Positions 1 through 64,000 of a stretch of 64,000 nt of DNA are shown here, piece by piece. The stretch is from a bacterium (GTDB taxonomy: Bacteria; Patescibacteriota; Saccharimonadia; Saccharimonadales; Saccharimonadaceae). The notes below the pieces were generated by a model, which was given only the letters and a program-made list of their open reading frames with translations, made no database searches and was not told where the DNA came from. The DNA lies in NCBI GenBank assembly GCA_030429445.1, contig JAUIFG010000002.1, forward strand, positions 1 to 64,000. The letters are read 5' to 3'. The position numbers were made by a program, and so were the translations under genes. Positions within the stretch are counted from its first letter, which is position 1. Every line of letters begins with the position of its first letter.

Positions 1-742
1 TAACGAGCGTAACGGGCTGTCGAGCTTTTAGTGAACCTCGCGTAATACGACCAATCGCGTATTTACCCAAAAATGAATCGTATTGCAACGATGTTACCAG
101 CAGCTGTAGCGTTCCCGTAGTATCGACGTCTGGAGCTGGAATATCGTTAATAATCGCATCAAAGATTGTCGTCAAGTCGGCATGCTCAGAGGTATTATCT
201 GGCATAGACTTCCATGCCTTGCCCTCACGGGCAATCGCATAATACACAGGGTAATGCAGTTGAGAATCATCAACTGCTAGCTCCAAAAACAAGTCAGCGA
301 CCTCATCTTCTACTTCTGCTATGCGTCGTGATGGTTTGTCAATTTTGTTGATTACAACAACTGGTTTTAGTCCGAGTTAGAGTGCTTTTGATAGCACAAA
401 CTTTGTTTGTGGCATCGGACCTTCCTGCGCATCGACAATTAACAACACGCCATCAGCCATATTCAGCGTTCGCTCTACTTCACCAGAAAAATCAGCGTGA
501 CCCGGTGTGTCAATGATGTTGATTTTGTGATCACCATGATAAATTGATGTTTGCTTTGCGGTAATCGTAATTCCACGTTCATGCTCTTGGTCACCGCTGT
601 CCATAATCAGTGATTGTGACATTTCAGCCTGATTTTCACGAAATGTATTTGACTGTTTCAAGAGCCCATCAAGAAGCGTCGTTTTCCCATGGTCGACGTG
701 AGCGATAATTGCGATATTGCGGATAAGTTTTGGTTCTTTCAT
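1..742 (-). pseudogene. typA: TypA/BipA translational GTPase, N-terminal part, interrupted by an in-frame TAA
   Basis: Ribosome-associated translational GTPase of the TypA/BipA family. The N-terminus [20 protein letters not shown] carries the G1 P-loop, DTPGHADF is G3 and NKID is G4. The frame is broken by one TAA at 377-379 (after ...VLSKAL), then continues without any shift as LGLKPVVVINKIDK and stays open to the window edge, where the gene leaves the window. Relatives have a sense codon here (typically KALELGLKP), so one G-to-T change in GAA would explain it. It is either a true nonsense mutation or a base-call error. An extended -10 (775-783, TGTTATAAT on the minus strand) lies upstream, with a short GC hairpin in the leader. 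Confidence 0.85.
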
Positions 743-774
743 AAAAATATGCCCCGTCAGGGCCTTATCCTTTC

Positions 775-783
775 ATTATAACA
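775..783 (-). promoter_or_regulatory. extended -10 promoter of typA
   Basis: Minus-strand TGTTATAAT, a perfect extended -10 element, about 33 nt upstream of the typA start. It lies back to back with the -10 of the tRNA-Leu gene on the other strand. Confidence 0.6.
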
Positions 784-810
784 CATCTAGCGTAATTTTG
801 CAATCTATTG

Positions 811-816
811 TATAAT
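811..816 (+). promoter_or_regulatory. -10 box of tRNA-Leu
   Basis: Perfect TATAAT 24 nt upstream of the tRNA 5' end, giving a predicted transcript start about 17 nt before the mature tRNA. Confidence 0.55.
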
Positions 817-839
817 CGTCAAAGTTACACCTCTGATGT

Positions 840-926
840 GCGCGCGTGCTGAAATTGGTAGACAGGCTAGCTTGAGGGGCTAGTGTCCTTCGGGACGTGG
901 AGGTTCAAGTCCTCTCGCGCGCACCA
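840..926 (+). tRNA. tRNA-Leu(GAG), CCA encoded
   Basis: Full class II cloverleaf. The 7-bp acceptor stem pairs GCGCGCG with CGCGCGC, discriminator A is followed by an encoded CCA, and the D-arm contains AAATTGGTAGAC. The anticodon stem is CTAGC/GCTAG with loop TTGAGGG (anticodon GAG). A long variable arm (TCC TTCG GGA) and a T-arm with GGTTCAAGTCC complete it. It reads CUC/CUU codons. Confidence 0.97.
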
Positions 927-964
927 ACTAAAACAACCGACCGATTGGTTGGTTATTTTAGTTG
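925..964. terminator. bidirectional hairpin between tRNA-Leu and pilin genes
   Basis: CAACTAAAA and TTTTAGTTG form the outer stem and CAACC/GGTTG the inner stem. It sits right after the tRNA CCA and just before the stop of the convergent pilin gene, so it probably terminates both transcripts. The U-tract lies within the stem arms, so this is a moderate call. Confidence 0.6.
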
Positions 965-970
965 CAAAAC

Positions 971-1471
971 TTAGCAGCCGCCATTAAGCGGTACTTTGAC
1001 AACCGCATTGCCGTTCGAGTAATCAATATAATACAGATTAACGACTGTTATACCGGCGTTGCAGTAATAATATCCTATCGTTGCATTGTTGTTCGAAGCA
1101 CCCACAGTATAATCCGCACCCGTAGCGCTACTCGAAAAAACAACTAAACTCGAATTGTTCAAACGGGCTTCGTCTGGCACATCACTACTTCCGGCCGAAC
1201 AAGGAGATCCCGATGAGCCATACCTATCGGTTTGCAACTCACATGTACGAGGATAGCGGTCATAAAATACCCTAAACGCCTCTGCTTTCTTTGCGATTTC
1301 GCTGGCCAATGACTTGCCCGCAGAAGTATGCGCTCGGCCCTGAATGCCCGTATACGCAACCGTCACAATCGCTGCCAAAATCCCAATGACCACAACGACG
1401 ATTAAGAGTTCGACGATGGTAAAGCCTCTCGTATTTTTTCTCGTTGGCTTGGGCGTGGAAATAAAATTCAT
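971..1471 (-). CDS. type IV pilin-like protein
   Basis: Prepilin-type protein, about 166 aa. After a short basic leader (STPKPTRKNTR) comes the class III processing site and hydrophobic helix G/FTIVELLIVVVVIG, with the conserved Glu at mature position 5, followed by a variable globular domain with four Cys residues. I chose the ATG at 1471 because AGGA lies 5 nt upstream; another ATG at 1486 overlaps the previous stop as TAATG. Second gene of a two-pilin unit. It would be cleaved by a PilD-type peptidase and assembled at the membrane; no pilus machinery gene is in the window. Confidence 0.88.
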   Translation of the reverse strand: MNFISTPKPTRKNTRGFTIVELLIVVVVIGILAAIVTVAYTGIQGRAHTSAGKSLASEIAKKAEAFRVFYDRYPRTCELQTDRYGSSGSPCSAGSSDVPDEARLNNSSLVVFSSSATGADYTVGASNNNATIGYYYCNAGITVVNLYYIDYSNGNAVVKVPLNGGC

Positions 1472-1485
1472 ATTGTTCCTATTCA

Positions 1486-2022
1486 TTAGTCTAGTTGATA
1501 CTGACAATAAACACCACTACCGTAAGTATTTGTAGCAATGAGAGCCCCAGCACTACTAGAAGGACATGTGCTTGTTCCTGAAAATATTGCTCTAATCCTA
1601 TGATCTGTCGCTGCATTAACAATATGATAGAAGGCACCCCGCCTATTGGTTGCGCTACTGTCTATATCCGTAATATCAGGCTCGGGATAAGTACTACCTA
1701 TATATGGGGCCATCTGATTTAAAAAGGCTGTTTTCACATCCCAATATGTTACGTCCCAGCAGAAAACACCGTTACCCGTATCCGGATATGTTGTAGTTGA
1801 TCCAAGACATGAGTTTGAAGTAGGAAAACTACCATTCTCTGCACGGTATAGTTGGATAGCTGCAGCCCAGCTGTTTACGGCTGCAAGGGTTTTTGCGTTT
1901 TTTGCTTGAGTTGTAATACCGGTGTAGGCGACAGTAACAATTGCTGCAAGAATACCAATAACAACAACGACGATTAAGAGTTCGACGATGGTAAAGCCTT
2001 TTTGCCCCCTTTTGATTACCAT
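1486..2022 (-). CDS. type IV pilin-like protein
   Basis: 178 aa, starting MVIKRGQK/GFTIVELL, with the same hydrophobic helix as the other six pilins here and an unrelated C-terminal domain containing Cys residues. Its promoter and first about 20 codons closely match those of the pilin at 34550-35059 (both have TATAAT, then CAAAACA, then GTTATGGTAAT), indicating duplication of a promoter-plus-N-terminus module. The -10 ends 10 nt before the ATG. First gene of the unit with 971-1471. Confidence 0.9.
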   Translation of the reverse strand: MVIKRGQKGFTIVELLIVVVVIGILAAIVTVAYTGITTQAKNAKTLAAVNSWAAAIQLYRAENGSFPTSNSCLGSTTTYPDTGNGVFCWDVTYWDVKTAFLNQMAPYIGSTYPEPDITDIDSSATNRRGAFYHIVNAATDHRIRAIFSGTSTCPSSSAGALIATNTYGSGVYCQYQLD

Positions 2023-2033
2023 AACTGTTTTGA

Positions 2034-2579
2034 TTATAACATAGATCTTTGACGAGCAGAGTCGATGCCCTTGCTATTGTACCCAACCTTTGAAATGATC
2101 TCACGGACAATAGTTGCGACATTCTTGTTATCACAATTAATGGTATACGTTGCCCACTTTTTATATAGACGTGTTCGTTCATCAAACAGGGTGTCGAAAC
2201 CTTTTTGTTCCAGGGCAATGATCCGACGTCTGTTAACACCTGTATCTAGCCGTTTTGCAATCATTTGCTTTGTTACATTCAACCAAACAATACACGTTTG
2301 TTCACGCAGCACATCCAAAACATCGTTATAGACAATACTGCCCGGAGTCGACACAACCATTCCATGCAAATCTTTATTGCGAATAAAGCTAGTTTCAATA
2401 GCAAGCGTCTCCTCGGCGCCTTTTGTTGCTATCATTTCACTCATTGACATGCCCTCAAGGTGCTCCATCTCGCTATCGATGTCGATCAAAGGTATATCAA
2501 GAGTCTTTGCTAACTGTTTGCCTACCGTTGACTTGCCACTTGCTGGCATACCAATGAGTGTAATGCCTTTTTGTCTCAC
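2034..2579 (-). CDS. shikimate kinase-like P-loop kinase
   Basis: 181 aa starting at GTG (MRQKGITLIG). Walker A GMPASGKST at residues about 10-18, and IDIDSEMEH resembles the shikimate-binding Asp region of AroK. No other shikimate-pathway gene is in the window and such genomes usually lack the pathway, so the substrate may differ. The GTG start lies 1 nt after the stop of the exporter gene upstream, so the two are co-transcribed. Starting at the next Met would cut into the Walker A motif. Confidence 0.65.
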   Translation of the reverse strand: MRQKGITLIGMPASGKSTVGKQLAKTLDIPLIDIDSEMEHLEGMSMSEMIATKGAEETLAIETSFIRNKDLHGMVVSTPGSIVYNDVLDVLREQTCIVWLNVTKQMIAKRLDTGVNRRRIIALEQKGFDTLFDERTRLYKKWATYTINCDNKNVATIVREIISKVGYNSKGIDSARQRSML

Positions 2580-2580
2580 T

Positions 2581-4056
2581 CTAGCTATCTATGTTTTTAC
2601 TGTTATCTTGATCAAACTCGTGATGAACAAAGCTATGTTTGTGTGATGCTTTTAGCTGACCATGCATGAAATTAGAGAATGGAACCAAGTTTCTTGCGTG
2701 CGTGCGTCGTTGCCTGAACGGACGTGCCAAAATATAACCAAGTGATGTACCGGCGGCAATAGATAGCGCAATTGACGCGGTCTGGAATAACGTACCGACA
2801 CCGCGCATAAACAGTGGGTCGCCAGGAGGATAGTTCACCAACTGCATCAGTGCAGTGTACAAGGCAAGGCCAGGAACGAGGGGTAAAATACCCGCAGCAA
2901 TGACACCAGAAGACGGAGTATGCCACAATCGCGAAAATAGTTTTGCAAGTACAGCAACCGTCAGAGCAGCTATACCACTCGCTGGCACTGTTGCAATACC
3001 CAATTGACCGGCTGAATACATTACCACAAGGGCCAAGCCACCGACTATTCCGGCCCATAGAACAGCACGCTTTCGAGTCTGGGTAGCCACGGCAAACGCA
3101 CTAGCCATCACGACACCCGCTAGAATCTGTAATTGCAAACCAGTTGACTGCAGTGGATCGGGCGAGACAGCGATACCTATGCCTAGTTTACGAGCCGCAT
3201 AAAGACCAACCAATACACCTAGCACGATGCCCGACGTCAGCACAATGACCTTGAGAATACGCGCATTGGCAGTGATGTAGTATTCGTCAATTGCATCCTG
3301 GATCGCCCCAACAATAGCGAGTCCAGATAGCAACATGATTATACCGCCAACAACTATCAACGACGGATTCATTCCATCGAAAAAACCGACTCCATTAACA
3401 GCCAGATAGTTAACAAAGGCGGCTGCTAGCGTAACGAAAAAACCACCTGCTGCTTGTCTGAAAAAAGTCGCTATAGCCCTTTTAGACAAATACGCCACAA
3501 TCCGATCAACAAACCAAACGATGACAAATGTCACTAATATAACTCGCCAATTGTCGGTAAACATTAACGCCACACCCGCCGCCAAAGCAGCATGCGCGAT
3601 TGGAATTAACCACCCTGGATATTTGTGCGGACTTTTAAGTATCTTGTCCATCTCGATTTCAGCGTCTTTTAGTTCAAGCTCTCCGGCGCGAATGCGATAC
3701 ACCAAATCTTGCACCGCCTGTACAGTCATATTGTTTATATTGCGCATGGCAACCGGGCGAATAAGGGTGAGTGGCTCGTTGGTCAATCCACGTAATTGAG
3801 ATAATGTCACCGTGTTAGAACTCACATCGACATATACTGGTCGCTTGCAGTAAGTTTCTGTAATATCAAGAGCTCGCGATACGACACTGCTGGCAGACAC
3901 ACCCATAGACAATAACGTGTCGCAAACTGTCATGGTCAAGTGAAGTGCTCGTAAATTTGGCGTCAACTTTTCGTCAGCTTTTATAATATGCGCCAAAGAA
4001 GATTGCGCTTGTTCGGCAATTTTTTTACCAATTTTACCGAGCCGTAACCAATGCAT
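2581..4056 (-). CDS. ThrE-type threonine/serine exporter family membrane protein
   Basis: 491 aa. The N-terminal about 140 residues form a soluble domain of DUF1212 type (DTLLSMGVSASSV, VYVDVSSNTVTLS), followed by about ten hydrophobic segments from PGWLIPIAHAALAAGVALMF onward. This two-part layout is typical of ThrE exporters that expel small amino acids. ATG chosen at 4056 because GGAGG (4063-4067) is 6 nt upstream. A TATAAT lies a little further upstream. Substrate is inferred from the family only. Confidence 0.8.
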   Translation of the reverse strand: MHWLRLGKIGKKIAEQAQSSLAHIIKADEKLTPNLRALHLTMTVCDTLLSMGVSASSVVSRALDITETYCKRPVYVDVSSNTVTLSQLRGLTNEPLTLIRPVAMRNINNMTVQAVQDLVYRIRAGELELKDAEIEMDKILKSPHKYPGWLIPIAHAALAAGVALMFTDNWRVILVTFVIVWFVDRIVAYLSKRAIATFFRQAAGGFFVTLAAAFVNYLAVNGVGFFDGMNPSLIVVGGIIMLLSGLAIVGAIQDAIDEYYITANARILKVIVLTSGIVLGVLVGLYAARKLGIGIAVSPDPLQSTGLQLQILAGVVMASAFAVATQTRKRAVLWAGIVGGLALVVMYSAGQLGIATVPASGIAALTVAVLAKLFSRLWHTPSSGVIAAGILPLVPGLALYTALMQLVNYPPGDPLFMRGVGTLFQTASIALSIAAGTSLGYILARPFRQRRTHARNLVPFSNFMHGQLKASHKHSFVHHEFDQDNSKNIDS

Positions 4057-4123
4057 CAAAAGCCTCCGTTTTTACTAATTATACAGATTTATTATGGTTA
4101 TGAATAGTGAGCGCCGCCGCCAT

Positions 4124-5512
4124 TTACAGTGCAGACGCTAATATATATGGCTTTCGTCTATGTAAATCTAGGATCATTTCACCAAACAACGAATTTGCCC
4201 AACCAAACCATGGACGGCTGTAGTCTAATGAGTCATCGACATTGATGGCTTCATGCATAAAGAATGTGCCTGCTTGCGTATCTCGTAATTGCAACAAACT
4301 CTGTTTGATTTCATCGTCATCCTCACTCGTCATAATCCGCATAATCGTTGCGATAGGCCAAGCCATATCGAATTCGCCAACATGAGGACTCGTCAAGCCC
4401 TCTGATTTTTTGCCATTCACGTAATATGGATTATCCTCGCTCAATACAAATTGACGGGTTGCTTGATTAATCGGCGTTTCTCGATAGGCGTACCCCAAGT
4501 ATGGCAAGCTGAGCAAACTGGGGACATTTGGATCATCCATGAGTAGCTGCGAACCGGCGCCGTCAACTTCATAAGCATACATGTGTCCGTATTTTTCATG
4601 GTCGATGATCCCATATCGATTAATACCTTCGTCAATTTCGTGCGCCGTCGTCATGAATTCTTTTGCCAATTTTACTTTGTGCATTTGCTTGAGTATCCGC
4701 GCCATACCGCTCATCGATACGACTGCCATCGCATTGGCAGGAATTAAAAATGGGAATATTGCTTCATCGTCGGATGGACGGAACAAGGTCCGGCTCATAC
4801 CGGTTTCTGCACTGGGATGTCCATAGCCACGATTTTGTACAGCAGGAAAAGGAGCGCCATTTGGCTGAAGTGCTCGATGCATTGAATGTTTTGTATTTTT
4901 ATCTAGAGATCGCTGTTCGGACCGAATAACATCAAGGGCCGTAACTGATGCCGTAACCCATTGATCATTATACGGACGAGCATCCTTTGTTTTGTCGTAG
5001 TAGCTGTGCGACAGGCTAAAAAACGCCGCTAGACTGTCGAGTTCATACTTTCGCTCCCAAACGCCTGAATGCCACTTATCACCAACTTCCCAATGCGGTG
5101 TTTTGGGTGGATTGTCTACGTATGGATCAACGAACGCATTTGCATATGGGTCCACCAAAACGTTCTTTGTGTGACGTAACACCAAACCAGCAAACGCTTT
5201 TTGTAATTTTTTGTCACGATCTACATAGGGTAAATACGGCTTGAATTGAGCCCATGAATCACGAGACCACATTGCTGGAATATCACCCGTCACAACAATA
5301 GTATCTGGCGTGCCGTCAACATCTTCATGGTAGTAAACGGTTGTATCGAGAGTATTCGGCAGACACTGTTCGAACATTCGTCGAATGATCGGATCATGGA
5401 TTTTTGAGGCGGTTGTTTGAATAACGCTTTCAATTGCAGGACTGTAGAATAGACGCTCCTCTTCGGGCGGTCGAGATGTTAGATCCGAAAAATCTCGCGG
5501 CAAGTCGGCCAT
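4124..5512 (-). CDS. GH125 exo-alpha-1,6-mannosidase-like protein
   Basis: 462 aa. Matches the metal-independent alpha-mannosidase family (GH125, formerly DUF1237), with the characteristic TGDIPAMWSRDSWAQ near residue 75, WERKYELDSLAAFF, and an (alpha/alpha)6-barrel-like helical body. Characterised members remove terminal alpha-1,6-mannose. No signal peptide is visible, so it should act in the cytoplasm on imported glycans. The start ATG is preceded by TACTAT 8 nt away. In an epibiont of mannan-bearing hosts this could be nutritional, but that is inference. Confidence 0.85.
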   Translation of the reverse strand: MADLPRDFSDLTSRPPEEERLFYSPAIESVIQTTASKIHDPIIRRMFEQCLPNTLDTTVYYHEDVDGTPDTIVVTGDIPAMWSRDSWAQFKPYLPYVDRDKKLQKAFAGLVLRHTKNVLVDPYANAFVDPYVDNPPKTPHWEVGDKWHSGVWERKYELDSLAAFFSLSHSYYDKTKDARPYNDQWVTASVTALDVIRSEQRSLDKNTKHSMHRALQPNGAPFPAVQNRGYGHPSAETGMSRTLFRPSDDEAIFPFLIPANAMAVVSMSGMARILKQMHKVKLAKEFMTTAHEIDEGINRYGIIDHEKYGHMYAYEVDGAGSQLLMDDPNVPSLLSLPYLGYAYRETPINQATRQFVLSEDNPYYVNGKKSEGLTSPHVGEFDMAWPIATIMRIMTSEDDDEIKQSLLQLRDTQAGTFFMHEAINVDDSLDYSRPWFGWANSLFGEMILDLHRRKPYILASAL

Positions 5513-5533
5513 TTGTACTAATAGTACTCTGTT

Positions 5534-7315
5534 TTATGGAGTTTTGTATACTCTTCCTTTTTCTGCTGTCCAATATTTCACATTAGCATAGTGAGAATTG
5601 GGAATGATAATCACTTCATCGTCACCAATAGTATTCGTTGATTTTGTATGCACATAAATCAAATTTGATTGATAGAGACCTATCGCCGGTATATCTGCGA
5701 TCCACTGACGCGCAAAAGTCCGGTACTTGGCAGACCTCAGGGCTGGATCAGATTTTTCCCGCGCGCTTGCCAACGCATCATCGCTCACATCATTGCCATA
5801 ATTTGAAAAATTCAATAAGCCACCAGAATGCCAAAATGCATAGACGTCAGGATCGGCACCAATAACCAACTCATCTAATAAAATATCGTAGTTACGTGGT
5901 TGCAATACGTCACCCGCAAAGCTTTTTGATGTGTCATTTGTATCAAAAACCTCTGCGTCAATCTTGATACCCAAACTACTCCATTGACTAATGAGCGCTC
6001 GCAAGGCCACTTCATACTCAACATTGCGCCGTGTCACAAGGCGAAATCGCAACTCTTTGTTCTTTTTTGTTCGAACCCCATCTTTTAGTTTCCAGCCTTC
6101 TTTTTCCAGTATTTTTATAGCCGACGATACATCACTCTTTGGTGCTGGTATCCCATCAGCTCCTGTGACTTGACTTGCTATAAACGGTAAATGTAATTGA
6201 TTTGGTTTACCATACAAATCATTACGGATTGCATTTGTATCCGTTGCCATTCTCAGGGCGCTACGAACTTCTTTGTCTGCTAACAAAGAATTCGAAAGAT
6301 TAAAGATAGCATAGACGCCACTATTAACAGGTCGTGTGATAACCTGGAATTTATCTGCTCCGACCATGTTAGCAATATCACTTGATATGTCACTTGCACC
6401 AGTTACTTCTCCGGTCTTGAGTGCTTGATAAATTGAATCATCATCTTTATATGTATGTATTTGGAGTCGATCAAGTCTAGGCCGACCATTGTAGTATTCA
6501 GGATTTGCATTTAGATAGACGATTTTACGATCAACAACATTATTTACTGTTTGTAACAACTGAAAGCTGAATAGACCACTGCCAATTGGGTTTGTGCTAA
6601 ATGAACTTTCGCGTAACGCCGCAGGCTCAACAGACTTTAATAGGTGATGGGGAAGAATTGCAAATGTGAGTGCATGAGGAAAAGCTGCGTACGATGCCGG
6701 TAACAAGAATCGAATCGTATACTCATCAACATACTCCACTGCGATACCTTGCCAGCTAGTGGCCAAGACAGAACGGCTAGCGGGGTCTCTCATAAGATTT
6801 ACTGTAGAAACAACATCTCTCGCAGTTAGTGGTTTTCCGTCGTGCCACTTTACATCTCGCCTCAGACTAACTGTAAACTCTTGGTCATCTTTATTTTTAA
6901 TAGATGTAGCAACATCACCATGCAGATGTCCCGTTGTGTCATATTTGTATAGCGAAGAAAAGATAAGTTTTGTGGTAGAAACTTCTGCAGGCGTAGCTGC
7001 ATATAGAGGATTAAGTGTCTGTATCGGACCGCGAACTGCTTCAGCATACGTACCTCCACTGATAGGTGCAGTTTGTACGTAGCTCTGTTGAAACCAAATC
7101 ATTTGCAATCCCACGATACCAATCAATAACCCAACACCAGCAAACCAACCAATAACATGCCAACGAATTTCTTGTATTTTATCCCAGCGATTGATCAAGA
7201 AACGTCGAGCATGTCGAGTGGTCGCGCCTTCTGCGCGTCGAGCATGTTTTTTGATAAGTCGAGAATGACGCTTTAACCTGAGCCGATTTTTCCATGTTGG
7301 TTTAGTATCATTCAT
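5534..7315 (-). CDS. membrane-anchored peptide ABC transporter substrate-binding protein (SBP family 5)
   Basis: About 593 aa from MNDTKPTWKNR. A very basic cytoplasmic tail (RLKRHSRLIKKHARRAE) precedes one transmembrane helix (VIGWFAGVGLLIGIVGLQMIW), then an extracellular SBP_bac_5 domain (GPIQTLNPLYAATPAEVSTTK, VKWHDGKPLTARDVVSTVN). The usual lipoprotein anchor is replaced by an uncleaved helix. The longer reading frame to 7408 would overlap secG; this start lies 22 nt after the secG stop with GGGG upstream. No permease or ATPase gene is adjacent. Confidence 0.85.
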   Translation of the reverse strand: MNDTKPTWKNRLRLKRHSRLIKKHARRAEGATTRHARRFLINRWDKIQEIRWHVIGWFAGVGLLIGIVGLQMIWFQQSYVQTAPISGGTYAEAVRGPIQTLNPLYAATPAEVSTTKLIFSSLYKYDTTGHLHGDVATSIKNKDDQEFTVSLRRDVKWHDGKPLTARDVVSTVNLMRDPASRSVLATSWQGIAVEYVDEYTIRFLLPASYAAFPHALTFAILPHHLLKSVEPAALRESSFSTNPIGSGLFSFQLLQTVNNVVDRKIVYLNANPEYYNGRPRLDRLQIHTYKDDDSIYQALKTGEVTGASDISSDIANMVGADKFQVITRPVNSGVYAIFNLSNSLLADKEVRSALRMATDTNAIRNDLYGKPNQLHLPFIASQVTGADGIPAPKSDVSSAIKILEKEGWKLKDGVRTKKNKELRFRLVTRRNVEYEVALRALISQWSSLGIKIDAEVFDTNDTSKSFAGDVLQPRNYDILLDELVIGADPDVYAFWHSGGLLNFSNYGNDVSDDALASAREKSDPALRSAKYRTFARQWIADIPAIGLYQSNLIYVHTKSTNTIGDDEVIIIPNSHYANVKYWTAEKGRVYKTP

Positions 7316-7337
7316 TGTTAGCCCCAACCCACTTGGA

Positions 7338-7565
7338 CTATGAAGGGAGTAGTAATCCTGCCAAGATTGATAACACGAATACAACCGCCAAAACAATTGT
7401 TGCTTCAAAGAGATTCTTGTCTAGTCCACGACGAGTCGTATAAAGTTCGCCCGAAGCACCAAATCCGGCACCCAAGCTTGCACCACGCTGTTGCAGCAAA
7501 ATACTCGCCACCATCAATATGGCAGAACCGAGTGTTACTATTTGTAAAATTGAATCTATTGTCAT
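7338..7565 (-). CDS. secG: preprotein translocase subunit SecG
   Basis: 75 aa with two membrane helices (LQIVTLGSAILMVASILLQ and LFEATIVLAVVFVLSILAGLLL) joined by a Gly-rich loop (RGASLGAGFGASGE), the classic SecG pattern. Component of the SecYEG channel. Its ATG overlaps the stop of the upstream membrane protein (ATGA), so translation is probably coupled. Confidence 0.92.
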   Translation of the reverse strand: MTIDSILQIVTLGSAILMVASILLQQRGASLGAGFGASGELYTTRRGLDKNLFEATIVLAVVFVLSILAGLLLPS

Positions 7566-7954
7566 ATCGTTCCCTTTCGTCGCACATTCATTTCAACCAC
7601 ACTACTCACTATATAGTTTATCAGAGCAAGTATCATTCCGGTAAGAATTGAGTTACCGAATGACATTTGCAGGCCTGGCGTTAGGTGCAATGAGATATAA
7701 ACCATTACACCGTTTACGACCAAAATGAATAAACCAAGCGTCAATAATATTGCTGGAAGTGACAAAATTACCACTATTGGGCGAAGAATGCTATTAACAA
7801 TGGAAAAGATGAGACCAGCGAGTAAGAAAACGCCGATACTTGCATCAACTTGCGCATCACTATATCCGGTACCAAGTAAACGAACGGCAATCCACAGACC
7901 AAATGAATTTAGTGGCCACCTAACTAAAAAAATTAAAAATTGACGCTGTATCAC
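7562..7954 (-). CDS. phage holin family 4 (PF04020)-like membrane protein
   Basis: 130 aa with four hydrophobic helices and the family signature NSILRPIVVILSLPAILLTLGLFILVVNGVM. Despite the family name these are common chromosomal membrane proteins of unknown function. The start is GTG with an extended -10 (TGCTAAAAT) ending 7 nt upstream, so the message should be nearly leaderless. First gene of a unit with secG. Confidence 0.8.
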   Translation of the reverse strand: MIQRQFLIFLVRWPLNSFGLWIAVRLLGTGYSDAQVDASIGVFLLAGLIFSIVNSILRPIVVILSLPAILLTLGLFILVVNGVMVYISLHLTPGLQMSFGNSILTGMILALINYIVSSVVEMNVRRKGTI

Positions 7955-7975
7955 TGCTAATATTTTAGCATAAAC

Positions 7976-9190
7976 CTATAGTTGATTCGACAGTTTGGCG
8001 CTGAGATTTTTATGCCCCTCATCTGTAATTAAAATATCATCTTCGATCCGCACACCTATTCCTTCCTCCGGGATATAGATACCAGGCTCAACCGTCATAA
8101 CCATGCCTGGCTGTAATACTTTTGCTCCGCCCAGTGAATCATGAACATCAATACCCAATCCGTGACCAATTGAATGCGGAAAATATTTGTTATAAGCCGA
8201 ATCATCTTTATCAGCCATAAGCCCCAGACCTATAAGTGCTTCTTTCATAATATATTCAACCTTACCGTGATACTCAGCACTCGGCAAACCAGGTTCTATG
8301 ATATCAATAATCTTTTGTTGGGCTTCGCGCACTGCATCATGTACGTCTCGTTGCCTATTTGTTACAGCGCCCAATCCGTAGGTACGTGAAATATCAGCAG
8401 CGTAACCATTGTGCCTAGCACCTATATCGAGAAGTAACATCTGGCCTTTTTTTAGTTTGTCTTTGTTATGAACATAATGTAGCGTACAGGCATTTTTGCC
8501 GGCAGCAACAATTGGATCATAGGCATGCCCCGATGCACCCGCCCGTCGAAAATCAGAAGTAAAATCCGCTTCAACTTCATATTCATGTTTATAGGTATCT
8601 ATATTTTTCCGTACGTACTTAAAGCTTTTCACTGTCAGATCAACAGCAGATTGTATAGCCTTTATTTCAACCTCTTGCTTGATTGCTCGCAAACGTGCCA
8701 ACTCGAGTCTAAAATCACTGACTCGTGTAAATATTCTGTCGAGTTTTTCATGCATATCATGTGCTGCTGGATTTGGTGTAAAACCAAGCTTGTCAACAAT
8801 TGAAAGATTATTGACCATGTGCATCAAATGGTGTGATCGTGCAGCTTGACGAAGCCAGCTATCGGCTTCATGTTGATCAATCACTTCTTCTACGCCACTG
8901 ATTTTTTTCGCCTCATCGAGTGACAAGCTTCCATTGAAAACTTCATGCGTCGAATCAACCTGTGGAGCGACTAGCCAAGAACGGCGACGCTGTGCGTCCA
9001 TCAATAACCACCAATCGGGATGTTCAACGCCAGTAAGATACCAAAAGTTTGCCTCTTGCTCGAAATGCGCAGCCGCGTCATTGCCACGTTGCATTTCTTT
9101 GTACGCGGGAACAGCCAGTATGCCGCCCTTTAACTCATCGTAAACACGTTCACGATTACCAGCAAAGAAAGTTTTGTCCAACTCTGTCAT
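7976..9190 (-). CDS. pepP: Xaa-Pro aminopeptidase (M24B)
   Basis: 404 aa. The N-terminal creatinase-like domain contains HFEQEANFWYLTGVEHPD. The C-terminal pita-bread fold holds the dinuclear metal site: LLLDIGARHNGYAADISRT (two Asp), HSIGHGLGIDVHD (His), VEPGIYIPEEGIGVRIEDD (two Glu). Removes N-terminal residues preceding proline, useful for peptides taken up from a host. TATGAT lies 11 nt upstream of the ATG. Confidence 0.92.
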   Translation of the reverse strand: MTELDKTFFAGNRERVYDELKGGILAVPAYKEMQRGNDAAAHFEQEANFWYLTGVEHPDWWLLMDAQRRRSWLVAPQVDSTHEVFNGSLSLDEAKKISGVEEVIDQHEADSWLRQAARSHHLMHMVNNLSIVDKLGFTPNPAAHDMHEKLDRIFTRVSDFRLELARLRAIKQEVEIKAIQSAVDLTVKSFKYVRKNIDTYKHEYEVEADFTSDFRRAGASGHAYDPIVAAGKNACTLHYVHNKDKLKKGQMLLLDIGARHNGYAADISRTYGLGAVTNRQRDVHDAVREAQQKIIDIIEPGLPSAEYHGKVEYIMKEALIGLGLMADKDDSAYNKYFPHSIGHGLGIDVHDSLGGAKVLQPGMVMTVEPGIYIPEEGIGVRIEDDILITDEGHKNLSAKLSNQL

Positions 9191-9202
9191 GACTACAGCA
9201 TA

Positions 9203-10753
9203 TCATAAATATTGTTGCATTTTTGCAGCTTTTGATTCACCGATTGCATCAACCAATTGTTGTTGAGTCGCAGATTTGACTGCGCGTAAACTACCAAAAG
9301 TACGAATTAGTTTGCGGCGAGTTACAGGCCCAATTCCCGGAATGTTATCCAGATCACTAGCTGTCTGCTTTTGTCGCTTGAGTACTGTATGGTAGCTGAC
9401 CGCAAAACGATGAGACTCATCGCGAATACGCTGGAATAGTTTAATAACATCATTATATTTACCAAAAGCTGAACCGCCACGTAAATTTTTGGAATGCGCA
9501 GAAGCATTGCGTTGTCCTGGGTGAAGATTCACAACATAATACTCACCACTCCGTTCTACATTGATAGATTCGCTCGGATTTTTGACTAGATTTTCGAGTA
9601 CCGATACATCGACATTTGAATGTTTGCTGTGAACAATTAATTCTTCTTCACGCTTTGCGATACTAACAATTGGGATCGGTACTTCACGCTCACGACCCGC
9701 CCTGATCGCCGCATCCAACTGACCCTTGCCTCCATCAATAAGCACTAAATCAGGCATACCCCAAGCTTTAACGTTCTTTGGACCAAAACGTCGCAGGATT
9801 GTTTCGTGCATGTTTGCTGTATCATTGTTTTGTTCTTGCTTTGTTTTGAACTTGCGATACTCACGACGATTACTGACCCCGTTCGTAAAAACGACCATAC
9901 TCGCCACAACATTAGCGCCACTCATATGGCTAATATCATAGCCCTCAATCCGAACAGGAACTTTCTTTAGTCCCAACAAACTTGCAATATCACTCAATGC
10001 CCGATCCTTGCTAATATCCAAAAATTCACGATCACCAAACATAATTCTGCGCTGTAGCTCAGCAAGATCTTTTAGACGATTACGAAGGCGTGCTGCATTT
10101 TCAAAATCATGCGACTTAGCACTTGCTCGCATTTCTTTTTCAATTTCCTTTGCAAGCGTCTTTCTTCCTCCTTGAAAATAGCGAACTAATTTGCGAAGCG
10201 TCGCCTTGTACTCCTCGCTAGTTATTCCGGGTGTTGGATTCAAGCCAATATGCGTATCTAAATCCACGCGCTGATCTGATTTTGGTGATTTAGTGTAATA
10301 CGGAAATACTCGACGCAAATAACGCAACGCCTTTTTGATGGCGTAGCCATTATAGTAGGGGCCAAAATAGTCGGCGCCATCATCTGCTGGATTGCGCGTA
10401 AAAGTAACTGATGGCCACTCGGATTTCATGTCGATACGGACATACATTTGCGACCTATCATCTCGAAGCAAAATATTGTACCGTGGCATGTAACGTTTAA
10501 TCATTTCAGATTCCAAGAACAATGCATCAATTTCTGATTCTGTTTCAGTCCAATCTGTGTCAACGATTTCGGCAACAAGTGCACGAGTCTTTATATCCAT
10601 GTCAAGTTGCGATTGAAAATACTGACGCACACGATTCTTTAGCACTGCCGCTTTTCCAATATACAAAATCTCTCCGTCCTTACTTTTATGAAAATACACA
10701 CCAGGACCTGACGGAAGTTTTTTTAGTTTTGCATCTAATTTCGTAGAACTCAT
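9203..10753 (-). CDS. uvrC: excinuclease ABC subunit C
   Basis: About 516 aa. GIY-YIG nuclease (GPGVYFHKSKDGEILYIGKA) at the N-terminus, UVR motif (EKEMRASAKSHDFENAARLRNR) near residue 190, RNase H-like nuclease domain (VRIEGYDISHMSG, LVLIDGGKGQLDAA) and a C-terminal helix-hairpin-helix (DNIPGIGPVTRRKLIRTFGS). Shorter than the roughly 600 aa usual for UvrC. The longer frame to 10813 would overlap the upstream transporter; the ATG at 10753 (MSSTKLDAK) is favoured, with TACAAT 9 nt upstream. Works with UvrA (15825-18638). Confidence 0.93.
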   Translation of the reverse strand: MSSTKLDAKLKKLPSGPGVYFHKSKDGEILYIGKAAVLKNRVRQYFQSQLDMDIKTRALVAEIVDTDWTETESEIDALFLESEMIKRYMPRYNILLRDDRSQMYVRIDMKSEWPSVTFTRNPADDGADYFGPYYNGYAIKKALRYLRRVFPYYTKSPKSDQRVDLDTHIGLNPTPGITSEEYKATLRKLVRYFQGGRKTLAKEIEKEMRASAKSHDFENAARLRNRLKDLAELQRRIMFGDREFLDISKDRALSDIASLLGLKKVPVRIEGYDISHMSGANVVASMVVFTNGVSNRREYRKFKTKQEQNNDTANMHETILRRFGPKNVKAWGMPDLVLIDGGKGQLDAAIRAGREREVPIPIVSIAKREEELIVHSKHSNVDVSVLENLVKNPSESINVERSGEYYVVNLHPGQRNASAHSKNLRGGSAFGKYNDVIKLFQRIRDESHRFAVSYHTVLKRQKQTASDLDNIPGIGPVTRRKLIRTFGSLRAVKSATQQQLVDAIGESKAAKMQQYL

Positions 10754-10781
10754 CGCAATATCATTGTATCTCGTTAACGGA

Positions 10782-11516
10782 TTAGCTAACAGCGACGCCA
10801 AAGACAGCGCCAATTCCGTATGTTACAACCGACGCGAATATAACGATGAGAAGTTGACGTATCGCCCCATAGACAATGCTTTTGCCGCTTGATTTTGCAG
10901 TGTAACCACCAACAAATAAACTACCGATACCAGTCAAAATAATTGCACCTAAAATTCCTTCTACGCTATGCCAGCCAAAAATCCACGGCAGAAGCGGCGG
11001 GATCGCGCCAAACCAAAACAAGAGAAAAGATGAAAACGCAGCAATCCATGGTGAACCCAATTCACTCTCGTTAATGCCAATAACCTGCGACGAATACATC
11101 GACATAAACTCTTTATCGCTCGTGGCGACATCAACAACAGCGTGCTTTGCTGTTTTTGCATCAATACCGTGTTCCTCGAAGCTTTTCGCAAGATTTTGCT
11201 CGAGTAATTCCTTGTCCGTTCGAACAATTTTTTTCAAATCAGATAATACATTCTCGAACAGTTCTACTTGAGCCTTGACTGAAATCCACTCTCCTGCGGC
11301 CATTGATATGGCACCAGCAAGGGCACCAGCAAACCCAGCGATCAATACGGCTTTACCGTCCGCACCAGCAGCGGCAACACCAATAACAATACACAAAATA
11401 CTGACGAGACCATCGTTCACGCCAAGAACAGCAGCACGAGCGCCACCACGCTGTACCTGCGCAGCACGGCGCGCCAAAACAGCACTTGCATGCCCATGAT
11501 TCATATTTTTTACCAT
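10782..11516 (-). CDS. VIT1/CCC1 family iron/manganese transporter-like protein
   Basis: 244 aa. The N-terminal signature GARAAVLGVNDGLVSILCIVIGV and AISMAAGEWISVKAQ match the VIT1/CCC1 family, followed by a Glu-rich cytosolic helical section and three more helices. These proteins move Fe2+ or Mn2+ out of the cytosol. An extended -10 (TGCTATAAT) ends 10 nt before the ATG. Confidence 0.85.
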   Translation of the reverse strand: MVKNMNHGHASAVLARRAAQVQRGGARAAVLGVNDGLVSILCIVIGVAAAGADGKAVLIAGFAGALAGAISMAAGEWISVKAQVELFENVLSDLKKIVRTDKELLEQNLAKSFEEHGIDAKTAKHAVVDVATSDKEFMSMYSSQVIGINESELGSPWIAAFSSFLLFWFGAIPPLLPWIFGWHSVEGILGAIILTGIGSLFVGGYTAKSSGKSIVYGAIRQLLIVIFASVVTYGIGAVFGVAVS

Positions 11517-11577
11517 AACTTTACATATTATAGCACTTTCGCAAGCGTTACCTTTTTATAAATGCTACCATGAATAT

Positions 11578-11958
11578 ATGGTCAACTTGGCATTATCAAA
11601 AACATACAGAGGGGTCACGGATAAAAATTGCTTGTTATGGTGTCACGGAACAGACGGAATTCATCATGATAAGGTTCGCAAATTTCGCTATCCCGCATGG
11701 AAATACGCCCAAGCAAGCTATAAGATTGTTCAATGTATTTGTCGAAACTGTAGTATGCAATTTTATGGCAAACATGCAGAAAATGTCCCTTTATCAATTC
11801 CTGTTATTCGCCATGATAGCTACTTTGCATATGAGATACCCGTTCGTATCAACGGAGAACTATCTGCATTACGTGGAAAAATTGTCAAAACACTTGGTCA
11901 GACAAATCAAGAAATGTTGACTGATCGAACGCGAATGTTTATAGACTTGGTTCAGTAA
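11578..11958 (+). CDS. hypothetical protein with Cys pairs
   Basis: 126 aa, not recognised. It has four Cys and two nearby His (NCLLWCHG, CICRNCSMQFYGKH) that could bind zinc, in a mostly polar sequence with no signal peptide or membrane helix. The start is supported by an extended -10 (TGCTACCAT) exactly 6 nt before the ATG, the spacing seen at many genes here. An overlapping frame (11570-11920) lacks this. Its 3' end overlaps the convergent gene by 20 nt. Confidence 0.5.
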   Translation: MVNLALSKTYRGVTDKNCLLWCHGTDGIHHDKVRKFRYPAWKYAQASYKIVQCICRNCSMQFYGKHAENVPLSIPVIRHDSYFAYEIPVRINGELSALRGKIVKTLGQTNQEMLTDRTRMFIDLVQ

Positions 11959-12694
11959 CTGTACATTTTTCGAAAGCAACTTGTGGCGACCCAGAATCAA
12001 TAGGGTCTGGTGATTTGAGAAGTGGCTCTATCCTACTCCTGTCTACCGAACCAGCCGAAAAACCAGCATTAAACAAACTACTCCGTAGTGACTCAAGCCG
12101 CCTCCTACCAGCTACCGTCAGCCTGTCAGCCTCCAATAACTCCAGCTCCCTTTTTTCTTTGGTGTCGTCCACAATCTTTTTAGATAACTCATCTGCAAGC
12201 ACAACGAAGGGGTCATCTTTGTTGCTATGTTTTGTTATCAGCATAGCCAAACGTTGGATGCCACTAATAGTCTGTTCATCGAATATTTGATAGCGCCGAA
12301 GAATCGCATTTTGCTCATTCGTTTCGACGTACGTACACAACCAGGAATTTTCATATATCTCCAAATCATATTGTTCCCGGCCTCCGCTTATGTGCCATAC
12401 GTACTTTTCGCTCGCATCACTTTCGCAGATACTTTCAAATTCAAGCCAAATTGCATCATTCATACCTGGTATATCCCGTGGAAAGGATATACTGTCATCC
12501 TGATTCAGCCGAACGCGCGTTAAATATGACCGTTTTCTCTTGTGTAATAAAGGACCGAAATAATGCACAAAGTCCGCCGCGTAATCAAATCCATCTTCAT
12601 GATGAAGCTTCTCTGATTCCTCACTCGATTTTAAAAAACGACCAATTGGCCGTTGCTTTAATAATTCATTTTGAAATGATATGCGTTCACTCAT
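11939..12694 (-). CDS. hypothetical protein
   Basis: 251 aa from MSERISFQNEL; no recognised domain. Soluble and acidic, with a charged probable coiled-coil segment (DDTKEKRELELLEADRLTVAGRRRLESL) near residues 175-205. The ATG at 12694 is chosen over an upstream in-frame start at 12730 because an extended -10 (TGGTATCAT) ends 7 nt before it. The upstream start would overlap trhO. Confidence 0.65.
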   Translation of the reverse strand: MSERISFQNELLKQRPIGRFLKSSEESEKLHHEDGFDYAADFVHYFGPLLHKRKRSYLTRVRLNQDDSISFPRDIPGMNDAIWLEFESICESDASEKYVWHISGGREQYDLEIYENSWLCTYVETNEQNAILRRYQIFDEQTISGIQRLAMLITKHSNKDDPFVVLADELSKKIVDDTKEKRELELLEADRLTVAGRRRLESLRSSLFNAGFSAGSVDRSRIEPLLKSPDPIDSGSPQVAFEKCTVTEPSL

Positions 12695-12716
12695 CCGAGT
12701 GATGATACCACCCGTC

Positions 12717-13613
12717 CTATCGAACGTCAACCTTCGGCCGACAAGCTAGCGTATGGTATAGCAAATCAGGATTTTTATTACATTCCTCACAAATAAGCAC
12801 CAGGTCATTACATTCTGCACGTGCACAATTCTCAAAATTACTGGTCTTGCCAGCGCAATGAGTACACTCACCAATCGTTTTTGCGTGATCGCTAAAATTA
12901 ACGGTCATACGATTGTCAAAGACACGTAAGCTCCCTTCCCATAAACCATCATCACCGTAAGCTTCACCGTACTTTACGATACCCCCATCGATTTGATATA
13001 CATCCTTGAATCCACGTTTTTTCATCATTGCAGATATAACCTCGCAACGGATGCCGCCCGTACAATATGTTACGACTTTTTTATCTTTTAGATCATCGTA
13101 CTTTGTACTTTCTAACTCGGCAATAAAATCACGCGATGTGTTAGTATTTGGCACAACGGCATTTTTGAATTTACCTATTTTTGCCTCATGCTCATTGCGT
13201 CCATCAAAAAAAACTACATCGTCACCATACTCTTTAATGAGTTCATGCACCTGTTTTGGCTTGAGGTGTTTTCCGCCGCCTATAACACCATTTTCGTCCA
13301 CCGCAAATTCATCATCACTATTTTTGAATCCGACTAACTCGCGACGTGACTTAACGCTCATTCGCGGAAAATCATCTCGCCCGCCATCACTCCACTTGAA
13401 AACGGTACCTTTAAATCCTGAGTACTGCTTTGTCGCCTTTATATATTTCTTGAGGTCATCAATATCACCACCAATCGTACCATTCAATCCATGTCGGGTT
13501 ACCAATATCCGCCCCCTCAAATTCAAGGCATCACAAAGTGTTCTCTGCCATAACTTGACGGCCTCTGGATCACGAATCGGTGTAAATTTATAATAAAGAA
13601 TTATTTTTTGCAT
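12717..13613 (-). CDS. trhO: tRNA uridine(34) hydroxylase TrhO (rhodanese-like)
   Basis: 298 aa. N-terminal ferredoxin-like half with RGRILVTRHGLNGTIGG, then a rhodanese domain with catalytic Cys184 in YCTGGIRCE, and a C-terminal Cys-rich zinc-type tail (CTHCAG, CARAECNDL, CEECN). TrhO/YceA proteins hydroxylate U34 of tRNA using oxygen. Together with iscS-mnmA in this window it indicates active wobble-uridine modification. TATAAA lies 9 nt upstream of the ATG. Confidence 0.9.
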   Translation of the reverse strand: MQKIILYYKFTPIRDPEAVKLWQRTLCDALNLRGRILVTRHGLNGTIGGDIDDLKKYIKATKQYSGFKGTVFKWSDGGRDDFPRMSVKSRRELVGFKNSDDEFAVDENGVIGGGKHLKPKQVHELIKEYGDDVVFFDGRNEHEAKIGKFKNAVVPNTNTSRDFIAELESTKYDDLKDKKVVTYCTGGIRCEVISAMMKKRGFKDVYQIDGGIVKYGEAYGDDGLWEGSLRVFDNRMTVNFSDHAKTIGECTHCAGKTSNFENCARAECNDLVLICEECNKNPDLLYHTLACRPKVDVR

Positions 13614-13667
13614 CGATAGATATTTATACCCTTACAATTAACTAAAGACTGTGATGGAAGAAAGTTA

Positions 13668-14381
13668 TTATTCTTTACTGTCTTCTTTTGATCCTGCATC
13701 TTCAGTGCTTGCTTCACTCTCTCCGCCTTCGCCTTCAGCCGCAGTACCCTCGGCAGCTTCTTCTTCTGAGATTGGGCCTTCTGCGTCACCAGCTGCAGCT
13801 TCGTTCTGCGCCTGCAAAGCACTTGGCTCGTAAACGTTCGCGACTACTATATCTAGATTTTGTTCCTGTTCGGCGAATTCAACGCCTTCTGGCAATTTGA
13901 TATCATCGAGAGTTAGTTTATCAGCTGTTGTCTCGAGATTCTCGATTGAAACTTCCAGTGACTCCGGCAGATCGGCAGGCTTTGCCTTGATTTCAATGTG
14001 CTCAAGTGCCTGTAGAACGACAAGACCAGCTTTTTCGGCCAAGCTCTCACCTATGCCGAACAAGTGGATAGGCACTTCTGTTGTAATGACTTCATTCTGC
14101 TTGATAGTATGAAAAGCAACGTGTCGAACGCGGTGCTTAACAGGATCAATGTCAATTGTTTTAATAATTGCTAGCTTCTTTTTGCCATCAATCATCAGAT
14201 GAACCGGTGAATGTTTACCGGCCCTGTGAGTTACCTTTGTTGTTTCAACAAGTGGTGACTGCGTGTGCATAGGATCAGCATGACCACCATAAACAACACT
14301 TGGCACCATGCCATCAGCGCGTAATTTTTTGACTTGTTTGCCTTGAGCAGTTCTCTCGCTCAATTTTAAAGAAATATCCAT
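13668..14381 (-). CDS. rplY: ribosomal protein bL25 (CTC form)
   Basis: 237 aa from MDISLKLSERTAQGK. 5S-rRNA-binding L25 domain (KKLRADGMVPSVVYGG) at the N-terminus, TL5/CTC beta domain in the middle (PIHLFGIGESLAEKAGLV), then a Glu/Ala/Gly-rich acidic tail of about 50 residues. The start is fixed by AAGGAG upstream at good spacing. In-frame codons further upstream lack support. Confidence 0.93.
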   Translation of the reverse strand: MDISLKLSERTAQGKQVKKLRADGMVPSVVYGGHADPMHTQSPLVETTKVTHRAGKHSPVHLMIDGKKKLAIIKTIDIDPVKHRVRHVAFHTIKQNEVITTEVPIHLFGIGESLAEKAGLVVLQALEHIEIKAKPADLPESLEVSIENLETTADKLTLDDIKLPEGVEFAEQEQNLDIVVANVYEPSALQAQNEAAAGDAEGPISEEEAAEGTAAEGEGGESEASTEDAGSKEDSKE

Positions 14382-14460
14382 TAAATTCAGTCTCCTTGCA
14401 ATTCTTCTTATTCGATTATACCATAAATATTTCAATTCTGCAGTGCTATACTAGCAATGT

Positions 14461-15136
14461 ATGTTAAAGCAAAAAAAAGCGCCCGACTACAGGCGGTTCA
14501 GTGATGCCAAACTAGGTTGGCGGATACTAAATATATTCAATACGCCCCGTCGCTGGATGCGCGCAAGTTATCACTGGGTAATTTCTTGGGCAGAAAAAAA
14601 AACAAGCCGAAAAAGCTCTTGCAGGACTTAGTTTTGCCGAAAGTTCGTTCTTTCCAATCCCTCCCGATCCATTGCTGATTGCCATGGTTACCGCAAAACC
14701 AAACAAATGGTTACGGTTCGCAATTATTACTACCGTCGCCAGCGTAATAGGTGGCGTATTCGGTTATATCATTGGTGCAGGATTGCAAGAAACTATTGGC
14801 AGGCTCATTATCGACACCTATCACCTCCAAGAAGAATTCATAACCGTCGGTGGTCTATACGCAGAGTACACATTTCTAGCCGTTATCGTGGCTGGATTTA
14901 CTCCGATTCCCTATAAACTATTCTCGATTGCGGCTGGTGTTTTTGCCGTTAATCTACCCCTATTTGCATTAGCCTCATTCGTCGGTCGTGGTGGTCGGTT
15001 TTTTTTGGTAGCATATCTTATGCATCATTTCGGTAAACGATACAAGGATAAAATCGAAAAGTATATTGATACTCTAGGTTTTGTATTCATCATCCTCATT
15101 ATTCTTGGCTTTATAGCCGTGAAGTTTTTGTTTTAG
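14461..15136 (+). pseudogene. VTT/SNARE-associated (YqaA-like) membrane protein, frameshifted at an A9 tract
   Basis: Frame 1 gives MLKQKKAPDYRRFSDAKLGW ... YHWVISWAEKK, then runs to a stop. If one A is removed from the A9 run at 14594-14602 the protein continues as QAEKALAGLSFAESSFFPIPPDPLLIAM and through several membrane helices to ...GFIAVKFLF. FAESSFFPIPPD is the family hallmark. The gene is otherwise intact, with an extended -10 (TGCTATACT) 8 nt before the ATG. So this is a recent indel, a sequencing artefact, or a slippage-corrected gene. A DedA paralogue follows 20 nt downstream. Confidence 0.75.
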
Positions 15137-15156
15137 TTAAATGCTAAAATAACGTA

Positions 15157-15828
15157 GTGATCCCGGGCGTAGAATTAACTGATTTTATTATATGGGGCGG
15201 CGTTCTAGCTGTCGCCTTGGTTATATTCGCCGAATCGGGCCTACTGATCGGATTCTTTTTACCCGGCGACACTTTGATTTTCACCGCAGGTTTTTTAGCA
15301 AGCATCGGCGTGTTAAACGTTGATGTCAACATTTTGGCATTAATACTTTTTCTCGCAGCCGTCAGTGGCGATAGCGTTGGCTACACTTTTGGCAACCGCC
15401 TAGGCTGGCGTTTATTCACGAGACCCGATTCCCGCATATTCAAACAAGAGAACGTCCAAAGAGCAAAAAAATTCTACGACAAACATGGCGGCAAAACGAT
15501 TATCATCGCTCGTTTTATACCTGTCGTTCGTACGCTCGCACCAATTATCGCTGGTACAGCAAAAATGCGCTACAGTACATTTTTGACCTACAATGTCATT
15601 GGAGCTTTCATCTGGGCAGTTGGTGCCACCTACTTGGGTTATTTTGCCGGTAGCTATTTTCATAGTATTGGCCTGGGCGTTGAGCAGGTCTTGCTACCGT
15701 TGATTGGTTTGATATTACTCATATCATTACTACCAGGCATCGTTCACTTAATACGTAACAAAAAGCAGCGAAACGCTTTATGGGCTAGCATAAAACGCGA
15801 AATGAAAACCTTGTTTCGAAAACACTAA
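15157..15828 (+). CDS. DedA family membrane protein
   Basis: 223 aa. Five to six membrane helices with the DedA/VTT signatures FAESGLLIGFFLPGDTLIFTAGFLA and the basic-Gly region FYDKHGGKTIIIARFIPVVRTLAPIIAGTAKM. DedA proteins are implicated in lipid-carrier flipping and membrane homeostasis. The start is GTG with an extended -10 (TGCTAAAAT) exactly 6 nt upstream, so it has its own leaderless promoter. The 3' end overlaps the uvrA stop by 4 nt. Confidence 0.88.
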   Translation: MIPGVELTDFIIWGGVLAVALVIFAESGLLIGFFLPGDTLIFTAGFLASIGVLNVDVNILALILFLAAVSGDSVGYTFGNRLGWRLFTRPDSRIFKQENVQRAKKFYDKHGGKTIIIARFIPVVRTLAPIIAGTAKMRYSTFLTYNVIGAFIWAVGATYLGYFAGSYFHSIGLGVEQVLLPLIGLILLISLLPGIVHLIRNKKQRNALWASIKREMKTLFRKH

Positions 15829-18638
15829 ATAAGTGATTTCAAGTATCGACCCGTGAAAGATGCAGGAACTTTTACGATTTGCTCTGGTGATCCTTGAGCG
15901 ATTATCTCACCACCGCCACTACCACCTTCTGGACCCATATCGATGATATGATCAGCTGTTTTAATAACGTCTAAATTATGTTCGATAACAATCATTGTAT
16001 TGCCACCTGCTATCAATTTTTGCAATATTGCTAGCAAGCGTTTCACATCTGCACTATGCAAACCAGTCGTTGGCTCGTCGAGAATATACATTGTCCGACC
16101 AGTACTACGACGTGATAGCTCACTCGCAAGTTTGATGCGTTGTGCCTCGCCACCACTAAATGTAGTTGCAGGCTGACCCATGCGAATATAGCCTAGTCCC
16201 ACTTCAACAAGTGTATCCAATTTACGTGCAATCGTTGGTACATTTGCAAAAAACTCAGCAGCCTGCTCAACTGTCATACCCAGTACATCACTGATCGTTT
16301 TTCCTTTGTATTTTATTTCGAGTGCTTCACGATTATAACGTTTACCCTCACAAACATCACACGTCACATAGACATCTGGCAAAAAATGCATTTCAATTTT
16401 TATGACACCATCACCCTGACAGTTTTCGCAACGACCGCCTTTAACATTAAAGCTGAATCTTCCAGCCTTGTAACCACGAATATTCGCTTCGGGTGTGCCT
16501 GCAAACAATTCACGAATTGGCGTAAAAACGCCCGTATAGGTAGCGGGATTACTGCGTGGTGTGCGCCCAATCGCAGACTGATCAATCACGATTACTTTAT
16601 CCAGTTGTTTAATTCCCTCAATAGCATCATGGCTACCTGACACCTCTTGGTTACGATGAAGACGCGCTGATAATTCCTTGGCGACGATATCGTTTACAAG
16701 TGTTGACTTGCCGCTACCACTCACACCACTAACAACTGTCAATAAGCCGAGCGGGAATTCCACATCGATATTCTTGAGATTGTTTTCGCGTGCACCCTTA
16801 ACTATAATTTTACGATCAGCCACCGCCTGACGGCGTTTTTTGGGTATATCAATTTTCTCTTTACCTGCAAGATAACATCCGGTAATACTACTATCGTCTT
16901 TGGCAACCTCATCGGGTGTACCCGATGCGACAACGTGGCCACCTGCAACCCCCGCACCAGGACCAATATCCAGTAGATAGTCTGCTTGTCGAATTGTATC
17001 CTCATCATGCTCAACGACAAGCACCGTATTGCCCAAGTCGCGAAGCCGTTTAAGCGTCGCGATCAGCCGATCATTGTCACGCTGATGCAAACCAATTGAT
17101 GGTTCATCGAGTACATACAGCACCCCCTGCAAGCCGCTGCCGATTTGAGTCGCCAACCTAATTCGCTGGGCTTCACCGCCGCTCAATGTATTAGCGGCCC
17201 GTGATAATTCCAAATAGGTTAAACCTACATTACTCATAAAACTTAGCCGTGCCACTATCTCCTTGAGAATTTGTGATGCAATGAATTGCTCACTTTCAGT
17301 CAATTTGAATTTGTTCTCAAAAAATTCTAATGCCTCGTCCACGCCCAAACCACATATATCCATAATGTTTTTGTCATGCACTGTTACCGCCAAAACAGAT
17401 GGCTTTAATCTAGCACCGTGACACGCATGACACTCACGTTCGCGCATAAACCGTTCAATGTCACGTCGCATAAATTCACTGTCTGTTTCTTTGTGTCGCC
17501 GTTCCAAATTTGGTATGACGCCCTCGTACGTAGAGTCGTAGTGACGCCCTGTTCCCAACATCACCCTATACGATTGATCGCCCGTACCATAGAGAATTTT
17601 TTCGATTGCTTCATCGGATAAATCTTTCACGGGCACGCGTAAATCAAAACCATGCGCCTCGCCAACTTGTGCAAGTTTTTTCATATACCAAGCATCGCTA
17701 TTGACGCGATTATAAGGACGGATCGCACCCTCAGCAATTGTCAGACTTTGATTAAACACTAGTTCGGGATCAACTTCTAATCTATTGCCCAGTCCGGTAC
17801 AGACGGGACATGCGCCTTGTGGTGCATTAAAGCTAAATAGACGTGGCTCGAGTTCAGGAATTTCTTCACTCGGATGATCCAAGCAAGCATACCGTTGCGA
17901 ATAAATGTCAGTTTCGTCATCATCAACACGAAATACTTCAACAATACCACCACCAATATCAAGCGCCTGTTCAACTGACTGCGATACTCTTGTTTTCATT
18001 TCATCGCTCACGGCAATACGATCAACGACAATTTCAATAGAGTGCTTGTAAGACTTTTGCAGATCTGGGAATTCGTCCAGCGCATAGACAACACCATCTA
18101 CGCGAGCACGCGCAAAACCGAGACGGCGATACTGTTCGGGAATATGCGCAAACTCACCTTTTTTACCCTTAACAATCGGCGCCAAAATCATCAAGCGCTC
18201 GCTCTCTTTATATTGCAAAATAGCATCGATAATATCCTGTGGCGTTCGACGCTGGACAGCACTTCCGTCAATTGGACAATGAGGCACTCCGATACGTGCG
18301 AACAACAGCCGCAAGTAGTCATAGATCTCAGTAACCGTTGCAACAGTACTGCGCGGATTACGACTCGTTGATTTTTGATCAATACTGATCGCTGGGCTGA
18401 GGCCCTCGATTTGATCAACATCGGGCTTGTCCATTGTGCCCAAAAATTGACGCGCATAACTAGACAAGCTTTCGACGTAGCGTCGTTGACCCTCTGCGTA
18501 GATCGTGTCAAAGGCAAGGCTAGACTTACCCGAACCAGACAGTCCCGTAATGACAACTAACTTGTCACGAGGAATCTGAACCGAAATATTCTTTAGGTTG
18601 TGCTCGCGTGCACCTGTAACTCGAATCACCTCTGACAT
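15825..18638 (-). CDS. uvrA: excinuclease ABC subunit A
   Basis: 937 aa from MSEVIRVTGAREHNLKN. Two ABC ATPase halves: Walker A GLSGSGKSSLAF and GVSGSGKSTLV, signatures NTLSGGEAQRI and TTFSGGEAQRI, and zinc motifs CHACHGARL and CENCQGDG/CDVCEG. Damage sensor of nucleotide excision repair. The frame is open further upstream (to 18701) but runs into a terminator hairpin; TATAAT lies 9 nt before the chosen ATG. Confidence 0.96.
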   Translation of the reverse strand: MSEVIRVTGAREHNLKNISVQIPRDKLVVITGLSGSGKSSLAFDTIYAEGQRRYVESLSSYARQFLGTMDKPDVDQIEGLSPAISIDQKSTSRNPRSTVATVTEIYDYLRLLFARIGVPHCPIDGSAVQRRTPQDIIDAILQYKESERLMILAPIVKGKKGEFAHIPEQYRRLGFARARVDGVVYALDEFPDLQKSYKHSIEIVVDRIAVSDEMKTRVSQSVEQALDIGGGIVEVFRVDDDETDIYSQRYACLDHPSEEIPELEPRLFSFNAPQGACPVCTGLGNRLEVDPELVFNQSLTIAEGAIRPYNRVNSDAWYMKKLAQVGEAHGFDLRVPVKDLSDEAIEKILYGTGDQSYRVMLGTGRHYDSTYEGVIPNLERRHKETDSEFMRRDIERFMRERECHACHGARLKPSVLAVTVHDKNIMDICGLGVDEALEFFENKFKLTESEQFIASQILKEIVARLSFMSNVGLTYLELSRAANTLSGGEAQRIRLATQIGSGLQGVLYVLDEPSIGLHQRDNDRLIATLKRLRDLGNTVLVVEHDEDTIRQADYLLDIGPGAGVAGGHVVASGTPDEVAKDDSSITGCYLAGKEKIDIPKKRRQAVADRKIIVKGARENNLKNIDVEFPLGLLTVVSGVSGSGKSTLVNDIVAKELSARLHRNQEVSGSHDAIEGIKQLDKVIVIDQSAIGRTPRSNPATYTGVFTPIRELFAGTPEANIRGYKAGRFSFNVKGGRCENCQGDGVIKIEMHFLPDVYVTCDVCEGKRYNREALEIKYKGKTISDVLGMTVEQAAEFFANVPTIARKLDTLVEVGLGYIRMGQPATTFSGGEAQRIKLASELSRRSTGRTMYILDEPTTGLHSADVKRLLAILQKLIAGGNTMIVIEHNLDVIKTADHIIDMGPEGGSGGGEIIAQGSPEQIVKVPASFTGRYLKSLI

Positions 18639-18692
18639 AACCCAAGTATTATACAGGCTTTCACGAACTTTTTCCAGTATCCTAAAAGTAAG

Positions 18693-18725
18693 TAGCGCCA
18701 TCTGCCGGGGAGGTAGATGGCGCTA
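18693..18725 (-). terminator. Rho-independent-like hairpin
   Basis: Perfect 11-bp stem TAGCGCCATCT/AGATGGCGCTA with an 11-nt loop. On the minus strand it follows the gene at 18760-19131 and is followed by CTTACTTTTAGG. It separates that gene from uvrA. Confidence 0.65.
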
Positions 18726-18759
18726 TTCGCCTAGTTTAATCGTTTCGTTGTAACCGATG

Positions 18760-19131
18760 CTATTCCGCCGGTGAGCATATCATTTTACCGGCGAGAATTT
18801 CCTGGATGACATTGTCTCCTCGACAGACAAACTTTTTGTTACCAACCAACACCTCAGTTTCGTTCTCTGACGGATTATAATATGGAGGAACAGATGAATC
18901 ACTGCGAAATGGACCGAGTTTTTCAAGTGTTACAGTATCGTCAACTATAACGGGGTTACCCCATACCAATCCATTATATTTCAGTGTGTACTGCGTATCC
19001 TCAACATATTTTGGTGGATCCGCATAGACATTCACGAGTGCGCTACCGAGAGTAACTGCAAGCACCAATCCGATGACAAATAGCCAGCCATATCCTACGC
19101 GACGCTTATTGCGCCCTTCACCAATTAACAT
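18760..19131 (-). CDS. hypothetical single-pass or secreted protein
   Basis: 123 aa from MLIGEGRNKRR. A basic N-terminus precedes one hydrophobic helix (YGWLFVIGLVLAVTLGSALVNVYA), then an extracytoplasmic domain with two Cys (KFVCRGDN, KMICSPAE) that may form a disulfide. Not recognised. GGAG 6 nt before this ATG fixes the start. An extended -10 (TGCTATAGT) about 48 nt upstream gives it a real leader, unlike many genes here. Confidence 0.7.
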   Translation of the reverse strand: MLIGEGRNKRRVGYGWLFVIGLVLAVTLGSALVNVYADPPKYVEDTQYTLKYNGLVWGNPVIVDDTVTLEKLGPFRSDSSVPPYYNPSENETEVLVGNKKFVCRGDNVIQEILAGKMICSPAE

Positions 19132-19282
19132 CTGGATCTCCAATCCATGTCACAACGTACCAATTCGGCTTAATCAAACTATAGCACTTCGTAGATTTTC
19201 TATCAAATTAATGTAATTAATTGATATTTCTAACATTGTCCCTATAATATTACCTAGATTTTAAACGCTAGCAGGAGACACC

Positions 19283-19534
19283 ATGCGCAAACTACTGAAT
19301 ATCGCTACAATCATTCTGTCTATATGGCTTGCTGTCGACGTATTGCATGCACCCCAGATGCTTCTTAGTTTTCTCCTTGTTGGTGAAGTCCCGGGCCTTA
19401 ACATAAGCTTGTCACCCACCCTCATGATGGCACTCCTAACAGTTGCAATGGGAGTTGTTATATTCGAGATTGCAGCGCGGCGCTACAATACAATTCGCCA
19501 TTGGCGAAGACGACTACTCTCTCTTGCTCAGTAA
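19283..19534 (+). CDS. hypothetical two-helix membrane protein
   Basis: 83 aa. Two hydrophobic segments (IATIILSIWLAVDVLHA and LMMALLTVAMGVVIFEIAA) and a basic C-terminal tail (RRYNTIRHWRRRLL). Strong SD AGGAG at good spacing, and TATAAT upstream with a leader of about 25 nt. Divergent from 18760-19131. Function unknown. Confidence 0.7.
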   Translation: MRKLLNIATIILSIWLAVDVLHAPQMLLSFLLVGEVPGLNISLSPTLMMALLTVAMGVVIFEIAARRYNTIRHWRRRLLSLAQ

Positions 19535-19539
19535 CCTGA

Positions 19540-20985
19540 TCAATCCTGACCACTCAGATTAGATATATCAGTTGGAGCAATGTTTTCTAGCCATAGTTGA
19601 AGTTCTTGCATCACATACTGTTTATTTTCAGTTAACTCTTGTTTGGATAAGCGTTCTATTGATTTCATATAAGATGGCAGTTGACTCTTTATGCGCGCAA
19701 CTCGCCACTTCTCCCATTCGATCATCTCATCGGCAGTTAAACATTTCGGGAAACTTCGCGCCTTGTAGTGGAGCAGCAGGGGATCCAGACGTTCATCGCG
19801 AAATTCTGGATGAAAATCCGCAAGCTTTTTATCGTCAGCAGATGCTACAGCCTGAACACGAAGCTTGTCGGCATCATCCAAAAAACCATCATATAACTGT
19901 GACTCGACATTTGGTGATTTTTTATAATCAGGTTTATTCTCTAGTAATGTCCGTATATTCTCGGCAAAGTGCGGAGCCGACAGCAATGTTTTTTTATGGC
20001 TCTCGACTATATCTTGTGACATGCTAATTTTTGACCATCCATCATTTTGTTCTAACACACCCAAGGGCGCCACCGCAGGCACACGGTTATATTGTAGTTC
20101 TTTGACTGGTAGCTTTACGAAATCGTCCGCCTTGCGCTCTTCCCAGGTGGCAAAGATTTTTTTGGCTAGCTCCTTGCCGTCCAGATTAATAAACTGTGCT
20201 GGATCATAGCGTAAATCATAAACAATGACATTGCCGTTCTTGCCCGATGTCAATGGAAAGGCAACGGTCGTCTTTTGGAACTCAGAATCATAGCGTCCGC
20301 TCGAATAGACGAACGGTTGTTTTTGATCAAGATTAACAAGTTTTTTGATTTCTTTTTTATCGCGCATTTTCAATAGATAATCAAATAGTTGTGGCTGTTT
20401 TGACTTGATGAGTTTTGCAATGCCGATCAACGCAACGACATCGCTCATTGCATCATGCGCATTCTCATGACTGATGTCATTTTCTTTTGACAATAACTCT
20501 AATCGATTTGTTGGCACACCATCAATAACTGGCCATTTGATACCCTCCGGTCGAAGTGCCCGGGTCATACGCACCACATCCAACATGTCCCATCGTGAAC
20601 GTCCATCACGCCAGCTCCATTCATATGGGTCATGAAAATTCCTCCATAATAAATGCCTGACAAATTCATCATCAAAACGAACATTATTATAGCCAGTAAC
20701 AATCGTGCCTTCTGTAAAAACCTCTTTTAGTAATAGCTCTGCAAATTGAGCCTCGGTATAGCCATCGGCTACTGTTTGCTGAGGAGTGATTCCGGTTACC
20801 ATCAACGCATCAGGACTAGGCAGTGTATCGTCATTCAGAGCAACAAGAACATTCACAGGATCACCGATAGGATCTAGATCCATATCAGTTCGTTGACCGG
20901 CGAATTGCATAACTCGATCATCACGTCCAGATAAACCACTTGTTTCGAGATCATAGAAAAAGAATGTTTCAGCCATTACAGCCAT
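19540..20985 (-). CDS. sbcB: exodeoxyribonuclease I
   Basis: 481 aa. DEDDh exonuclease: FYDLETSG (ExoI), TGYNNVRFDDEFVRH (ExoII), HENAHDAMSDV (ExoIII with His), followed by the SH3-like and C-terminal helical regions typical of bacterial ExoI (YDLRYDPAQFINLDG, DEMIEWEKWR). Degrades ssDNA 3' to 5' in repair and recombination. A second in-frame ATG (20976) is an alternative start. Confidence 0.92.
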   Translation of the reverse strand: MAVMAETFFFYDLETSGLSGRDDRVMQFAGQRTDMDLDPIGDPVNVLVALNDDTLPSPDALMVTGITPQQTVADGYTEAQFAELLLKEVFTEGTIVTGYNNVRFDDEFVRHLLWRNFHDPYEWSWRDGRSRWDMLDVVRMTRALRPEGIKWPVIDGVPTNRLELLSKENDISHENAHDAMSDVVALIGIAKLIKSKQPQLFDYLLKMRDKKEIKKLVNLDQKQPFVYSSGRYDSEFQKTTVAFPLTSGKNGNVIVYDLRYDPAQFINLDGKELAKKIFATWEERKADDFVKLPVKELQYNRVPAVAPLGVLEQNDGWSKISMSQDIVESHKKTLLSAPHFAENIRTLLENKPDYKKSPNVESQLYDGFLDDADKLRVQAVASADDKKLADFHPEFRDERLDPLLLHYKARSFPKCLTADEMIEWEKWRVARIKSQLPSYMKSIERLSKQELTENKQYVMQELQLWLENIAPTDISNLSGQD

Positions 20986-21029
20986 CGTAATACAAAACGC
21001 GTACTTTATCTAGGTGAAGGCTTTTTAAA

Positions 21030-22310
21030 CTATTGTTCAAGAAAGGTTAGCTCGGATGATCCAATGCGAACGAGGCTATTGCCTTGAGCACCCTGCCGAA
21101 CCAATTCGTGCGAAATGCCCATTTTTTTCATAATATCCCGCAAACGATTCACCCCCTCAAATTGGTCAAAATTTGTCCTGCGAGCAAATTTTTCAATCTT
21201 TTCGCCAGTAACAATATACTGATCGCCTTCTTTTGTGACTGACCACGCCTTTGTGTTTTGCTCGTTGCTTAGAGTCAAAACGGGGACGTTATTTAATGAG
21301 GTACTTTCTTCAACAAGACTATCTCGTGCAGTTTTTACCTGCTGATTCAATTGCCTGAGTAGTTCGTTTAGTCCATACCCCGCAGTCGATGAAATTGTCA
21401 TAACCTGAGTGCCTTTAGTGATTACCTTCTGCAATTCGTCCGTTTGCATCGTGATCATATCGTCATCCAACCCTTCGGTTTTTGTGAGTGCAACAATTTC
21501 TGGTCGCGACACCAAAATGTCAGAATATTTCCCCAGCTCACTCCGAATAGTTTTATAATCTCCAGCAATATCATTGCTGTACGCATCAATCAGATGAAGC
21601 AATACGGCCGTCCTCTCAACATGACGCAAAAACTGATCACCAAGTCCTTTGCCATCAGCTGCTCCTTCGATAAGACCAGGTATATCAGCAATGAGCAAAG
21701 TTGATTCATCAATATCCGCAACGCCTAAATTGGGAGTCAATGTCGTAAACTCGTAGTCAGCAATTTCAGGTCGAGCATTTGTCACCACACTGAGAAACGT
21801 TGATTTGCCCGCATTGGGCAATCCAACCAAACCAACATCTGCCAGTAATTTTAATTCTAGGTCTGCCTCAAACGACTCACCAAGCTCGCCCTTTTCGGCC
21901 ATTCGTGGTGTTTGGCGAACCGATGATTTAAAATGCGCGTTACCAAACCCGCCATCACCACCATCAGCAATAATCTGCCGCTGGCCATGTTTGGTTAAAT
22001 CAGCAATTATCTTGCCGTCGCGTTTTATCAACGTTCCCATTGGTACTTTTACAACCAAATCGTCTCCGTACTTACCAGCTCGCCTATTCTTGCCGCCGTT
22101 CATACCATCACTCGCTTTTAGTTCTGGTTTGTATCGAAAATCAAGAAGAGTATTCAAATTTTCCGTTGCTTCAAAAATGACATTACCACCCTTGCCACCA
22201 TCACCACCATCAGGACCGCCTTTATCGATATAGATTTCATGACGAAAACTAACGGCTCCATCGCCGCCCTTTCCTGCCCGAACTTTTACTGTTGCCGTAT
22301 CAATAAACAT
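21030..22310 (-). CDS. obg: Obg family GTPase
   Basis: 426 aa. Gly-rich Obg fold at the N-terminus (AGKGGDGAVSFRHEIYIDKG, GGPDGGDGGKGGNVIF), G domain with GLPNAGKSTFLS, DIPGLIEGAADGKGLG and ALTKTEG, and a C-terminal OCT domain (ARRTNFDQFEGVNRLRDIMKKMG). Involved in 50S maturation and stress control. An extended -10 (TGGTATAGT) ends 8 nt before the ATG, so near-leaderless. Confidence 0.95.
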   Translation of the reverse strand: MFIDTATVKVRAGKGGDGAVSFRHEIYIDKGGPDGGDGGKGGNVIFEATENLNTLLDFRYKPELKASDGMNGGKNRRAGKYGDDLVVKVPMGTLIKRDGKIIADLTKHGQRQIIADGGDGGFGNAHFKSSVRQTPRMAEKGELGESFEADLELKLLADVGLVGLPNAGKSTFLSVVTNARPEIADYEFTTLTPNLGVADIDESTLLIADIPGLIEGAADGKGLGDQFLRHVERTAVLLHLIDAYSNDIAGDYKTIRSELGKYSDILVSRPEIVALTKTEGLDDDMITMQTDELQKVITKGTQVMTISSTAGYGLNELLRQLNQQVKTARDSLVEESTSLNNVPVLTLSNEQNTKAWSVTKEGDQYIVTGEKIEKFARRTNFDQFEGVNRLRDIMKKMGISHELVRQGAQGNSLVRIGSSELTFLEQ

Positions 22311-22387
22311 ACAAGTAAACTATACCATAAATTCACGTTTTTACAAAAGGCTAGAGGTTTTTCATAGGTGTGCCGTAAAACGAAATT

Positions 22388-23527
22388 CTAATGAATATAG
22401 GCGTAATAGCGAGCTTGATTCGCGGGAATGATTCGGCCATTCACGACATTCCAACCACCACCAGCGACGTACGCATTCATTTCACTCACGACAATATCAC
22501 CGTTTGGCTTTACTTGCTCAACAATACCAACATGCCCATACCCACCACCGTTCTGAACGATCGCCCCTCGCGACGGCGTGTTGTTGACTGTAAATCGAGG
22601 GTCGAGTTGCGCATAGTACGACCAACTGGCCGCATTACCCCAGTTCGTACCAACCGCCAGACCCAATTCAATACGCCTATCATAGGCATAACGAGTACAG
22701 TTTCCATACGCATAGCCGTTTCCTGCACGTCCCGGTGTGCCGATCTTGATTCTCCATGACGTGCCACCAAATCCTGTACCGGAATTGACGACAGTTTGAG
22801 TTTGGCGTACAGGCGCAGTATAGCCCGGCTGTTGAGTCGTTGGTAAATTACCGCCTGGAATAACAATTTTTGTACCCGCCTTGAGACCACTCAGCTCCAA
22901 GTCATTAAACGATACGATACGTGCCTTGTTTGCGCCATACGTACTGGCAAGCTTATCTAGGGTGTCACTCGATTTAACCTCGTAAAGGATACCGTCAACT
23001 GGAGGGATTTTGAGCTTTTCACCAGCAGAAATCGTATTATTGGTTTTGTCATTCGCCCATCGAATTGTCTTTGCTGATACACCATAAGCATTGGCGATCG
23101 AGCTCATCGTATCGCCCTTTTTCACCTTATAGGTAATAACGTCGCGACTACTTGCTGTTGGTTGTATGATCTGTGGTTTGATAATTGCAGAGTCGTCTGT
23201 CTGTGCCAGTTTACTTTCGATGGCCAACGATGCAACGCGCTCAGCGACATTATCTGCTACAGGCATATTTGTCTGTTGGGCAATGTTTGATGCAATGTTT
23301 GATGCAACTAGCTTATCAACAGCATCACCCTCAATGACAAGCGGAGTTGTCTCGGAGGTTTGCGTCGCATTTGCTACTGATTCAGTCGCCACCTGCTGAG
23401 GTGGCTTGTAGCCCAAAGCAATGATAGCAATAATAATCGCAAACACACTGCCATATACCATCCACGCTGAAAGCTTTGGCATTTTTACCTTGCGGCGCAA
23501 TGGATGATCGACAACCCGCTGCTTCAA
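22388..23527 (-). CDS. LysM-LysM-CHAP cell-wall hydrolase
   Basis: 379 aa as drawn from TTG. One membrane helix (MVYGSVFAIIIAIIALGY), two LysM repeats (YKVKKGDTMSSIANAYGV and YEVKSSDTLDKLASTYGA), a linker, and a C-terminal CHAP amidase/endopeptidase domain with Cys in GNCTRYAYDRR and His in GGGYGHVGIVEQV. Cuts peptidoglycan stems or cross-links. The frame is open upstream, and AGGAG (23583-23587) lies 7 nt before an in-frame ATT at 23575, giving a 16-residue longer N-terminus (ISNQSNADNDQSKVAY). This rare start may be the real one. Confidence 0.85.
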   Translation of the reverse strand: MKQRVVDHPLRRKVKMPKLSAWMVYGSVFAIIIAIIALGYKPPQQVATESVANATQTSETTPLVIEGDAVDKLVASNIASNIAQQTNMPVADNVAERVASLAIESKLAQTDDSAIIKPQIIQPTASSRDVITYKVKKGDTMSSIANAYGVSAKTIRWANDKTNNTISAGEKLKIPPVDGILYEVKSSDTLDKLASTYGANKARIVSFNDLELSGLKAGTKIVIPGGNLPTTQQPGYTAPVRQTQTVVNSGTGFGGTSWRIKIGTPGRAGNGYAYGNCTRYAYDRRIELGLAVGTNWGNAASWSYYAQLDPRFTVNNTPSRGAIVQNGGGYGHVGIVEQVKPNGDIVVSEMNAYVAGGGWNVVNGRIIPANQARYYAYIH

Positions 23528-23575
23528 ATAAGCAACTTTTGATTGATCGTTATCTGCGTTCGATTGATTACTAAT

Positions 23576-23811
23576 TCCGATTCTCCTGCCATCCGTATTG
23601 CTACAAAGGCTTCTACCTTACTTTGTCTTGCTTCCGTTGAGACGAAGCGGGGGTGTGCGATCGACCTATTATGGTTAATTATTGCTGAATATCTTACTCG
23701 ATACCCTTACGACATTTATCGGCAGACCCATCTACGTATCACGCTATCGTCTTCCGTTCAGCATCATCTGTCATTCTGCCATAAATAGGAGTGAAAGATC
23801 GTAAATGTGTA
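23576..23811 (-). ncRNA. long structured 5' leader of the LysM-CHAP gene (candidate cis-regulatory RNA)
   Basis: About 236 nt between a predicted start site and the coding region. 23775-23786 pairs with 23714-23726 (12 bp with one bulged base, 48-nt interior). Within it AUGCU pairs with AGCGU. Nearer the gene are GCUUC/GAAGC (9-nt loop) and ACAAAG/CUUUGU hairpins close to the SD. No plus-strand gene in this stretch is convincing. I do not recognise a known riboswitch class. Confidence 0.55.
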
Positions 23812-23817
23812 CCTACC

Positions 23818-23846
23818 ATTTTACTAATAGTTGTATTATGTGTCAA
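23818..23846 (-). promoter_or_regulatory. sigma-70-type promoter of the LysM-CHAP gene
   Basis: Minus strand TTGACA (23841-23846), 17-nt spacer, TAAAAT (23818-23823). This is the best -35/-10 match noticed in the window. Confidence 0.7.
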
Positions 23847-23920
23847 TATATTCTGTAATATAATTAGTTGAAATTCAACTGATAATCACCCCTGTTATTC
23901 CTGTGTTTTTAGTGCAAAAA

Positions 23921-25129
23921 CTATAGGATTTGGCATTTCTTTTTACAATGCCTATCGATATTCTGTTGATGTCCCGCTTCATCCACGGCAAAATATGTCT
24001 GATCATCATCCCCGCTTAGGAAAAATAGATAGTCATTTTTGGCTGGATTTGCGACAGCAATGAGTGCATTCGCCCCTGGAGCAGCAATCGGACCCGGAGG
24101 TAGACCTGTATGAACACGTGTATTATATGGTGAATCTAGCGTTGGCGTACGTTGCACGCCTAATTTATCTGCAGCATACTGATATGTAACGTCCGAACCC
24201 AAATTCATGTCATTTGCCATGCGATTATAAAAGACCCTTGCAACCTGTTTTTGATCCTCAGCATTCGGCACTTCTCGCTGTACGATTGATGCTAGCGTGA
24301 TACCTTCAAAGAGTGTTAGGTTTTGTTTTTTAAATCCCTCAACGAGGTTTTCTTCTGTGATAACGGCTTCAAATTCATCAAAAGTTTGGTTCAGAATTGA
24401 CTCTGGTGTCGCCGCTGCATCGAAATGATAGGTTTCACCAAATATATATCCTTCCAAATCCGCATCTACTGGCTTGGTATCGAACAACGGACGATCATAC
24501 GCTTTCGACAACGCGGCATCAATATCAACCGTATCAAATAATTTCAGATCTATCAGTCGCTGACGATTATTTGCCAGCGTGTCACCAGGCAAAAATGTCA
24601 CCTTGAATGTATGTTGCTTGCCGCTTACCAAATAATCAACGATCTTTGGCGTCGACAAAGTTGGCTGCAACGTATACACACCAGCCTGTAGTCTATTCTC
24701 CGTTGACGTTAGTTTGGTGTATATCGTAAATGCCAGACTGCTCCGAATTACTCCTGCGGTTTCTAACTGCTCAGCAATTGCACTAGGTATCGAACCGGAC
24801 TCAATAGTCACACGAATATACTTCGTAGTGTCATCTGATGCAGGTTTTAATAATTGCTGATACCAAGAATAAGCAACCGCACCCGCAATAATCAGTAGAG
24901 TCACGAAGAGACCAAGAATGATCAGCACCCATCGCTTCCAGTGACTTGGTTTTTTTGATAATCCTTCATCAACAATCTCATCGTCCATAGATTTATCTAG
25001 CAATTCAACGGGCTTTGGTTCGGGCGAATCGTGATCAGATTGCGAATCAGGTACAGTTTTTTTGGGGCGAGACATACGACGGATGCCGTCGACAGACACT
25101 CCCTGAGATAACTTTAGTTTATCAACCAT
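23921..25129 (-). CDS. mltG: endolytic transglycosylase MltG
   Basis: 402 aa from MVDKLKLSQGV. Cytoplasmic tail, one membrane helix (WVLIILGLFVTLLIIAGAVAYSW), a LysM-like subdomain and the YceG catalytic domain with the Glu in SIVQREVPNAEDQKQVARVFYNR and LDSPYNTRVHTGLPPGPIAAPG. Cleaves nascent glycan strands. The ATG lies inside the end of ruvX (8-nt overlap), so last in the ftsA-like/membrane protein/ruvX/mltG operon. The C-terminus is slightly basic (HCKKKCQIL). Confidence 0.92.
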   Translation of the reverse strand: MVDKLKLSQGVSVDGIRRMSRPKKTVPDSQSDHDSPEPKPVELLDKSMDDEIVDEGLSKKPSHWKRWVLIILGLFVTLLIIAGAVAYSWYQQLLKPASDDTTKYIRVTIESGSIPSAIAEQLETAGVIRSSLAFTIYTKLTSTENRLQAGVYTLQPTLSTPKIVDYLVSGKQHTFKVTFLPGDTLANNRQRLIDLKLFDTVDIDAALSKAYDRPLFDTKPVDADLEGYIFGETYHFDAAATPESILNQTFDEFEAVITEENLVEGFKKQNLTLFEGITLASIVQREVPNAEDQKQVARVFYNRMANDMNLGSDVTYQYAADKLGVQRTPTLDSPYNTRVHTGLPPGPIAAPGANALIAVANPAKNDYLFFLSGDDDQTYFAVDEAGHQQNIDRHCKKKCQIL

Positions 25130-25529
25130 GTTGACGCTCCATACGCTGTAAATAATCTTGCAGAATAATTGCCGCAGCCATTGCATCGATATCTGCTTTA
25201 TCATAAGGTTTTCCATCTGCCTTCAACCTGTCTTCGGCTAAAACACTTGTCAAAGACTCATCCTGAAACTCAACATTCACAAACGAACTGATTTTTTCAG
25301 AAAATTGCTCGCTAACCTTTGTCTGCGCGGTTGGGTCACCCAATTGATTGCGGGGATAACCAATAACAATGGTGTCAATTGATTTGTCACGAACAAACTG
25401 GCGAATTTCTTTGATTTCCGTTCCATCAACATTAAGCGTCCGAACTGGCATGGCAATTGGAACCGTTGAATCGGCAAAGGCTACACCTATGCGCTTGGTT
25501 CCCACATCGAGCGCCAAAAAGTTAGGCAT
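25122..25529 (-). CDS. ruvX: RuvX/YqgF family putative Holliday junction resolvase
   Basis: 135 aa RNase H-fold protein: FLALDVGTKRIGVAFAD at the N-terminus, IVIGYPRNQLGDPTAQT in the middle, and DESLTSVLAE plus DIDAMAAAIILQDYL at the C-terminus supply the acidic residues. YqgF proteins are also implicated in pre-16S rRNA 5' processing. Overlaps both neighbours by 8 nt. Confidence 0.9.
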   Translation of the reverse strand: MPNFLALDVGTKRIGVAFADSTVPIAMPVRTLNVDGTEIKEIRQFVRDKSIDTIVIGYPRNQLGDPTAQTKVSEQFSEKISSFVNVEFQDESLTSVLAEDRLKADGKPYDKADIDAMAAAIILQDYLQRMERQHG

Positions 25530-27186
25530 CGTCCTCGACTAGATTAAATTCAATAGTAATCTTTTTGGAATCATCAGGTACGGTAAAGACCCAAAACGGA
25601 GACAGATTCACTTTGACACCACTAACACCGTCGATCGCCTTCAGCTCCTTTTCGATTTCACCATAGCGTTTACCCTTCACAATGGCACGAATATCATCAT
25701 CTTCGATCTTTGGACCAATCTTGCCAGTTGCCGCCAACAGGACTGTGGCTTTCTTTTTATTTGAACTTAGCTCAAAATCAGTCATCTCGGCATCTTTTGC
25801 TCCGCTATCATATATGCGCTTGCTATCTAGATTGCCCAATTGATCCTTGATTGCATCCTTCAAAAATTCATTCAAAACAGGTTCGGCAATACCATGCATC
25901 GTGTATACCATCTCGACGGTGATCGAAGCTGTGTCACCCGTTACCTCTTCACCAAGCTTTGGCTCAATCTTTTGCTCACCCACCGTTGTATTGAAACTTT
26001 CTTCAATGACAATCGTACTGCTGTCAAATTTCTTTAATAAAGCTTCTTTTATTTCTGCTGTTTTATCTTGAGCCAACTCTTCACGAGCCTTTTTGACGTC
26101 ATCAACAGATACAACTTTAATAGTCTTTTTTGTTCCGCCACTTATACCTTCACTAGAATTAGCGGTCACATCACCACTATACCCATTCACTGTAAAATCT
26201 GAATTAGCTGGTAAATTATATTCGTCTCCTATGTCTTCTGCTACCACTTTAACCGGACCAGATTCGCCAGGATCAACACAAGTGCCGATAATTACTGCAC
26301 CCTCAATAACAACGGTTGCTTGAACGACATAATTATTACCTCCCGCTAAAATGACCCTTCCTGCCTCTATCGTTACTGGTACACTCGAATAGCAGTTCGT
26401 GAAGATGACTGTTCCCTCTGCCTTCTCACCAACTTCTTCTTCGCCCGTTGCTTTGAATTCAATCGTATCGGTTTGCTTTTCAGTCTGCACAATGGATGGT
26501 AATGTCTTTTTCGCACTATCTGCCGTTAGGCCTTCGCCAACTGTCAATGGCGTTTGTACTTCTACATCAGTTGTACGAGCGCTCACGATGACCGTCGCAT
26601 TCGGCGCAAACCAAATCGCCCAGACAAAAAATGCAATTAATAACCCGCCAGCAATACTTCCTAGAGCAACCTTTTTACGAAAACTACCAAAATCAGGTAC
26701 CTTCACTCGTTGCTTGGATGGCTTTTCCCCGCGAGCTGGTTTTTTAACCGAAGTTACTTCACCATCAATGTCGATATCGCTAATTTTGCTAGGTGACTCT
26801 TCGTCACTATCGTCATCATCCGCATCGTCAGAGATACCGGCATGATCACCAACCGAAACATCGCTACCATCAATAACATCTTCTTCATCTGCATCCAACG
26901 AGGGAGCTTCGGCAAGTTCCGGTCGTGACTGCAATGTCTTTGCGACAGGAATCTTTGCACTCGCCGCAAGGCTAGATAGTGCAGCACTATGTGTGATAAT
27001 CACCAGACGCTTGCTTGCCTTGTTGGCTGTCCGTGCCAGCAAACCTAGGTTTACTGCACTCTGCAAAACACCGGCTCGTTTTGGCGGTACAAGGGCAACT
27101 ATTTTTTCTTTTGAACCCTTGATCTTGCCGATAATTGCTGTAATGTCGTCTTCGACATCGATATATATAGTGTCTTTTTTCTGCAT
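25522..27186 (-). CDS. single-pass membrane protein of unknown function in a division/cell-wall operon
   Basis: 554 aa. Residues 1-90 look like a small cytosolic alpha/beta domain (IYIDVEDDITAIIGKIKGSK, VALVPPKRAGVLQS). A long acidic linker (DDADDDDSDEESPS) follows, then a membrane helix near 172-194 (VALGSIAGGLLIAFFVWAIWFAP) and a large extracytoplasmic beta-rich region with repeat-like modules; possible similarity to baseplate J-like beta domains is not firm. Lies between the FtsA-like gene and ruvX-mltG, suggesting a role at the envelope during growth. SD AGAAG upstream. Confidence 0.7.
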   Translation of the reverse strand: MQKKDTIYIDVEDDITAIIGKIKGSKEKIVALVPPKRAGVLQSAVNLGLLARTANKASKRLVIITHSAALSSLAASAKIPVAKTLQSRPELAEAPSLDADEEDVIDGSDVSVGDHAGISDDADDDDSDEESPSKISDIDIDGEVTSVKKPARGEKPSKQRVKVPDFGSFRKKVALGSIAGGLLIAFFVWAIWFAPNATVIVSARTTDVEVQTPLTVGEGLTADSAKKTLPSIVQTEKQTDTIEFKATGEEEVGEKAEGTVIFTNCYSSVPVTIEAGRVILAGGNNYVVQATVVIEGAVIIGTCVDPGESGPVKVVAEDIGDEYNLPANSDFTVNGYSGDVTANSSEGISGGTKKTIKVVSVDDVKKAREELAQDKTAEIKEALLKKFDSSTIVIEESFNTTVGEQKIEPKLGEEVTGDTASITVEMVYTMHGIAEPVLNEFLKDAIKDQLGNLDSKRIYDSGAKDAEMTDFELSSNKKKATVLLAATGKIGPKIEDDDIRAIVKGKRYGEIEKELKAIDGVSGVKVNLSPFWVFTVPDDSKKITIEFNLVEDDA

Positions 27187-27196
27187 TTTAATTCTT

Positions 27197-28462
27197 CTAA
27201 ATTCTCAACATACGATTAACTTTTTCTTTGATCGTATCGCTGTTATCACCTCCGATAATTGTATCATAGCCGACCCTCAGCAAACCCATGGCGGTAATGA
27301 ACGTATGGTCGGTAACGCCATCTGTTTCATCTGTGATGCCAACAACTTCAGTCGGCTTGATGTGATGTACCGTCGGCCTCTTTGTGAATGGCAGCTCTTT
27401 GTACCAATCACGCTTTGCCAAAACATCAACCAACGACTCGAGACTAGCACCACCTCCGCACAGCAAAATGCGACTAGGTAAGTGGTCGACTGAATCAAAT
27501 TCGCTCAATGCCAACTCAACACCATCCAACCAAACATCTAATGTCTTTTCGATAGCACTCTCGGTTTTTTTCTTTACATTCTCTTTGATTTGCTCATGAC
27601 CAATGTGTAGTTTTAGCTTTTCGGCCTCAGTATAATTCAAATCTAAGTCGCTCATAATCGTACGGGTAAAACTACGGCCACCCACACCAAACATCTTTGT
27701 ACCTTCAACACCACCATCATTGACAACGGCAATGTCAGTCGTGCCACCACCGACATCAATCAAAACTGCCGTGAAATTACTACTGGAATCAGTGCCCAGT
27801 ACGCTACGACTAACAGCAAAGGGCTCGGCCGCTACTGCCACCAATTCAAGCGCCAGATCATCAGCCACTCGTTCGAGTGCACCGATGTGAACCATTGGGG
27901 CAAAAGCTGTGTAGATTTGGACAGCAACATCCCGCCCCTGAAAACTAATCGGATTTGATACTTTATAGCCATCAATATGTATGCTGACAAGCGCACTATT
28001 GACCAGCTTTATCTCGACATCTTCATTGCCTGTTTCTAGTGCAATTTGTCGCTGAGCTTTATTTTGGGCACGTTCTTGCACTTTTTCGATAATCAATTGC
28101 ATTTCACTAACGTCGAGTGGCTTATCTGGTTGTGGACGACGGTATTTAATAGTGTTTGTTACGCCTTTAACCAACTCACCCGCGATGCCTATGACTGCTT
28201 TTTTCGCCTGTAATCCCGCCTGGTCCTCTGCCTGAGCAAGTGCTTCTTCGCAATTGCGAACAACACCGGCAATATCAGCAATTGCACCGCTGTGCATATC
28301 ACTCACACCCTGTCGAGCACGACCGACACCAACAATCTCGATGTTTTCACCCTTCACTTTTGCAATGAGTGCTTTGACGAATTCTGTGCCAATATCTAAT
28401 CCGACAATGTAATCTTTGTCGGAATTATTCTTTTTGGCTACGCGTAGTTTATTGAAAACCAT
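27197..28462 (-). CDS. FtsA-like cell division ATPase
   Basis: 421 aa actin-fold protein: phosphate-1 loop VGLDIGTEFVKALIA, SHS2-type insertion region (KYRRPQPDKPLDVSEMQ), phosphate-2 loop LIDVGGGTTDIAVV, adenosine motif LCGGGASLESLVDVL. The C-terminus ends in a short basic helix (IKEKVNRMLRI) like an FtsA membrane-targeting helix. Likely tethers FtsZ, though PilM is a related alternative. TATAAT ends 10 nt before the ATG. First gene of the four-gene operon to mltG. Confidence 0.8.
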   Translation of the reverse strand: MVFNKLRVAKKNNSDKDYIVGLDIGTEFVKALIAKVKGENIEIVGVGRARQGVSDMHSGAIADIAGVVRNCEEALAQAEDQAGLQAKKAVIGIAGELVKGVTNTIKYRRPQPDKPLDVSEMQLIIEKVQERAQNKAQRQIALETGNEDVEIKLVNSALVSIHIDGYKVSNPISFQGRDVAVQIYTAFAPMVHIGALERVADDLALELVAVAAEPFAVSRSVLGTDSSSNFTAVLIDVGGGTTDIAVVNDGGVEGTKMFGVGGRSFTRTIMSDLDLNYTEAEKLKLHIGHEQIKENVKKKTESAIEKTLDVWLDGVELALSEFDSVDHLPSRILLCGGGASLESLVDVLAKRDWYKELPFTKRPTVHHIKPTEVVGITDETDGVTDHTFITAMGLLRVGYDTIIGGDNSDTIKEKVNRMLRI

Positions 28463-28542
28463 GAATGTGACTATTATATACCAGTGATGCTTATGGTGGC
28501 AAAAGGATTGCCTGACACCGGTATAAATGTTACCCTGCTTGT

Positions 28543-29415
28543 ATGACTTCTACCGAAGGAATGCCAGGGAGTGCTCCAGATGATGAAAAACTGGTATCAC
28601 TACTACACAATATTACGAGACAATTTAGCCCGAGCAAGGACTACTCTCTATTGGCGAGTCTGAAAGACGTTTCTCCCTTGCCCCATGCAAAGCAAGAAAT
28701 TGAAGCGCGATTTAATCACGAAATAGATCCCAGTGTTGGATCAAATATGAAACTTTTCTATGATCAAAAATCACGACAATTAGTGCTCAACCAGCTGAGT
28801 ATTCCAATCATTCATGATGATGGACCCGGTGCATCTGTTAATCTACGACGTGGCTCTCAATATTCCTCGGAAACTCAATATCACTCGTACGTCCAATTGC
28901 CAAATCAATCAATCATTCCGTACGAACCTAGTCAGCGACCAGGCTGGCAAGATGCGCTGTCTAAAAATATCATCGAGGGTCATGACATGGTGGCGCGACC
29001 CAATTCCGAAGATCACTATCGCATATGGCTCGGTGCCCATATACTCACCAAAGCAAAAAGCTGGGAGCTCATCGAAAAAATGCGATTACACCGAAATGAA
29101 CTGGGCGACACTTCTGAGCATATCAGTGTAGTGCGGACTCAGAGTGTGCCTGATGAAAAATATATAGACAATGATGATTCACCTCAAAATGAAATGGCAC
29201 TTTCTATCCTCAAAGAAATAATCCACGAGGTGAATGGTAATCAGATTATCGAAGAGCAGGATCAACTTTCACTAAGAATGACTCCAGACACACAATGGTT
29301 CATACGCTATAGACAAAACATCCTCAACGAAAAGAAAGAAAGCTTGGCAACCATACAAGAGCTTTCATATTTCACAAAACTCCTTACCGATGCGTTAAAA
29401 AACAGATCTTACTAA
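28543..29415 (+). CDS. hypothetical soluble protein
   Basis: 290 aa, not recognised. No signal peptide or membrane helix. A mixed polar sequence with a likely beta region around 75-130 (KLFYDQKSRQLVLNQLSIPII) and a helical C-terminal half. Divergent from the FtsA-like gene; the 3' end overlaps alaS by 4 nt. TACCCT with an upstream TG lies 6 nt before the ATG. Confidence 0.65.
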   Translation: MTSTEGMPGSAPDDEKLVSLLHNITRQFSPSKDYSLLASLKDVSPLPHAKQEIEARFNHEIDPSVGSNMKLFYDQKSRQLVLNQLSIPIIHDDGPGASVNLRRGSQYSSETQYHSYVQLPNQSIIPYEPSQRPGWQDALSKNIIEGHDMVARPNSEDHYRIWLGAHILTKAKSWELIEKMRLHRNELGDTSEHISVVRTQSVPDEKYIDNDDSPQNEMALSILKEIIHEVNGNQIIEEQDQLSLRMTPDTQWFIRYRQNILNEKKESLATIQELSYFTKLLTDALKNRSY

Positions 29416-31373
29416 ACCAAGACTGCTTTGATCCTGCGAATACCCGCAGATGACGCTTCTTCTTTTTTGATTTTGAACTTCTTGTCATCCTCGGCTAGTT
29501 GCCCCGTATGGTCAACATGCGGACCACCACAAATTTCGAGTGATGGAATGTTTTCACCCTCTCCCATTTGATAGACTTTCACCGTGTCACCATAACGCTC
29601 ACCAAACGGACCGATCGCTCCCATATCCAATGCTTCCTGCGTAGGATATTTTTTGAATGTGACGGGTAAATCCTCAGTTATCCAACCGTTCACTAATTCT
29701 TCAGCGCGAGCCTTTTCTTCATCTGTCATTTTGCGATCGAGATTAAAGTCAAAACGCAAACGTTCCTCGGTGATATTGCTCCCGTGTTGGCGTAATTCTT
29801 TGCCAAATATTTCGCGAAGGGCTGATTGCAATAGATGAGTCGCCGTGTGGTATTTCTTGTGTTGCAATGTTTGTCCGCCCAGCCCACCTGCGAAGTCACC
29901 TTTTGCTGCAGTTTGCGAACGTTGGCGTTGTTCTTGCATTTTTTCATCAAACTTTTGTCGCCAGTTTTGAGCTAATTTTACAATCGACATCTGATTACTA
30001 TTTGCTAATTCCTCATCAGTTCGAGGAGGATTAATAGAAATCAGCTCGGCAGTTAGCTCGGGTGGGTAACCATGAGTGTCATACGCCTCAAAAACCACTT
30101 CACCCGATACAACTATAATGCCATCCGCATCTTTGAGTTCATTCCTGTTTATATAGTTAAGTAAGAATTTCAAGCCTTTCCGCAGAGTTTGACGAAACGC
30201 TTTTTCTTCCTTCACCAAAATGGCGACTACATTATCGCGATTTTCGGCAACTTCTGGAAAATCATCGTGATACAAGTCAGCAATCAAGGGTACGATTTCT
30301 TGCATGAAATTCTGTTCGACACCCAAATCAAATGCTTTGACCATTGCACGACGAATCAATCGCCGCATTACATAACCTTGTTGCTTGTTACTCGGCACGC
30401 AACCGTCAACAGCCAGAAATGTTGCGGCGCGCAAATGATCGGCAATCACACGCATACTTTCCTGATGGCTATCATATTTTTTGCCAGATAGCTCTTGTAG
30501 CTTTTCGATGATCGGCCACATCAAACTAATTTTGTAAACATCAGGATCATTTAATTTTGCAGCTGCAATTCGTTCTAATCCACTACCGTGATCGACATTT
30601 GGTTTATCCAGCTTTTCAAACGTACCCTCGGCGACTTTCTTGTACGCCATAAACACGTTGTTGCCAATTTCCATGAACCGACCGCAATCACAATTCGGAT
30701 GACAATGTTCACCGTATTCAGGATTATGCGGTGTTCCAAAATCATAAAACATTTCGCTGTCCGGACCACATGGATCACCAATCGGGGTGTGTTCTGGATC
30801 GCCATTTCGACTCCACCAGTTTTTGCTACCATCGTAGTAAAAGATCCGAGCATCGTCATTCATGCCCTTTTGGTAGCCATCCTCCTCACTACCAATGTCC
30901 TGCGTGCCACTACTCAGACCTTTTACCTCAAATAATCTCTTCCAAATTTCTGCCGCTTCTGTATCCTTGTCGATACCGTATTCTGGTGCACCGATAAAGC
31001 ACGTCACATACAGTTTGCTCACATCCAGACCAACAACCTCGTCGAGAAATTCGAACATCCATTCGACTTGTTGCTGTTTGAAATAATCGCCAAAACTCCA
31101 GTTACCCAACATCTCAAAAAACGTCGTATGGCGATTATCGCCAATATCATCGATATCCTGAGCGCGTAGACATGTCTGACTGTCAACGAGTCGCCTTCCG
31201 TCAGGATGTGGCTCACCTAACAAATAGGGAATAATTGGCTGCATACCACTGCCGGTAAATAATATCCCGGTCTGATCGCTAGCATCAGCGATCAACGGCG
31301 CACGACGAATAACCCTGTGTCCGCGCGATTCAAAAAATTTCAAATATTCGTTTCGAATTGTTTCGGTGTTCAT
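29412..31373 (-). CDS. alaS: alanyl-tRNA synthetase, short form without C-Ala domain
   Basis: 653 aa. Class II catalytic core (NEYLKFFESRGHRVI, FTGSGMQPIIPYLLGE, TTFFEMLGNWSFGDYFK), tRNA-binding helical domain, and editing domain with HTATHLLQ and CGGPH metal ligands. It ends right after the editing domain (SSAGIRRIKAVLV), so the coiled-coil/C-Ala oligomerisation domain of the 870-aa standard enzyme is missing. An extended -10 (TGGTACAAT, 31381-31389 on the minus strand) ends 7 nt before the ATG. Confidence 0.95.
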   Translation of the reverse strand: MNTETIRNEYLKFFESRGHRVIRRAPLIADASDQTGILFTGSGMQPIIPYLLGEPHPDGRRLVDSQTCLRAQDIDDIGDNRHTTFFEMLGNWSFGDYFKQQQVEWMFEFLDEVVGLDVSKLYVTCFIGAPEYGIDKDTEAAEIWKRLFEVKGLSSGTQDIGSEEDGYQKGMNDDARIFYYDGSKNWWSRNGDPEHTPIGDPCGPDSEMFYDFGTPHNPEYGEHCHPNCDCGRFMEIGNNVFMAYKKVAEGTFEKLDKPNVDHGSGLERIAAAKLNDPDVYKISLMWPIIEKLQELSGKKYDSHQESMRVIADHLRAATFLAVDGCVPSNKQQGYVMRRLIRRAMVKAFDLGVEQNFMQEIVPLIADLYHDDFPEVAENRDNVVAILVKEEKAFRQTLRKGLKFLLNYINRNELKDADGIIVVSGEVVFEAYDTHGYPPELTAELISINPPRTDEELANSNQMSIVKLAQNWRQKFDEKMQEQRQRSQTAAKGDFAGGLGGQTLQHKKYHTATHLLQSALREIFGKELRQHGSNITEERLRFDFNLDRKMTDEEKARAEELVNGWITEDLPVTFKKYPTQEALDMGAIGPFGERYGDTVKVYQMGEGENIPSLEICGGPHVDHTGQLAEDDKKFKIKKEEASSAGIRRIKAVLV

Positions 31374-31486
31374 CTCTGTTATTGTACCAGAATAAGCCAG
31401 ATAGTTCGATATTGGACGCAGAGCTCACGAAAGGTCCCACTATAGTGAAGCCTTTTGCACCATTTTCGCCCAATACACGCCCTGGC

Positions 31487-32071
31487 TTAATTATTCAATA
31501 CTATGCGACATTCTTGTGTTCCGTTGGACCAAAGGCTCCCAGCGGTAAATCCCATCTCAGTGCAATCCGTTCCAGATGGAAATATACTACCCAACCATAG
31601 GTCGCTAGCACTGGTCCACCTCGCATACGGCCCCACTAGGCTACCTTGAGCATACTTTGGGGAGTTATTCGGAGGACTCCCGACTTCGGATAGCTCAGCG
31701 AGAAGTGTTGCACCCCCCGATTCTGCAACCTGGTACGGTCCGTTGGTGTACGCATAACAATATCTCGTACCGCTTACCACTGGGAATCCCGTCCCAAGAC
31801 AGTAAACACTAAGGACATTTGCCCCCGGCCCACCCCCGGTTGTTGGTGTTGCAGATGGAGCAGGGTAACTACCATTGATTGCTCTATAAGCTTCAAACAG
31901 TTTTTGCCACTGCTTTAGCTCACTTGCGACTGCAGACACTTGTGCTCGCTGTTGGATGCCAGTATATGCAACTGTGACTATGGCTGCCAAAACACCAATG
32001 ACAACAACAACGATGAGTAGTTCTACAATCGTGAAACCTTTTTGCATATTTTTTAGCATAAATTTTTTCAT
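31487..32071 (-). CDS. type IV pilin-like protein
   Basis: About 194 aa from MKKFMLKNMQK/GFTIVELLIVVVVIG, then a C-terminal domain with Cys pairs (YCLGTGFPVVSGTRYCYAY; CTEMGF, ECRIVLN). The upstream in-frame start at 32140 would overlap the preceding pilin; the ATG at 32071 has GGGGT upstream. Third gene of a three-pilin run transcribed toward alaS. Its N-terminal coding sequence is the most diverged of the seven at nucleotide level. Confidence 0.88.
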   Translation of the reverse strand: MKKFMLKNMQKGFTIVELLIVVVVIGVLAAIVTVAYTGIQQRAQVSAVASELKQWQKLFEAYRAINGSYPAPSATPTTGGGPGANVLSVYCLGTGFPVVSGTRYCYAYTNGPYQVAESGGATLLAELSEVGSPPNNSPKYAQGSLVGPYARWTSASDLWLGSIFPSGTDCTEMGFTAGSLWSNGTQECRIVLNN

Positions 32072-32084
32072 ACTATTACCCCGA

Positions 32085-32615
32085 CTACCCGCTCCACCAG
32101 GTTGCCCAACCAGCACCCGCGCCGTCACCAGGATAGTCATATCCTACAGTCCCCCAAAGGTTGCCGGAGGTTATTGCCACACCATCAGCCGCAGCTTGGG
32201 CTATAACATTATCACCAGTTAGGCCCCAGTTAGCACAGTTTCCACCCTCCACAATTGTGCCACTCTCCAAACAATTCGTTTCATTCTGAGTTATACCAGC
32301 AAGTGCGTACCATCGACCACTCGTATCTACCCGATAATACAAATTATTTCTAACATCATAGCTTCCTTGCGTAGCTTTTACATCAGCGGCTACCAACCCG
32401 GTTGCATCCGTCGGATATGCACCATTTTCAACCTTGTATAATTCTACTTTTTTCGCAAAATTTGCCAAATCATTCAGCACAGCAGACTTGTGAGCAGTCG
32501 AAGTTATTCCTGTGTATGCCACTGTAACGATTGCCGCCAAGATACCAATGACAACAACGACGATTAATAGTTCGACGATGGTAAAGCCGGAATGTTGCCC
32601 ATTTCTATTTAACAT
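32085..32615 (-). CDS. type IV pilin-like protein
   Basis: 176 aa, MLNRNGQHS/GFTIVELLIVVVVIG, followed by LANFAKKVELYKVENGAYPTD, the alpha1-C/beta start typical of pseudopilins. Two Cys (ETNCLESG, GGNCANWG). Shares an identical stretch of more than 50 nt over its N-terminal code with the neighbour at 32657-33163. TAGTCT with TG lies 10 nt upstream of the ATG. Confidence 0.9.
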   Translation of the reverse strand: MLNRNGQHSGFTIVELLIVVVVIGILAAIVTVAYTGITSTAHKSAVLNDLANFAKKVELYKVENGAYPTDATGLVAADVKATQGSYDVRNNLYYRVDTSGRWYALAGITQNETNCLESGTIVEGGNCANWGLTGDNVIAQAAADGVAITSGNLWGTVGYDYPGDGAGAGWATWWSG

Positions 32616-32656
32616 AACTACTTTCAGACTAACATATTGCGCTATCGATTAAAAAA

Positions 32657-33163
32657 CTACTGAGTCCATGCCGCCCAAACATTACTGCTATTCATACCCG
32701 TTGATGCCCAGGTATTTGGTGTTGAAATCTGAGAACACGTAGCCGCTCCGCTAACGCCACCAGACGATGTTACCGAGCCATTGGTGAGAAAATAGCTAGA
32801 CCCGCTGATAGATTGAACCCCTATAGCATACTCCGAAAAGTCATCACTACGGCAGTAGTACCAATTATTCCTATCTTTCATGGTACTACCCTGACTAACC
32901 TTGAGGTCTGCAGCATCAAGTTGGGCGCTACTTGATGGATACGCACTATTAGTCGCCTTATATAATTCTAGTTTTTTGGCTACATTTGCTAGATCACTCT
33001 CTACTGCAGCATCATTTGCTCTTGCTGAAATTCCCGTATACGCAACCGTAACAATCGCCGCCAAGATACCAATGACAACAACGACGATTAATAGTTCGAC
33101 GATGGTAAAGCCGGAATGTTTGTTTGGTTTATGATGTTGTTTTACCCACTCAATAATGCTCAT
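32657..33163 (-). CDS. type IV pilin-like protein
   Basis: 168 aa from MSIIEWVKQHHKPNKHS/GFTIVELL. The mature part has LANVAKKLELYKATNSAYPSS and a short Cys-containing C-terminus (YYCRSDD, ATCSQIST). The longer frame to 33223 is less likely because an extended -10 (TGCTATAAA) lies inside it, about 22 nt before the chosen ATG. First gene of the three-pilin run. Confidence 0.9.
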   Translation of the reverse strand: MSIIEWVKQHHKPNKHSGFTIVELLIVVVVIGILAAIVTVAYTGISARANDAAVESDLANVAKKLELYKATNSAYPSSSAQLDAADLKVSQGSTMKDRNNWYYCRSDDFSEYAIGVQSISGSSYFLTNGSVTSSGGVSGAATCSQISTPNTWASTGMNSSNVWAAWTQ

Positions 33164-33278
33164 GTAACGACTTTCTATGCTTAAGTTTATAGCATAAGGG
33201 GGGGATGGATGCAACCTAGGCAACCCTTAACACCGGTTGGTGTTTGTAATTTTACAATATTTGTTTTATAGTTTGTAT

Positions 33279-34523
33279 ATGAAAACACCCGAGAGCAGTG
33301 GAGCTGTCAAGCAAAATATCGTCCGACACTATTTATCGAAACAATCCCCCACGCACCTTGACGACACTAACTATCTCGCAAAGCAAATACACGACCCCCA
33401 CACCCCCCTGGCTCGCACTGTCGTACCGATTCCCGTCGCCGCCCATCAAGAAGCATCGAATATCGAACATTCTCTAGGTCTCTATGCAAGGCAAAAAACA
33501 AAAAGACCTTTTACGGTCGTTCTGTATCCGAATGCACCAGAATATGTATCAAGCAAATCAGTTGGCCCCACATTTGATGCCCTCAAACGAAGCAAAGATT
33601 TATTTCCCTCGCTGGATTTTCGCTATACCGACCTAGAGCAATTCGAAGATCCAATTATCGGAAAAATCCGCAAAAACATTTGGGACGCGGTATTATTACT
33701 AGGCTATCACGAAAAGATTTATGATGATCCAGACGCTGACATAATAGGTATCAATCATGATATTGATACCGTATCGATGAGTCCTCGCTACGTTCAGCGT
33801 GTTGATAGTTATTATGACCACCTGCAAACATCACGCAAAAAAAATCTCCTCATGACACGATCACCGCTCCCACCAACACAGACAGTCATAAAACATGCGA
33901 TGGATCCCGAACGACCCAATCTTTCGAAGGCCTTATTCTGGTACGAGCTAAGTAGACGGCAATTAGGATCTCTTGCTCTCACCGATGAAGGAACTGTTAT
34001 ACCTATGAGCTATTATGCTGATAACAACGGTTTTGATCCAAAAGCACGACTATCAGAAGCAATTGAACTCGTACGAAAAGGAGCTCGGGTTAAAATCCCC
34101 CTCACAAATATGGAGACGTCCTCTCGTCGCTATGCTGATAGACTACATGTAGTTGATTATAAATCTATTTGGACGGAAGATACGTTTGGTGCAGATGATA
34201 AATGCCGTATCAATGCCTCGAGTGATATCAGCGCCCAGCGTTTACGCACACTCATTCTCAATTCTTTGCCTCAATTAATACCCCATTTCTTTTTATTAAT
34301 AGCGGACGAGTTTTGGTTAAAAAATAGACTTTTGGGCAATGCAGAAGTAGAAAAGATCATCGATATCCCATTGAGAAAAAAACGACGCCTGGCACTTGCA
34401 GTACTTGATCGAATCGACAATACCGGCAGACTCTCATTTACAGCAGACAGGATGATTAACATGGATGAAATGATTCAAGACATCCGACGCTACCGCGAGC
34501 CAAAAATTTTCAGAGGTTTATAA
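33279..34523 (+). CDS. possible glycosyltransferase (GT-A-like)
   Basis: 414 aa from MKTPESSGAVK. The segment VVPIPVAAHQEASNIEHSLGLYARQ followed by FTVVLYPNAP resembles the start of GT2-type domains, and ADIIGINHDIDTVS could hold the metal-binding acidic motif. No membrane helix. Lies between pilin genes, so pilin or surface glycan modification is possible but unproven. TATAGT ends 6 nt before the ATG; an earlier in-frame start at 33237 precedes this box. Confidence 0.55.
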   Translation: MKTPESSGAVKQNIVRHYLSKQSPTHLDDTNYLAKQIHDPHTPLARTVVPIPVAAHQEASNIEHSLGLYARQKTKRPFTVVLYPNAPEYVSSKSVGPTFDALKRSKDLFPSLDFRYTDLEQFEDPIIGKIRKNIWDAVLLLGYHEKIYDDPDADIIGINHDIDTVSMSPRYVQRVDSYYDHLQTSRKKNLLMTRSPLPPTQTVIKHAMDPERPNLSKALFWYELSRRQLGSLALTDEGTVIPMSYYADNNGFDPKARLSEAIELVRKGARVKIPLTNMETSSRRYADRLHVVDYKSIWTEDTFGADDKCRINASSDISAQRLRTLILNSLPQLIPHFFLLIADEFWLKNRLLGNAEVEKIIDIPLRKKRRLALAVLDRIDNTGRLSFTADRMINMDEMIQDIRRYREPKIFRGL

Positions 34524-34549
34524 TGATTCAAACATTGTAGCTGGATTTA

Positions 34550-35059
34550 TTATCCGCTAATCCACGCCTGCCAAGCACAAGTACCACTGGCCCATACACA
34601 GCCCGACGCAGCACCGGTGCCCTCGTATGGGTCACCTACTCCATTCGGACACGTTGTAGCACCCCATACATTTGAATTTACTTCTAGACCATCTACCGAA
34701 TCATACCTAAAGCCCGCTCTCGAACTTTCGGCCGTAGCACCAACGGCAAAACGCGATCCATCGGTACTGATACAGTAGTACCAGTTGTTGCTATTACCAG
34801 CGAGGTACATTGCTTTATTCACTTTAACTCCACCTTCCGATGCCAATTGGGAACCTGTAGGATATGCTCCATTCAGGGCGTGATAGACCTCGACTGCTTT
34901 TCCAAAACCTTTTAATTCGCTCTGTACTGCCGAATCTCGTGCTCTTGATTGAATGCCCGTATACGCCACTGTCACAATCGCCGCCAAAATACCAATGACA
35001 ACTACGACAATAAGAAGTTCGACGATAGTAAAACCTTTTTGCCCACTTTTTATTACCAT
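34550..35059 (-). CDS. type IV pilin-like protein
   Basis: 169 aa, MVIKSGQK/GFTIVELLIVVVVIG, then ELKGFGKAVEVYHALNGAYPTG and a Cys-rich tail (CPNGVG, GCVWASGTCAW). Promoter plus leader peptide region are near copies of those of 1486-2022, while the C-terminal domain is closer to 32085-32615 and 32657-33163. -10 TGCTATAAT ends 11 nt before the ATG. Single gene. Confidence 0.9.
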   Translation of the reverse strand: MVIKSGQKGFTIVELLIVVVVIGILAAIVTVAYTGIQSRARDSAVQSELKGFGKAVEVYHALNGAYPTGSQLASEGGVKVNKAMYLAGNSNNWYYCISTDGSRFAVGATAESSRAGFRYDSVDGLEVNSNVWGATTCPNGVGDPYEGTGAASGCVWASGTCAWQAWISG

Positions 35060-35085
35060 AACTTGTTTTGATTATAGCATATATC

Positions 35086-36219
35086 TCAACAAACGATTCC
35101 GCCACCGAGGCAGATGCTGTCTTGATAGATAACAATGGATTGCCCAGCAGTAACGGCGCGTTGCTGATCATTCAGATGCAGAGATTCACCCTCCAAACGA
35201 GCAGCAACCAGCGGTGCACGATGTCGTATGCGAACTTGGTACTCACCATCGGACGGAACTTTGTTAATCCAATGCGTATCACGCAATTGAATATCTTGAC
35301 GCCATAGTGACTCGTCGCTCAAATCACGCGATACATAGACTTCGTTTTTGTCCATGTCTTTGCCAACGACATAATACGGCAAGCCACCGCCAACATCCAA
35401 ACCATGACGCTGACCTAATGTGTAAAAAATCGCACCGTCATGCATGCCAACCTTTTGACCAGTTTGCTTATCGATAATTGCACCCGGTTTTTGCTCGACG
35501 TACTGACTCAAAAAATCACGAATACCGATTTGTCCAACAAAACAAATGCCTTGGCTGTCAGGTTTTGCAGCTGTTATCAATCCACGCTCCTCGGCCATTT
35601 TTCGTACTTCGGGCTTGGTGTATTCTCCTAGTGGAAATAGTGTTTTTTGCAAGGCCTCACCAGTTACTCGATATAGAAAGTAGGTTTGATCCTTATTTGT
35701 GTCAGTCGCCAAAATGAGATGAGCATTCGCCGCTGAATCTTCAGGGACGTCTGCAGCCCCGTCAGATCCTGATGCGTACTCAAGAGATGTCGGGCGCAAA
35801 GCCGTTCCTGAAGATTTTGTTGGCGAAAAGCGATTTTGAACCCGAGCGTAATGACCCGTTGCGATCATATCCGCACCACGCTCCAACGCTGTATCCAAAA
35901 ATAATCGAAACTTCACTTCTTGGTTGCACATAATATCCGGATTCGGAGTCCGCCCCGCACGATATTCATCAATCATATAATTAACTACTTTTTGTTTATA
36001 TTCATCTTGAAAGTCAAAGACCTCAAAATCAATCCCTAAATGTACTGCCACGCGCTTGGCATCTGCCAAATCATCAGCCCATGGGCACTTCAATCCTGGC
36101 ATATCTTGAGTCCAGTTTTTCATATAGACGCCCGTGACATCGTAGCCCTGTTCGACCAACAACGCCGCAGTCAGCGATGAATCCACACCCCCGCTCATAC
36201 CGACAAAAACACGCGTCAC
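35086..36219 (-). CDS. mnmA: tRNA-specific 2-thiouridylase MnmA
   Basis: 377 aa. PP-loop SGGVDSS at residues 9-15, first catalytic Cys in NPDIMCNQEVKF, second in DSQGICFVGQI, and a C-terminal beta-barrel (VRIRHRAPLVAA). Makes s2U34 in tRNA Lys, Glu and Gln. A Ser/Ala-rich insert (SPTKSSGTALRPTSLEYASG) of about 35 residues after GHYAR is unusual. The start is GTG, overlapping the ydcF-like stop as TAGTG. Last gene of the iscS-ydcF-mnmA operon. Confidence 0.94.
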   Translation of the reverse strand: MTRVFVGMSGGVDSSLTAALLVEQGYDVTGVYMKNWTQDMPGLKCPWADDLADAKRVAVHLGIDFEVFDFQDEYKQKVVNYMIDEYRAGRTPNPDIMCNQEVKFRLFLDTALERGADMIATGHYARVQNRFSPTKSSGTALRPTSLEYASGSDGAADVPEDSAANAHLILATDTNKDQTYFLYRVTGEALQKTLFPLGEYTKPEVRKMAEERGLITAAKPDSQGICFVGQIGIRDFLSQYVEQKPGAIIDKQTGQKVGMHDGAIFYTLGQRHGLDVGGGLPYYVVGKDMDKNEVYVSRDLSDESLWRQDIQLRDTHWINKVPSDGEYQVRIRHRAPLVAARLEGESLHLNDQQRAVTAGQSIVIYQDSICLGGGIVC

Positions 36220-36830
36220 TACCGGCTCACTCCTGCATAAAAAACAACTATCTTGAAAATTTCACTAATCGCCAACCACCAACCAGTCGGAGTTGTCCAC
36301 CACCAACTATTCCACTGATTGTCGGCCTTGACTGGATGATTAACAATTCTAATCTCAGCACCTGCACGATGCCCAAACTCTAATCCTGCACGTCGCTGAT
36401 GATATGACGACGTTACTAATATCACAGACTGGATTTTATTTTGTACAAATAGATTGGTTGTATTCGCCGCATTTTCTTTTGTCGTTTCACTCGTTTCATC
36501 CAGCAATATCGAGGAAGGGGAGACTCCGGCATTAATCGCTTGAAGCATCATTGCTTCGGCATTTGATGGGCCAGACTTGTCAGCAGCAGCACCAGAAAAG
36601 ATAAGGAGATTGGCCCATCCATTTTTATACATATTGATAGCTTCTGCTGTGCGTGCCCTCGTGTCGCCACCACTGATAGCAACAATCGCATCCACGGAAC
36701 GACAGCCCGATCGCTCAGACGGTTGCTGTTCACAGTGATCTAGACCGTCTGGTGATAGATACGAACCAATACCAACCACAGCGATAATGAACATGGCTAA
36801 CCAAACGAAAAAACCTAACAACAGCTTCAC
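36219..36830 (-). CDS. YdcF/DUF218 family protein
   Basis: 203 aa. N-terminal membrane helix (LLLGFFVWLAMFIIAVVGIGSYL), then a DUF218 domain with VDAIVAISGGDTRARTAEAINMY, LLIFSGAAADKSGPSNAEAM and VILVTSSYHQRRAGLEF. Family members are thought to act in envelope or SAM-related chemistry; the function is not settled. The start is GTG, overlapping the iscS stop by 4 nt (GTGA). Confidence 0.85.
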   Translation of the reverse strand: MKLLLGFFVWLAMFIIAVVGIGSYLSPDGLDHCEQQPSERSGCRSVDAIVAISGGDTRARTAEAINMYKNGWANLLIFSGAAADKSGPSNAEAMMLQAINAGVSPSSILLDETSETTKENAANTTNLFVQNKIQSVILVTSSYHQRRAGLEFGHRAGAEIRIVNHPVKADNQWNSWWWTTPTGWWLAISEIFKIVVFYAGVSR

Positions 36831-37969
36831 TTTGCCCTCTCTTTTTCGATGTTCACGACTTCGATGATAGCCTTCACTGCTTGGTCGATTTGTTTGGCGG
36901 TGGTATGCCTACCTAATGTTAGGCGCAAGCTACCATTTGCAGTGGATTCATCCATACCTATCGCCATTAGTACATGAGAACGAGTACCTTTGTGCGCAGC
37001 ACAAGCACTACCAGTTGATACGTATACACCACGCGACTCCAAACCAAAAACCAATCGCTCGCCATCAACTCCGGGAAATGCTATATGCAGATGACTGGCC
37101 AAGCGATGCTTTGGATGACCAGAAACTATAGAGTCGGGGAATGCCTCAACCAATTGCGCCTGTAAACTATCTCTTAACTCCGCTAATCGACGAACCTCTT
37201 GATCACGCATATCGTAGGCTAATTGCATAGCCTTTGCCATACCTATCATTCCTGCAACGTTTTCCGTTCCGCTGCGAAGTCCTGCTTCTTGACCGCCACC
37301 AAGTATCAGTGGCTTTACTCTAACATTGCGTGATGCGTATAGACAGGCTACTTGCTTTGGGCCATACACCTTGCCCGCATTTATCGACATCATATCAACT
37401 CCAAGTCTCGCCACATGCAAATCCAACTGCCCCGCACCTTGCGACGCGTCCGTGTGTAAATACAAAGGAGTTTTATTACCCTCCTTCAACCTACTTACCT
37501 GAATCTTTTTGACGACCGTCGCTATTTTACTGATGGGCTGCACGGTACCAATTTCACTATTTGCGATACCTACGCTTACCAGCCATGTATCTGGACGAAT
37601 CGCCTTTTCGATTGCATTCGGGCTCACCCGACCCTTGCCATCAACGTCAACCATGGTAAATTGATATTTGCTAGCTGAAGATATTACGGCTGGATGCTCG
37701 ATCATCGTTGTTACAACGTGACCAGTGCCAGCGTTAAAGGCCAAATTAATCGATTCTGTCGCTCCAGCCGTCATGGTAATTTCACCCGGTTTTGCGCCAA
37801 TAATCGATGCCATCGAAGCCTTTGCCGCTTCGTAATCACGGCGTACTTTTACTGCTGGTGCATACGGACTGGAAGGATTATAAAAATCATCAGAAAAATA
37901 CGGCATCATTGCCGCCAAAACTGCGCGATCCATTGGCGTGGTCGCCGCATAATCCAAATACACATTCAT
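36827..37969 (-). CDS. iscS: cysteine desulfurase (IscS/NifS family)
   Basis: 380 aa from MNVYLDYAATTPMDRAV. PLP-dependent: HTDASQGAGQLDLHV (Asp for the pyridine), SINAGKVYGPKQVACLY (the PLP-Lys region), and the reactive Cys in VSTGSACAAHKGTRSH. Supplies sulfur; its place two genes ahead of mnmA points to tRNA thiolation. The longer frame to 38020 is disfavoured by an extended -10 (TGTTATAAT) ending 7 nt before this ATG. Confidence 0.94.
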   Translation of the reverse strand: MNVYLDYAATTPMDRAVLAAMMPYFSDDFYNPSSPYAPAVKVRRDYEAAKASMASIIGAKPGEITMTAGATESINLAFNAGTGHVVTTMIEHPAVISSASKYQFTMVDVDGKGRVSPNAIEKAIRPDTWLVSVGIANSEIGTVQPISKIATVVKKIQVSRLKEGNKTPLYLHTDASQGAGQLDLHVARLGVDMMSINAGKVYGPKQVACLYASRNVRVKPLILGGGQEAGLRSGTENVAGMIGMAKAMQLAYDMRDQEVRRLAELRDSLQAQLVEAFPDSIVSGHPKHRLASHLHIAFPGVDGERLVFGLESRGVYVSTGSACAAHKGTRSHVLMAIGMDESTANGSLRLTLGRHTTAKQIDQAVKAIIEVVNIEKERAK

Positions 37970-37976
37970 GAGCTTT

Positions 37977-37985
37977 ATTATAACA
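37977..37985 (-). promoter_or_regulatory. extended -10 of iscS (leaderless-type)
   Basis: Minus-strand TGTTATAAT, perfect consensus, with only 7 nt to the ATG; predicted 5' leader of 0-1 nt. Confidence 0.65.
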
Positions 37986-37994
37986 GAGGTAGAC

Positions 37995-38777
37995 TCATAT
38001 GCGAAACAACTTTTCGGCATTCTGTGTAGTCGTGGTCGCTAGCTCTTCTAGCGATACGCCACGTAATCGAGCGTGATGTTGCGCGATATCAACAATACGA
38101 GCCGGTTCATTTGTTGTACCACGATGAGGCACGGGTGCGAGGAACGGCGCATCAGTCTCGAGTAACATTCGTTCAATCGGAATATTTGCATACAGTTTTT
38201 GCTGTTCGCTATTTTTCGTAAATGTACTGATTCCATTGATACCAACAAACAGTCCGTGCTCGAAAGCTTTTTCCAAATTTTTTTGATTGTCAGTAAAACT
38301 ATGTAGCACTCCACGTAACCCAGAAAAATTATCGAATACCGGCCAAAAATCATCAAAAGCTTCGCGCACATGAAAGACAATTGGCAAATCATTGTCGAGC
38401 GCTATTTGCACCTGCGCCTCGAGTGCCAATATCTGCACCTCACGCGGGCTATGATTATAAAAATAATCCAATCCAATCTCGCCAACCGCCACAACAGTTT
38501 TTTGCTTTGCTAAATCAGCAATATCACCATAACCATCCTTTGTATCATGAGGATGAACACCCACAGTTGCAAACGTGTTTTTGTGTTCAACCGCAAACTT
38601 CACCGCATTGGCAGAACTTTGATTACTCGTACCAACGACTATTATTTTTGACACGCCAGCATCAGTAGCATGCTTTAACGTTTGTTCGACTGGCAGGGGA
38701 TAATCAGACTCATGAATGTGACAATGAGTATCAACAAATCGAACTTGAGAATTAGGCGCTAGGGGCTGACTGTTCAT
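37995..38777 (-). CDS. TatD family metal-dependent hydrolase/DNase
   Basis: 260 aa from MNSQPLAPNSQ. TIM-barrel amidohydrolase motifs: VDTHCHIHES (HxH), AVGEIGLDYFY (Glu), PIVFHVREAF (His), VLHSFTD (His), LLETDAPFLAPVPHRGTTNEP (Asp). 3'-5' exonuclease/tRNA hydrolase family. The start overlaps the metG end by 26 nt; longer options would extend deeper into metG. Cotranscribed with metG. Confidence 0.9.
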   Translation of the reverse strand: MNSQPLAPNSQVRFVDTHCHIHESDYPLPVEQTLKHATDAGVSKIIVVGTSNQSSANAVKFAVEHKNTFATVGVHPHDTKDGYGDIADLAKQKTVVAVGEIGLDYFYNHSPREVQILALEAQVQIALDNDLPIVFHVREAFDDFWPVFDNFSGLRGVLHSFTDNQKNLEKAFEHGLFVGINGISTFTKNSEQQKLYANIPIERMLLETDAPFLAPVPHRGTTNEPARIVDIAQHHARLRGVSLEELATTTTQNAEKLFRI

Positions 38778-40290
38778 TCTGACTTGGATTCGGTGTTTGT
38801 GGTTTTGGTGGACTCGAGGCGTGTGGATCTGGCGTGTGTTTATAGATTTTCGGAAATAGCATACGGCCCTGATCAACAACTGTACCGGTTTCGAATGTTT
38901 TGTGGATATATTGAGCAGTATTCGGCATAAATGGCACTAGCAAGTCAGCGATTTGCAATAGCGTGCCGACCGCGGTTGCCAAAATCTCACCCAAGTGCTC
39001 TTCGGCATCTTTGTCTTTTTCTCTGTTCTTTGCAACTTCCCATGGCTTTACGCTTTCTAGGTATTGATTCAAGTTGCGGACATTACCCCAGACGCTGTCT
39101 AGTGCCTCGTTAAATTTCAAATCTTCCATTGCCAAACGATACGGCTGCATGTCATGTTCGGATTGCGGAGCGCCACCAATGACACCAGCTTGATAGCGAG
39201 TAATCATCGCGCTGACACGCTGAACCAAATTGCCCAAATCATTACCTAGTTCAGTATTGTATGCAGTCTCAAACTTCTCCCACGTGAAATCACCATCTTC
39301 TTGCGTTGGAATATGCCGAGCAAAGAAATAACGAAAAGCATCGACACCATACCCATCAATAATCTCGTTTGGATCGACAACATTACCAACTGTCTTGCTC
39401 ATCTTTGCACCACCAACATTTACAAATCCATGAACCAACAAAGTCTTTGGTAACGAAACACCCATACCGAGAAGCATAGCGGGCCAAATGCCTGCATGAA
39501 ATCGCAAAATATCTTTACCAATAACCTGTATTTCAGCCGGCCAATAATCCTGCCATTCAGGGTGATCAGGAAAACCAAGTACCGTTAAGTAGTTGGGAAG
39601 TGCATCAACCCAAACATAAATTATTTGCTCTGGGTCACCAGGGACTGGCACACCCCAGCTGAGATTCTTTTTGGGACGACTGATGCTAACATCTTTGATA
39701 CCTTCCTTTATCATCTCCAGGAATTCCTTTTTTCGAAATTCTGGGACAATTTTCATTTCGTCTTTTTTGATTGCCTCACGAATTTTATCAGTAAACGCGC
39801 TTGCTTTTAGGTAGTAGTTTTCTTCACTAATTCGTTCATATGGCTTTTGATGGTCTGGACAAGTGCCGTTTGTTGCTTCGACTTCCTTATCGGTAAAAAA
39901 TGCCTCGTGACCGGTACAATACCACCCCTCATATTTTCCTTTATAGATATAGGGGAGTAGCTTTTGCCAAATCCACTGAACCGCTGCAACATGATGATCA
40001 TCCGTTGTGCGAATAAAATCCGTATACCCAGCACCTACTTTTTTCATTAATGCTTCAAAGTTCAAGTAGGTCTGATCGGTGTAGGCTTTTGGGGTAAGGT
40101 TTTGTTCCGCAGCTTTTGCAGCAATCTTGTTTCCGTGTTCATCTGTACCCACCTGGAATCGTACTTTTTGACCGTTCTGCTCTTGATAACGAGCCCATAT
40201 ATCTGCCAGTAGATAATCAAGGGCATTACCAATGTGCGGATTGGCATTCACATACGGAATAGCTGTAGTAACGTAAAGATTTTTTCCCAT
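38752..40290 (-). CDS. metG: methionyl-tRNA synthetase
   Basis: 512 aa class I synthetase: PYVNANPHIGNALDY (HIGH site), WYCTGHEAFFTDKEV and CPDH in the CP domain, KMSKTVGNVVDP (KMSKS), then the anticodon-binding helices. The C-terminal about 25 residues form a Pro/Ser-rich tail (HASSPPKPQTPNPSQ) instead of a tRNA-binding dimer domain. An extended -10 lies 8 nt before the ATG. Confidence 0.95.
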   Translation of the reverse strand: MGKNLYVTTAIPYVNANPHIGNALDYLLADIWARYQEQNGQKVRFQVGTDEHGNKIAAKAAEQNLTPKAYTDQTYLNFEALMKKVGAGYTDFIRTTDDHHVAAVQWIWQKLLPYIYKGKYEGWYCTGHEAFFTDKEVEATNGTCPDHQKPYERISEENYYLKASAFTDKIREAIKKDEMKIVPEFRKKEFLEMIKEGIKDVSISRPKKNLSWGVPVPGDPEQIIYVWVDALPNYLTVLGFPDHPEWQDYWPAEIQVIGKDILRFHAGIWPAMLLGMGVSLPKTLLVHGFVNVGGAKMSKTVGNVVDPNEIIDGYGVDAFRYFFARHIPTQEDGDFTWEKFETAYNTELGNDLGNLVQRVSAMITRYQAGVIGGAPQSEHDMQPYRLAMEDLKFNEALDSVWGNVRNLNQYLESVKPWEVAKNREKDKDAEEHLGEILATAVGTLLQIADLLVPFMPNTAQYIHKTFETGTVVDQGRMLFPKIYKHTPDPHASSPPKPQTPNPSQNEQSAPSA

Positions 40291-40298
40291 TAATCAAT

Positions 40299-40307
40299 AT
40301 TATACCA
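40299..40307 (-). promoter_or_regulatory. extended -10 of metG (leaderless-type)
   Basis: Minus-strand TGGTATAAT ending 8 nt before the metG ATG. No good -35 at 17 nt, as expected for an extended -10 promoter. Confidence 0.65.
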
Positions 40308-40347
40308 GGTATGACAAATATTTATGAGAGTAGTGGAGTGAAACTCT

Positions 40348-40914
40348 CTACAATGACGATTCGTTATTACTAAGTCCATAGAGTAAAAGATCACCACCAG
40401 ATGCGTACCACCGTATATTTCCACAAGCCAAATCATCATCGTCCAAAATTCCGTCAACATCCTGCGCAAGAGATTGAGGTGTATTGTACACAATAATACT
40501 TACCCCCGGAGCGCTATTGGTAGAACACCCGTTATAGGTATCTCCATCATTATCATATCTCCAAGAACTAGTAGGGATACCGGCGACGTTCGGCGTAGAC
40601 TGGAGATAATTGCTAAAATTAGCGGCACTGGATATGAGACTAGGTATGGTTGGGTTGCCACTACCCGTCAAACTACTGTCGTTATCTCTTGGCCAAGCCG
40701 CATACCCCCCTTGTACAACGAATAATTGGAAGGCCTTTTCAACCTTCTTAAGCCCATCGGCAAAGGAGCTCGCATTTGCTCTGTCTGAAATTCCAGTATA
40801 GGCAACCGTCACAATTGCTGCCAAAATACCAATCACGACCACGACTATTAATAATTCAACGATAGTGAAGCCTTTATCAGAAGAATTTCTTGGCGACGCC
40901 CACGGGTACTTCAT
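40348..40914 (-). CDS. type IV pilin-like protein
   Basis: 188 aa, MKYPWASPRNSSDK/GFTIVELLIVVVVIG. The variable domain carries acidic stretches that may bind calcium (WRYDNDGDTYNGC, DVDGILDDDDLACG). An extended -10 (TGTTATCAT) ends 7 nt before the ATG. Sits alone between rsmA and metG. Confidence 0.9.
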   Translation of the reverse strand: MKYPWASPRNSSDKGFTIVELLIVVVVIGILAAIVTVAYTGISDRANASSFADGLKKVEKAFQLFVVQGGYAAWPRDNDSSLTGSGNPTIPSLISSAANFSNYLQSTPNVAGIPTSSWRYDNDGDTYNGCSTNSAPGVSIIVYNTPQSLAQDVDGILDDDDLACGNIRWYASGGDLLLYGLSNNESSL

Positions 40915-40963
40915 GCCTCTTATGATAACATACCGCTTTAGAGTACTCGGCTTAGCCTTACGA

Positions 40964-41728
40964 CTATTGATCAGTTATCAATCTTTTCCAATCTTCGATA
41001 GATAAATCTTCAGCACGATTATCGGGCGATATGCCTGCATGTTCGAGCATTTTTTCTACTTCAACTTTAGAGATACCCAATCCACCCGACAGGGCAGATC
41101 GGAGCTTTTTACGCTTGGCAGAAAAGCCGGCTTTTACCATGTGAAAGAAGGCTTTTTCCCGATCTGGAGCAACTAGTGGCTGATGACGCATTTTTAGTAT
41201 TACAACCTGACTGTCAACACGTGGCGGCGGCGTAAACATCTTTGCCGGTACAATATCGCCAAGCGAAATCTCAGCAAAAACTTGGGCGCTTATAGCCAAA
41301 ATACTCATATTACCCGGCTGTGCGGCTAGACGCTCTGCAACCTCACGTTGCACTAACAAAACCGCTATAGATGGTCGGTTTTGTGAAATAGTTAACATGT
41401 TAACTATCTTCCCCGTGATGTAGTAGGGAACGTTGGCAACGACTTTGTAACCCTCAGGTAACGTGGATAGATCAAACGACAATATATCGTTATTGATAAC
41501 TTTTAGATTCTTGCCCGGGAATTGTCCAGGCAATTTGCGAGCAAGCTCTTGATCAAACTCAACCGCCGTCACCTGGCCTGCCCTACGCAATAACTCTGAC
41601 GTTAACGTACCAAGTCCTGGGCCAATTTCGAGTATTGTATCATCGGGATCAACGTCAGCGCATTCAGCAATATGTGCCAATGCATCACGATCATGCAGCC
41701 AATGCTGACCTAGTGATTTATCAGGCAT
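40964..41728 (-). CDS. rsmA: 16S rRNA dimethyladenosine transferase RsmA (KsgA)
   Basis: 254 aa. KSLGQHWLHD at the N-terminus, SAM motif I LEIGPGLGTLTSELL, catalytic NVPYYITGKIV, and C-terminal FSAKRKKLRSAL. Dimethylates the two adjacent adenines near the 16S 3' end. Its ATG overlaps the stop of the Rpf-like gene by one base (TGATG). Confidence 0.94.
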   Translation of the reverse strand: MPDKSLGQHWLHDRDALAHIAECADVDPDDTILEIGPGLGTLTSELLRRAGQVTAVEFDQELARKLPGQFPGKNLKVINNDILSFDLSTLPEGYKVVANVPYYITGKIVNMLTISQNRPSIAVLLVQREVAERLAAQPGNMSILAISAQVFAEISLGDIVPAKMFTPPPRVDSQVVILKMRHQPLVAPDREKAFFHMVKAGFSAKRKKLRSALSGGLGISKVEVEKMLEHAGISPDNRAEDLSIEDWKRLITDQ

Positions 41729-42867
41729 CAGCGATAAATATCCTGTAAGCCAAGTGACGCACTACACGCTGGCCACGGCTGCCAGCCACGTCGTTCATAT
41801 AATCCACGGGCCGCTGCATCTTGCAACGCAGGTGGCGCATCCGCTGGGTCTTTGTAGCCACCATTATTTGCCCATGTCTCATAGCTAAATTGGTACGCCC
41901 CTCGATATCTTGGGTTATTCTTGTTGGCATAGTTACCGCCAGATTCACATTGACGAAGACGTGCCATCGCAGCCGCCAAGCCACCGCTTGCACCAATCAC
42001 TTCTACTTGTTCCTGTGGTTGTTCCAGAATAACCGTCTGAATTGCCTGACGACTTACTTCTTTCCCATTTTTAATAACAATCTGATACGTCACATTTTTT
42101 ACGCCGTTAACGCCTTTGGTTTTGATTTTACTATAACCAATCGGCTGATCAACATCGTGAACGTACCTTGTCGTGAAAGGAGCGTCCTCGCGAACGGTTT
42201 TTGTCTGAATTCCTTCGCGCCATATTGACACTGTCATTCCTGCGATAATTGATGTGTCTGTACTTGGCAAGATCCTATCTTTTTCACCCAGACCAATTCC
42301 TTCTGAATACAACATCTCTGCAATTGTTTCCTTGTGACTATAGGTTGTCGTTTTTGTACCATATAGATCCAGAGTGAACTTGGTTGCACGATCTATGTTT
42401 AGCACTTCACCGGCGCCGTCCGCAACAATATCAGTACTCGCAGATATGCTCGTGATGTCCTCGGGTTGTAATTTCAAACCTGCATCCTTCATGATTCCTT
42501 CGGCAGTTTGTGCAGCAGTCATTACCTTGATTCGCAATGTTCCGTCACTAATAATAACTGGGCGAGCTCTGTAGATATTTATCGTGTAGTCGTTCGCGAC
42601 TAATTGTTCATCGAGACCTGGCTCGACGACATCTTCTTTTGCCAAGACAATCCTCGCATCATCAATTGCATCACTCACACTTTGCGCGTATGTCAGAATA
42701 ACCCTGACATCACCCCTATCATGAAACGTCACCAATCGACCATCCTTGGCAGGATCACTGCTTTGTGCACTCACTTGATTGATCAGCGCGAAGGGAATCG
42801 AGAGCAAGACCAGAAGTGCCATGGCAACTCTGATAACAGTTTGGTGAAAAATCTGTATTCCCCTCAT
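41728..42867 (-). CDS. resuscitation-promoting factor-like protein (DUF348-G5-Rpf)
   Basis: 379 aa. Signal peptide (VAMALLVLLSIPFALINQVSA), DUF348 repeats from about residue 45 to 210 (DARIVLAKEDVVEPGLDEQL, MKDAGLKLQPEDITSI, LYSEGIGLGEKDRILP), a G5 domain (TRYVHDVDQPIGYSKIKTKG) and a C-terminal Rpf lysozyme-like domain with Glu in LRQCESGGNY, AYQFSYETW and WQPWPACSA. The domain order equals actinobacterial RpfB. It should be secreted and cleave peptidoglycan. GAGGAGG lies 11 nt upstream of the ATG. Confidence 0.9.
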   Translation of the reverse strand: MRGIQIFHQTVIRVAMALLVLLSIPFALINQVSAQSSDPAKDGRLVTFHDRGDVRVILTYAQSVSDAIDDARIVLAKEDVVEPGLDEQLVANDYTINIYRARPVIISDGTLRIKVMTAAQTAEGIMKDAGLKLQPEDITSISASTDIVADGAGEVLNIDRATKFTLDLYGTKTTTYSHKETIAEMLYSEGIGLGEKDRILPSTDTSIIAGMTVSIWREGIQTKTVREDAPFTTRYVHDVDQPIGYSKIKTKGVNGVKNVTYQIVIKNGKEVSRQAIQTVILEQPQEQVEVIGASGGLAAAMARLRQCESGGNYANKNNPRYRGAYQFSYETWANNGGYKDPADAPPALQDAAARGLYERRGWQPWPACSASLGLQDIYR

Positions 42868-42930
42868 AGATATAAAAACCTCCTCTGAAAGGCTACTTGT
42901 AGTATAGCCGAAATACGGCCTGTAGACAAT

Positions 42931-43407
42931 CTATCGTTCGTTCAAATTCTGATCCAAAGCAACTATCGCCTCATTTGATAAATTTGCTGGCAAACGAGAC
43001 CGCGCGAACCATGCAGCTTCACGTATTTCTCGAGTATCAATCTTTATTTTTTGCACCTCATCATCGTTAATACGAACATGGTACAAGGACGCAATATAAG
43101 GTATTTTCACTTCTGGCCGTCCAAGTTTTCGAAGATATTTGAAGGATGACTTTGGCAAGCTGAGACCTACTTCTTCTTGCAGCTCACGCCTTGCTGCGTC
43201 AACAGCCGATTCGCGACGTTTTAAGCCTCCCCCAGGCAATGTCCAATTCCCCTTTGATATAATGCCCTGAATCAGTAACACCCGATGCTGACGATCCGTC
43301 AGGATAACACGTGCGCGTTGACGTTTTGTGAGATAGGAGTAAACAATTAGACCCGCCACAAAGAACGGCGTAGCGATTCGTCCTGCGATTATATATCCCC
43401 GCCTCAT
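42931..43407 (-). CDS. NUDIX hydrolase
   Basis: 158 aa. Complete Nudix box GGGLKRRESAVDAARRELQE followed by EVGL, preceded by RVLLIQGIISKGNWTLPG. An N-terminal hydrophobic stretch (IATPFFVAGLIVYSYL) may anchor it. Hydrolyses nucleoside diphosphate-linked compounds; substrate unknown. The ATG overlaps the helicase stop (ATGA). Confidence 0.9.
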   Translation of the reverse strand: MRRGYIIAGRIATPFFVAGLIVYSYLTKRQRARVILTDRQHRVLLIQGIISKGNWTLPGGGLKRRESAVDAARRELQEEVGLSLPKSSFKYLRKLGRPEVKIPYIASLYHVRINDDEVQKIKIDTREIREAAWFARSRLPANLSNEAIVALDQNLNER

Positions 43408-45530
43408 ACTATCGGCTCGAGCCGTGCGTATTCAGCGTTTAGTTTTTTGACTCCGCCCCTGTCGAAACGAATGGTCACTGCTAGTCCATCGATTTCAGTA
43501 ACTTCACCCGCTCCAAAAGCAGGAGTCTTGACGCGATCACCAATTGAAAAAGGTAACTCATCACTGAAAAAACCATCGCCCGCCTTATCGATGCCGTGTA
43601 CCGGCTGATCGATTGCCACAACCTGATCACCCATGTCTGAAATAAAGCGCGAGACTTCGTTGTATGCTCGCTGACCAAATTGCAATCGAGATCGAGCATA
43701 TGTCAAATGTAATTCCTGACGGGCTCGTGTCATGCCAACATAACACAACCGTCGCTCTTCTTCGAGTTCGGCTGGACCCGAATCATAAACCCTACTGTGC
43801 GGAAAAATACCCTCTTCGAGCCCCACCATGAAAACAACAGGAAATTCCAAACCTTTGGCTGCGTGCAAAGTCATCAGTGTCACCTTGTCATGACCGGCCT
43901 GCTGATCACTACTCGCGATCAAGGCTGTTTCTTCCAAAAACTCTGGTAAATCCGTAAATACTCGAACGTCTGAAAGTAGTGAGCCAATATTTTCTTCACG
44001 CTCCTCTGCCTGTGGCGTACCATCCCGAAGATGATCGCGATAGTTAACAAGCGTCAATAAACGCTCGATAATATCAGTTGGCGCCGCACCATCAGACAAC
44101 ATAGATTGCAGTTCGCGAAAATGATTACCCAAAGAACCGAGAGAAGCCTTTGCCCTGGATGTCAGCCCGACACTATCGTGAATATTACACAGTGCATCAA
44201 TGATATCTCTATTGCTCTCTGCTTGCCATGTCAAAAACTTTTCCAGACTCTTGGTACCAACGCTACGAGCAGGGACGTTAACAATCCGACTAAAGCTCAG
44301 CCTATCATTTGGTTGATATACTACACGTAAATAGGCAATTATGTCTTTGATTTCTTTACGATCGTAGAATCGAACACCGCCGACTAGCTGGTAAGGGATT
44401 CGCTGTAAACGAAATGCTCGTTCAAGTGCCGCAGACTGCGCATTCATGCGGTAAAGTACTGCAAAATCATGATACTTTCTGGCCTTCATCGTAACGTGCG
44501 TTGCGATACGCCCCGCAATCAAACTAGCCTCCTCACTCTCGTCGTATGTTGCATGGACTTCGACTGGTGCGCCCTCACCCAAATCCGTCCAAAGTTTTTT
44601 ATCTGTACGAACTTTATTCTTGCTAATGACGGATTGCGCCACCTTTAGGATTGCGTTTGTTGAACGGTAATTTTGCTCTAATTTAATCACTGTTGTTTTT
44701 GGATAATCACGTTCAAAGTTCAAGATATTTGTAAAATCAGCACCACGCCAACTATAAATTGACTGCCAATCATCACCAACAACACAGATGTTTTGGTCTT
44801 TGTTCACGAGATATTTCACAATCATATATTGCGCCACGTTGGTATCCTGATACTCATCGATAAATACGTGCCGAAACTGATCCTGCCATTTTTTACGGAT
44901 ATCCTCATGCTCACGAAGCAGGCGCACTGTTTCGATTAACAAATCATCAAAATCGAGAGCACCTGCTTTTTTGCGCATGCTTTCATACTTTGCATATATA
45001 CGAGCAATGGTACGCATGTTTGGGTAATTGGCAGCTCCCTCCATATCCTCAGGGCTACGCATTTCATTTTTTGCATTGCTGATGATGCCACTAACAGCGC
45101 GAGGCTTGAACTGCTGACTATCAATTGATAGCTGCTTCATTGCCTGCTTTATCAAACCTTGTCGGTCGTCATCATCGTATATCACATAGTTCGACTGGAT
45201 ATTGATCGCATGACCATCCTGTCGTAGCATTCGAACACAAATGCCGTGAAATGTCCCCATCCATGGCATGTATGACCGAGGTACTTCTCCGCCCTCACCC
45301 TCAGTTAATGTCCAGACCCTCTGACGAAGTTCGCGAGCCGCCTTGTTTGTAAACGTAACTGCCAAAATCTGATGAGGCAAAATATCTTCCTTTTGCATCA
45401 AATAAGCAATGCGGTGCGCAACAGTCTTTGTCTTGCCACTACCCGCACCCGCCAAAATTAAAAGCGGTCCAGATGTTTGACGCACAGCCGAAGACTGCGC
45501 TGGATTTAGTCCCTCAAGAATTGATTCCAT
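43404..45530 (-). CDS. UvrD/PcrA superfamily 1 DNA helicase
   Basis: 708 aa. Motifs: GLNPAQSSAV (Q), LAGAGSGKTKTVAHR (Walker A), FIDEYQDTN (II), VVGDDWQSIYSWRGAD (III), LEQNYRST (IV), VTLMTLHAAKGLEFPVVFMVG (V), EERRLCYVGMTRARQ (VI), and a C-terminal Tudor-like region (GDRVKTPAFGAGEVTEIDG). Unwinds DNA in excision repair and at stalled forks. TATACT with TG ends 7 nt before the ATG. Confidence 0.93.
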   Translation of the reverse strand: MESILEGLNPAQSSAVRQTSGPLLILAGAGSGKTKTVAHRIAYLMQKEDILPHQILAVTFTNKAARELRQRVWTLTEGEGGEVPRSYMPWMGTFHGICVRMLRQDGHAINIQSNYVIYDDDDRQGLIKQAMKQLSIDSQQFKPRAVSGIISNAKNEMRSPEDMEGAANYPNMRTIARIYAKYESMRKKAGALDFDDLLIETVRLLREHEDIRKKWQDQFRHVFIDEYQDTNVAQYMIVKYLVNKDQNICVVGDDWQSIYSWRGADFTNILNFERDYPKTTVIKLEQNYRSTNAILKVAQSVISKNKVRTDKKLWTDLGEGAPVEVHATYDESEEASLIAGRIATHVTMKARKYHDFAVLYRMNAQSAALERAFRLQRIPYQLVGGVRFYDRKEIKDIIAYLRVVYQPNDRLSFSRIVNVPARSVGTKSLEKFLTWQAESNRDIIDALCNIHDSVGLTSRAKASLGSLGNHFRELQSMLSDGAAPTDIIERLLTLVNYRDHLRDGTPQAEEREENIGSLLSDVRVFTDLPEFLEETALIASSDQQAGHDKVTLMTLHAAKGLEFPVVFMVGLEEGIFPHSRVYDSGPAELEEERRLCYVGMTRARQELHLTYARSRLQFGQRAYNEVSRFISDMGDQVVAIDQPVHGIDKAGDGFFSDELPFSIGDRVKTPAFGAGEVTEIDGLAVTIRFDRGGVKKLNAEYARLEPIV

Positions 45531-45557
45531 TTATACCAGTATACAGTACCTTTTGGT

Positions 45558-46523
45558 CTAAATTCCAGGTCCTAGAATAAAGAAGGCAGCGACACCTAGT
45601 GATATAAAGACAACGATAACTAAAACGATCGCAATAACAACCCAATGCCCTGATTTTTGTTTTGCTGGATGATTGAGTGATTGATGTTCGTCATAAATAC
45701 CATGCGCGTTGTTGGCGACCGTTGCTTGAGGAGCGCTTTCTGGCTGCGGTGGATTTCCACTCTTGAGATGCTCGGTATCACCAGACTCAACAGTCATGAC
45801 GGACGCCCCTTGCGTAGCATCTTCTGGCGAGAGAGAAGTCTCTGACACTTCACGAGATTCCAACTTTGCTAATTCCGTATCCTCAGGACTTAGTTTTTTG
45901 TTAAGATTCGTTGGATCTAGCGCGCGCTGGTTGTCGCCACTGGTATCAATAGGTTTTTTATAACCATTGAGCATAATCGTATCGGCCGGAGCCTCCTCTT
46001 TATCGCCAAACGCATCGTTTAATTTCGGCATATTGGACGTTGGGGCTACTGTTGCCGGTTCAGCAACTGCTGGTGCTGACGCCCCTTCTGCTGGAGGTAT
46101 AGCACCTCCGAGGGGGCGTTTTTCGACTTGAGCATTAGGTAAAAACGGCGAGGAAACTGCTTGTTCTGCTGGCTGAAGTGGAGCTTGAGGCGCTGGCTCG
46201 GTGACCGGCTGCGTTGTATCGCTGGGATTGCTTGGGCTCTGATCGGGTGTTAATGGCGCAGATTGCAAAGGTGGCGTTGCTACATTGCTTGGAACTACTG
46301 GTACCTGAACTGCGGGTGGCTTGATATCCATGAACTGCCCACGACTCGATTGCACTGGAGGGGGTGCAACAGTAGGAGTAGGAGTAGGAGTAGGAGTAGG
46401 TACTCCGGTTGGCGCAACGGCGACCTGTCCAGCAGGGACTGGAGTGCTACTCGGTGCGGTATTGCCATTGCTCATCAAAGAATTAACAGCTTTATCTAAT
46501 TCATCAAAATCAATATCACCCAT
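45558..46523 (-). CDS. Pro-rich tail-anchored membrane protein
   Basis: 321 aa. About 290 residues of low-complexity Pro/Ala/Thr/Ser sequence, including a Pro-Thr repeat (VPTPTPTPTPTV) encoded by tandem hexamers, then one C-terminal helix (WVVIAIVLVIVVFISLGVAAFFIL) with almost nothing after it. The N-terminus MGDIDFDELDKAVNSLM is conserved-looking and acidic. Topology suggests a cytosolic tail-anchored protein. The ATG overlaps the tpiA stop (TAATG) and has GGAGA upstream. Function unknown. Confidence 0.8.
   Translation of the reverse strand: MGDIDFDELDKAVNSLMSNGNTAPSSTPVPAGQVAVAPTGVPTPTPTPTPTVAPPPVQSSRGQFMDIKPPAVQVPVVPSNVATPPLQSAPLTPDQSPSNPSDTTQPVTEPAPQAPLQPAEQAVSSPFLPNAQVEKRPLGGAIPPAEGASAPAVAEPATVAPTSNMPKLNDAFGDKEEAPADTIMLNGYKKPIDTSGDNQRALDPTNLNKKLSPEDTELAKLESREVSETSLSPEDATQGASVMTVESGDTEHLKSGNPPQPESAPQATVANNAHGIYDEHQSLNHPAKQKSGHWVVIAIVLVIVVFISLGVAAFFILGPGI
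46380..46410. repeat. tandem hexamer repeat (GGAGTA)n
   Basis: About five copies of a 6-bp unit encoding Pro-Thr dipeptides inside the tail-anchored protein gene. Length changes would stay in frame. Confidence 0.7.
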
Positions 46524-47314
46524 TATTTGCTCTCCATACCATGAGCTGTTTCAATAATTTTGACAAACTCGTGTTGGTTGAGACTGGCACCCCCAACCAA
46601 TAATCCATTAACTCCTTCAACCGATAAAAACGATGCCGCGTTACTGCCATTTGTACTGCCGCCATAGAGAACACGGACTTCCTTACTCGCTTTTTCACCA
46701 TACAGATGTGATATCTGATTACGAATTGTGCCGATAGCTTTTTTGAGATCATCGGGCGTGGGGACTTTGTGCTCAGAATAATTAGTACCGTCACTCAACG
46801 CCCAAACTGGCTCATAAGCTATTACTATTTCACTCATATCGCTACTGGTCACATTCGTCAATCCACCGAGTATTTGGTCGTGTAAAACATCACGCATTTC
46901 ACCAGACATTCGTTCATGGGCCGTTTCACCAACACAAAGGATTGGCTTGATATTATTCCGAAGAGCCGCTTGAACCTTACTGCGCACCTCCTTGTGATGT
47001 TCATGGAAAATATGACGTCGCTCACTGTGACCAACAATTGCATAGTCAACCAAACCTCTCAGTTGCGATGCTGACACTTCACCAGTAAACGCACCGTGAT
47101 CTCGCCAATAGAAGTTTTGAGCCGCTAATTTGAATTGGCGTCGATCAATCTGAAGACTAATGGGCTGCAAGGCAAGCATCGTCGGCGATAAAACTACTTC
47201 AACATCACGATGCGACTGCACTTTTGTCACTAGATGATGCACGTAAACACTGGCCTCATGAATAGTGAGGTTCATCTTCCAGTTACCGACAATCAATTTT
47301 TTGGTGGATGACAT
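46523..47314 (-). CDS. tpiA: triosephosphate isomerase
   Basis: 263 aa TIM barrel: VGNWKMN (Lys), IVGHSERRHIF (His), IVIAYEPVWALSDG (Glu), RVLYGGSTNGSNA (phosphate loop). Interconverts DHAP and glyceraldehyde 3-phosphate. Follows pgk by about 30 nt in a pyk-pgk-tpiA run. Confidence 0.95.
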   Translation of the reverse strand: MSSTKKLIVGNWKMNLTIHEASVYVHHLVTKVQSHRDVEVVLSPTMLALQPISLQIDRRQFKLAAQNFYWRDHGAFTGEVSASQLRGLVDYAIVGHSERRHIFHEHHKEVRSKVQAALRNNIKPILCVGETAHERMSGEMRDVLHDQILGGLTNVTSSDMSEIVIAYEPVWALSDGTNYSEHKVPTPDDLKKAIGTIRNQISHLYGEKASKEVRVLYGGSTNGSNAASFLSVEGVNGLLVGGASLNQHEFVKIIETAHGMESK

Positions 47315-47344
47315 TTTGCTTATGCTTTCTGTTGCTAGTTTATC

Positions 47345-48574
47345 TTATTTCTTCCTGTCGAGCAAACTCTCTATTCCCGGTAACTTCTTGCCAGCCATCA
47401 GGTCCAAGCTTGCCCCTCCGCCAGTTGATACATGAGTAAAGCTACTACCTTTTTTAGCATCCCATTTCAGGACAAAATCTGCCGTATCACCACCTCCGAC
47501 AATTGACGTGATCTCGGGGTGAGTTGCAAGTGCAAGCGCCATACGCGCCGACCCATGCGAAAACTCACGCAATTCATCAACACCCAGTGGACCATTCCAG
47601 ATAACAGACTTTGCTTGCCCAACGATTTTGGTAAATTTTTCTATCGACTCATCGCCAATATCCAACATCATTTCATCCGTTTTAATTCTATCCAATTGCT
47701 GATTTTGCCGTTTTTCTGATTCGTCCATTTTGGTTGCAACAGCTGTGTCTACTGGCAAAACAATAAATTCATCGATGCTATCTCCAACTTTTTTGCGTGC
47801 TGCCTCATAAATCCCATCTAGTGTCGCCTTTTGATCTGATTCGATTTTACTTGCGCCAACATGAACCCCTTTGTAATTCAAAAAAGTATTCGCCATCGCA
47901 CCACCAATAAGTATCGTATCCGCCAACTCTACAAATCGCTCGACTATTTGTATCTTGTCACTCACCTTGGCGCCACCGAGCACTGCCACAAAAGGTCGTT
48001 TTGGATTCTCCATAACTTCGTTAATGGTGTTGTATTCGTGTTTGAGCAGTAGTCCCGCAACACTTGGTAGCTGCAGAGTGATCGCATGAGTACTGGTATG
48101 GGCTCGATGGATCACGCCAAATCCATCTTGGACAAAATAATCTGCCTGCGCCACATGAGCAATTTCTTCTGCAAATTCATCGCTGTCTTTTTCTTCGCGC
48201 TCGTCAAAGCGAAGATTTTGTAGCATAACAATACTACCCTGACGAGCTTGATGAACTGCTTGATATGCACCATCACCAACAATATCGTCAATAAAGGTAA
48301 CTGTTTGATCGATGAGTTCTCCGAGTCGCTTTGCAATCGGCTCCAGACTAAACGATAAATCATGCCCCTCAGGACGACCCAAATGACTTATCAAAACCAG
48401 CGAACAGCCCTTGTTGAGTAAGTACTGGAGAGTTGGTAAGCTGGCCCGAATACGCAGATCATCCCCAATTTCGCCATCTTTGAGCGGAACATTATAGTCA
48501 ACACGAACCAGTACACGATGATGTTGACCGTGGCCAAGTGGCAAATCATGAATTGTCTGTTTGAAAAATCCCAC
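47345..48574 (-). CDS. pgk: phosphoglycerate kinase
   Basis: 409 aa. LVRVDYNVPLKDGEI (N-terminal signature), LISHLGRPEG, DGFGVIHRAHTST, VAVLGGAKVSDKI, and IVGGGDTADFVLK near the C-terminus. The start is GTG with AGAAGG 7 nt upstream. Converts 1,3-bisphosphoglycerate to 3-phosphoglycerate with ATP formation. Confidence 0.95.
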   Translation of the reverse strand: MGFFKQTIHDLPLGHGQHHRVLVRVDYNVPLKDGEIGDDLRIRASLPTLQYLLNKGCSLVLISHLGRPEGHDLSFSLEPIAKRLGELIDQTVTFIDDIVGDGAYQAVHQARQGSIVMLQNLRFDEREEKDSDEFAEEIAHVAQADYFVQDGFGVIHRAHTSTHAITLQLPSVAGLLLKHEYNTINEVMENPKRPFVAVLGGAKVSDKIQIVERFVELADTILIGGAMANTFLNYKGVHVGASKIESDQKATLDGIYEAARKKVGDSIDEFIVLPVDTAVATKMDESEKRQNQQLDRIKTDEMMLDIGDESIEKFTKIVGQAKSVIWNGPLGVDELREFSHGSARMALALATHPEITSIVGGGDTADFVLKWDAKKGSSFTHVSTGGGASLDLMAGKKLPGIESLLDRKK

Positions 48575-48630
48575 CCTTAAACCTTCTTTTGCTTTTATAA
48601 TACTTGATTCTAACGCTTATGACTAGATGG

Positions 48631-48796
48631 CCACATCAGCGCATTTGAGTGCAGTGCAAGGCAGAAGCGAAGCACGGAACGAACCGTATAAAAATACGGT
48701 GAGGTGAGTACTGGAGCTACTAACGCAGCAATGTACCAAAAGTCGCCAGGCGCGTACAGCTCCGCTGGACGGCAGGGTGACGATGCGTTGATGTGG
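48631..48796 (-). ncRNA. structured element between pyk and pgk (candidate ncRNA or repeat)
   Basis: Begins 1 nt after the pyk stop. The ends pair over 13 bp with one mismatch (CCACATCAgCGCA at 48631-48643 and TGCGTTGATGTGG at 48784-48796). Inside are a perfect 7-bp tetraloop hairpin ACCGTAT/ATACGGT (48683-48700) and a 6-bp helix GGAGCT/AGCTCC (48713-48718 with 48758-48763). No reading frame fits. It does not match tRNA, 4.5S or 6S RNA features that I know. It could also act as pyk terminator or pgk leader; the strand is assumed from its neighbours. Confidence 0.5.
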
Positions 48797-48797
48797 A

Positions 48798-50219
48798 TTA
48801 TTCTAACACGCGGACACGAATAGTATCGGTCCCTCCAGTGACACCCGGATGTCGACCACTCACAATCACTACCGTCGTTTTTTCTTCGTCTCCAAACAAG
48901 CCTTCGGCTTTTAGCTGTTTGACCAGTTCATATCCAACTTTCTCGCCATCGGGTCGAACAAATGATCGAGTTGCATAGCTGAGTGCTAATTGTTGCGCCG
49001 AACGAAGCTCGCTGGTAACGGCAAAGATTGGTAAATTTGGTCGATTAGAAGCAACTTTTGCGGCCGTTAATCCCGATCTTGTCTCTGCAACAATTGCGCT
49101 TGCATCCATTTGATCAGCCAAGCTAACAGCGGCGGTACTAATCGCATCCTGCCTCGTTTTTACACCATGAATATAATCACTAATTGTCGCCACCGCACTG
49201 TGTTCTTGGGTATATAAAATCACTTTTTTCATTGCGGCAACAGCTTCGAGAGGATAATGACCATTTGCCGTCTCATCACTTAACATCACTGTATCAGCGC
49301 CCAAAACAACGGCAGTTGCTATGTCGCTAACCTCCGCACGTGTTGGCTCTGGTGAATCCACCATACTTGCCATCATCTGCGTCGCGACTATCGAAAGTTT
49401 GCCATGCTTACGACAAAGAGCAATAATTTTTCGCTGCACAATTGGAACGACTTCTGCCCCCGCTTCCACAGCCAAATCACCCCTTGCCACCATCACACCG
49501 TCACTCGCTTTGACAATTTTTTCTAGTATGCCATCTTTGATTGCAGCCTTTGTTTCTACTTTGGCAATAATATGGGCCGTGGATCCGTGACTGAGCAATA
49601 TCTGTCGAAGTGCATGAATATCCTCTGGTGACTGGACAAAACTCAGAGCAACATAGTCGATATCGTGATGAGCACCAAACTCAATATCTCGCATATCCTT
49701 CGCAGTTAGAATGTCGCCAGCAAAATCCGTTTCAGGTAAGTTGATGCCTTTACGACTCGATAATGTACCACTGTTTTCTACTTTAACAAGAACCACAGTG
49801 TCATCTTTTACCTGGACGACTGTTGTTCGAACTTTGCCATCAAACATATAAAGTGGTTCACCGGCTTTGACTTTTTCGGCCAGATTGTACTGCACTGGCA
49901 ATACGTGATCACTATCATGTTCGATGCCATACGCTAGCGTCAGCACGTCGCCTTCCTTCACTTCGACATCATGCCGCAAATTTCCTAGACGAATTTTTGG
50001 CCCCTGAAGGTCTTGAACAATTGCAACAGGCTTGCCTTTCTTTTGACTTGCCTCACGCACCCATGCGATTTGCCTCTCGACATCTTCATATTTTGCGTGC
50101 GAGAAATTAAAACGAAAGCCATTAACCCCGTTGTCGATCAAAGTATTCATCACTTCAAGATTATCGACTGGAGGCCCAACTGATGCTAATATTTTTGTTC
50201 GTTTAAAGATTATACTCAC
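48798..50219 (-). CDS. pyk: pyruvate kinase
   Basis: 473 aa. KILASVGPPVD, GFRFNFSHAKYED, GDLAVEAGAEVVP, the ATQMMASMVDSPEPTRAEV active-site signature, and a C-terminal allosteric domain (VVIVSGRHPGVTGGTDTIRV). Makes pyruvate and ATP from PEP. The start is GTG with TGTATACT ending 7 nt upstream, so leaderless with a GTG start. Confidence 0.95.
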   Translation of the reverse strand: MSIIFKRTKILASVGPPVDNLEVMNTLIDNGVNGFRFNFSHAKYEDVERQIAWVREASQKKGKPVAIVQDLQGPKIRLGNLRHDVEVKEGDVLTLAYGIEHDSDHVLPVQYNLAEKVKAGEPLYMFDGKVRTTVVQVKDDTVVLVKVENSGTLSSRKGINLPETDFAGDILTAKDMRDIEFGAHHDIDYVALSFVQSPEDIHALRQILLSHGSTAHIIAKVETKAAIKDGILEKIVKASDGVMVARGDLAVEAGAEVVPIVQRKIIALCRKHGKLSIVATQMMASMVDSPEPTRAEVSDIATAVVLGADTVMLSDETANGHYPLEAVAAMKKVILYTQEHSAVATISDYIHGVKTRQDAISTAAVSLADQMDASAIVAETRSGLTAAKVASNRPNLPIFAVTSELRSAQQLALSYATRSFVRPDGEKVGYELVKQLKAEGLFGDEEKTTVVIVSGRHPGVTGGTDTIRVRVLE

Positions 50220-50322
50220 TACGTCCAGTATACATATCCCCTCCGTAAAATGGAACGAGACTCCGTACTCAAAAAAGCACCTGATCTATCCGCGCTTACT
50301 GTCTGACCTAGATTATTATTAT

Positions 50323-50535
50323 TTATACAAGCTTCTTGGTTGGTTGGTTTCCACCGTATGCCGAGTTGCCATAACTAAAATCAGTAGCAACCGGTTTTTG
50401 GCTTTGTACAGATAAAAGCCTAGAAACAGTACCTGCACTCGCGATAGCGATAACGCCCACTGCGGCATGCTTTAGGAAATCCTGGCGATCCATTTTTTTA
50501 TTGAGTAGTGTTTGAAGTTGTGTTTTTATTACCAT
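50323..50535 (-). CDS. small exported or membrane-anchored protein
   Basis: About 70 aa from MVIKTQLQTLLNKK. The segment MDRQDFLKHAAVGVIAIASAGTV resembles a Tat-type N-region (DRxxFLK) with RQ in place of RR, followed by a short hydrophobic helix; the rest is Gly/Asn/Tyr-rich (YGNSAYGGN). AGAGA upstream supports this ATG; an in-frame ATG at 50574 is possible. Function unknown. Confidence 0.6.
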   Translation of the reverse strand: MVIKTQLQTLLNKKMDRQDFLKHAAVGVIAIASAGTVSRLLSVQSQKPVATDFSYGNSAYGGNQPTKKLV

Positions 50536-50576
50536 GTTTTTCTCTTTATCCTTGTGCTTAACTCTATTAAACATGT

Positions 50577-51185
50577 TCAACCGACTCGCGTCAAGCTATT
50601 TTTTAAGGTTGAGGCTCCTCCTGTAAGTTTTGGATGCCGACAACGAATAATGTATGCAGGCGGTATATTTCTGAATTCACGAGATATTTTGACATCATCA
50701 AAATACGATTCAAAGAAACCTTTTTTTAGTAGAGTGTATTGAAATGCAATGAACTCACCTTTATCGCCAAGTAGTTTAGAGGTGCTCTGCAGTATACTCG
50801 CAGAGATCCGAACCGGAAGCGCAGCAAATGGTAGCCCCGAAACAACGTAATCAGGGGCGTCCAGTGAATATTCTTTTTTCAGTAAATCAACGTGCTCGGC
50901 AGACGCATTAATAATATTTACTCCGCTTGTTGATTTATATTTTTGATAAAGCTTTTGGTAAAAAGTCTGGTTGGTTTCGATAACCAGTAGTCTAGTTCCT
51001 GGTTTCATGCGTTTTACTATTTCCGCAGTAAATACACCCGTTCCTGGTCCGTATTCGATAATGACTTTTGCTCGCTCAAAATCAATCGATTCAACCATCT
51101 TTCGAGCGAGAAAACGACTGCTTGGCGCTACTGCACCAACGCTTCGAATGTCTTTTATATATTCGGCGAGAAAACGAAAGTTCAT
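50577..51185 (-). CDS. class I SAM methyltransferase, phospholipid N-methyltransferase-like
   Basis: 202 aa. N-terminal RSVGAVAPSSRFLARKMVE and SAM motif IIEYGPGTGVFTAEIV, then ETNQTFYQKL and YVVSGLPFAALP in place of the NPPY-type motif. This is the layout of PmtA-type and KsgA-related enzymes. Could methylate a lipid head group or RNA. TACAAT ends 8 nt before the ATG. Confidence 0.75.
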   Translation of the reverse strand: MNFRFLAEYIKDIRSVGAVAPSSRFLARKMVESIDFERAKVIIEYGPGTGVFTAEIVKRMKPGTRLLVIETNQTFYQKLYQKYKSTSGVNIINASAEHVDLLKKEYSLDAPDYVVSGLPFAALPVRISASILQSTSKLLGDKGEFIAFQYTLLKKGFFESYFDDVKISREFRNIPPAYIIRCRHPKLTGGASTLKNSLTRVG

Positions 51186-51208
51186 TAGGTTCTATTGTAG
51201 CTTGTTTG

Positions 51209-51222
51209 GGTGATCTCACCGG
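51209..51222 (-). repeat. partial copy of the tRNA-Glu 3' end
   Basis: GGTGATCTCACCGG is identical to 51430-51443, the acceptor/T-stem 3' part of the tRNA-Glu gene. The 200 nt between the copies hold short hairpins (GCCAGC/GCTGGC, GATGC/GCATC) and no gene. Confidence 0.5.
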
Positions 51223-51388
51223 TCCAATAAAGTTATTCACCGGGACATCGCCAGCAAGCTGGCTCCTCCGTTCTCTCGCTCAAGAAAATGCTTCGCGCTT
51301 TCTTTCACTTCGTTCACTACGCCGAACCCAGATTCGCGCGATGCTAAAGCATCTCGCATCCGGGTTAGATTCACCGCGTGAGCATCAT

Positions 51389-51431
51389 CCAAAGAAATAA
51401 ACCCATCACAAGGATGGGTTTATTTCTTTGG
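51389..51431 (-). terminator. terminator of tRNA-Glu
   Basis: Perfect 19-bp inverted repeat (51389-51407 with 51413-51431) and a 5-nt loop ACAAG. One arm includes the CCA end of the tRNA, so folding competes with the mature 3' end. Confidence 0.75.
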
Positions 51432-51503
51432 TGATCTCACCGGGAATCGAACCCGGATTGCCAGGATGAAAACCTGGTGTCCTAACCGTTAGACGATGAG
51501 ACC
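51429..51503 (-). tRNA. tRNA-Glu(TTC), CCA encoded
   Basis: Complete cloverleaf: acceptor GGTCTCA/TGAGATC with one G-U pair, discriminator A and encoded CCA, anticodon arm CCAGG-TTTTCAT-CCTGG (anticodon TTC), and T-arm CCGGG-TTCGATT-CCCGG. A probable substrate of MnmA. Confidence 0.97.
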
Positions 51504-51566
51504 ATGATTTTATTGTAATGTACGGTTCTTTTGTTTTGCAGAAATTTGCGTTATACGACCGGACAG

Positions 51567-51680
51567 CCTGGTGTCATAGTCACGTTCCGTGACCCCATGA
51601 GTCAGGCAAATGAACTAGTTCATTTGTGACATCATCTTGCGACCCGCCACTGGCGGTTCTCACATTAGACGATGAGACCA
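51567..51680 (-). pseudogene. broken second tRNA-Glu copy with a hairpin-rich insertion
   Basis: The 5' segment (51665-51680) is identical over 16 nt to 51489-51504 of the intact tRNA-Glu, and 51567-51575 repeats its GACACCAGG. Between them, where the intact gene has only about 7 nt of D-loop, lie about 90 nt holding perfect hairpins CCGCCA/TGGCGG (51644-51656), a 20-nt palindrome (51607-51626) and GTCACG/CGTGAC (51579-51593). The 3' half of the tRNA is missing. Confidence 0.5.
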
Positions 51681-51923
51681 AATTCTGAGTGAAATGAAGT
51701 GAAAATGTCTTGCATTTTCAACCATTTCCGAGGAATTTGGGGTCAATTTGGTCCGAAGGATCCAAATGGAGACCGAATCCGTGTCTATAAATCTCTACGC
51801 CAACAGAGGTATTCATGTTTCGTAGCTCCGCCCACTATACCAAAATAGTAATTCTTTGTCCACCCCTGTTCTAAGGTGTAAATACAAAAAGCTTGTGTTT
51901 TATTTATTTTTGTGTGGTAAGCA

Positions 51924-51952
51924 TTGACTTTTTGAGCATTTTATGCTAGATT
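51924..51952 (+). promoter_or_regulatory. promoter of the lipoprotein gene
   Basis: TTGACT (51924-51929), 17-nt spacer, TAGATT (51947-51952) with TGC just upstream (extended -10). Predicted start near 51959. Confidence 0.6.
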
Positions 51953-51958
51953 AATAGA

Positions 51959-52203
51959 GACAGTTGTTCTGGGTGGAGTCTCATGGCAACGGTGGAAACT
52001 TTACAAGTCAGATTGTTACAGGACATGACATTTTTTGTCCTGTAACCCGTACACGCTATTTTTTATTTGGTTTGTGCCACCCACCCCACATCCTAGGCAC
52101 CATTCTGCCGATCATTATATGGTCGCTAGAATGGTGCCTGAATAGAGGGCATCGACTGACAACCGTCAAAATCGAGCCCTCTTGGAAGGGGGAGCTAGGG
52201 AGC
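51959..52203 (+). ncRNA. hairpin-rich 5' leader of the lipoprotein gene
   Basis: About 245 nt with three successive strong hairpins: an 11-bp perfect stem 52015-52025/52036-52046 with a T-rich loop; a 12-bp perfect stem 52095-52106/52128-52139 containing a further 7-bp inner stem; and a 7-bp stem 52144-52150/52176-52182. Then GGGGGAG and the ATG. An in-frame open stretch runs through it, but the lipoprotein signal peptide sets the real start at 52204. Candidate attenuator, riboswitch or RNA stabiliser; class not recognised. Confidence 0.5.
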
Positions 52204-53340
52204 ATGAAAGTGAAACAAAATTGGAGACGCTTGCTACTCATCCTGGGTGCAACCGCTACCATCATTGCGATGGTTGTCGGGTGCTCGCAGACTGTGAGTG
52301 AGGAACCTGCAGAAACACCGCCCACGAGTGAATCAGTCCTATCCCCCGAACAGTTTACTTCGGTAGACTCGCCAGGTGGAATATATGACAATGTTCCACT
52401 AGTGGACGGACCAGACGTGGTTGGTGACTCAACAAACCTACCCAACGTTCGCCCACTGGTCGACACCGTCGAACAATGTGGCGCACTGTGGGATTCATGG
52501 GACGATGTCCTAACCTGTAAGGGCGACGACGAAGAGTACATGAGTAGCTTTGACTTCTTTGCGAACGATCTCGGTTTTAATCGAGCGGACGTAAAAAAGT
52601 GGGCAACGGCCGTTCCCGGCTATAACGCTCAGTACATCATGGTCGCCAACTGGCCAGAAATGGAAGACCCTCTGCGAGCCCGCGCAGAACTGGTTAGTCA
52701 AGGTATCCTCACTTGGGAGCAGGCTGATAAGTTGCCGGTTCGAGTGGAGAACTGCTTCATGAACACCCGAGACCTGGAGACAGATCATCCCGGGAGGTTT
52801 GCAGATTGCCAGCGACGACAGGTGCGAGTCACGCTTGCGCCATTAGTACTCAATGACAAAAACAGGGTCGTTAAGGCTCTGATGGGTTCGGGTACGATGG
52901 CCGATTGTGGCAATCAGTGGTGGAGAGTTGTGATTCGACATACGTCGACGCCACCTCCTCCTCCGCCACCACCGCCGACAGTGACGACAACGCCACCGTG
53001 GACACCGCCACCAACAACGGTGACGACAGTGACGACAACGCCACCGACAACAACAACGGTGACAACGACGCCACCAACGACGACGTTGGCCCCAAAACCG
53101 CCAACGCATCACCCGGAACAACCTCCGGGCGAGACGCCGCATCCAGCGCCGCCACGTCCGGTCGAAACTGTTCCACCGCCACCCGAGCCAACTCCGATTC
53201 AACCGGAGTTGCCAACGGCGGCACCAACGGTGGCACCTCCAGTAAATCCGACACCGCCTCCACCTCCAGTGGAGCCGGAATTGCCAAAGACAACGGTGCC
53301 TCCAACAACGGAGATCACTCGTCCGCCTTCGGCACCATGA
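52204..53340 (+). CDS. Pro/Thr-rich secreted lipoprotein
   Basis: 378 aa. Basic start (MKVKQNWRR), hydrophobic core and lipobox VVGC, giving a lipid-anchored protein at residue about 25. A folded middle domain (residues 60-240) has paired Cys (VEQCGALWDSWDDVLTCKG; VENCFMN, RFADCQRR, MADCGNQWW). The last 140 residues are Pro/Thr-rich with a run of nine prolines and TTTVTTTPP repeats, probably a wall-spanning, possibly glycosylated stalk. PPP runs would need EF-P for translation. SD GGGGGAG upstream. Confidence 0.8.
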   Translation: MKVKQNWRRLLLILGATATIIAMVVGCSQTVSEEPAETPPTSESVLSPEQFTSVDSPGGIYDNVPLVDGPDVVGDSTNLPNVRPLVDTVEQCGALWDSWDDVLTCKGDDEEYMSSFDFFANDLGFNRADVKKWATAVPGYNAQYIMVANWPEMEDPLRARAELVSQGILTWEQADKLPVRVENCFMNTRDLETDHPGRFADCQRRQVRVTLAPLVLNDKNRVVKALMGSGTMADCGNQWWRVVIRHTSTPPPPPPPPPTVTTTPPWTPPPTTVTTVTTTPPTTTTVTTTPPTTTLAPKPPTHHPEQPPGETPHPAPPRPVETVPPPPEPTPIQPELPTAAPTVAPPVNPTPPPPPVEPELPKTTVPPTTEITRPPSAP

Positions 53341-53373
53341 ACGTCCAAATAACAATTACATAGCAGTACGGGG

Positions 53374-53404
53374 CCCATGGCCAGTCCACCAGACTGGTCA
53401 TGGG
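53374..53404 (+). terminator. hairpin after the lipoprotein gene
   Basis: 12-bp stem CCCATGGCCAGT/ACTGGTCATGGG with one G-T pair and a 7-nt loop, 34 nt after the stop; the following sequence is only mildly T-rich. Confidence 0.5.
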
Positions 53405-53527
53405 ATAACCCATGTTTTGTAACAATCTGACTTGAACCAAGTTAGCCTTAACAATTAGCCTCGAACAAGAATAAATTAAATAAATTTTCGATGGTGGGAA
53501 TCGAAAGACTAACCTAAAGGAGAATGT

Positions 53528-54751
53528 ATGAAAGCATTTTTTACTGCTATCAAGCAGTCACCAAAACTCGCTGCCCTTACGGCAGTACTCGTTGGTGCTA
53601 TCGTTGTTCCCGCCACCCTGTTGGCATGGGGACCAGATCGCCCAACATACACGATGGCGAATCCTGCTGATCACGTTGTTTTCAACTCGATCACAGATAA
53701 CCCAGACCAAGGTGACGAACGTAATTTTGTAAACGTTCGTGAAGCTGGTGTCGGCACATACGATGACGACATCCAACTAAAGCCAGGTAAAGAATATGAA
53801 GTTTCTGTTTTTTATCATAACAACGCTTCATCAACCCTCAACGATGCCGAGCATGACTATGCCGGTATCGCACTGAACGCAATGATGCGCGTACAAATGC
53901 CTGCCAGCGTAAAAGCTGGTCAGGAAGCCCGAATTACTGGCTTCGTGAGTGCCGATAACGCACAGCCTGGACAAGTATGGGACGAAGCTTATGGGCAAGC
54001 TTCTCAGGATATGGACCTTCGATACGTTCAAAACTCTGCAAAGATTCATACCAACGGCGCTATCAACGGTCAAACATTGCCAAATAGTTTTTTGACGACT
54101 GGTGCATTACTCGGCTATGACGCCTTTGACGGTAAATTGCCTGGTTGTAACGAATACGAAGGCTGGGTTGTCTTCCGTTTCAAAACGGTCGCCCCAGACT
54201 TTTCAGTCGATAAAGTTGTTTCAAAAGTTGGTTCAAATACCTACTCAAACAGCGTCCAGGTGAAACCTGGTGACAAAGTTGAATACCAAATCGAGTACAA
54301 AAATACCGGTTCGGTTAACCAGAAAGATGTTGTCATCAAAGACCAACTCCCTGCTGGCGTTACCTATATCCCGGGTTCAACACATGTTGCAAACCCTGGT
54401 AGTAACGGTGAATGGGTAAAAATCTCTAGCGATAAGGTCGTTACATCTGGTATTAATATCGGTACCTATGGACCCGGCAGTAACGCTTTTGTCTCATTCA
54501 AAGCAAATGTTGTTGACGCAGAGAAACTAAAGTGCGGATTGAATACGATTGTTAATAAAGCAACTGTTGTAACGCGCGATGGTGAAAAGTCAGACAACGC
54601 TACTATTACCGTTCAACGAGTATGTAAAAATGTACCAACTGAGCTACCACAAACTGGCATCGATCAAGGTATCCTTGCAATTGTCGGTATGAGTACGCTC
54701 ACCGGTAGTGCAGTCTACGCATTTCGTAGCCGTAACTTGCTTCGAGGCTAA
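53528..54751 (+). CDS. LPQTG-anchored surface protein with DUF11 domain
   Basis: 407 aa. Signal peptide (LAALTAVLVGAIVVPATLLAWG), an N-terminal beta-rich domain, a DUF11 repeat near 225-350 (VQVKPGDKVEYQIEYKNTG, VVIKDQLPAGVTYIPGS), then the sorting signal LPQTG, a hydrophobic helix and RSRNLLRG. Expected to be displayed on the cell surface by a sortase, none of which is in the window. Very good SD (AAAGGAG) and a strong terminator suggest high expression. Confidence 0.88.
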   Translation: MKAFFTAIKQSPKLAALTAVLVGAIVVPATLLAWGPDRPTYTMANPADHVVFNSITDNPDQGDERNFVNVREAGVGTYDDDIQLKPGKEYEVSVFYHNNASSTLNDAEHDYAGIALNAMMRVQMPASVKAGQEARITGFVSADNAQPGQVWDEAYGQASQDMDLRYVQNSAKIHTNGAINGQTLPNSFLTTGALLGYDAFDGKLPGCNEYEGWVVFRFKTVAPDFSVDKVVSKVGSNTYSNSVQVKPGDKVEYQIEYKNTGSVNQKDVVIKDQLPAGVTYIPGSTHVANPGSNGEWVKISSDKVVTSGINIGTYGPGSNAFVSFKANVVDAEKLKCGLNTIVNKATVVTRDGEKSDNATITVQRVCKNVPTELPQTGIDQGILAIVGMSTLTGSAVYAFRSRNLLRG

Positions 54752-54790
54752 TCGAGTCTGACCGCTCTTGAGCAATCAGCTCGTACTCCC

Positions 54791-54821
54791 AAATAACCCC
54801 CGCATTGTGCGGGGGTTATTT
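54791..54821 (+). terminator. strong Rho-independent terminator
   Basis: Perfect 14-bp stem AAATAACCCCCGCA/TGCGGGGGTTATTT with a TTG loop, T-rich end. Follows the LPQTG gene and sits directly in front of the next promoter. Confidence 0.9.
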
Positions 54822-54837
54822 GTTGTATGATAGTTGT

Positions 54838-55047
54838 ATGAGTTCAAAGAAAAAACGAAACAAGCAGTACAAGGGAGGCGCGTCGAGCATTGCGCCCACG
54901 GTCATCAAGGTTAGCGCCGTCAAACGTCATCCACTCCACCAATGGTGGCTCGATCACAAACGTCTTGCCAAGCCAGTTTTTATTATCACGACTATTGTCG
55001 CTGTCATCGCTCTCGTTGTCGTTGGCATTGTCAGTATTATTTTTTAG
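54838..55047 (+). CDS. small basic single-helix membrane protein
   Basis: 69 aa from MSSKKKRNKQYKGG. A strongly basic cytosolic half, then one membrane helix (PVFIITTIVAVIALVVVGIVSIIF) reaching the C-terminus. TATGAT ends 6 nt before the ATG, right after the terminator. The 3' end overlaps the histidine kinase gene by 11 nt (convergent). Function unknown. Confidence 0.75.
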   Translation: MSSKKKRNKQYKGGASSIAPTVIKVSAVKRHPLHQWWLDHKRLAKPVFIITTIVAVIALVVVGIVSIIF

Positions 55048-57256
55048 TGTCGTCTTTTGCTAATGAATCATCCGATACTTTTGCGTCTGCACTCAACGGA
55101 AGCCGGAATCCAAAAGTGCTACCCTTGTTCTCTTTTGAGCTGAAAATAATTTGACCCTTATGCGCCTCAATTACCCGACGTGCCATGAACAATCCAACGC
55201 CCGTTCCATCCGGACGTTGTTTGCGAGCATTTTTTGCACGATAGAATTTGTGAAATAATTTTGATTGTTCTTCTTCAGGAACGCCAATGCCCGTATCAAC
55301 AACAGTGTACGCTACATCATTTTTCACCCGTTCGAGAGTAATAATGACCGTACTGTTCGGACGCGAGTAATAAATAGCATTGTCGATAAAATTCATTACT
55401 ACCTGCTGAATTTTTGACTCATCAGCAACAAGAGGTAAGTCTTTCTTTGTGATATTCAAACGAAACTTTATTCTGTGCGCCTTTGCGATGACATCCAGAT
55501 TTGCTATTTCTCCGTTGATAAGAGTCTTGATGTCAATCGACTTTTTCTCAAGAGTAAATTTACCCGTCTGCAAACGTGACACGTTCAGAAAGTCGGCAAT
55601 CAAACGTACCATTCGTTCGCTACTATTGAACGCTTCTCGTAATAAGGCCTGCTGCTTGGGAGCCACATCACCTACATCTCCATCCAGAACCATACTCAAA
55701 TATCCCTTGACACTTGTCAGCGGTGTGCGCAATTGATGCGATGCCATACTAATGAACTCGTCCTTGATTTCATCAAGATGCTTCAGCTGATTATTCGATG
55801 CACGCAATTCTTTCGTCGCAACATTGATACGTTGCTGCAAAGTTGCATTGAGTTCCTTTAGCTCATGAAGTGAAAGCGCGTTTTGAATTGCAATGACCAG
55901 TTCGCTACTAATTGCCGAAAGCACCTCAATATCACGTTTCGTATAATTACCACTCCGTCGCTCACCCAAAAACACATACCCCACTATCTTGTCTTCGAGT
56001 CGCAGTGGCATAACAAGCTCCACTCTATGGCTCAAAAGCATTCGCCTCAGCTGGCTCTCTTCATCTGGCAACATCTCTGCAAGAAATATCTTTTCATCAG
56101 AAATCTGTGAATGTTGATCGAGCATGCGAACATCATCGGCAGGTATTCTTGCGTGACCCGTCGTTCCAGCAGACACATGATGCTCACCATCATGTGTATA
56201 TGAAACGAAAAAGAATGTTTGCTCTGCCTTGAATGTCGAAGAAATTTGCGTTGAAGCTCGCTCGAGTAGTCCACGCAAATCAACACTTACTGACAACAGG
56301 TTACTGAGTGTGCCAAAAAATGCTTCACTGTTATATCGGTCTCTGTAAAAAATATTATTCGTTACCTGGTCAAAAAAGCTTTTGATGGGCTGGAATAAAA
56401 AGGCGAGAACAAGCGCCAGAAAAATGTTAACAGGGTTAACACTGATTGCGGTTGTTGTTTGCGAACCAATAATTAAAACTGATATCACATAGGCAAAAAA
56501 GTAGTAAATCAGGGACAAAGTAAGCAATACGCCAATGTACGCAATACTTCTTACAACCGCGAGCTTGATATCAAATAATTGATGCTTAACGATGGATATA
56601 CTAATTGTCACAATGTAAAAGAGTGTCCACGTTGGTCCGAGCCATATAAACTGGCTAACCCCAAACACTGGCAGTATGAGATTGGTGACAAGAGAAAACG
56701 CAGCCGCCAAAAGGGTTCCGGAAAAAACATACAGCAACCGTTGACGCTGGTGCCCCCTGCTATGACGAATGTGTAGAAAAAATTCAGTAAAGGTTATGAG
56801 AAAAGCTGTATTAAAGTAGACGACGTAGATCGAATACCAGAACGCATCAACAGTAATCTTATTATAGGCATCGGGGACAACCGTCACTTCACTGATAAAC
56901 CGAGTCGGATTAATCGCGATAAACAAAGAAAAAACGACCGTCAGGGCGGCGAGAAACATATTGAAGTATGTAAATGATCTTCCTTTTATCTGTGGGAATA
57001 CTGCCGCAAATAAAGACAAGAAAAGAATTGTATACATCGGAGCAATAAGAAATAGCAACCTTCCAACCTCAATGAAATTCGACGTTGAGCCAACAACTAA
57101 AAGAAGTGTTCCAATTGCCCATACAATTACAAGAGCTACCGCCAATACAAAATAGCGATTCACTTTCGTGTGCCAGCTTTGCGAAGCAATAACTAAAGCA
57201 ACCACCAAATTAATGATGATGACAAGTGCTAGACTGACTACCTCTATTGAAAACAT
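55037..57256 (-). CDS. membrane sensor histidine kinase
   Basis: 739 aa. About eight N-terminal membrane helices (a 7TM-type sensor region up to about residue 290), a GAF-like domain (LLERASTQISSTFKAEQTFFF ... EVLSAISSELVIAIQNAL), a coiled linker, HisKA with MASHQLRTPLTSVKGYL, and an HATPase domain with VVMNFIDNAIYY, DTGIGVPEEEQ and GTGVGLFMARR. No response regulator is adjacent; the single-domain regulator at 59380 is the nearest candidate partner. Confidence 0.92.
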   Translation of the reverse strand: MFSIEVVSLALVIIINLVVALVIASQSWHTKVNRYFVLAVALVIVWAIGTLLLVVGSTSNFIEVGRLLFLIAPMYTILFLSLFAAVFPQIKGRSFTYFNMFLAALTVVFSLFIAINPTRFISEVTVVPDAYNKITVDAFWYSIYVVYFNTAFLITFTEFFLHIRHSRGHQRQRLLYVFSGTLLAAAFSLVTNLILPVFGVSQFIWLGPTWTLFYIVTISISIVKHQLFDIKLAVVRSIAYIGVLLTLSLIYYFFAYVISVLIIGSQTTTAISVNPVNIFLALVLAFLFQPIKSFFDQVTNNIFYRDRYNSEAFFGTLSNLLSVSVDLRGLLERASTQISSTFKAEQTFFFVSYTHDGEHHVSAGTTGHARIPADDVRMLDQHSQISDEKIFLAEMLPDEESQLRRMLLSHRVELVMPLRLEDKIVGYVFLGERRSGNYTKRDIEVLSAISSELVIAIQNALSLHELKELNATLQQRINVATKELRASNNQLKHLDEIKDEFISMASHQLRTPLTSVKGYLSMVLDGDVGDVAPKQQALLREAFNSSERMVRLIADFLNVSRLQTGKFTLEKKSIDIKTLINGEIANLDVIAKAHRIKFRLNITKKDLPLVADESKIQQVVMNFIDNAIYYSRPNSTVIITLERVKNDVAYTVVDTGIGVPEEEQSKLFHKFYRAKNARKQRPDGTGVGLFMARRVIEAHKGQIIFSSKENKGSTFGFRLPLSADAKVSDDSLAKDDTKK

Positions 57257-57296
57257 AATGTCATAAGCGAAATGCTTATGACTATTAAAGCATACG

Positions 57297-58748
57297 TTAG
57301 CTAATTACGACAGGTTGACCAAAGGCCTGAAATGGTGCAACTCTTACACCGGCCGCGCGAAATAAACCACCAATAACTCGCACATTTTTGGGCTTTACTT
57401 CAGCCGTAACAGCATTATGAAATTCACCAGACTGGGCAATAACAGCAGCCTCCTGCCCACAAGCAAATTCGGAATGAACACCATAAAGACCCGAATTCGA
57501 ACCATAATTATATGGAATACCGTTCGTGTAATAACCATCTCGAGTAATAAATTTGCTGTTGGTAGCATCTTCACCGACCACCCACACTAACTTACCTCCG
57601 CGCGCTTCCACTTGAGCGGCATCAAAGCAGCCCGGTTGACTATCGTCGATAATCACCTTGCCTGTCAGATCCAGATCTTTATATTCTTTGTCGTTGAGAT
57701 CAATATTACCGGTGACGGCGGTCAAGATAATATTCGTATCACGCAAAACTTCCATTGCATTCTCGGCAACAGCGACCTTTTTGCCCACCTTGTTTTTTCC
57801 GATTCTGCCATGTAGCTGTGTTTTATTAATGTCAAAGCTGAGTATTTTGTGATCTGGAATCATGCTGAGCGACGTGACTGTACTCGACCAGCCAATCGAA
57901 CCTGCGCCACCAATAATGCCTATTTTTCCATTTGATTCAATAGAAGTTTCTTCCATAACCTTACGAGCCGTTTCTACAATCATGTGGACAGTCCCCCCGT
58001 GACCGGTCGTTGTCGTAAGGTTCTCCATACCATCCAGACCGCGAAGAGCGTGACCAAAATAAGTAACCTTTGGCAGTGTTGCTCCGAGTCCAATTACATT
58101 TGCCCCCAGTTGTAAGTGTGCAAATTGTGCAGTTTTTTCCAAAACAGCACCACCGACTTCTAACAAGCGAATTTTTTGAGCGATATTGTCCCTATCAGGG
58201 CGAATATCACGCGTCATGTCAGCATAAATAGGTGACAAAACCAAGGCACCCGCCTCTTTGTCATTACTACTCTTCAAATAAGTATCGAGAACTGTTGGAG
58301 GTAACCCGTACATTGCTCGCATCCGAATTTCAGATGCCACACCAAAGCGCATAGGATCTAACAACGGAAAGAACGGGGTTGATTCACTGGCATAACCACT
58401 ACCTGACTTTATCTCGTCTTGATCAAGTCGCGTAGAACGCATTGGCACGACAAAGGCCCGCTCAATTTTACGACCGAGGTCTTTTTTACCCTCAAAGAAA
58501 TCAAAAGAACTATTAACAAAATACTGAGTCTTGTCATATGCAGCATCTACTTCACTCTCATCAGAATTTGTTTCAGAGATTATTGCATCACGCACTTCAT
58601 CTATTTTTTTCAAAAGATCAGTTCGAGAAAAATTCAAATAGTCAGGTGGCATCGACGTCCAAGCGCCACCCTCTTGTTTCAAATGGGCAGTAACAGCCGC
58701 ACGTTCTTCGGGCGTTCTCTCAGTTTGACTGTGGGTAAATTCTGACAT
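57297..58748 (-). CDS. Rossmann-fold oxidoreductase resembling long-chain acyl-ACP reductase
   Basis: 483 aa. The central part HLQLGANVIGLGATLPKVTYFG, TTTTGHGGTVHMIVETARKVM, GKIGIIGGAGSIGWSS (dinucleotide-binding Gly motif) and HSEFACGQEAAVIAQ follow the order of cyanobacterial acyl-ACP reductases. The N-terminal about 150 residues are not familiar. Could reduce an acyl thioester or another aldehyde-forming substrate; the family assignment is by eye and tentative. Confidence 0.5.
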   Translation of the reverse strand: MSEFTHSQTERTPEERAAVTAHLKQEGGAWTSMPPDYLNFSRTDLLKKIDEVRDAIISETNSDESEVDAAYDKTQYFVNSSFDFFEGKKDLGRKIERAFVVPMRSTRLDQDEIKSGSGYASESTPFFPLLDPMRFGVASEIRMRAMYGLPPTVLDTYLKSSNDKEAGALVLSPIYADMTRDIRPDRDNIAQKIRLLEVGGAVLEKTAQFAHLQLGANVIGLGATLPKVTYFGHALRGLDGMENLTTTTGHGGTVHMIVETARKVMEETSIESNGKIGIIGGAGSIGWSSTVTSLSMIPDHKILSFDINKTQLHGRIGKNKVGKKVAVAENAMEVLRDTNIILTAVTGNIDLNDKEYKDLDLTGKVIIDDSQPGCFDAAQVEARGGKLVWVVGEDATNSKFITRDGYYTNGIPYNYGSNSGLYGVHSEFACGQEAAVIAQSGEFHNAVTAEVKPKNVRVIGGLFRAAGVRVAPFQAFGQPVVIS

Positions 58749-58871
58749 TATTCTTTATTATTCTCGGTCATCTTATTTATTAATATTTTAACATCATTAT
58801 GTAATATTTGCAATATTTATTGGGGTGAAGTAGCAAAAGGGTCGTTATTACATATTATAAAAAATTGAAAA

Positions 58872-58899
58872 TGGCGGGGGCACAAAGGTGCCCCCGCCA
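58872..58899 (-). terminator. Rho-independent terminator of the small-gene pair
   Basis: Perfect 12-bp GC-rich stem TGGCGGGGGCAC/GTGCCCCCGCCA with an AAAG loop. On the minus strand it is followed by ATTTTCAATTTTTT and lies 25 nt after the 49-aa gene. The rest of 58749-58923 shows nothing else. Confidence 0.88.
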
Positions 58900-58923
58900 C
58901 AAAACATCAGAACTGGTGTTGAA

Positions 58924-59073
58924 TCAGATTCGTCGTAAACGCTCACGATCTCGATAGGTGTCTACTGGATGTGTAGCACGATCAATGATCGCGCATCCAA
59001 TTACGCCTACTATCATCGCACCGTTTTTGACGAAAGCAAAACTGTCGAATAACCGATGTCTGATTTTTTTCAT
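58924..59073 (-). CDS. small hypothetical protein (49 aa)
   Basis: Reads MKKIRHRLFDSFAFVKNGAM then IVGVIGCAIIDRATHPVDTY and ends RDRERLRRI. A short hydrophobic core (AMIVGVIGCAII) is flanked by basic ends, so it may sit in or at the membrane. AAGGAGG stands 4 nt before the ATG. It follows the 48-aa gene by 16 nt and precedes a strong terminator, so the pair is a credible two-gene unit. No homology recognised. Confidence 0.6.
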   Translation of the reverse strand: MKKIRHRLFDSFAFVKNGAMIVGVIGCAIIDRATHPVDTYRDRERLRRI

Positions 59074-59089
59074 GAGGCCTCCTTGGGCT

Positions 59090-59236
59090 CTAGTCTTCCG
59101 GAAGCGATTGCTTACGGTTTTTCAAATTGTCGTACTTTATTCCAACTCTTGCCAGCAAGTCACCCGCCCAAGCGAAAGGACGAAGTGCCAGCTGAAGAAG
59201 ACGGATTGGGTCGAACAAATTGACCTTTAAAACCAC
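59090..59236 (-). CDS. small hypothetical protein (48 aa)
   Basis: Starts at GTG: MVLKVNLFDPIRLLQLALRP, then FAWAGDLLARVGIKYDNLKN and RKQSLPED. Perfect GGAGG 7 nt upstream. Amphipathic helical character. Promoter TTGTAT (59326-59331), 17-nt spacer and TATAAT (59303-59308) on the minus strand gives a leader of about 60 nt. An earlier in-frame start at 59272 lacks an SD. Confidence 0.6.
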   Translation of the reverse strand: MVLKVNLFDPIRLLQLALRPFAWAGDLLARVGIKYDNLKNRKQSLPED

Positions 59237-59302
59237 GCGGATTCCTCCATTAGTACGTGAGCCAAGGCTCATTCTACTTTGTGTTTGACAAAGCTATTTT
59301 AT

Positions 59303-59331
59303 ATTATATAAATTTTTATCCGAAAATACAA
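59303..59331 (-). promoter_or_regulatory. promoter of the small-gene pair
   Basis: Minus strand TTGTAT, exactly 17 nt, TATAAT. Confidence 0.6.
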
Positions 59332-59364
59332 GGGCCTGTCATGATTAAATTATTAATCAAAGAA

Positions 59365-59373
59365 TGCTATAAT
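59365..59373 (+). promoter_or_regulatory. extended -10 of the response regulator gene (leaderless-type)
   Basis: Perfect TGCTATAAT followed by exactly 6 nt and the ATG, so the predicted +1 is the A of the start codon. Confidence 0.75.
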
Positions 59374-59379
59374 ACACCC

Positions 59380-59748
59380 ATGACAAAAATTGCTATTATC
59401 GAAGACGACGCAGTTATTAACCAAATGTACCGAATGAAATTTGAAGCAGATGGCTTTGAAGTTCAAGTAGCAGATAACGGCAAATTGGGAGTAGAAATGG
59501 TTGAATCATATCAACCCGACCTGATCCTACTAGACCTCCAAATGCCTGAAATGAACGGTGCTGAAGCACTGAAATTTATTCGCAGCAAAGAATGGGGTAA
59601 AAAAATCCCCGTCATTATCCTGACAAACTTAGGTGCCGAAGAATCACCAAAAGAACTGAAAGCACTTGGCATTGATCGTTATATCGTCAAGGCAGAGTTG
59701 ACTCCTAGCCAAGTCGTCGAGCGAGTTAAAGAAGTTCTCGATATCTAA
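59380..59748 (+). CDS. single-domain (CheY-like) response regulator
   Basis: 122 aa REC domain alone: IIEDDAVINQMY (acidic pocket), phospho-acceptor Asp52 in LILLDLQMPEMNG, Thr in VIILTNLG, Lys in YIVKAE. No output domain, so it must signal through protein contacts. The ATG at 59380 is chosen over an earlier in-frame start at 59257 because of the extended -10 6 nt upstream. Possible partner of the kinase at 55037-57256. Confidence 0.93.
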   Translation: MTKIAIIEDDAVINQMYRMKFEADGFEVQVADNGKLGVEMVESYQPDLILLDLQMPEMNGAEALKFIRSKEWGKKIPVIILTNLGAEESPKELKALGIDRYIVKAELTPSQVVERVKEVLDI

Positions 59749-60563
59749 GCATCTGACTGTTTGGCAATTGCTTGTGCCGCTCGAATAACATTGTCAAATA
59801 GTGCAGTTACGGTCAACGGACCGACTCCACCCTTTTCGGGTGTTATTGTGATATCATCTCGTTGACGTAATTCTGGCGAAACATCACCCACAATCTTGCC
59901 ATGTTCTGCTGCCGTGCCTGCGTCCACAACAACAGCCCCATGCTTAACATCACTTTCATTTATAAGCCCCGGCACTCCGACTGCCGTTACGATCACATCG
60001 AATTGCATTAATTTGGCCCGCATATCATTACTATTGCTGTCAAATACGGTGACATTATAACCACTCTGTTTCCATAAACGACTAAGTGGCGAACCAACCA
60101 GGCGTCCATTACCGACGATTGCTATCTTTTTGCCAGATAGCTCAATATTGTAGCCTGCAAGTAACCATGTAATTGCTAGCGGCGTTGCTGGATCTAACCC
60201 TGCATTTTGACCCAACCCGTCAACATCCTTTGCCGGAGCAACCGTGTCAACAGCAACCTGCGTTTGAGATTCATCAGCCAATGGTAATTGAATGATAATG
60301 CCGTGAATCGAATCATCCTGATTGAGCTTCTTGACGACATCCTGTAGTTCACCTTGGTTAACTTTATATACATCAACATCCACCAAAATATCATCACCGT
60401 ATCGTTTTTTTAATCGAACATACGCATCGATAACAGGATTATCAATCGTTTGCACAATCGCCAATCGAGGATGGACATGGTGTGCCTGACGCAAGGCTCT
60501 CACTTGCTTTGCTTGACGCTCTTTCATATACGCAGCCAATTCACTGCCATTTAGTATCTTCAT
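59745..60563 (-). CDS. folD: methylenetetrahydrofolate dehydrogenase/cyclohydrolase
   Basis: 272 aa. AYVRLKKRYGDD (catalytic Lys), IHGIIIQLPLADE, DVDGLGQNAG, AIVGNGRLVGSPL (Rossmann) and EKGGVGPLTVTALFDN. Converts 5,10-methylene-THF to 10-formyl-THF. Overlaps the regulator 3' end by 4 nt (convergent). TACTCT with TGC ends 7 nt before the ATG. Confidence 0.95.
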   Translation of the reverse strand: MKILNGSELAAYMKERQAKQVRALRQAHHVHPRLAIVQTIDNPVIDAYVRLKKRYGDDILVDVDVYKVNQGELQDVVKKLNQDDSIHGIIIQLPLADESQTQVAVDTVAPAKDVDGLGQNAGLDPATPLAITWLLAGYNIELSGKKIAIVGNGRLVGSPLSRLWKQSGYNVTVFDSNSNDMRAKLMQFDVIVTAVGVPGLINESDVKHGAVVVDAGTAAEHGKIVGDVSPELRQRDDITITPEKGGVGPLTVTALFDNVIRAAQAIAKQSDA

Positions 60564-60609
60564 CCCTGTTAGAGTAGCACACCTCTGACCGTGCTACAAT
60601 GAAACAAGC

Positions 60610-60630
60610 ATGAGAGTAACCAGCCTATGA
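60610..60630 (+). CDS. putative 6-codon leader ORF (MRVTSL)
   Basis: ATG-AGA-GTA-ACC-AGC-CTA-TGA; its stop overlaps the ATG of the next gene (CTATGA). Extended -10 TGCTACAAT ends 9 nt before this ATG, while the downstream gene lacks its own SD. It may load ribosomes for the downstream gene by coupling. Confidence 0.4.
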   Translation: MRVTSL

Positions 60631-61046
60631 CAAACTCCTACAATAGTGAAAACGTAGATTTTGCTATCATCATTGCTGTCTTTGGCTTTGTTCTTGTCTT
60701 TTGGCTCATCGCCTATGCAATTAGCGCATTCTTGCTGGGACGCCTGTTCAAAAAGGCAGGCGTTGCTCAATGGATCGCATGGGTTCCAATCTATAATATG
60801 TGGAAATTACTCCAGCTCGGCGGCCAAGAGGGATTTTGGGCAGTATTTGCACTACTCCCCTTTGTTGGATTCGTATCGGTCATATTTATATTTATTGCGA
60901 TGCATAACATTGGGAAAAAACTCGGCAAAGGCGATTGGTTTGTGCTACTTGCCATCTTTTTACCAATCGCTTGGATGATCTGGCTCGGCTTTGATGATTC
61001 AAAGTGGCCAAAAACAAAAAAACACTCCTCCAAAGAGAGCGCATAA
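60627..61046 (+). CDS. DUF5684-like polytopic membrane protein
   Basis: 139 aa with four hydrophobic helices and the motif RLFKKAGVAQWIAWVPIYNMWKLLQLGG, as in DUF5684 proteins, then NIGKKLGKGDWFVLLAIFLP and a polar C-terminal tail. Function unknown; the family often sits beside signal peptidase-like proteins. The start overlaps the 6-codon ORF. Confidence 0.75.
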   Translation: MTNSYNSENVDFAIIIAVFGFVLVFWLIAYAISAFLLGRLFKKAGVAQWIAWVPIYNMWKLLQLGGQEGFWAVFALLPFVGFVSVIFIFIAMHNIGKKLGKGDWFVLLAIFLPIAWMIWLGFDDSKWPKTKKHSSKESA

Positions 61047-61075
61047 TTATCAATCCCTCAGTACAAGTCCAATTT

Positions 61076-61726
61076 CTAGCTTGCAATGAGTGCAGATTGG
61101 TCTTCTGATATTTTTCTAAAGATATAATTTGCTGCCGTTTTTTTATAACCCACGCCCTTCATCGTCTTTAGAATCGAAGAGGCCGATGGATGCTGCCCTT
61201 TACTGGGAACGAAGTACTCACCAAGACCTGCTTCTTTGATAGTCCAATTGTCGTCACTTTGATCCGTTACGGCAATAAGCTCATATTCAGAATCCAAGAA
61301 TGCCAAGCCAGAATCACCATGACTATTGTTTGCGAGTAATATCCCTCCTACTTTCAAATACTGCTTGCACTCTTGTGACACGAAGCCCGCATATTGCGAA
61401 ATCATCAAATCAAACATGCCTACATCTATGGGGAGCTTTTTGGAATAATCCTGCTGAAATGCCTGAATAACTGACTTTTCTTGATAGTCTTTTTTTGACT
61501 CAACAAAGTTGACTACTTCGGGATCATTAAAAAAAGAGCTTACACGTCGATCGCTATCTATATATGCGGTTTGTCTAAAGACCAAACTCGGAGCAATATG
61601 CACAAAACTGCCAGGGTATATAGCTGATTCAAGATTATATTTTGCCTTCATTTTTCTGAATAGGTCTACTCGTTCGGCATTTTTTTCAACAAAAAATTTA
61701 TTATAAAGCTGTAGATTTTTATTCAT
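61076..61726 (-). CDS. hypothetical protein, possible methyltransferase fold
   Basis: 216 aa from MNKNLQLYNKFF. The middle VGMFDLMISQYAGFVSQECKQ then YLKVGGILLANNSHGDSG looks like motifs IV-V of class I methyltransferases, but no clear SAM-binding Gly motif is seen. The C-terminus PSASSILKTMKGVGYKKTAANYIF is basic. An extended -10 (TGCTATAAT, 61734-61742) ends 7 nt before this ATG, favouring it over the longer frame to 61783. Confidence 0.6.
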   Translation of the reverse strand: MNKNLQLYNKFFVEKNAERVDLFRKMKAKYNLESAIYPGSFVHIAPSLVFRQTAYIDSDRRVSSFFNDPEVVNFVESKKDYQEKSVIQAFQQDYSKKLPIDVGMFDLMISQYAGFVSQECKQYLKVGGILLANNSHGDSGLAFLDSEYELIAVTDQSDDNWTIKEAGLGEYFVPSKGQHPSASSILKTMKGVGYKKTAANYIFRKISEDQSALIAS

Positions 61727-61733
61727 AGTTCTC

Positions 61734-61742
61734 ATTATAGCA
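61734..61742 (-). promoter_or_regulatory. extended -10 (leaderless-type)
   Basis: Minus strand TGCTATAAT with 7 nt to the ATG at 61726; it also decides the start of that gene. Confidence 0.65.
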
Positions 61743-61837
61743 ATGTCTGAAGGCCAGCTTTTGCAACCACTCCACGCCACCAAACTTCAATCTCGTAAAC
61801 TTGTAGCTCTTGGATAAAAAGATACATGACAGATTGG

Positions 61838-62899
61838 TCAGTATTTATACTTTTTAAATCTTTTGGCATCTTTTACTATCTTTGCAAGTGCTTTACCTTT
61901 TTGACGCCTATCAAGGTCGCTTGATTGATAATGTTCAACCTCTCTTTGCATTCGCATATAGTTCTCGTATGATGAACTATCTACGTCACCCGAATCAATC
62001 GCATCCAGAATCGCACAGCCTTTTTCTGTCACGTGCTTACAATCATTAAATCTACAGCTTTTACCAAGCTCGGTAATATGGCTAAACGTCGACTCTAGAC
62101 CCTCTTCAGCATCGCCAACACCAACCTCTCTTAATCCTGGATTGTCGACTAGTATCCCACCACTACCCAATACGATTAGCTGACGGTTCGTCGTGGTATG
62201 CCTTCCTTTGTTAGTTGTTGAGCCAATATCGTTAGTTTTCATACGCTCATATCCAATAAGCTTGTTGATAATTGTAGATTTACCGACGCCTGAGGAACCC
62301 AAGAGGCAGTATGTTTTATATTTTTGAATTACATTCTCAAGCTCTCTAAATCCTAGCCGAGTCTCAGCACTCGTCGCAATAACTTGCACTTCATTCAGCC
62401 GTTCCTTAGCATTTTGAACGGCACTCTCTAACTGGTCTTGGTATACAAGGTCAGCTTTACTAAGTACAACAATTGGATGTATGCTCGCATCATTACAAAT
62501 AGTGACATAGCGTTCAAGTCGGTTGATATTGAAGTCTCTGTTCAGTGCTTGGACAATTAGTCCGTAGTCGATATTCGTTGCTATTATCTGAGAGCCTGTG
62601 GGATTGCTTACTGCTTTTCGTTTGAGCACTGAGCTCCTAGGGAATATTTTTTCAATGTTATGCTGATCGCCCTCACCTCTAACTACAACCCAATCGCCAA
62701 CGCCAGGAAAATCAGACCTATCGTCTGCCTCATATATAATTTTTCCGGTTACCTCGGCAATTATCACGCCCTTTTCAGTTCTGACATCATAGCGTTCCTT
62801 GTGCTCGGCAATAACTCTACCAACATTATTTGGGTCTATAGAATTGTCCAAACAGTATTGCTGAAGTTTTTTTGTAAAACCTAGATTGATTAGCTTCAT
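61838..62899 (-). CDS. rsgA: ribosome small subunit-dependent GTPase A (RsgA)
   Basis: 353 aa. N-terminal OB-like domain (YDVRTEKGVIIAEVTGKI), then a circularly permuted G domain with G4 VVLSKADL before G1 LLGSSGVGKSTIINKL and G3 DNPGLREVGVGD, and a zinc finger CRFNDCKHVTEKGC. Late 30S maturation factor. TGATATAGT ends exactly 6 nt before the ATG. Confidence 0.94.
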   Translation of the reverse strand: MKLINLGFTKKLQQYCLDNSIDPNNVGRVIAEHKERYDVRTEKGVIIAEVTGKIIYEADDRSDFPGVGDWVVVRGEGDQHNIEKIFPRSSVLKRKAVSNPTGSQIIATNIDYGLIVQALNRDFNINRLERYVTICNDASIHPIVVLSKADLVYQDQLESAVQNAKERLNEVQVIATSAETRLGFRELENVIQKYKTYCLLGSSGVGKSTIINKLIGYERMKTNDIGSTTNKGRHTTTNRQLIVLGSGGILVDNPGLREVGVGDAEEGLESTFSHITELGKSCRFNDCKHVTEKGCAILDAIDSGDVDSSSYENYMRMQREVEHYQSSDLDRRQKGKALAKIVKDAKRFKKYKY

Positions 62900-62955
62900 G
62901 TATTCACTATATCAAAAAACAGAGGTGAATTGCCTTTGTTTTAAGCTTAAGCGTA

Positions 62956-63264
62956 TTGGAGGAGGTGACGGGACGCTACTCGAAACCTGTGCACCAGGGG
63001 TCGCGGATCCGCAAAACGGCCAAAATGGTCGAGAAACTGGCAAAAAACCAGGCCAGGGAGGCAATTTCGGTCCCCCAACAGCAACGGGTGGACCGTCGGT
63101 TGTCTGCCGAGACGATCGCCGAGTTGGTGCAGGCGTACCGGGATGGAGTCGGAACACCACAGTTGCGGCGGCGGCATGGGCTTAGCCAAGGCAGTGTCAT
63201 CAAAATCCTGCATGGTCACGGCGTCGTGATGCGGGCACGAGGTGGCAGTAGGCCGCGACGTTAA
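62956..63264 (+). CDS. small HTH DNA-binding protein, recombinase-C-terminus-like
   Basis: 102 aa from TTG (GTG at 62965 or ATG at 63025 are alternatives). The C-terminal half LSAETIAELVQAYRDGVGTP, then QLRRRHGLSQGSVIKILHGH, is a helix-turn-helix like those at the end of actinobacterial serine recombinases. Highly basic (RGGSRPRR end). The coding region is clearly richer in G and C than the surrounding genes. It may be a remnant of, or accessory to, a mobile element acquired from an actinobacterium. Confidence 0.6.
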   Translation: MEEVTGRYSKPVHQGSRIRKTAKMVEKLAKNQAREAISVPQQQRVDRRLSAETIAELVQAYRDGVGTPQLRRRHGLSQGSVIKILHGHGVVMRARGGSRPRR

Positions 63265-63485
63265 CGATCCTCCTTGACGCTCCATCGCATACGGCGAACT
63301 TCGTCGACTGAAATACCGAGTTCTTCTGCCTCTCGCATGTCCTTCGCCAATTCCAGCACAGCGCGTGCCAAACGCTTATAGTCCGGCGGATCTTTGCGAA
63401 TACTACTAACAACAATGTGCCTGTTGTTCGAGCGGACAGGAACGCGGGTTTTCTTGGGACGGTTATTTTTTCGACGACGAGACAT
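63261..63485 (-). CDS. small basic hypothetical protein
   Basis: 74 aa: MSRRRKNNRPKKTRVPVRSN, then a helical part with PPDYKRLARAVLELAKDM. The PPDxxxLARAxLELA pattern resembles small proteins found near recombinases in Actinobacteria (from memory, not searched). Convergent 4-nt overlap with the HTH gene. AAAGG lies 6 nt upstream; a C9/G9 run (63503-63511) sits just before it. Confidence 0.55.
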   Translation of the reverse strand: MSRRRKNNRPKKTRVPVRSNNRHIVVSSIRKDPPDYKRLARAVLELAKDMREAEELGISVDEVRRMRWSVKEDR

Positions 63486-63502
63486 TATCTGCCTTTAATT
63501 TA

Positions 63503-63511
63503 CCCCCCCCC
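63503..63511. repeat. homopolymer C9 (G9 on the minus strand)
   Basis: Nine identical bases 18-26 nt upstream of the start at 63485. Such runs are slippage-prone and could vary expression. Confidence 0.6.
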
Positions 63512-63541
63512 GAGGTCAAGGCAACTCTCTTTTCGATGGTA

Positions 63542-63991
63542 CTACCTTACTAAATGCACTATGTTGGAAAGATCCATAAGTTCATCCTGTAACTCCGCCA
63601 TTACTAGGCAAATTGAATGGAACGTTTCGTGATCAAAATAGTAGTAGCGAATCTGGAGATCTGCGGTCTCCTTGTCAGTCTTCATATCTAACCGAACAAA
63701 ACCGTCAGCGGTCATACTCGCCCACTTGGCATGCGCAATGATGTTACGAATCTTTCCACAGGTCTGAAGTCGCTTCACTAACTCTTTTATTGGTTCTCGC
63801 TTAAATGATGCCCTGCTATGAGCCAATTCGTTTAAGAGTGCAACTTTAGCGCTATAACTCATTAGCCTGGTAACAATGAAGCCTTTACTATTCGACTTCG
63901 TATCCAGAAACTTTGCAATAAGTCGTTCCAACTCGATTTCTAACTGCCCGAACGAAAGCAGGACGTCCCCAATCTCTTGCCGAACATTCAA
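63542..63991 (-). CDS. HEPN-like hypothetical protein, probably continuing past the window
   Basis: 149 aa visible. All-helical: LSFGQLEIELERLIAKFLDT, SYSAKVALLNELAH, then CGKIRNIIAHAKWASM, which contains the R-x4-H of HEPN domains (RNIIAH). HEPN proteins are often RNases of toxin-antitoxin or defence systems, but non-catalytic forms exist. The start drawn is TTG and the frame stays open upstream to the window edge, so the true start is not seen. Confidence 0.6.
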   Translation of the reverse strand: MNVRQEIGDVLLSFGQLEIELERLIAKFLDTKSNSKGFIVTRLMSYSAKVALLNELAHSRASFKREPIKELVKRLQTCGKIRNIIAHAKWASMTADGFVRLDMKTDKETADLQIRYYYFDHETFHSICLVMAELQDELMDLSNIVHLVR

Positions 63992-64000
63992 ATAACCAGG

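Follow-up and report, generated by a model that had tools for sequence, protein, structure and literature searches.

The locus lies on the minus strand of the window, the 64,000-nt stretch of DNA analyzed here, and carries a gene for a membrane-anchored wall hydrolase behind a promoter and a folded leader (Table 1). As had been predicted from the sequence, the downstream gene encodes both a LysM and a CHAP domain. The textbook promoter that the original prediction had placed about 236 nt before the gene was likewise found, TTGACA-17-TAAAAT giving 11 of 12 consensus matches. Transcription is predicted to start at about 23811, some 236 nt before the AUU (23575). This layout recurs at the homologous loci, essentially all of which have a -35 of TTGAC type and a -10 of the form TAnnnT, the latter ending 45-140 nt before the start of the Rfam model described below.

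Table 1. Features of the lysM-TM7 locus, in window coordinates
Feature	Position	Strand	Details
Promoter	23818..23846	-	-35 TTGACA 23846-23841; 17-nt spacer; -10 TAAAAT 23823-23818
5' domain closed by helix P0	23729..23811	-	CAUUUACG 23807-23800 with CGUAGAUG 23736-23729
RF03005 lysM-TM7 RNA	23583..23727	-	76.1 bits; gathering threshold 61.5; E 3.3e-12
Helix P1	23725-23721 with 23617-23613	-	CUGCC with GGUAG; mostly invariant, little covariation
Helix P2	23714-23711 with 23627-23624	-	UGUC with GACA; mostly invariant, little covariation
Helix P3	23706-23701 with 23656-23651	-	significant covariation across relatives; encloses invariant GGUCGA 23666-23661
Hairpin P4	23648-23644 with 23634-23630	-	GCUUC with GAAGC; comparative alignment, covariation
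Hairpin P5	23588..23610	-	GNRA loop GCAA 23601-23598; adjoins the Shine-Dalgarno sequence
Shine-Dalgarno sequence GGAG	23583..23586	-	7 nt before the proposed AUU start codon
Proposed AUU start codon	23573..23575	-	7 nt after GGAG; frame open into the LysM-CHAP gene
Hairpin H2	23518..23536	-	GUUGCUU..AAGCAGC; about +39 to +57 from AUU
Membrane-anchored LysM-CHAP wall hydrolase gene	22388..23575	-	395 codons from AUU, plus stop

A search with the Rfam covariance models, which the original prediction had recommended, matched the leader to RF03005, the lysM-TM7 RNA, above the gathering threshold and over the full length of the model (1-138). It was the sole match in the window up to E = 1. There is hardly any doubt that the leader is a lysM-TM7 RNA; what had been put forward as a possible new riboswitch class is a real, conserved and already catalogued orphan cis-regulatory RNA. 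The name lysM-TM7 was not met in the literature searched. The family is said to come from the work of Weinberg and colleagues in 2017, where the AUU start discussed below may already have been noted.

The closest named relatives of the window's organism are Candidatus Saccharibacteria. RF03005 matches were found in 99 of 393 genomes of the class, nearly all of them within the window's own family, and the window's genome has a single copy. One hundred loci of RF03005 type were compared. The gene behind the RNA, its sole target, encodes LysM at 99 and CHAP at 98 of these. One genome (G255) has two lysM-TM7 RNAs, L005 and L036, each ahead of its own LysM-CHAP gene. At a congener locus (L102, G061:C20), which encodes a LysM-CHAP protein with 66% identity, most of the leader fold is lost and the RF03005 match is absent; it keeps GGAG-N7-ATT, and an ATG is also present 1 nt after the GGAG.

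Fold of the leader and its extensions

The consensus secondary structure comprises helices P1 to P5, all present in the window copy, and shows covariation across relatives. In an alignment of 94 distinct rows, 10 of 26 pairs covaried significantly. These are located in P3, P4 and P5, with P3 and P5 the most strongly covarying helices, and no significantly covarying pairs fell off the structure; one further pair, with E 0.06, lies within P5. Covariation was assessed with a home-made procedure, a G-test with average-product correction, for which inferred substitutions were redistributed along the tree to give the null. The GNRA loop of P5 is highly conserved, and the core has many invariant unpaired bases in a multi-helix junction. 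Folding of the single sequence gave a stability no better than that of shuffles (z +0.55), so the evidence for structure is comparative. Conservation and covariation across relatives support a structured, covarying cis-regulatory RNA, as was proposed for the long region before the hydrolase gene, and P5 is a strong hairpin close to the Shine-Dalgarno (SD) sequence, where hairpins had been anticipated. The outcomes that would have refuted the proposal, missing covariation or conservation or a coding gene in the region, did not materialize.

A 12-bp long-range helix (23714-23726 with 23775-23786) had also been proposed. The complementarity is present, with a duplex z of 3.7 relative to shuffled upstream DNA, and does not form part of the conserved structure. 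As a conserved switch the helix was rejected: it is missing even in congeners and competes for the 5' strand of P1.

Between the transcription start and the Rfam model lies a 5' domain of about 80 nt, which the model omits. At most homologous loci the RNA begins with AGCACAUUUGUG or a similar sequence, and helix P0 forms between this end and the nucleotides directly preceding P1. Among 26 relatives, 12 of the 24 P0 pairs had both partners changed, and paired cells made up 89.5%, compared with 34-50% when the arms were slid. Across 99 loci the arm score was 23.6 for a leader's own arms, 15.0 for arms swapped between species and 13.0 for shuffled arms. The window copy folds with P0 by pairing CAUUUACG against CGUAGAUG.

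Structure was also detected on the coding side. A hairpin centered at about +24 from the AUU, H1, is common in relatives and is diverse in sequence at a fixed position. In 74 dereplicated genes its stem score was 10.6, compared with 5.8 after shuffling of codons (z 9.5) and 6.9 when arms were swapped (z 7.8). A second, weaker stem peak occurs near +50 across relatives. In the window copy H1 is weak and H2 is present.

Start codon of the hydrolase gene

The codon following GGAG is ATT at 95 and ATC at 5 of the 100 loci, with a spacing of 7 nt at 88. ATG and ATA were also permitted by the script that chose the codon, and were never selected. The frame is open from the AUU into the gene at the loci read. 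In the window the first in-frame ATG, GTG or TTG downstream of the AUU is a TTG at 23527. The next such codon is more than 40 codons away in 25 genomes and more than 60 away, past the conserved membrane segment, in 15. Since many genomes have no ATG, GTG or TTG able to replace it, comparison of the sequences makes it very likely that the gene starts at AUU or AUC in the RNA-carrying relatives. If so, the start of the gene is likely misplaced by gene callers across the class.

Two observations bear against the AUU. About seven relatives have an in-frame ATG, GTG or TTG 6 nt before it, only about 1 nt from GGAG, and the excess of third-position changes downstream of the AUU is modest. The NGU of codon 2 is kept whether the residue is Arg or Ser, which points to additional constraint at the RNA level around the AUU. 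On an alternative reading the AUU belongs to the conserved RNA and is no start at all; translation would then begin further on, at TTG 23527 or ATG 23482-23480 in the window, and a standard ORF listing does choose a downstream NTG. Nevertheless, such a start would cost the 15 genomes with no NTG for 60 codons their membrane anchor, and it is hard to square with the open frame and the regularly spaced SD. It is improbable.

A mini-hairpin at the start codon, ACGA-UAAU-UCGU, was considered and found unconvincing, with 3.21 of 4 pairs formed compared with 3.06 for swapped arms. In a 400-kb scan of one relative, ATT placed behind an SD and followed by a long frame was not enriched over other codons, so ATT is no general start there. 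A second secreted coiled-coil/CHAP gene (L119, G009:C7:130403-134248, minus strand) lacks any in-frame NTG over 33 codons; its likely start reads GGAGGGGCAAGACTATCCGTACT, a hint of non-canonical initiation at AUC in a similar CGUA context.

In two genera of the class (g3 and g9) RF03005 was not found, and the same gene begins with ATG. Among 28 loci with no RF03005 match (25 groups, mostly from other families), an SD-placed ATT, ATC or ATA was found at 23. The scan, run automatically, gave wrong calls at two g3/g9 loci, at which ATG is evident on reading. GGUCGA was present in the leader at 14 of the 28, and 13 of these 14 have an ATT, ATC or ATA start. The link between RNA and AUU is strong, but the losses behind it are modest in number.

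Probable control of translation

No intrinsic terminator was found in the window's leader, so control is probably exerted on translation, and translational control in cis is likely. Overall, the locus is probably best explained by a lysM-TM7 leader that acts in cis on the translation of one LysM-CHAP hydrolase gene, the core fold or a ligand gating access of the 30S subunit to the AUU. Initiation at this codon would be weak and discriminated against by IF3, as for infC and Streptomyces sigR. P5 ends just before the SD and H1 begins about 18 nt after the AUU, which would leave a single-stranded 30S landing site of about 30 nt with both SD and AUU inside it. Folding of the P1-P4 core, or the binding of a ligand, would decide 30S loading and might keep a dangerous wall hydrolase low until it is needed. 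We infer that this involves a switching step at the SD.

The explanation can take two forms. The RNA may be a true riboswitch, a form we propose tentatively, in which the invariant core (GUCG, GGUCGA, AAGAC) and the GNRA-capped P5 bind a small molecule, P5 exposes or masks the SD by docking, and the AUU merely lowers output. The many invariant unpaired bases in the junction, the invariant GNRA loop and the position directly on the SD are consistent with this. Nevertheless, the 100 loci have one target gene, while the majority of riboswitch classes act on several genes within a pathway, and no conserved switching helix, that is, no conserved anti-SD or alternative SD pairing, was seen in the homologous leaders compared.

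A leader that responds to a protein or to the state of the ribosome is conceivable, and we regard it as rather uncertain. IF3, acting through the AUU, or an RNA-binding protein would set translation at a structured 30S landing site with no small ligand involved. The strict AUU/AUC, a start of the infC class, points this way, as do hairpins flanking a gap the size of a ribosomal footprint and the single target gene. There is also a precedent in Streptomyces sigR, whose non-canonical GTC start is repressed by IF3 (PMC5472188). Against it stands the elaborate core, which discrimination by IF3 would not by itself require.

Of 147 class genomes, 140 contain IF3. Its two halves, PF05198 and PF00707, were not found in the whole-genome assembly of the window's organism (G000). 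Since congeners have infC, this is probably an assembly gap. Loss of IF3 was rejected as the reason for the AUU, given its presence in congeners and across the class. The infC genes of the class (L125-L136) themselves have no ATG, GTG or TTG at the SD, and ATT, ATC or ATA is their likely start; IF3 autoregulation therefore appears, from these sequences, to be conserved in Saccharibacteria. By analogy, initiation of the lysM-TM7 gene would, on balance, be expected to depend on IF3.

A c-di-AMP riboswitch of ydaO type, raised originally by functional analogy with the wall hydrolase genes of Gram-positive bacteria, is extremely improbable and can be considered effectively excluded, as no ydaO match was found by Rfam in the window and diadenylate cyclase (PF02457) was detected in none of 147 class genomes by a search that was positive in 11 of 14 controls; only c-di-AMP supplied by a host remains.

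Returning to the translational leader, one device may operate across the class, although this extension is put forward with reserve. The folded leader of about 235 nt and the coding hairpin would form a dedicated landing site that licenses the IF3-disfavored AUU of a single wall hydrolase gene; RNA and AUU would be kept or lost together, with AUG appearing once the RNA is gone.

Comparison with known systems

The window copy has the helices of RF03005, a LysM gene downstream and Saccharibacteria as its nearest kin. The Rfam model, in contrast, ends at GGAG; it covers neither the 5' domain closed by P0 nor the AUU and the hairpins in the coding region. The same start layout occurs in relatives from other families of the class, but most of these relatives score below the RF03005 model. 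The AUU/AUC start, the P0 5' domain, the coding hairpin and the class-wide recurrence of AUU-type starts were not found in searchable sources. The locus appears to add new anatomy to a known orphan RNA family, with a gene start at AUU and a folded region longer than catalogued. Placement of the AUU, extension at both ends and the ruling out of c-di-AMP turn this orphan into a testable device. The ydaO riboswitch also precedes wall hydrolase genes, but resembles the leader in neither sequence nor structure, and the synthase for its ligand was not found in the class.

The textbook gene with an AUU start is infC, and discrimination by IF3 has been demonstrated experimentally both there and at sigR. 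To our knowledge, neither E. coli infC nor sigR carries the lysM-TM7 fold, and we know of no comparable structured leader at sigR. The feature typical of both genes, a conserved non-NUG start behind an SD, was found here by comparative sequence analysis (ATT 95, ATC 5 of 100). As in infC autoregulation, discrimination by IF3 would be expected, and the infC genes of the class are likewise without an NTG start; here, in contrast, the target is a wall hydrolase, the leader is large and covarying, and there is no feedback on IF3 itself. The likeness to sigR lies in a conserved non-canonical start, missed by gene callers, on a gene that does not encode a translation factor, although the codon there is GTC instead of AUU (PMC5472188). 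If correct, the proposed mechanism would provide a handle on how these very small bacteria, which depend on a host, keep a wall-cutting enzyme in check, and would join a structured leader to the infC class of start codons.
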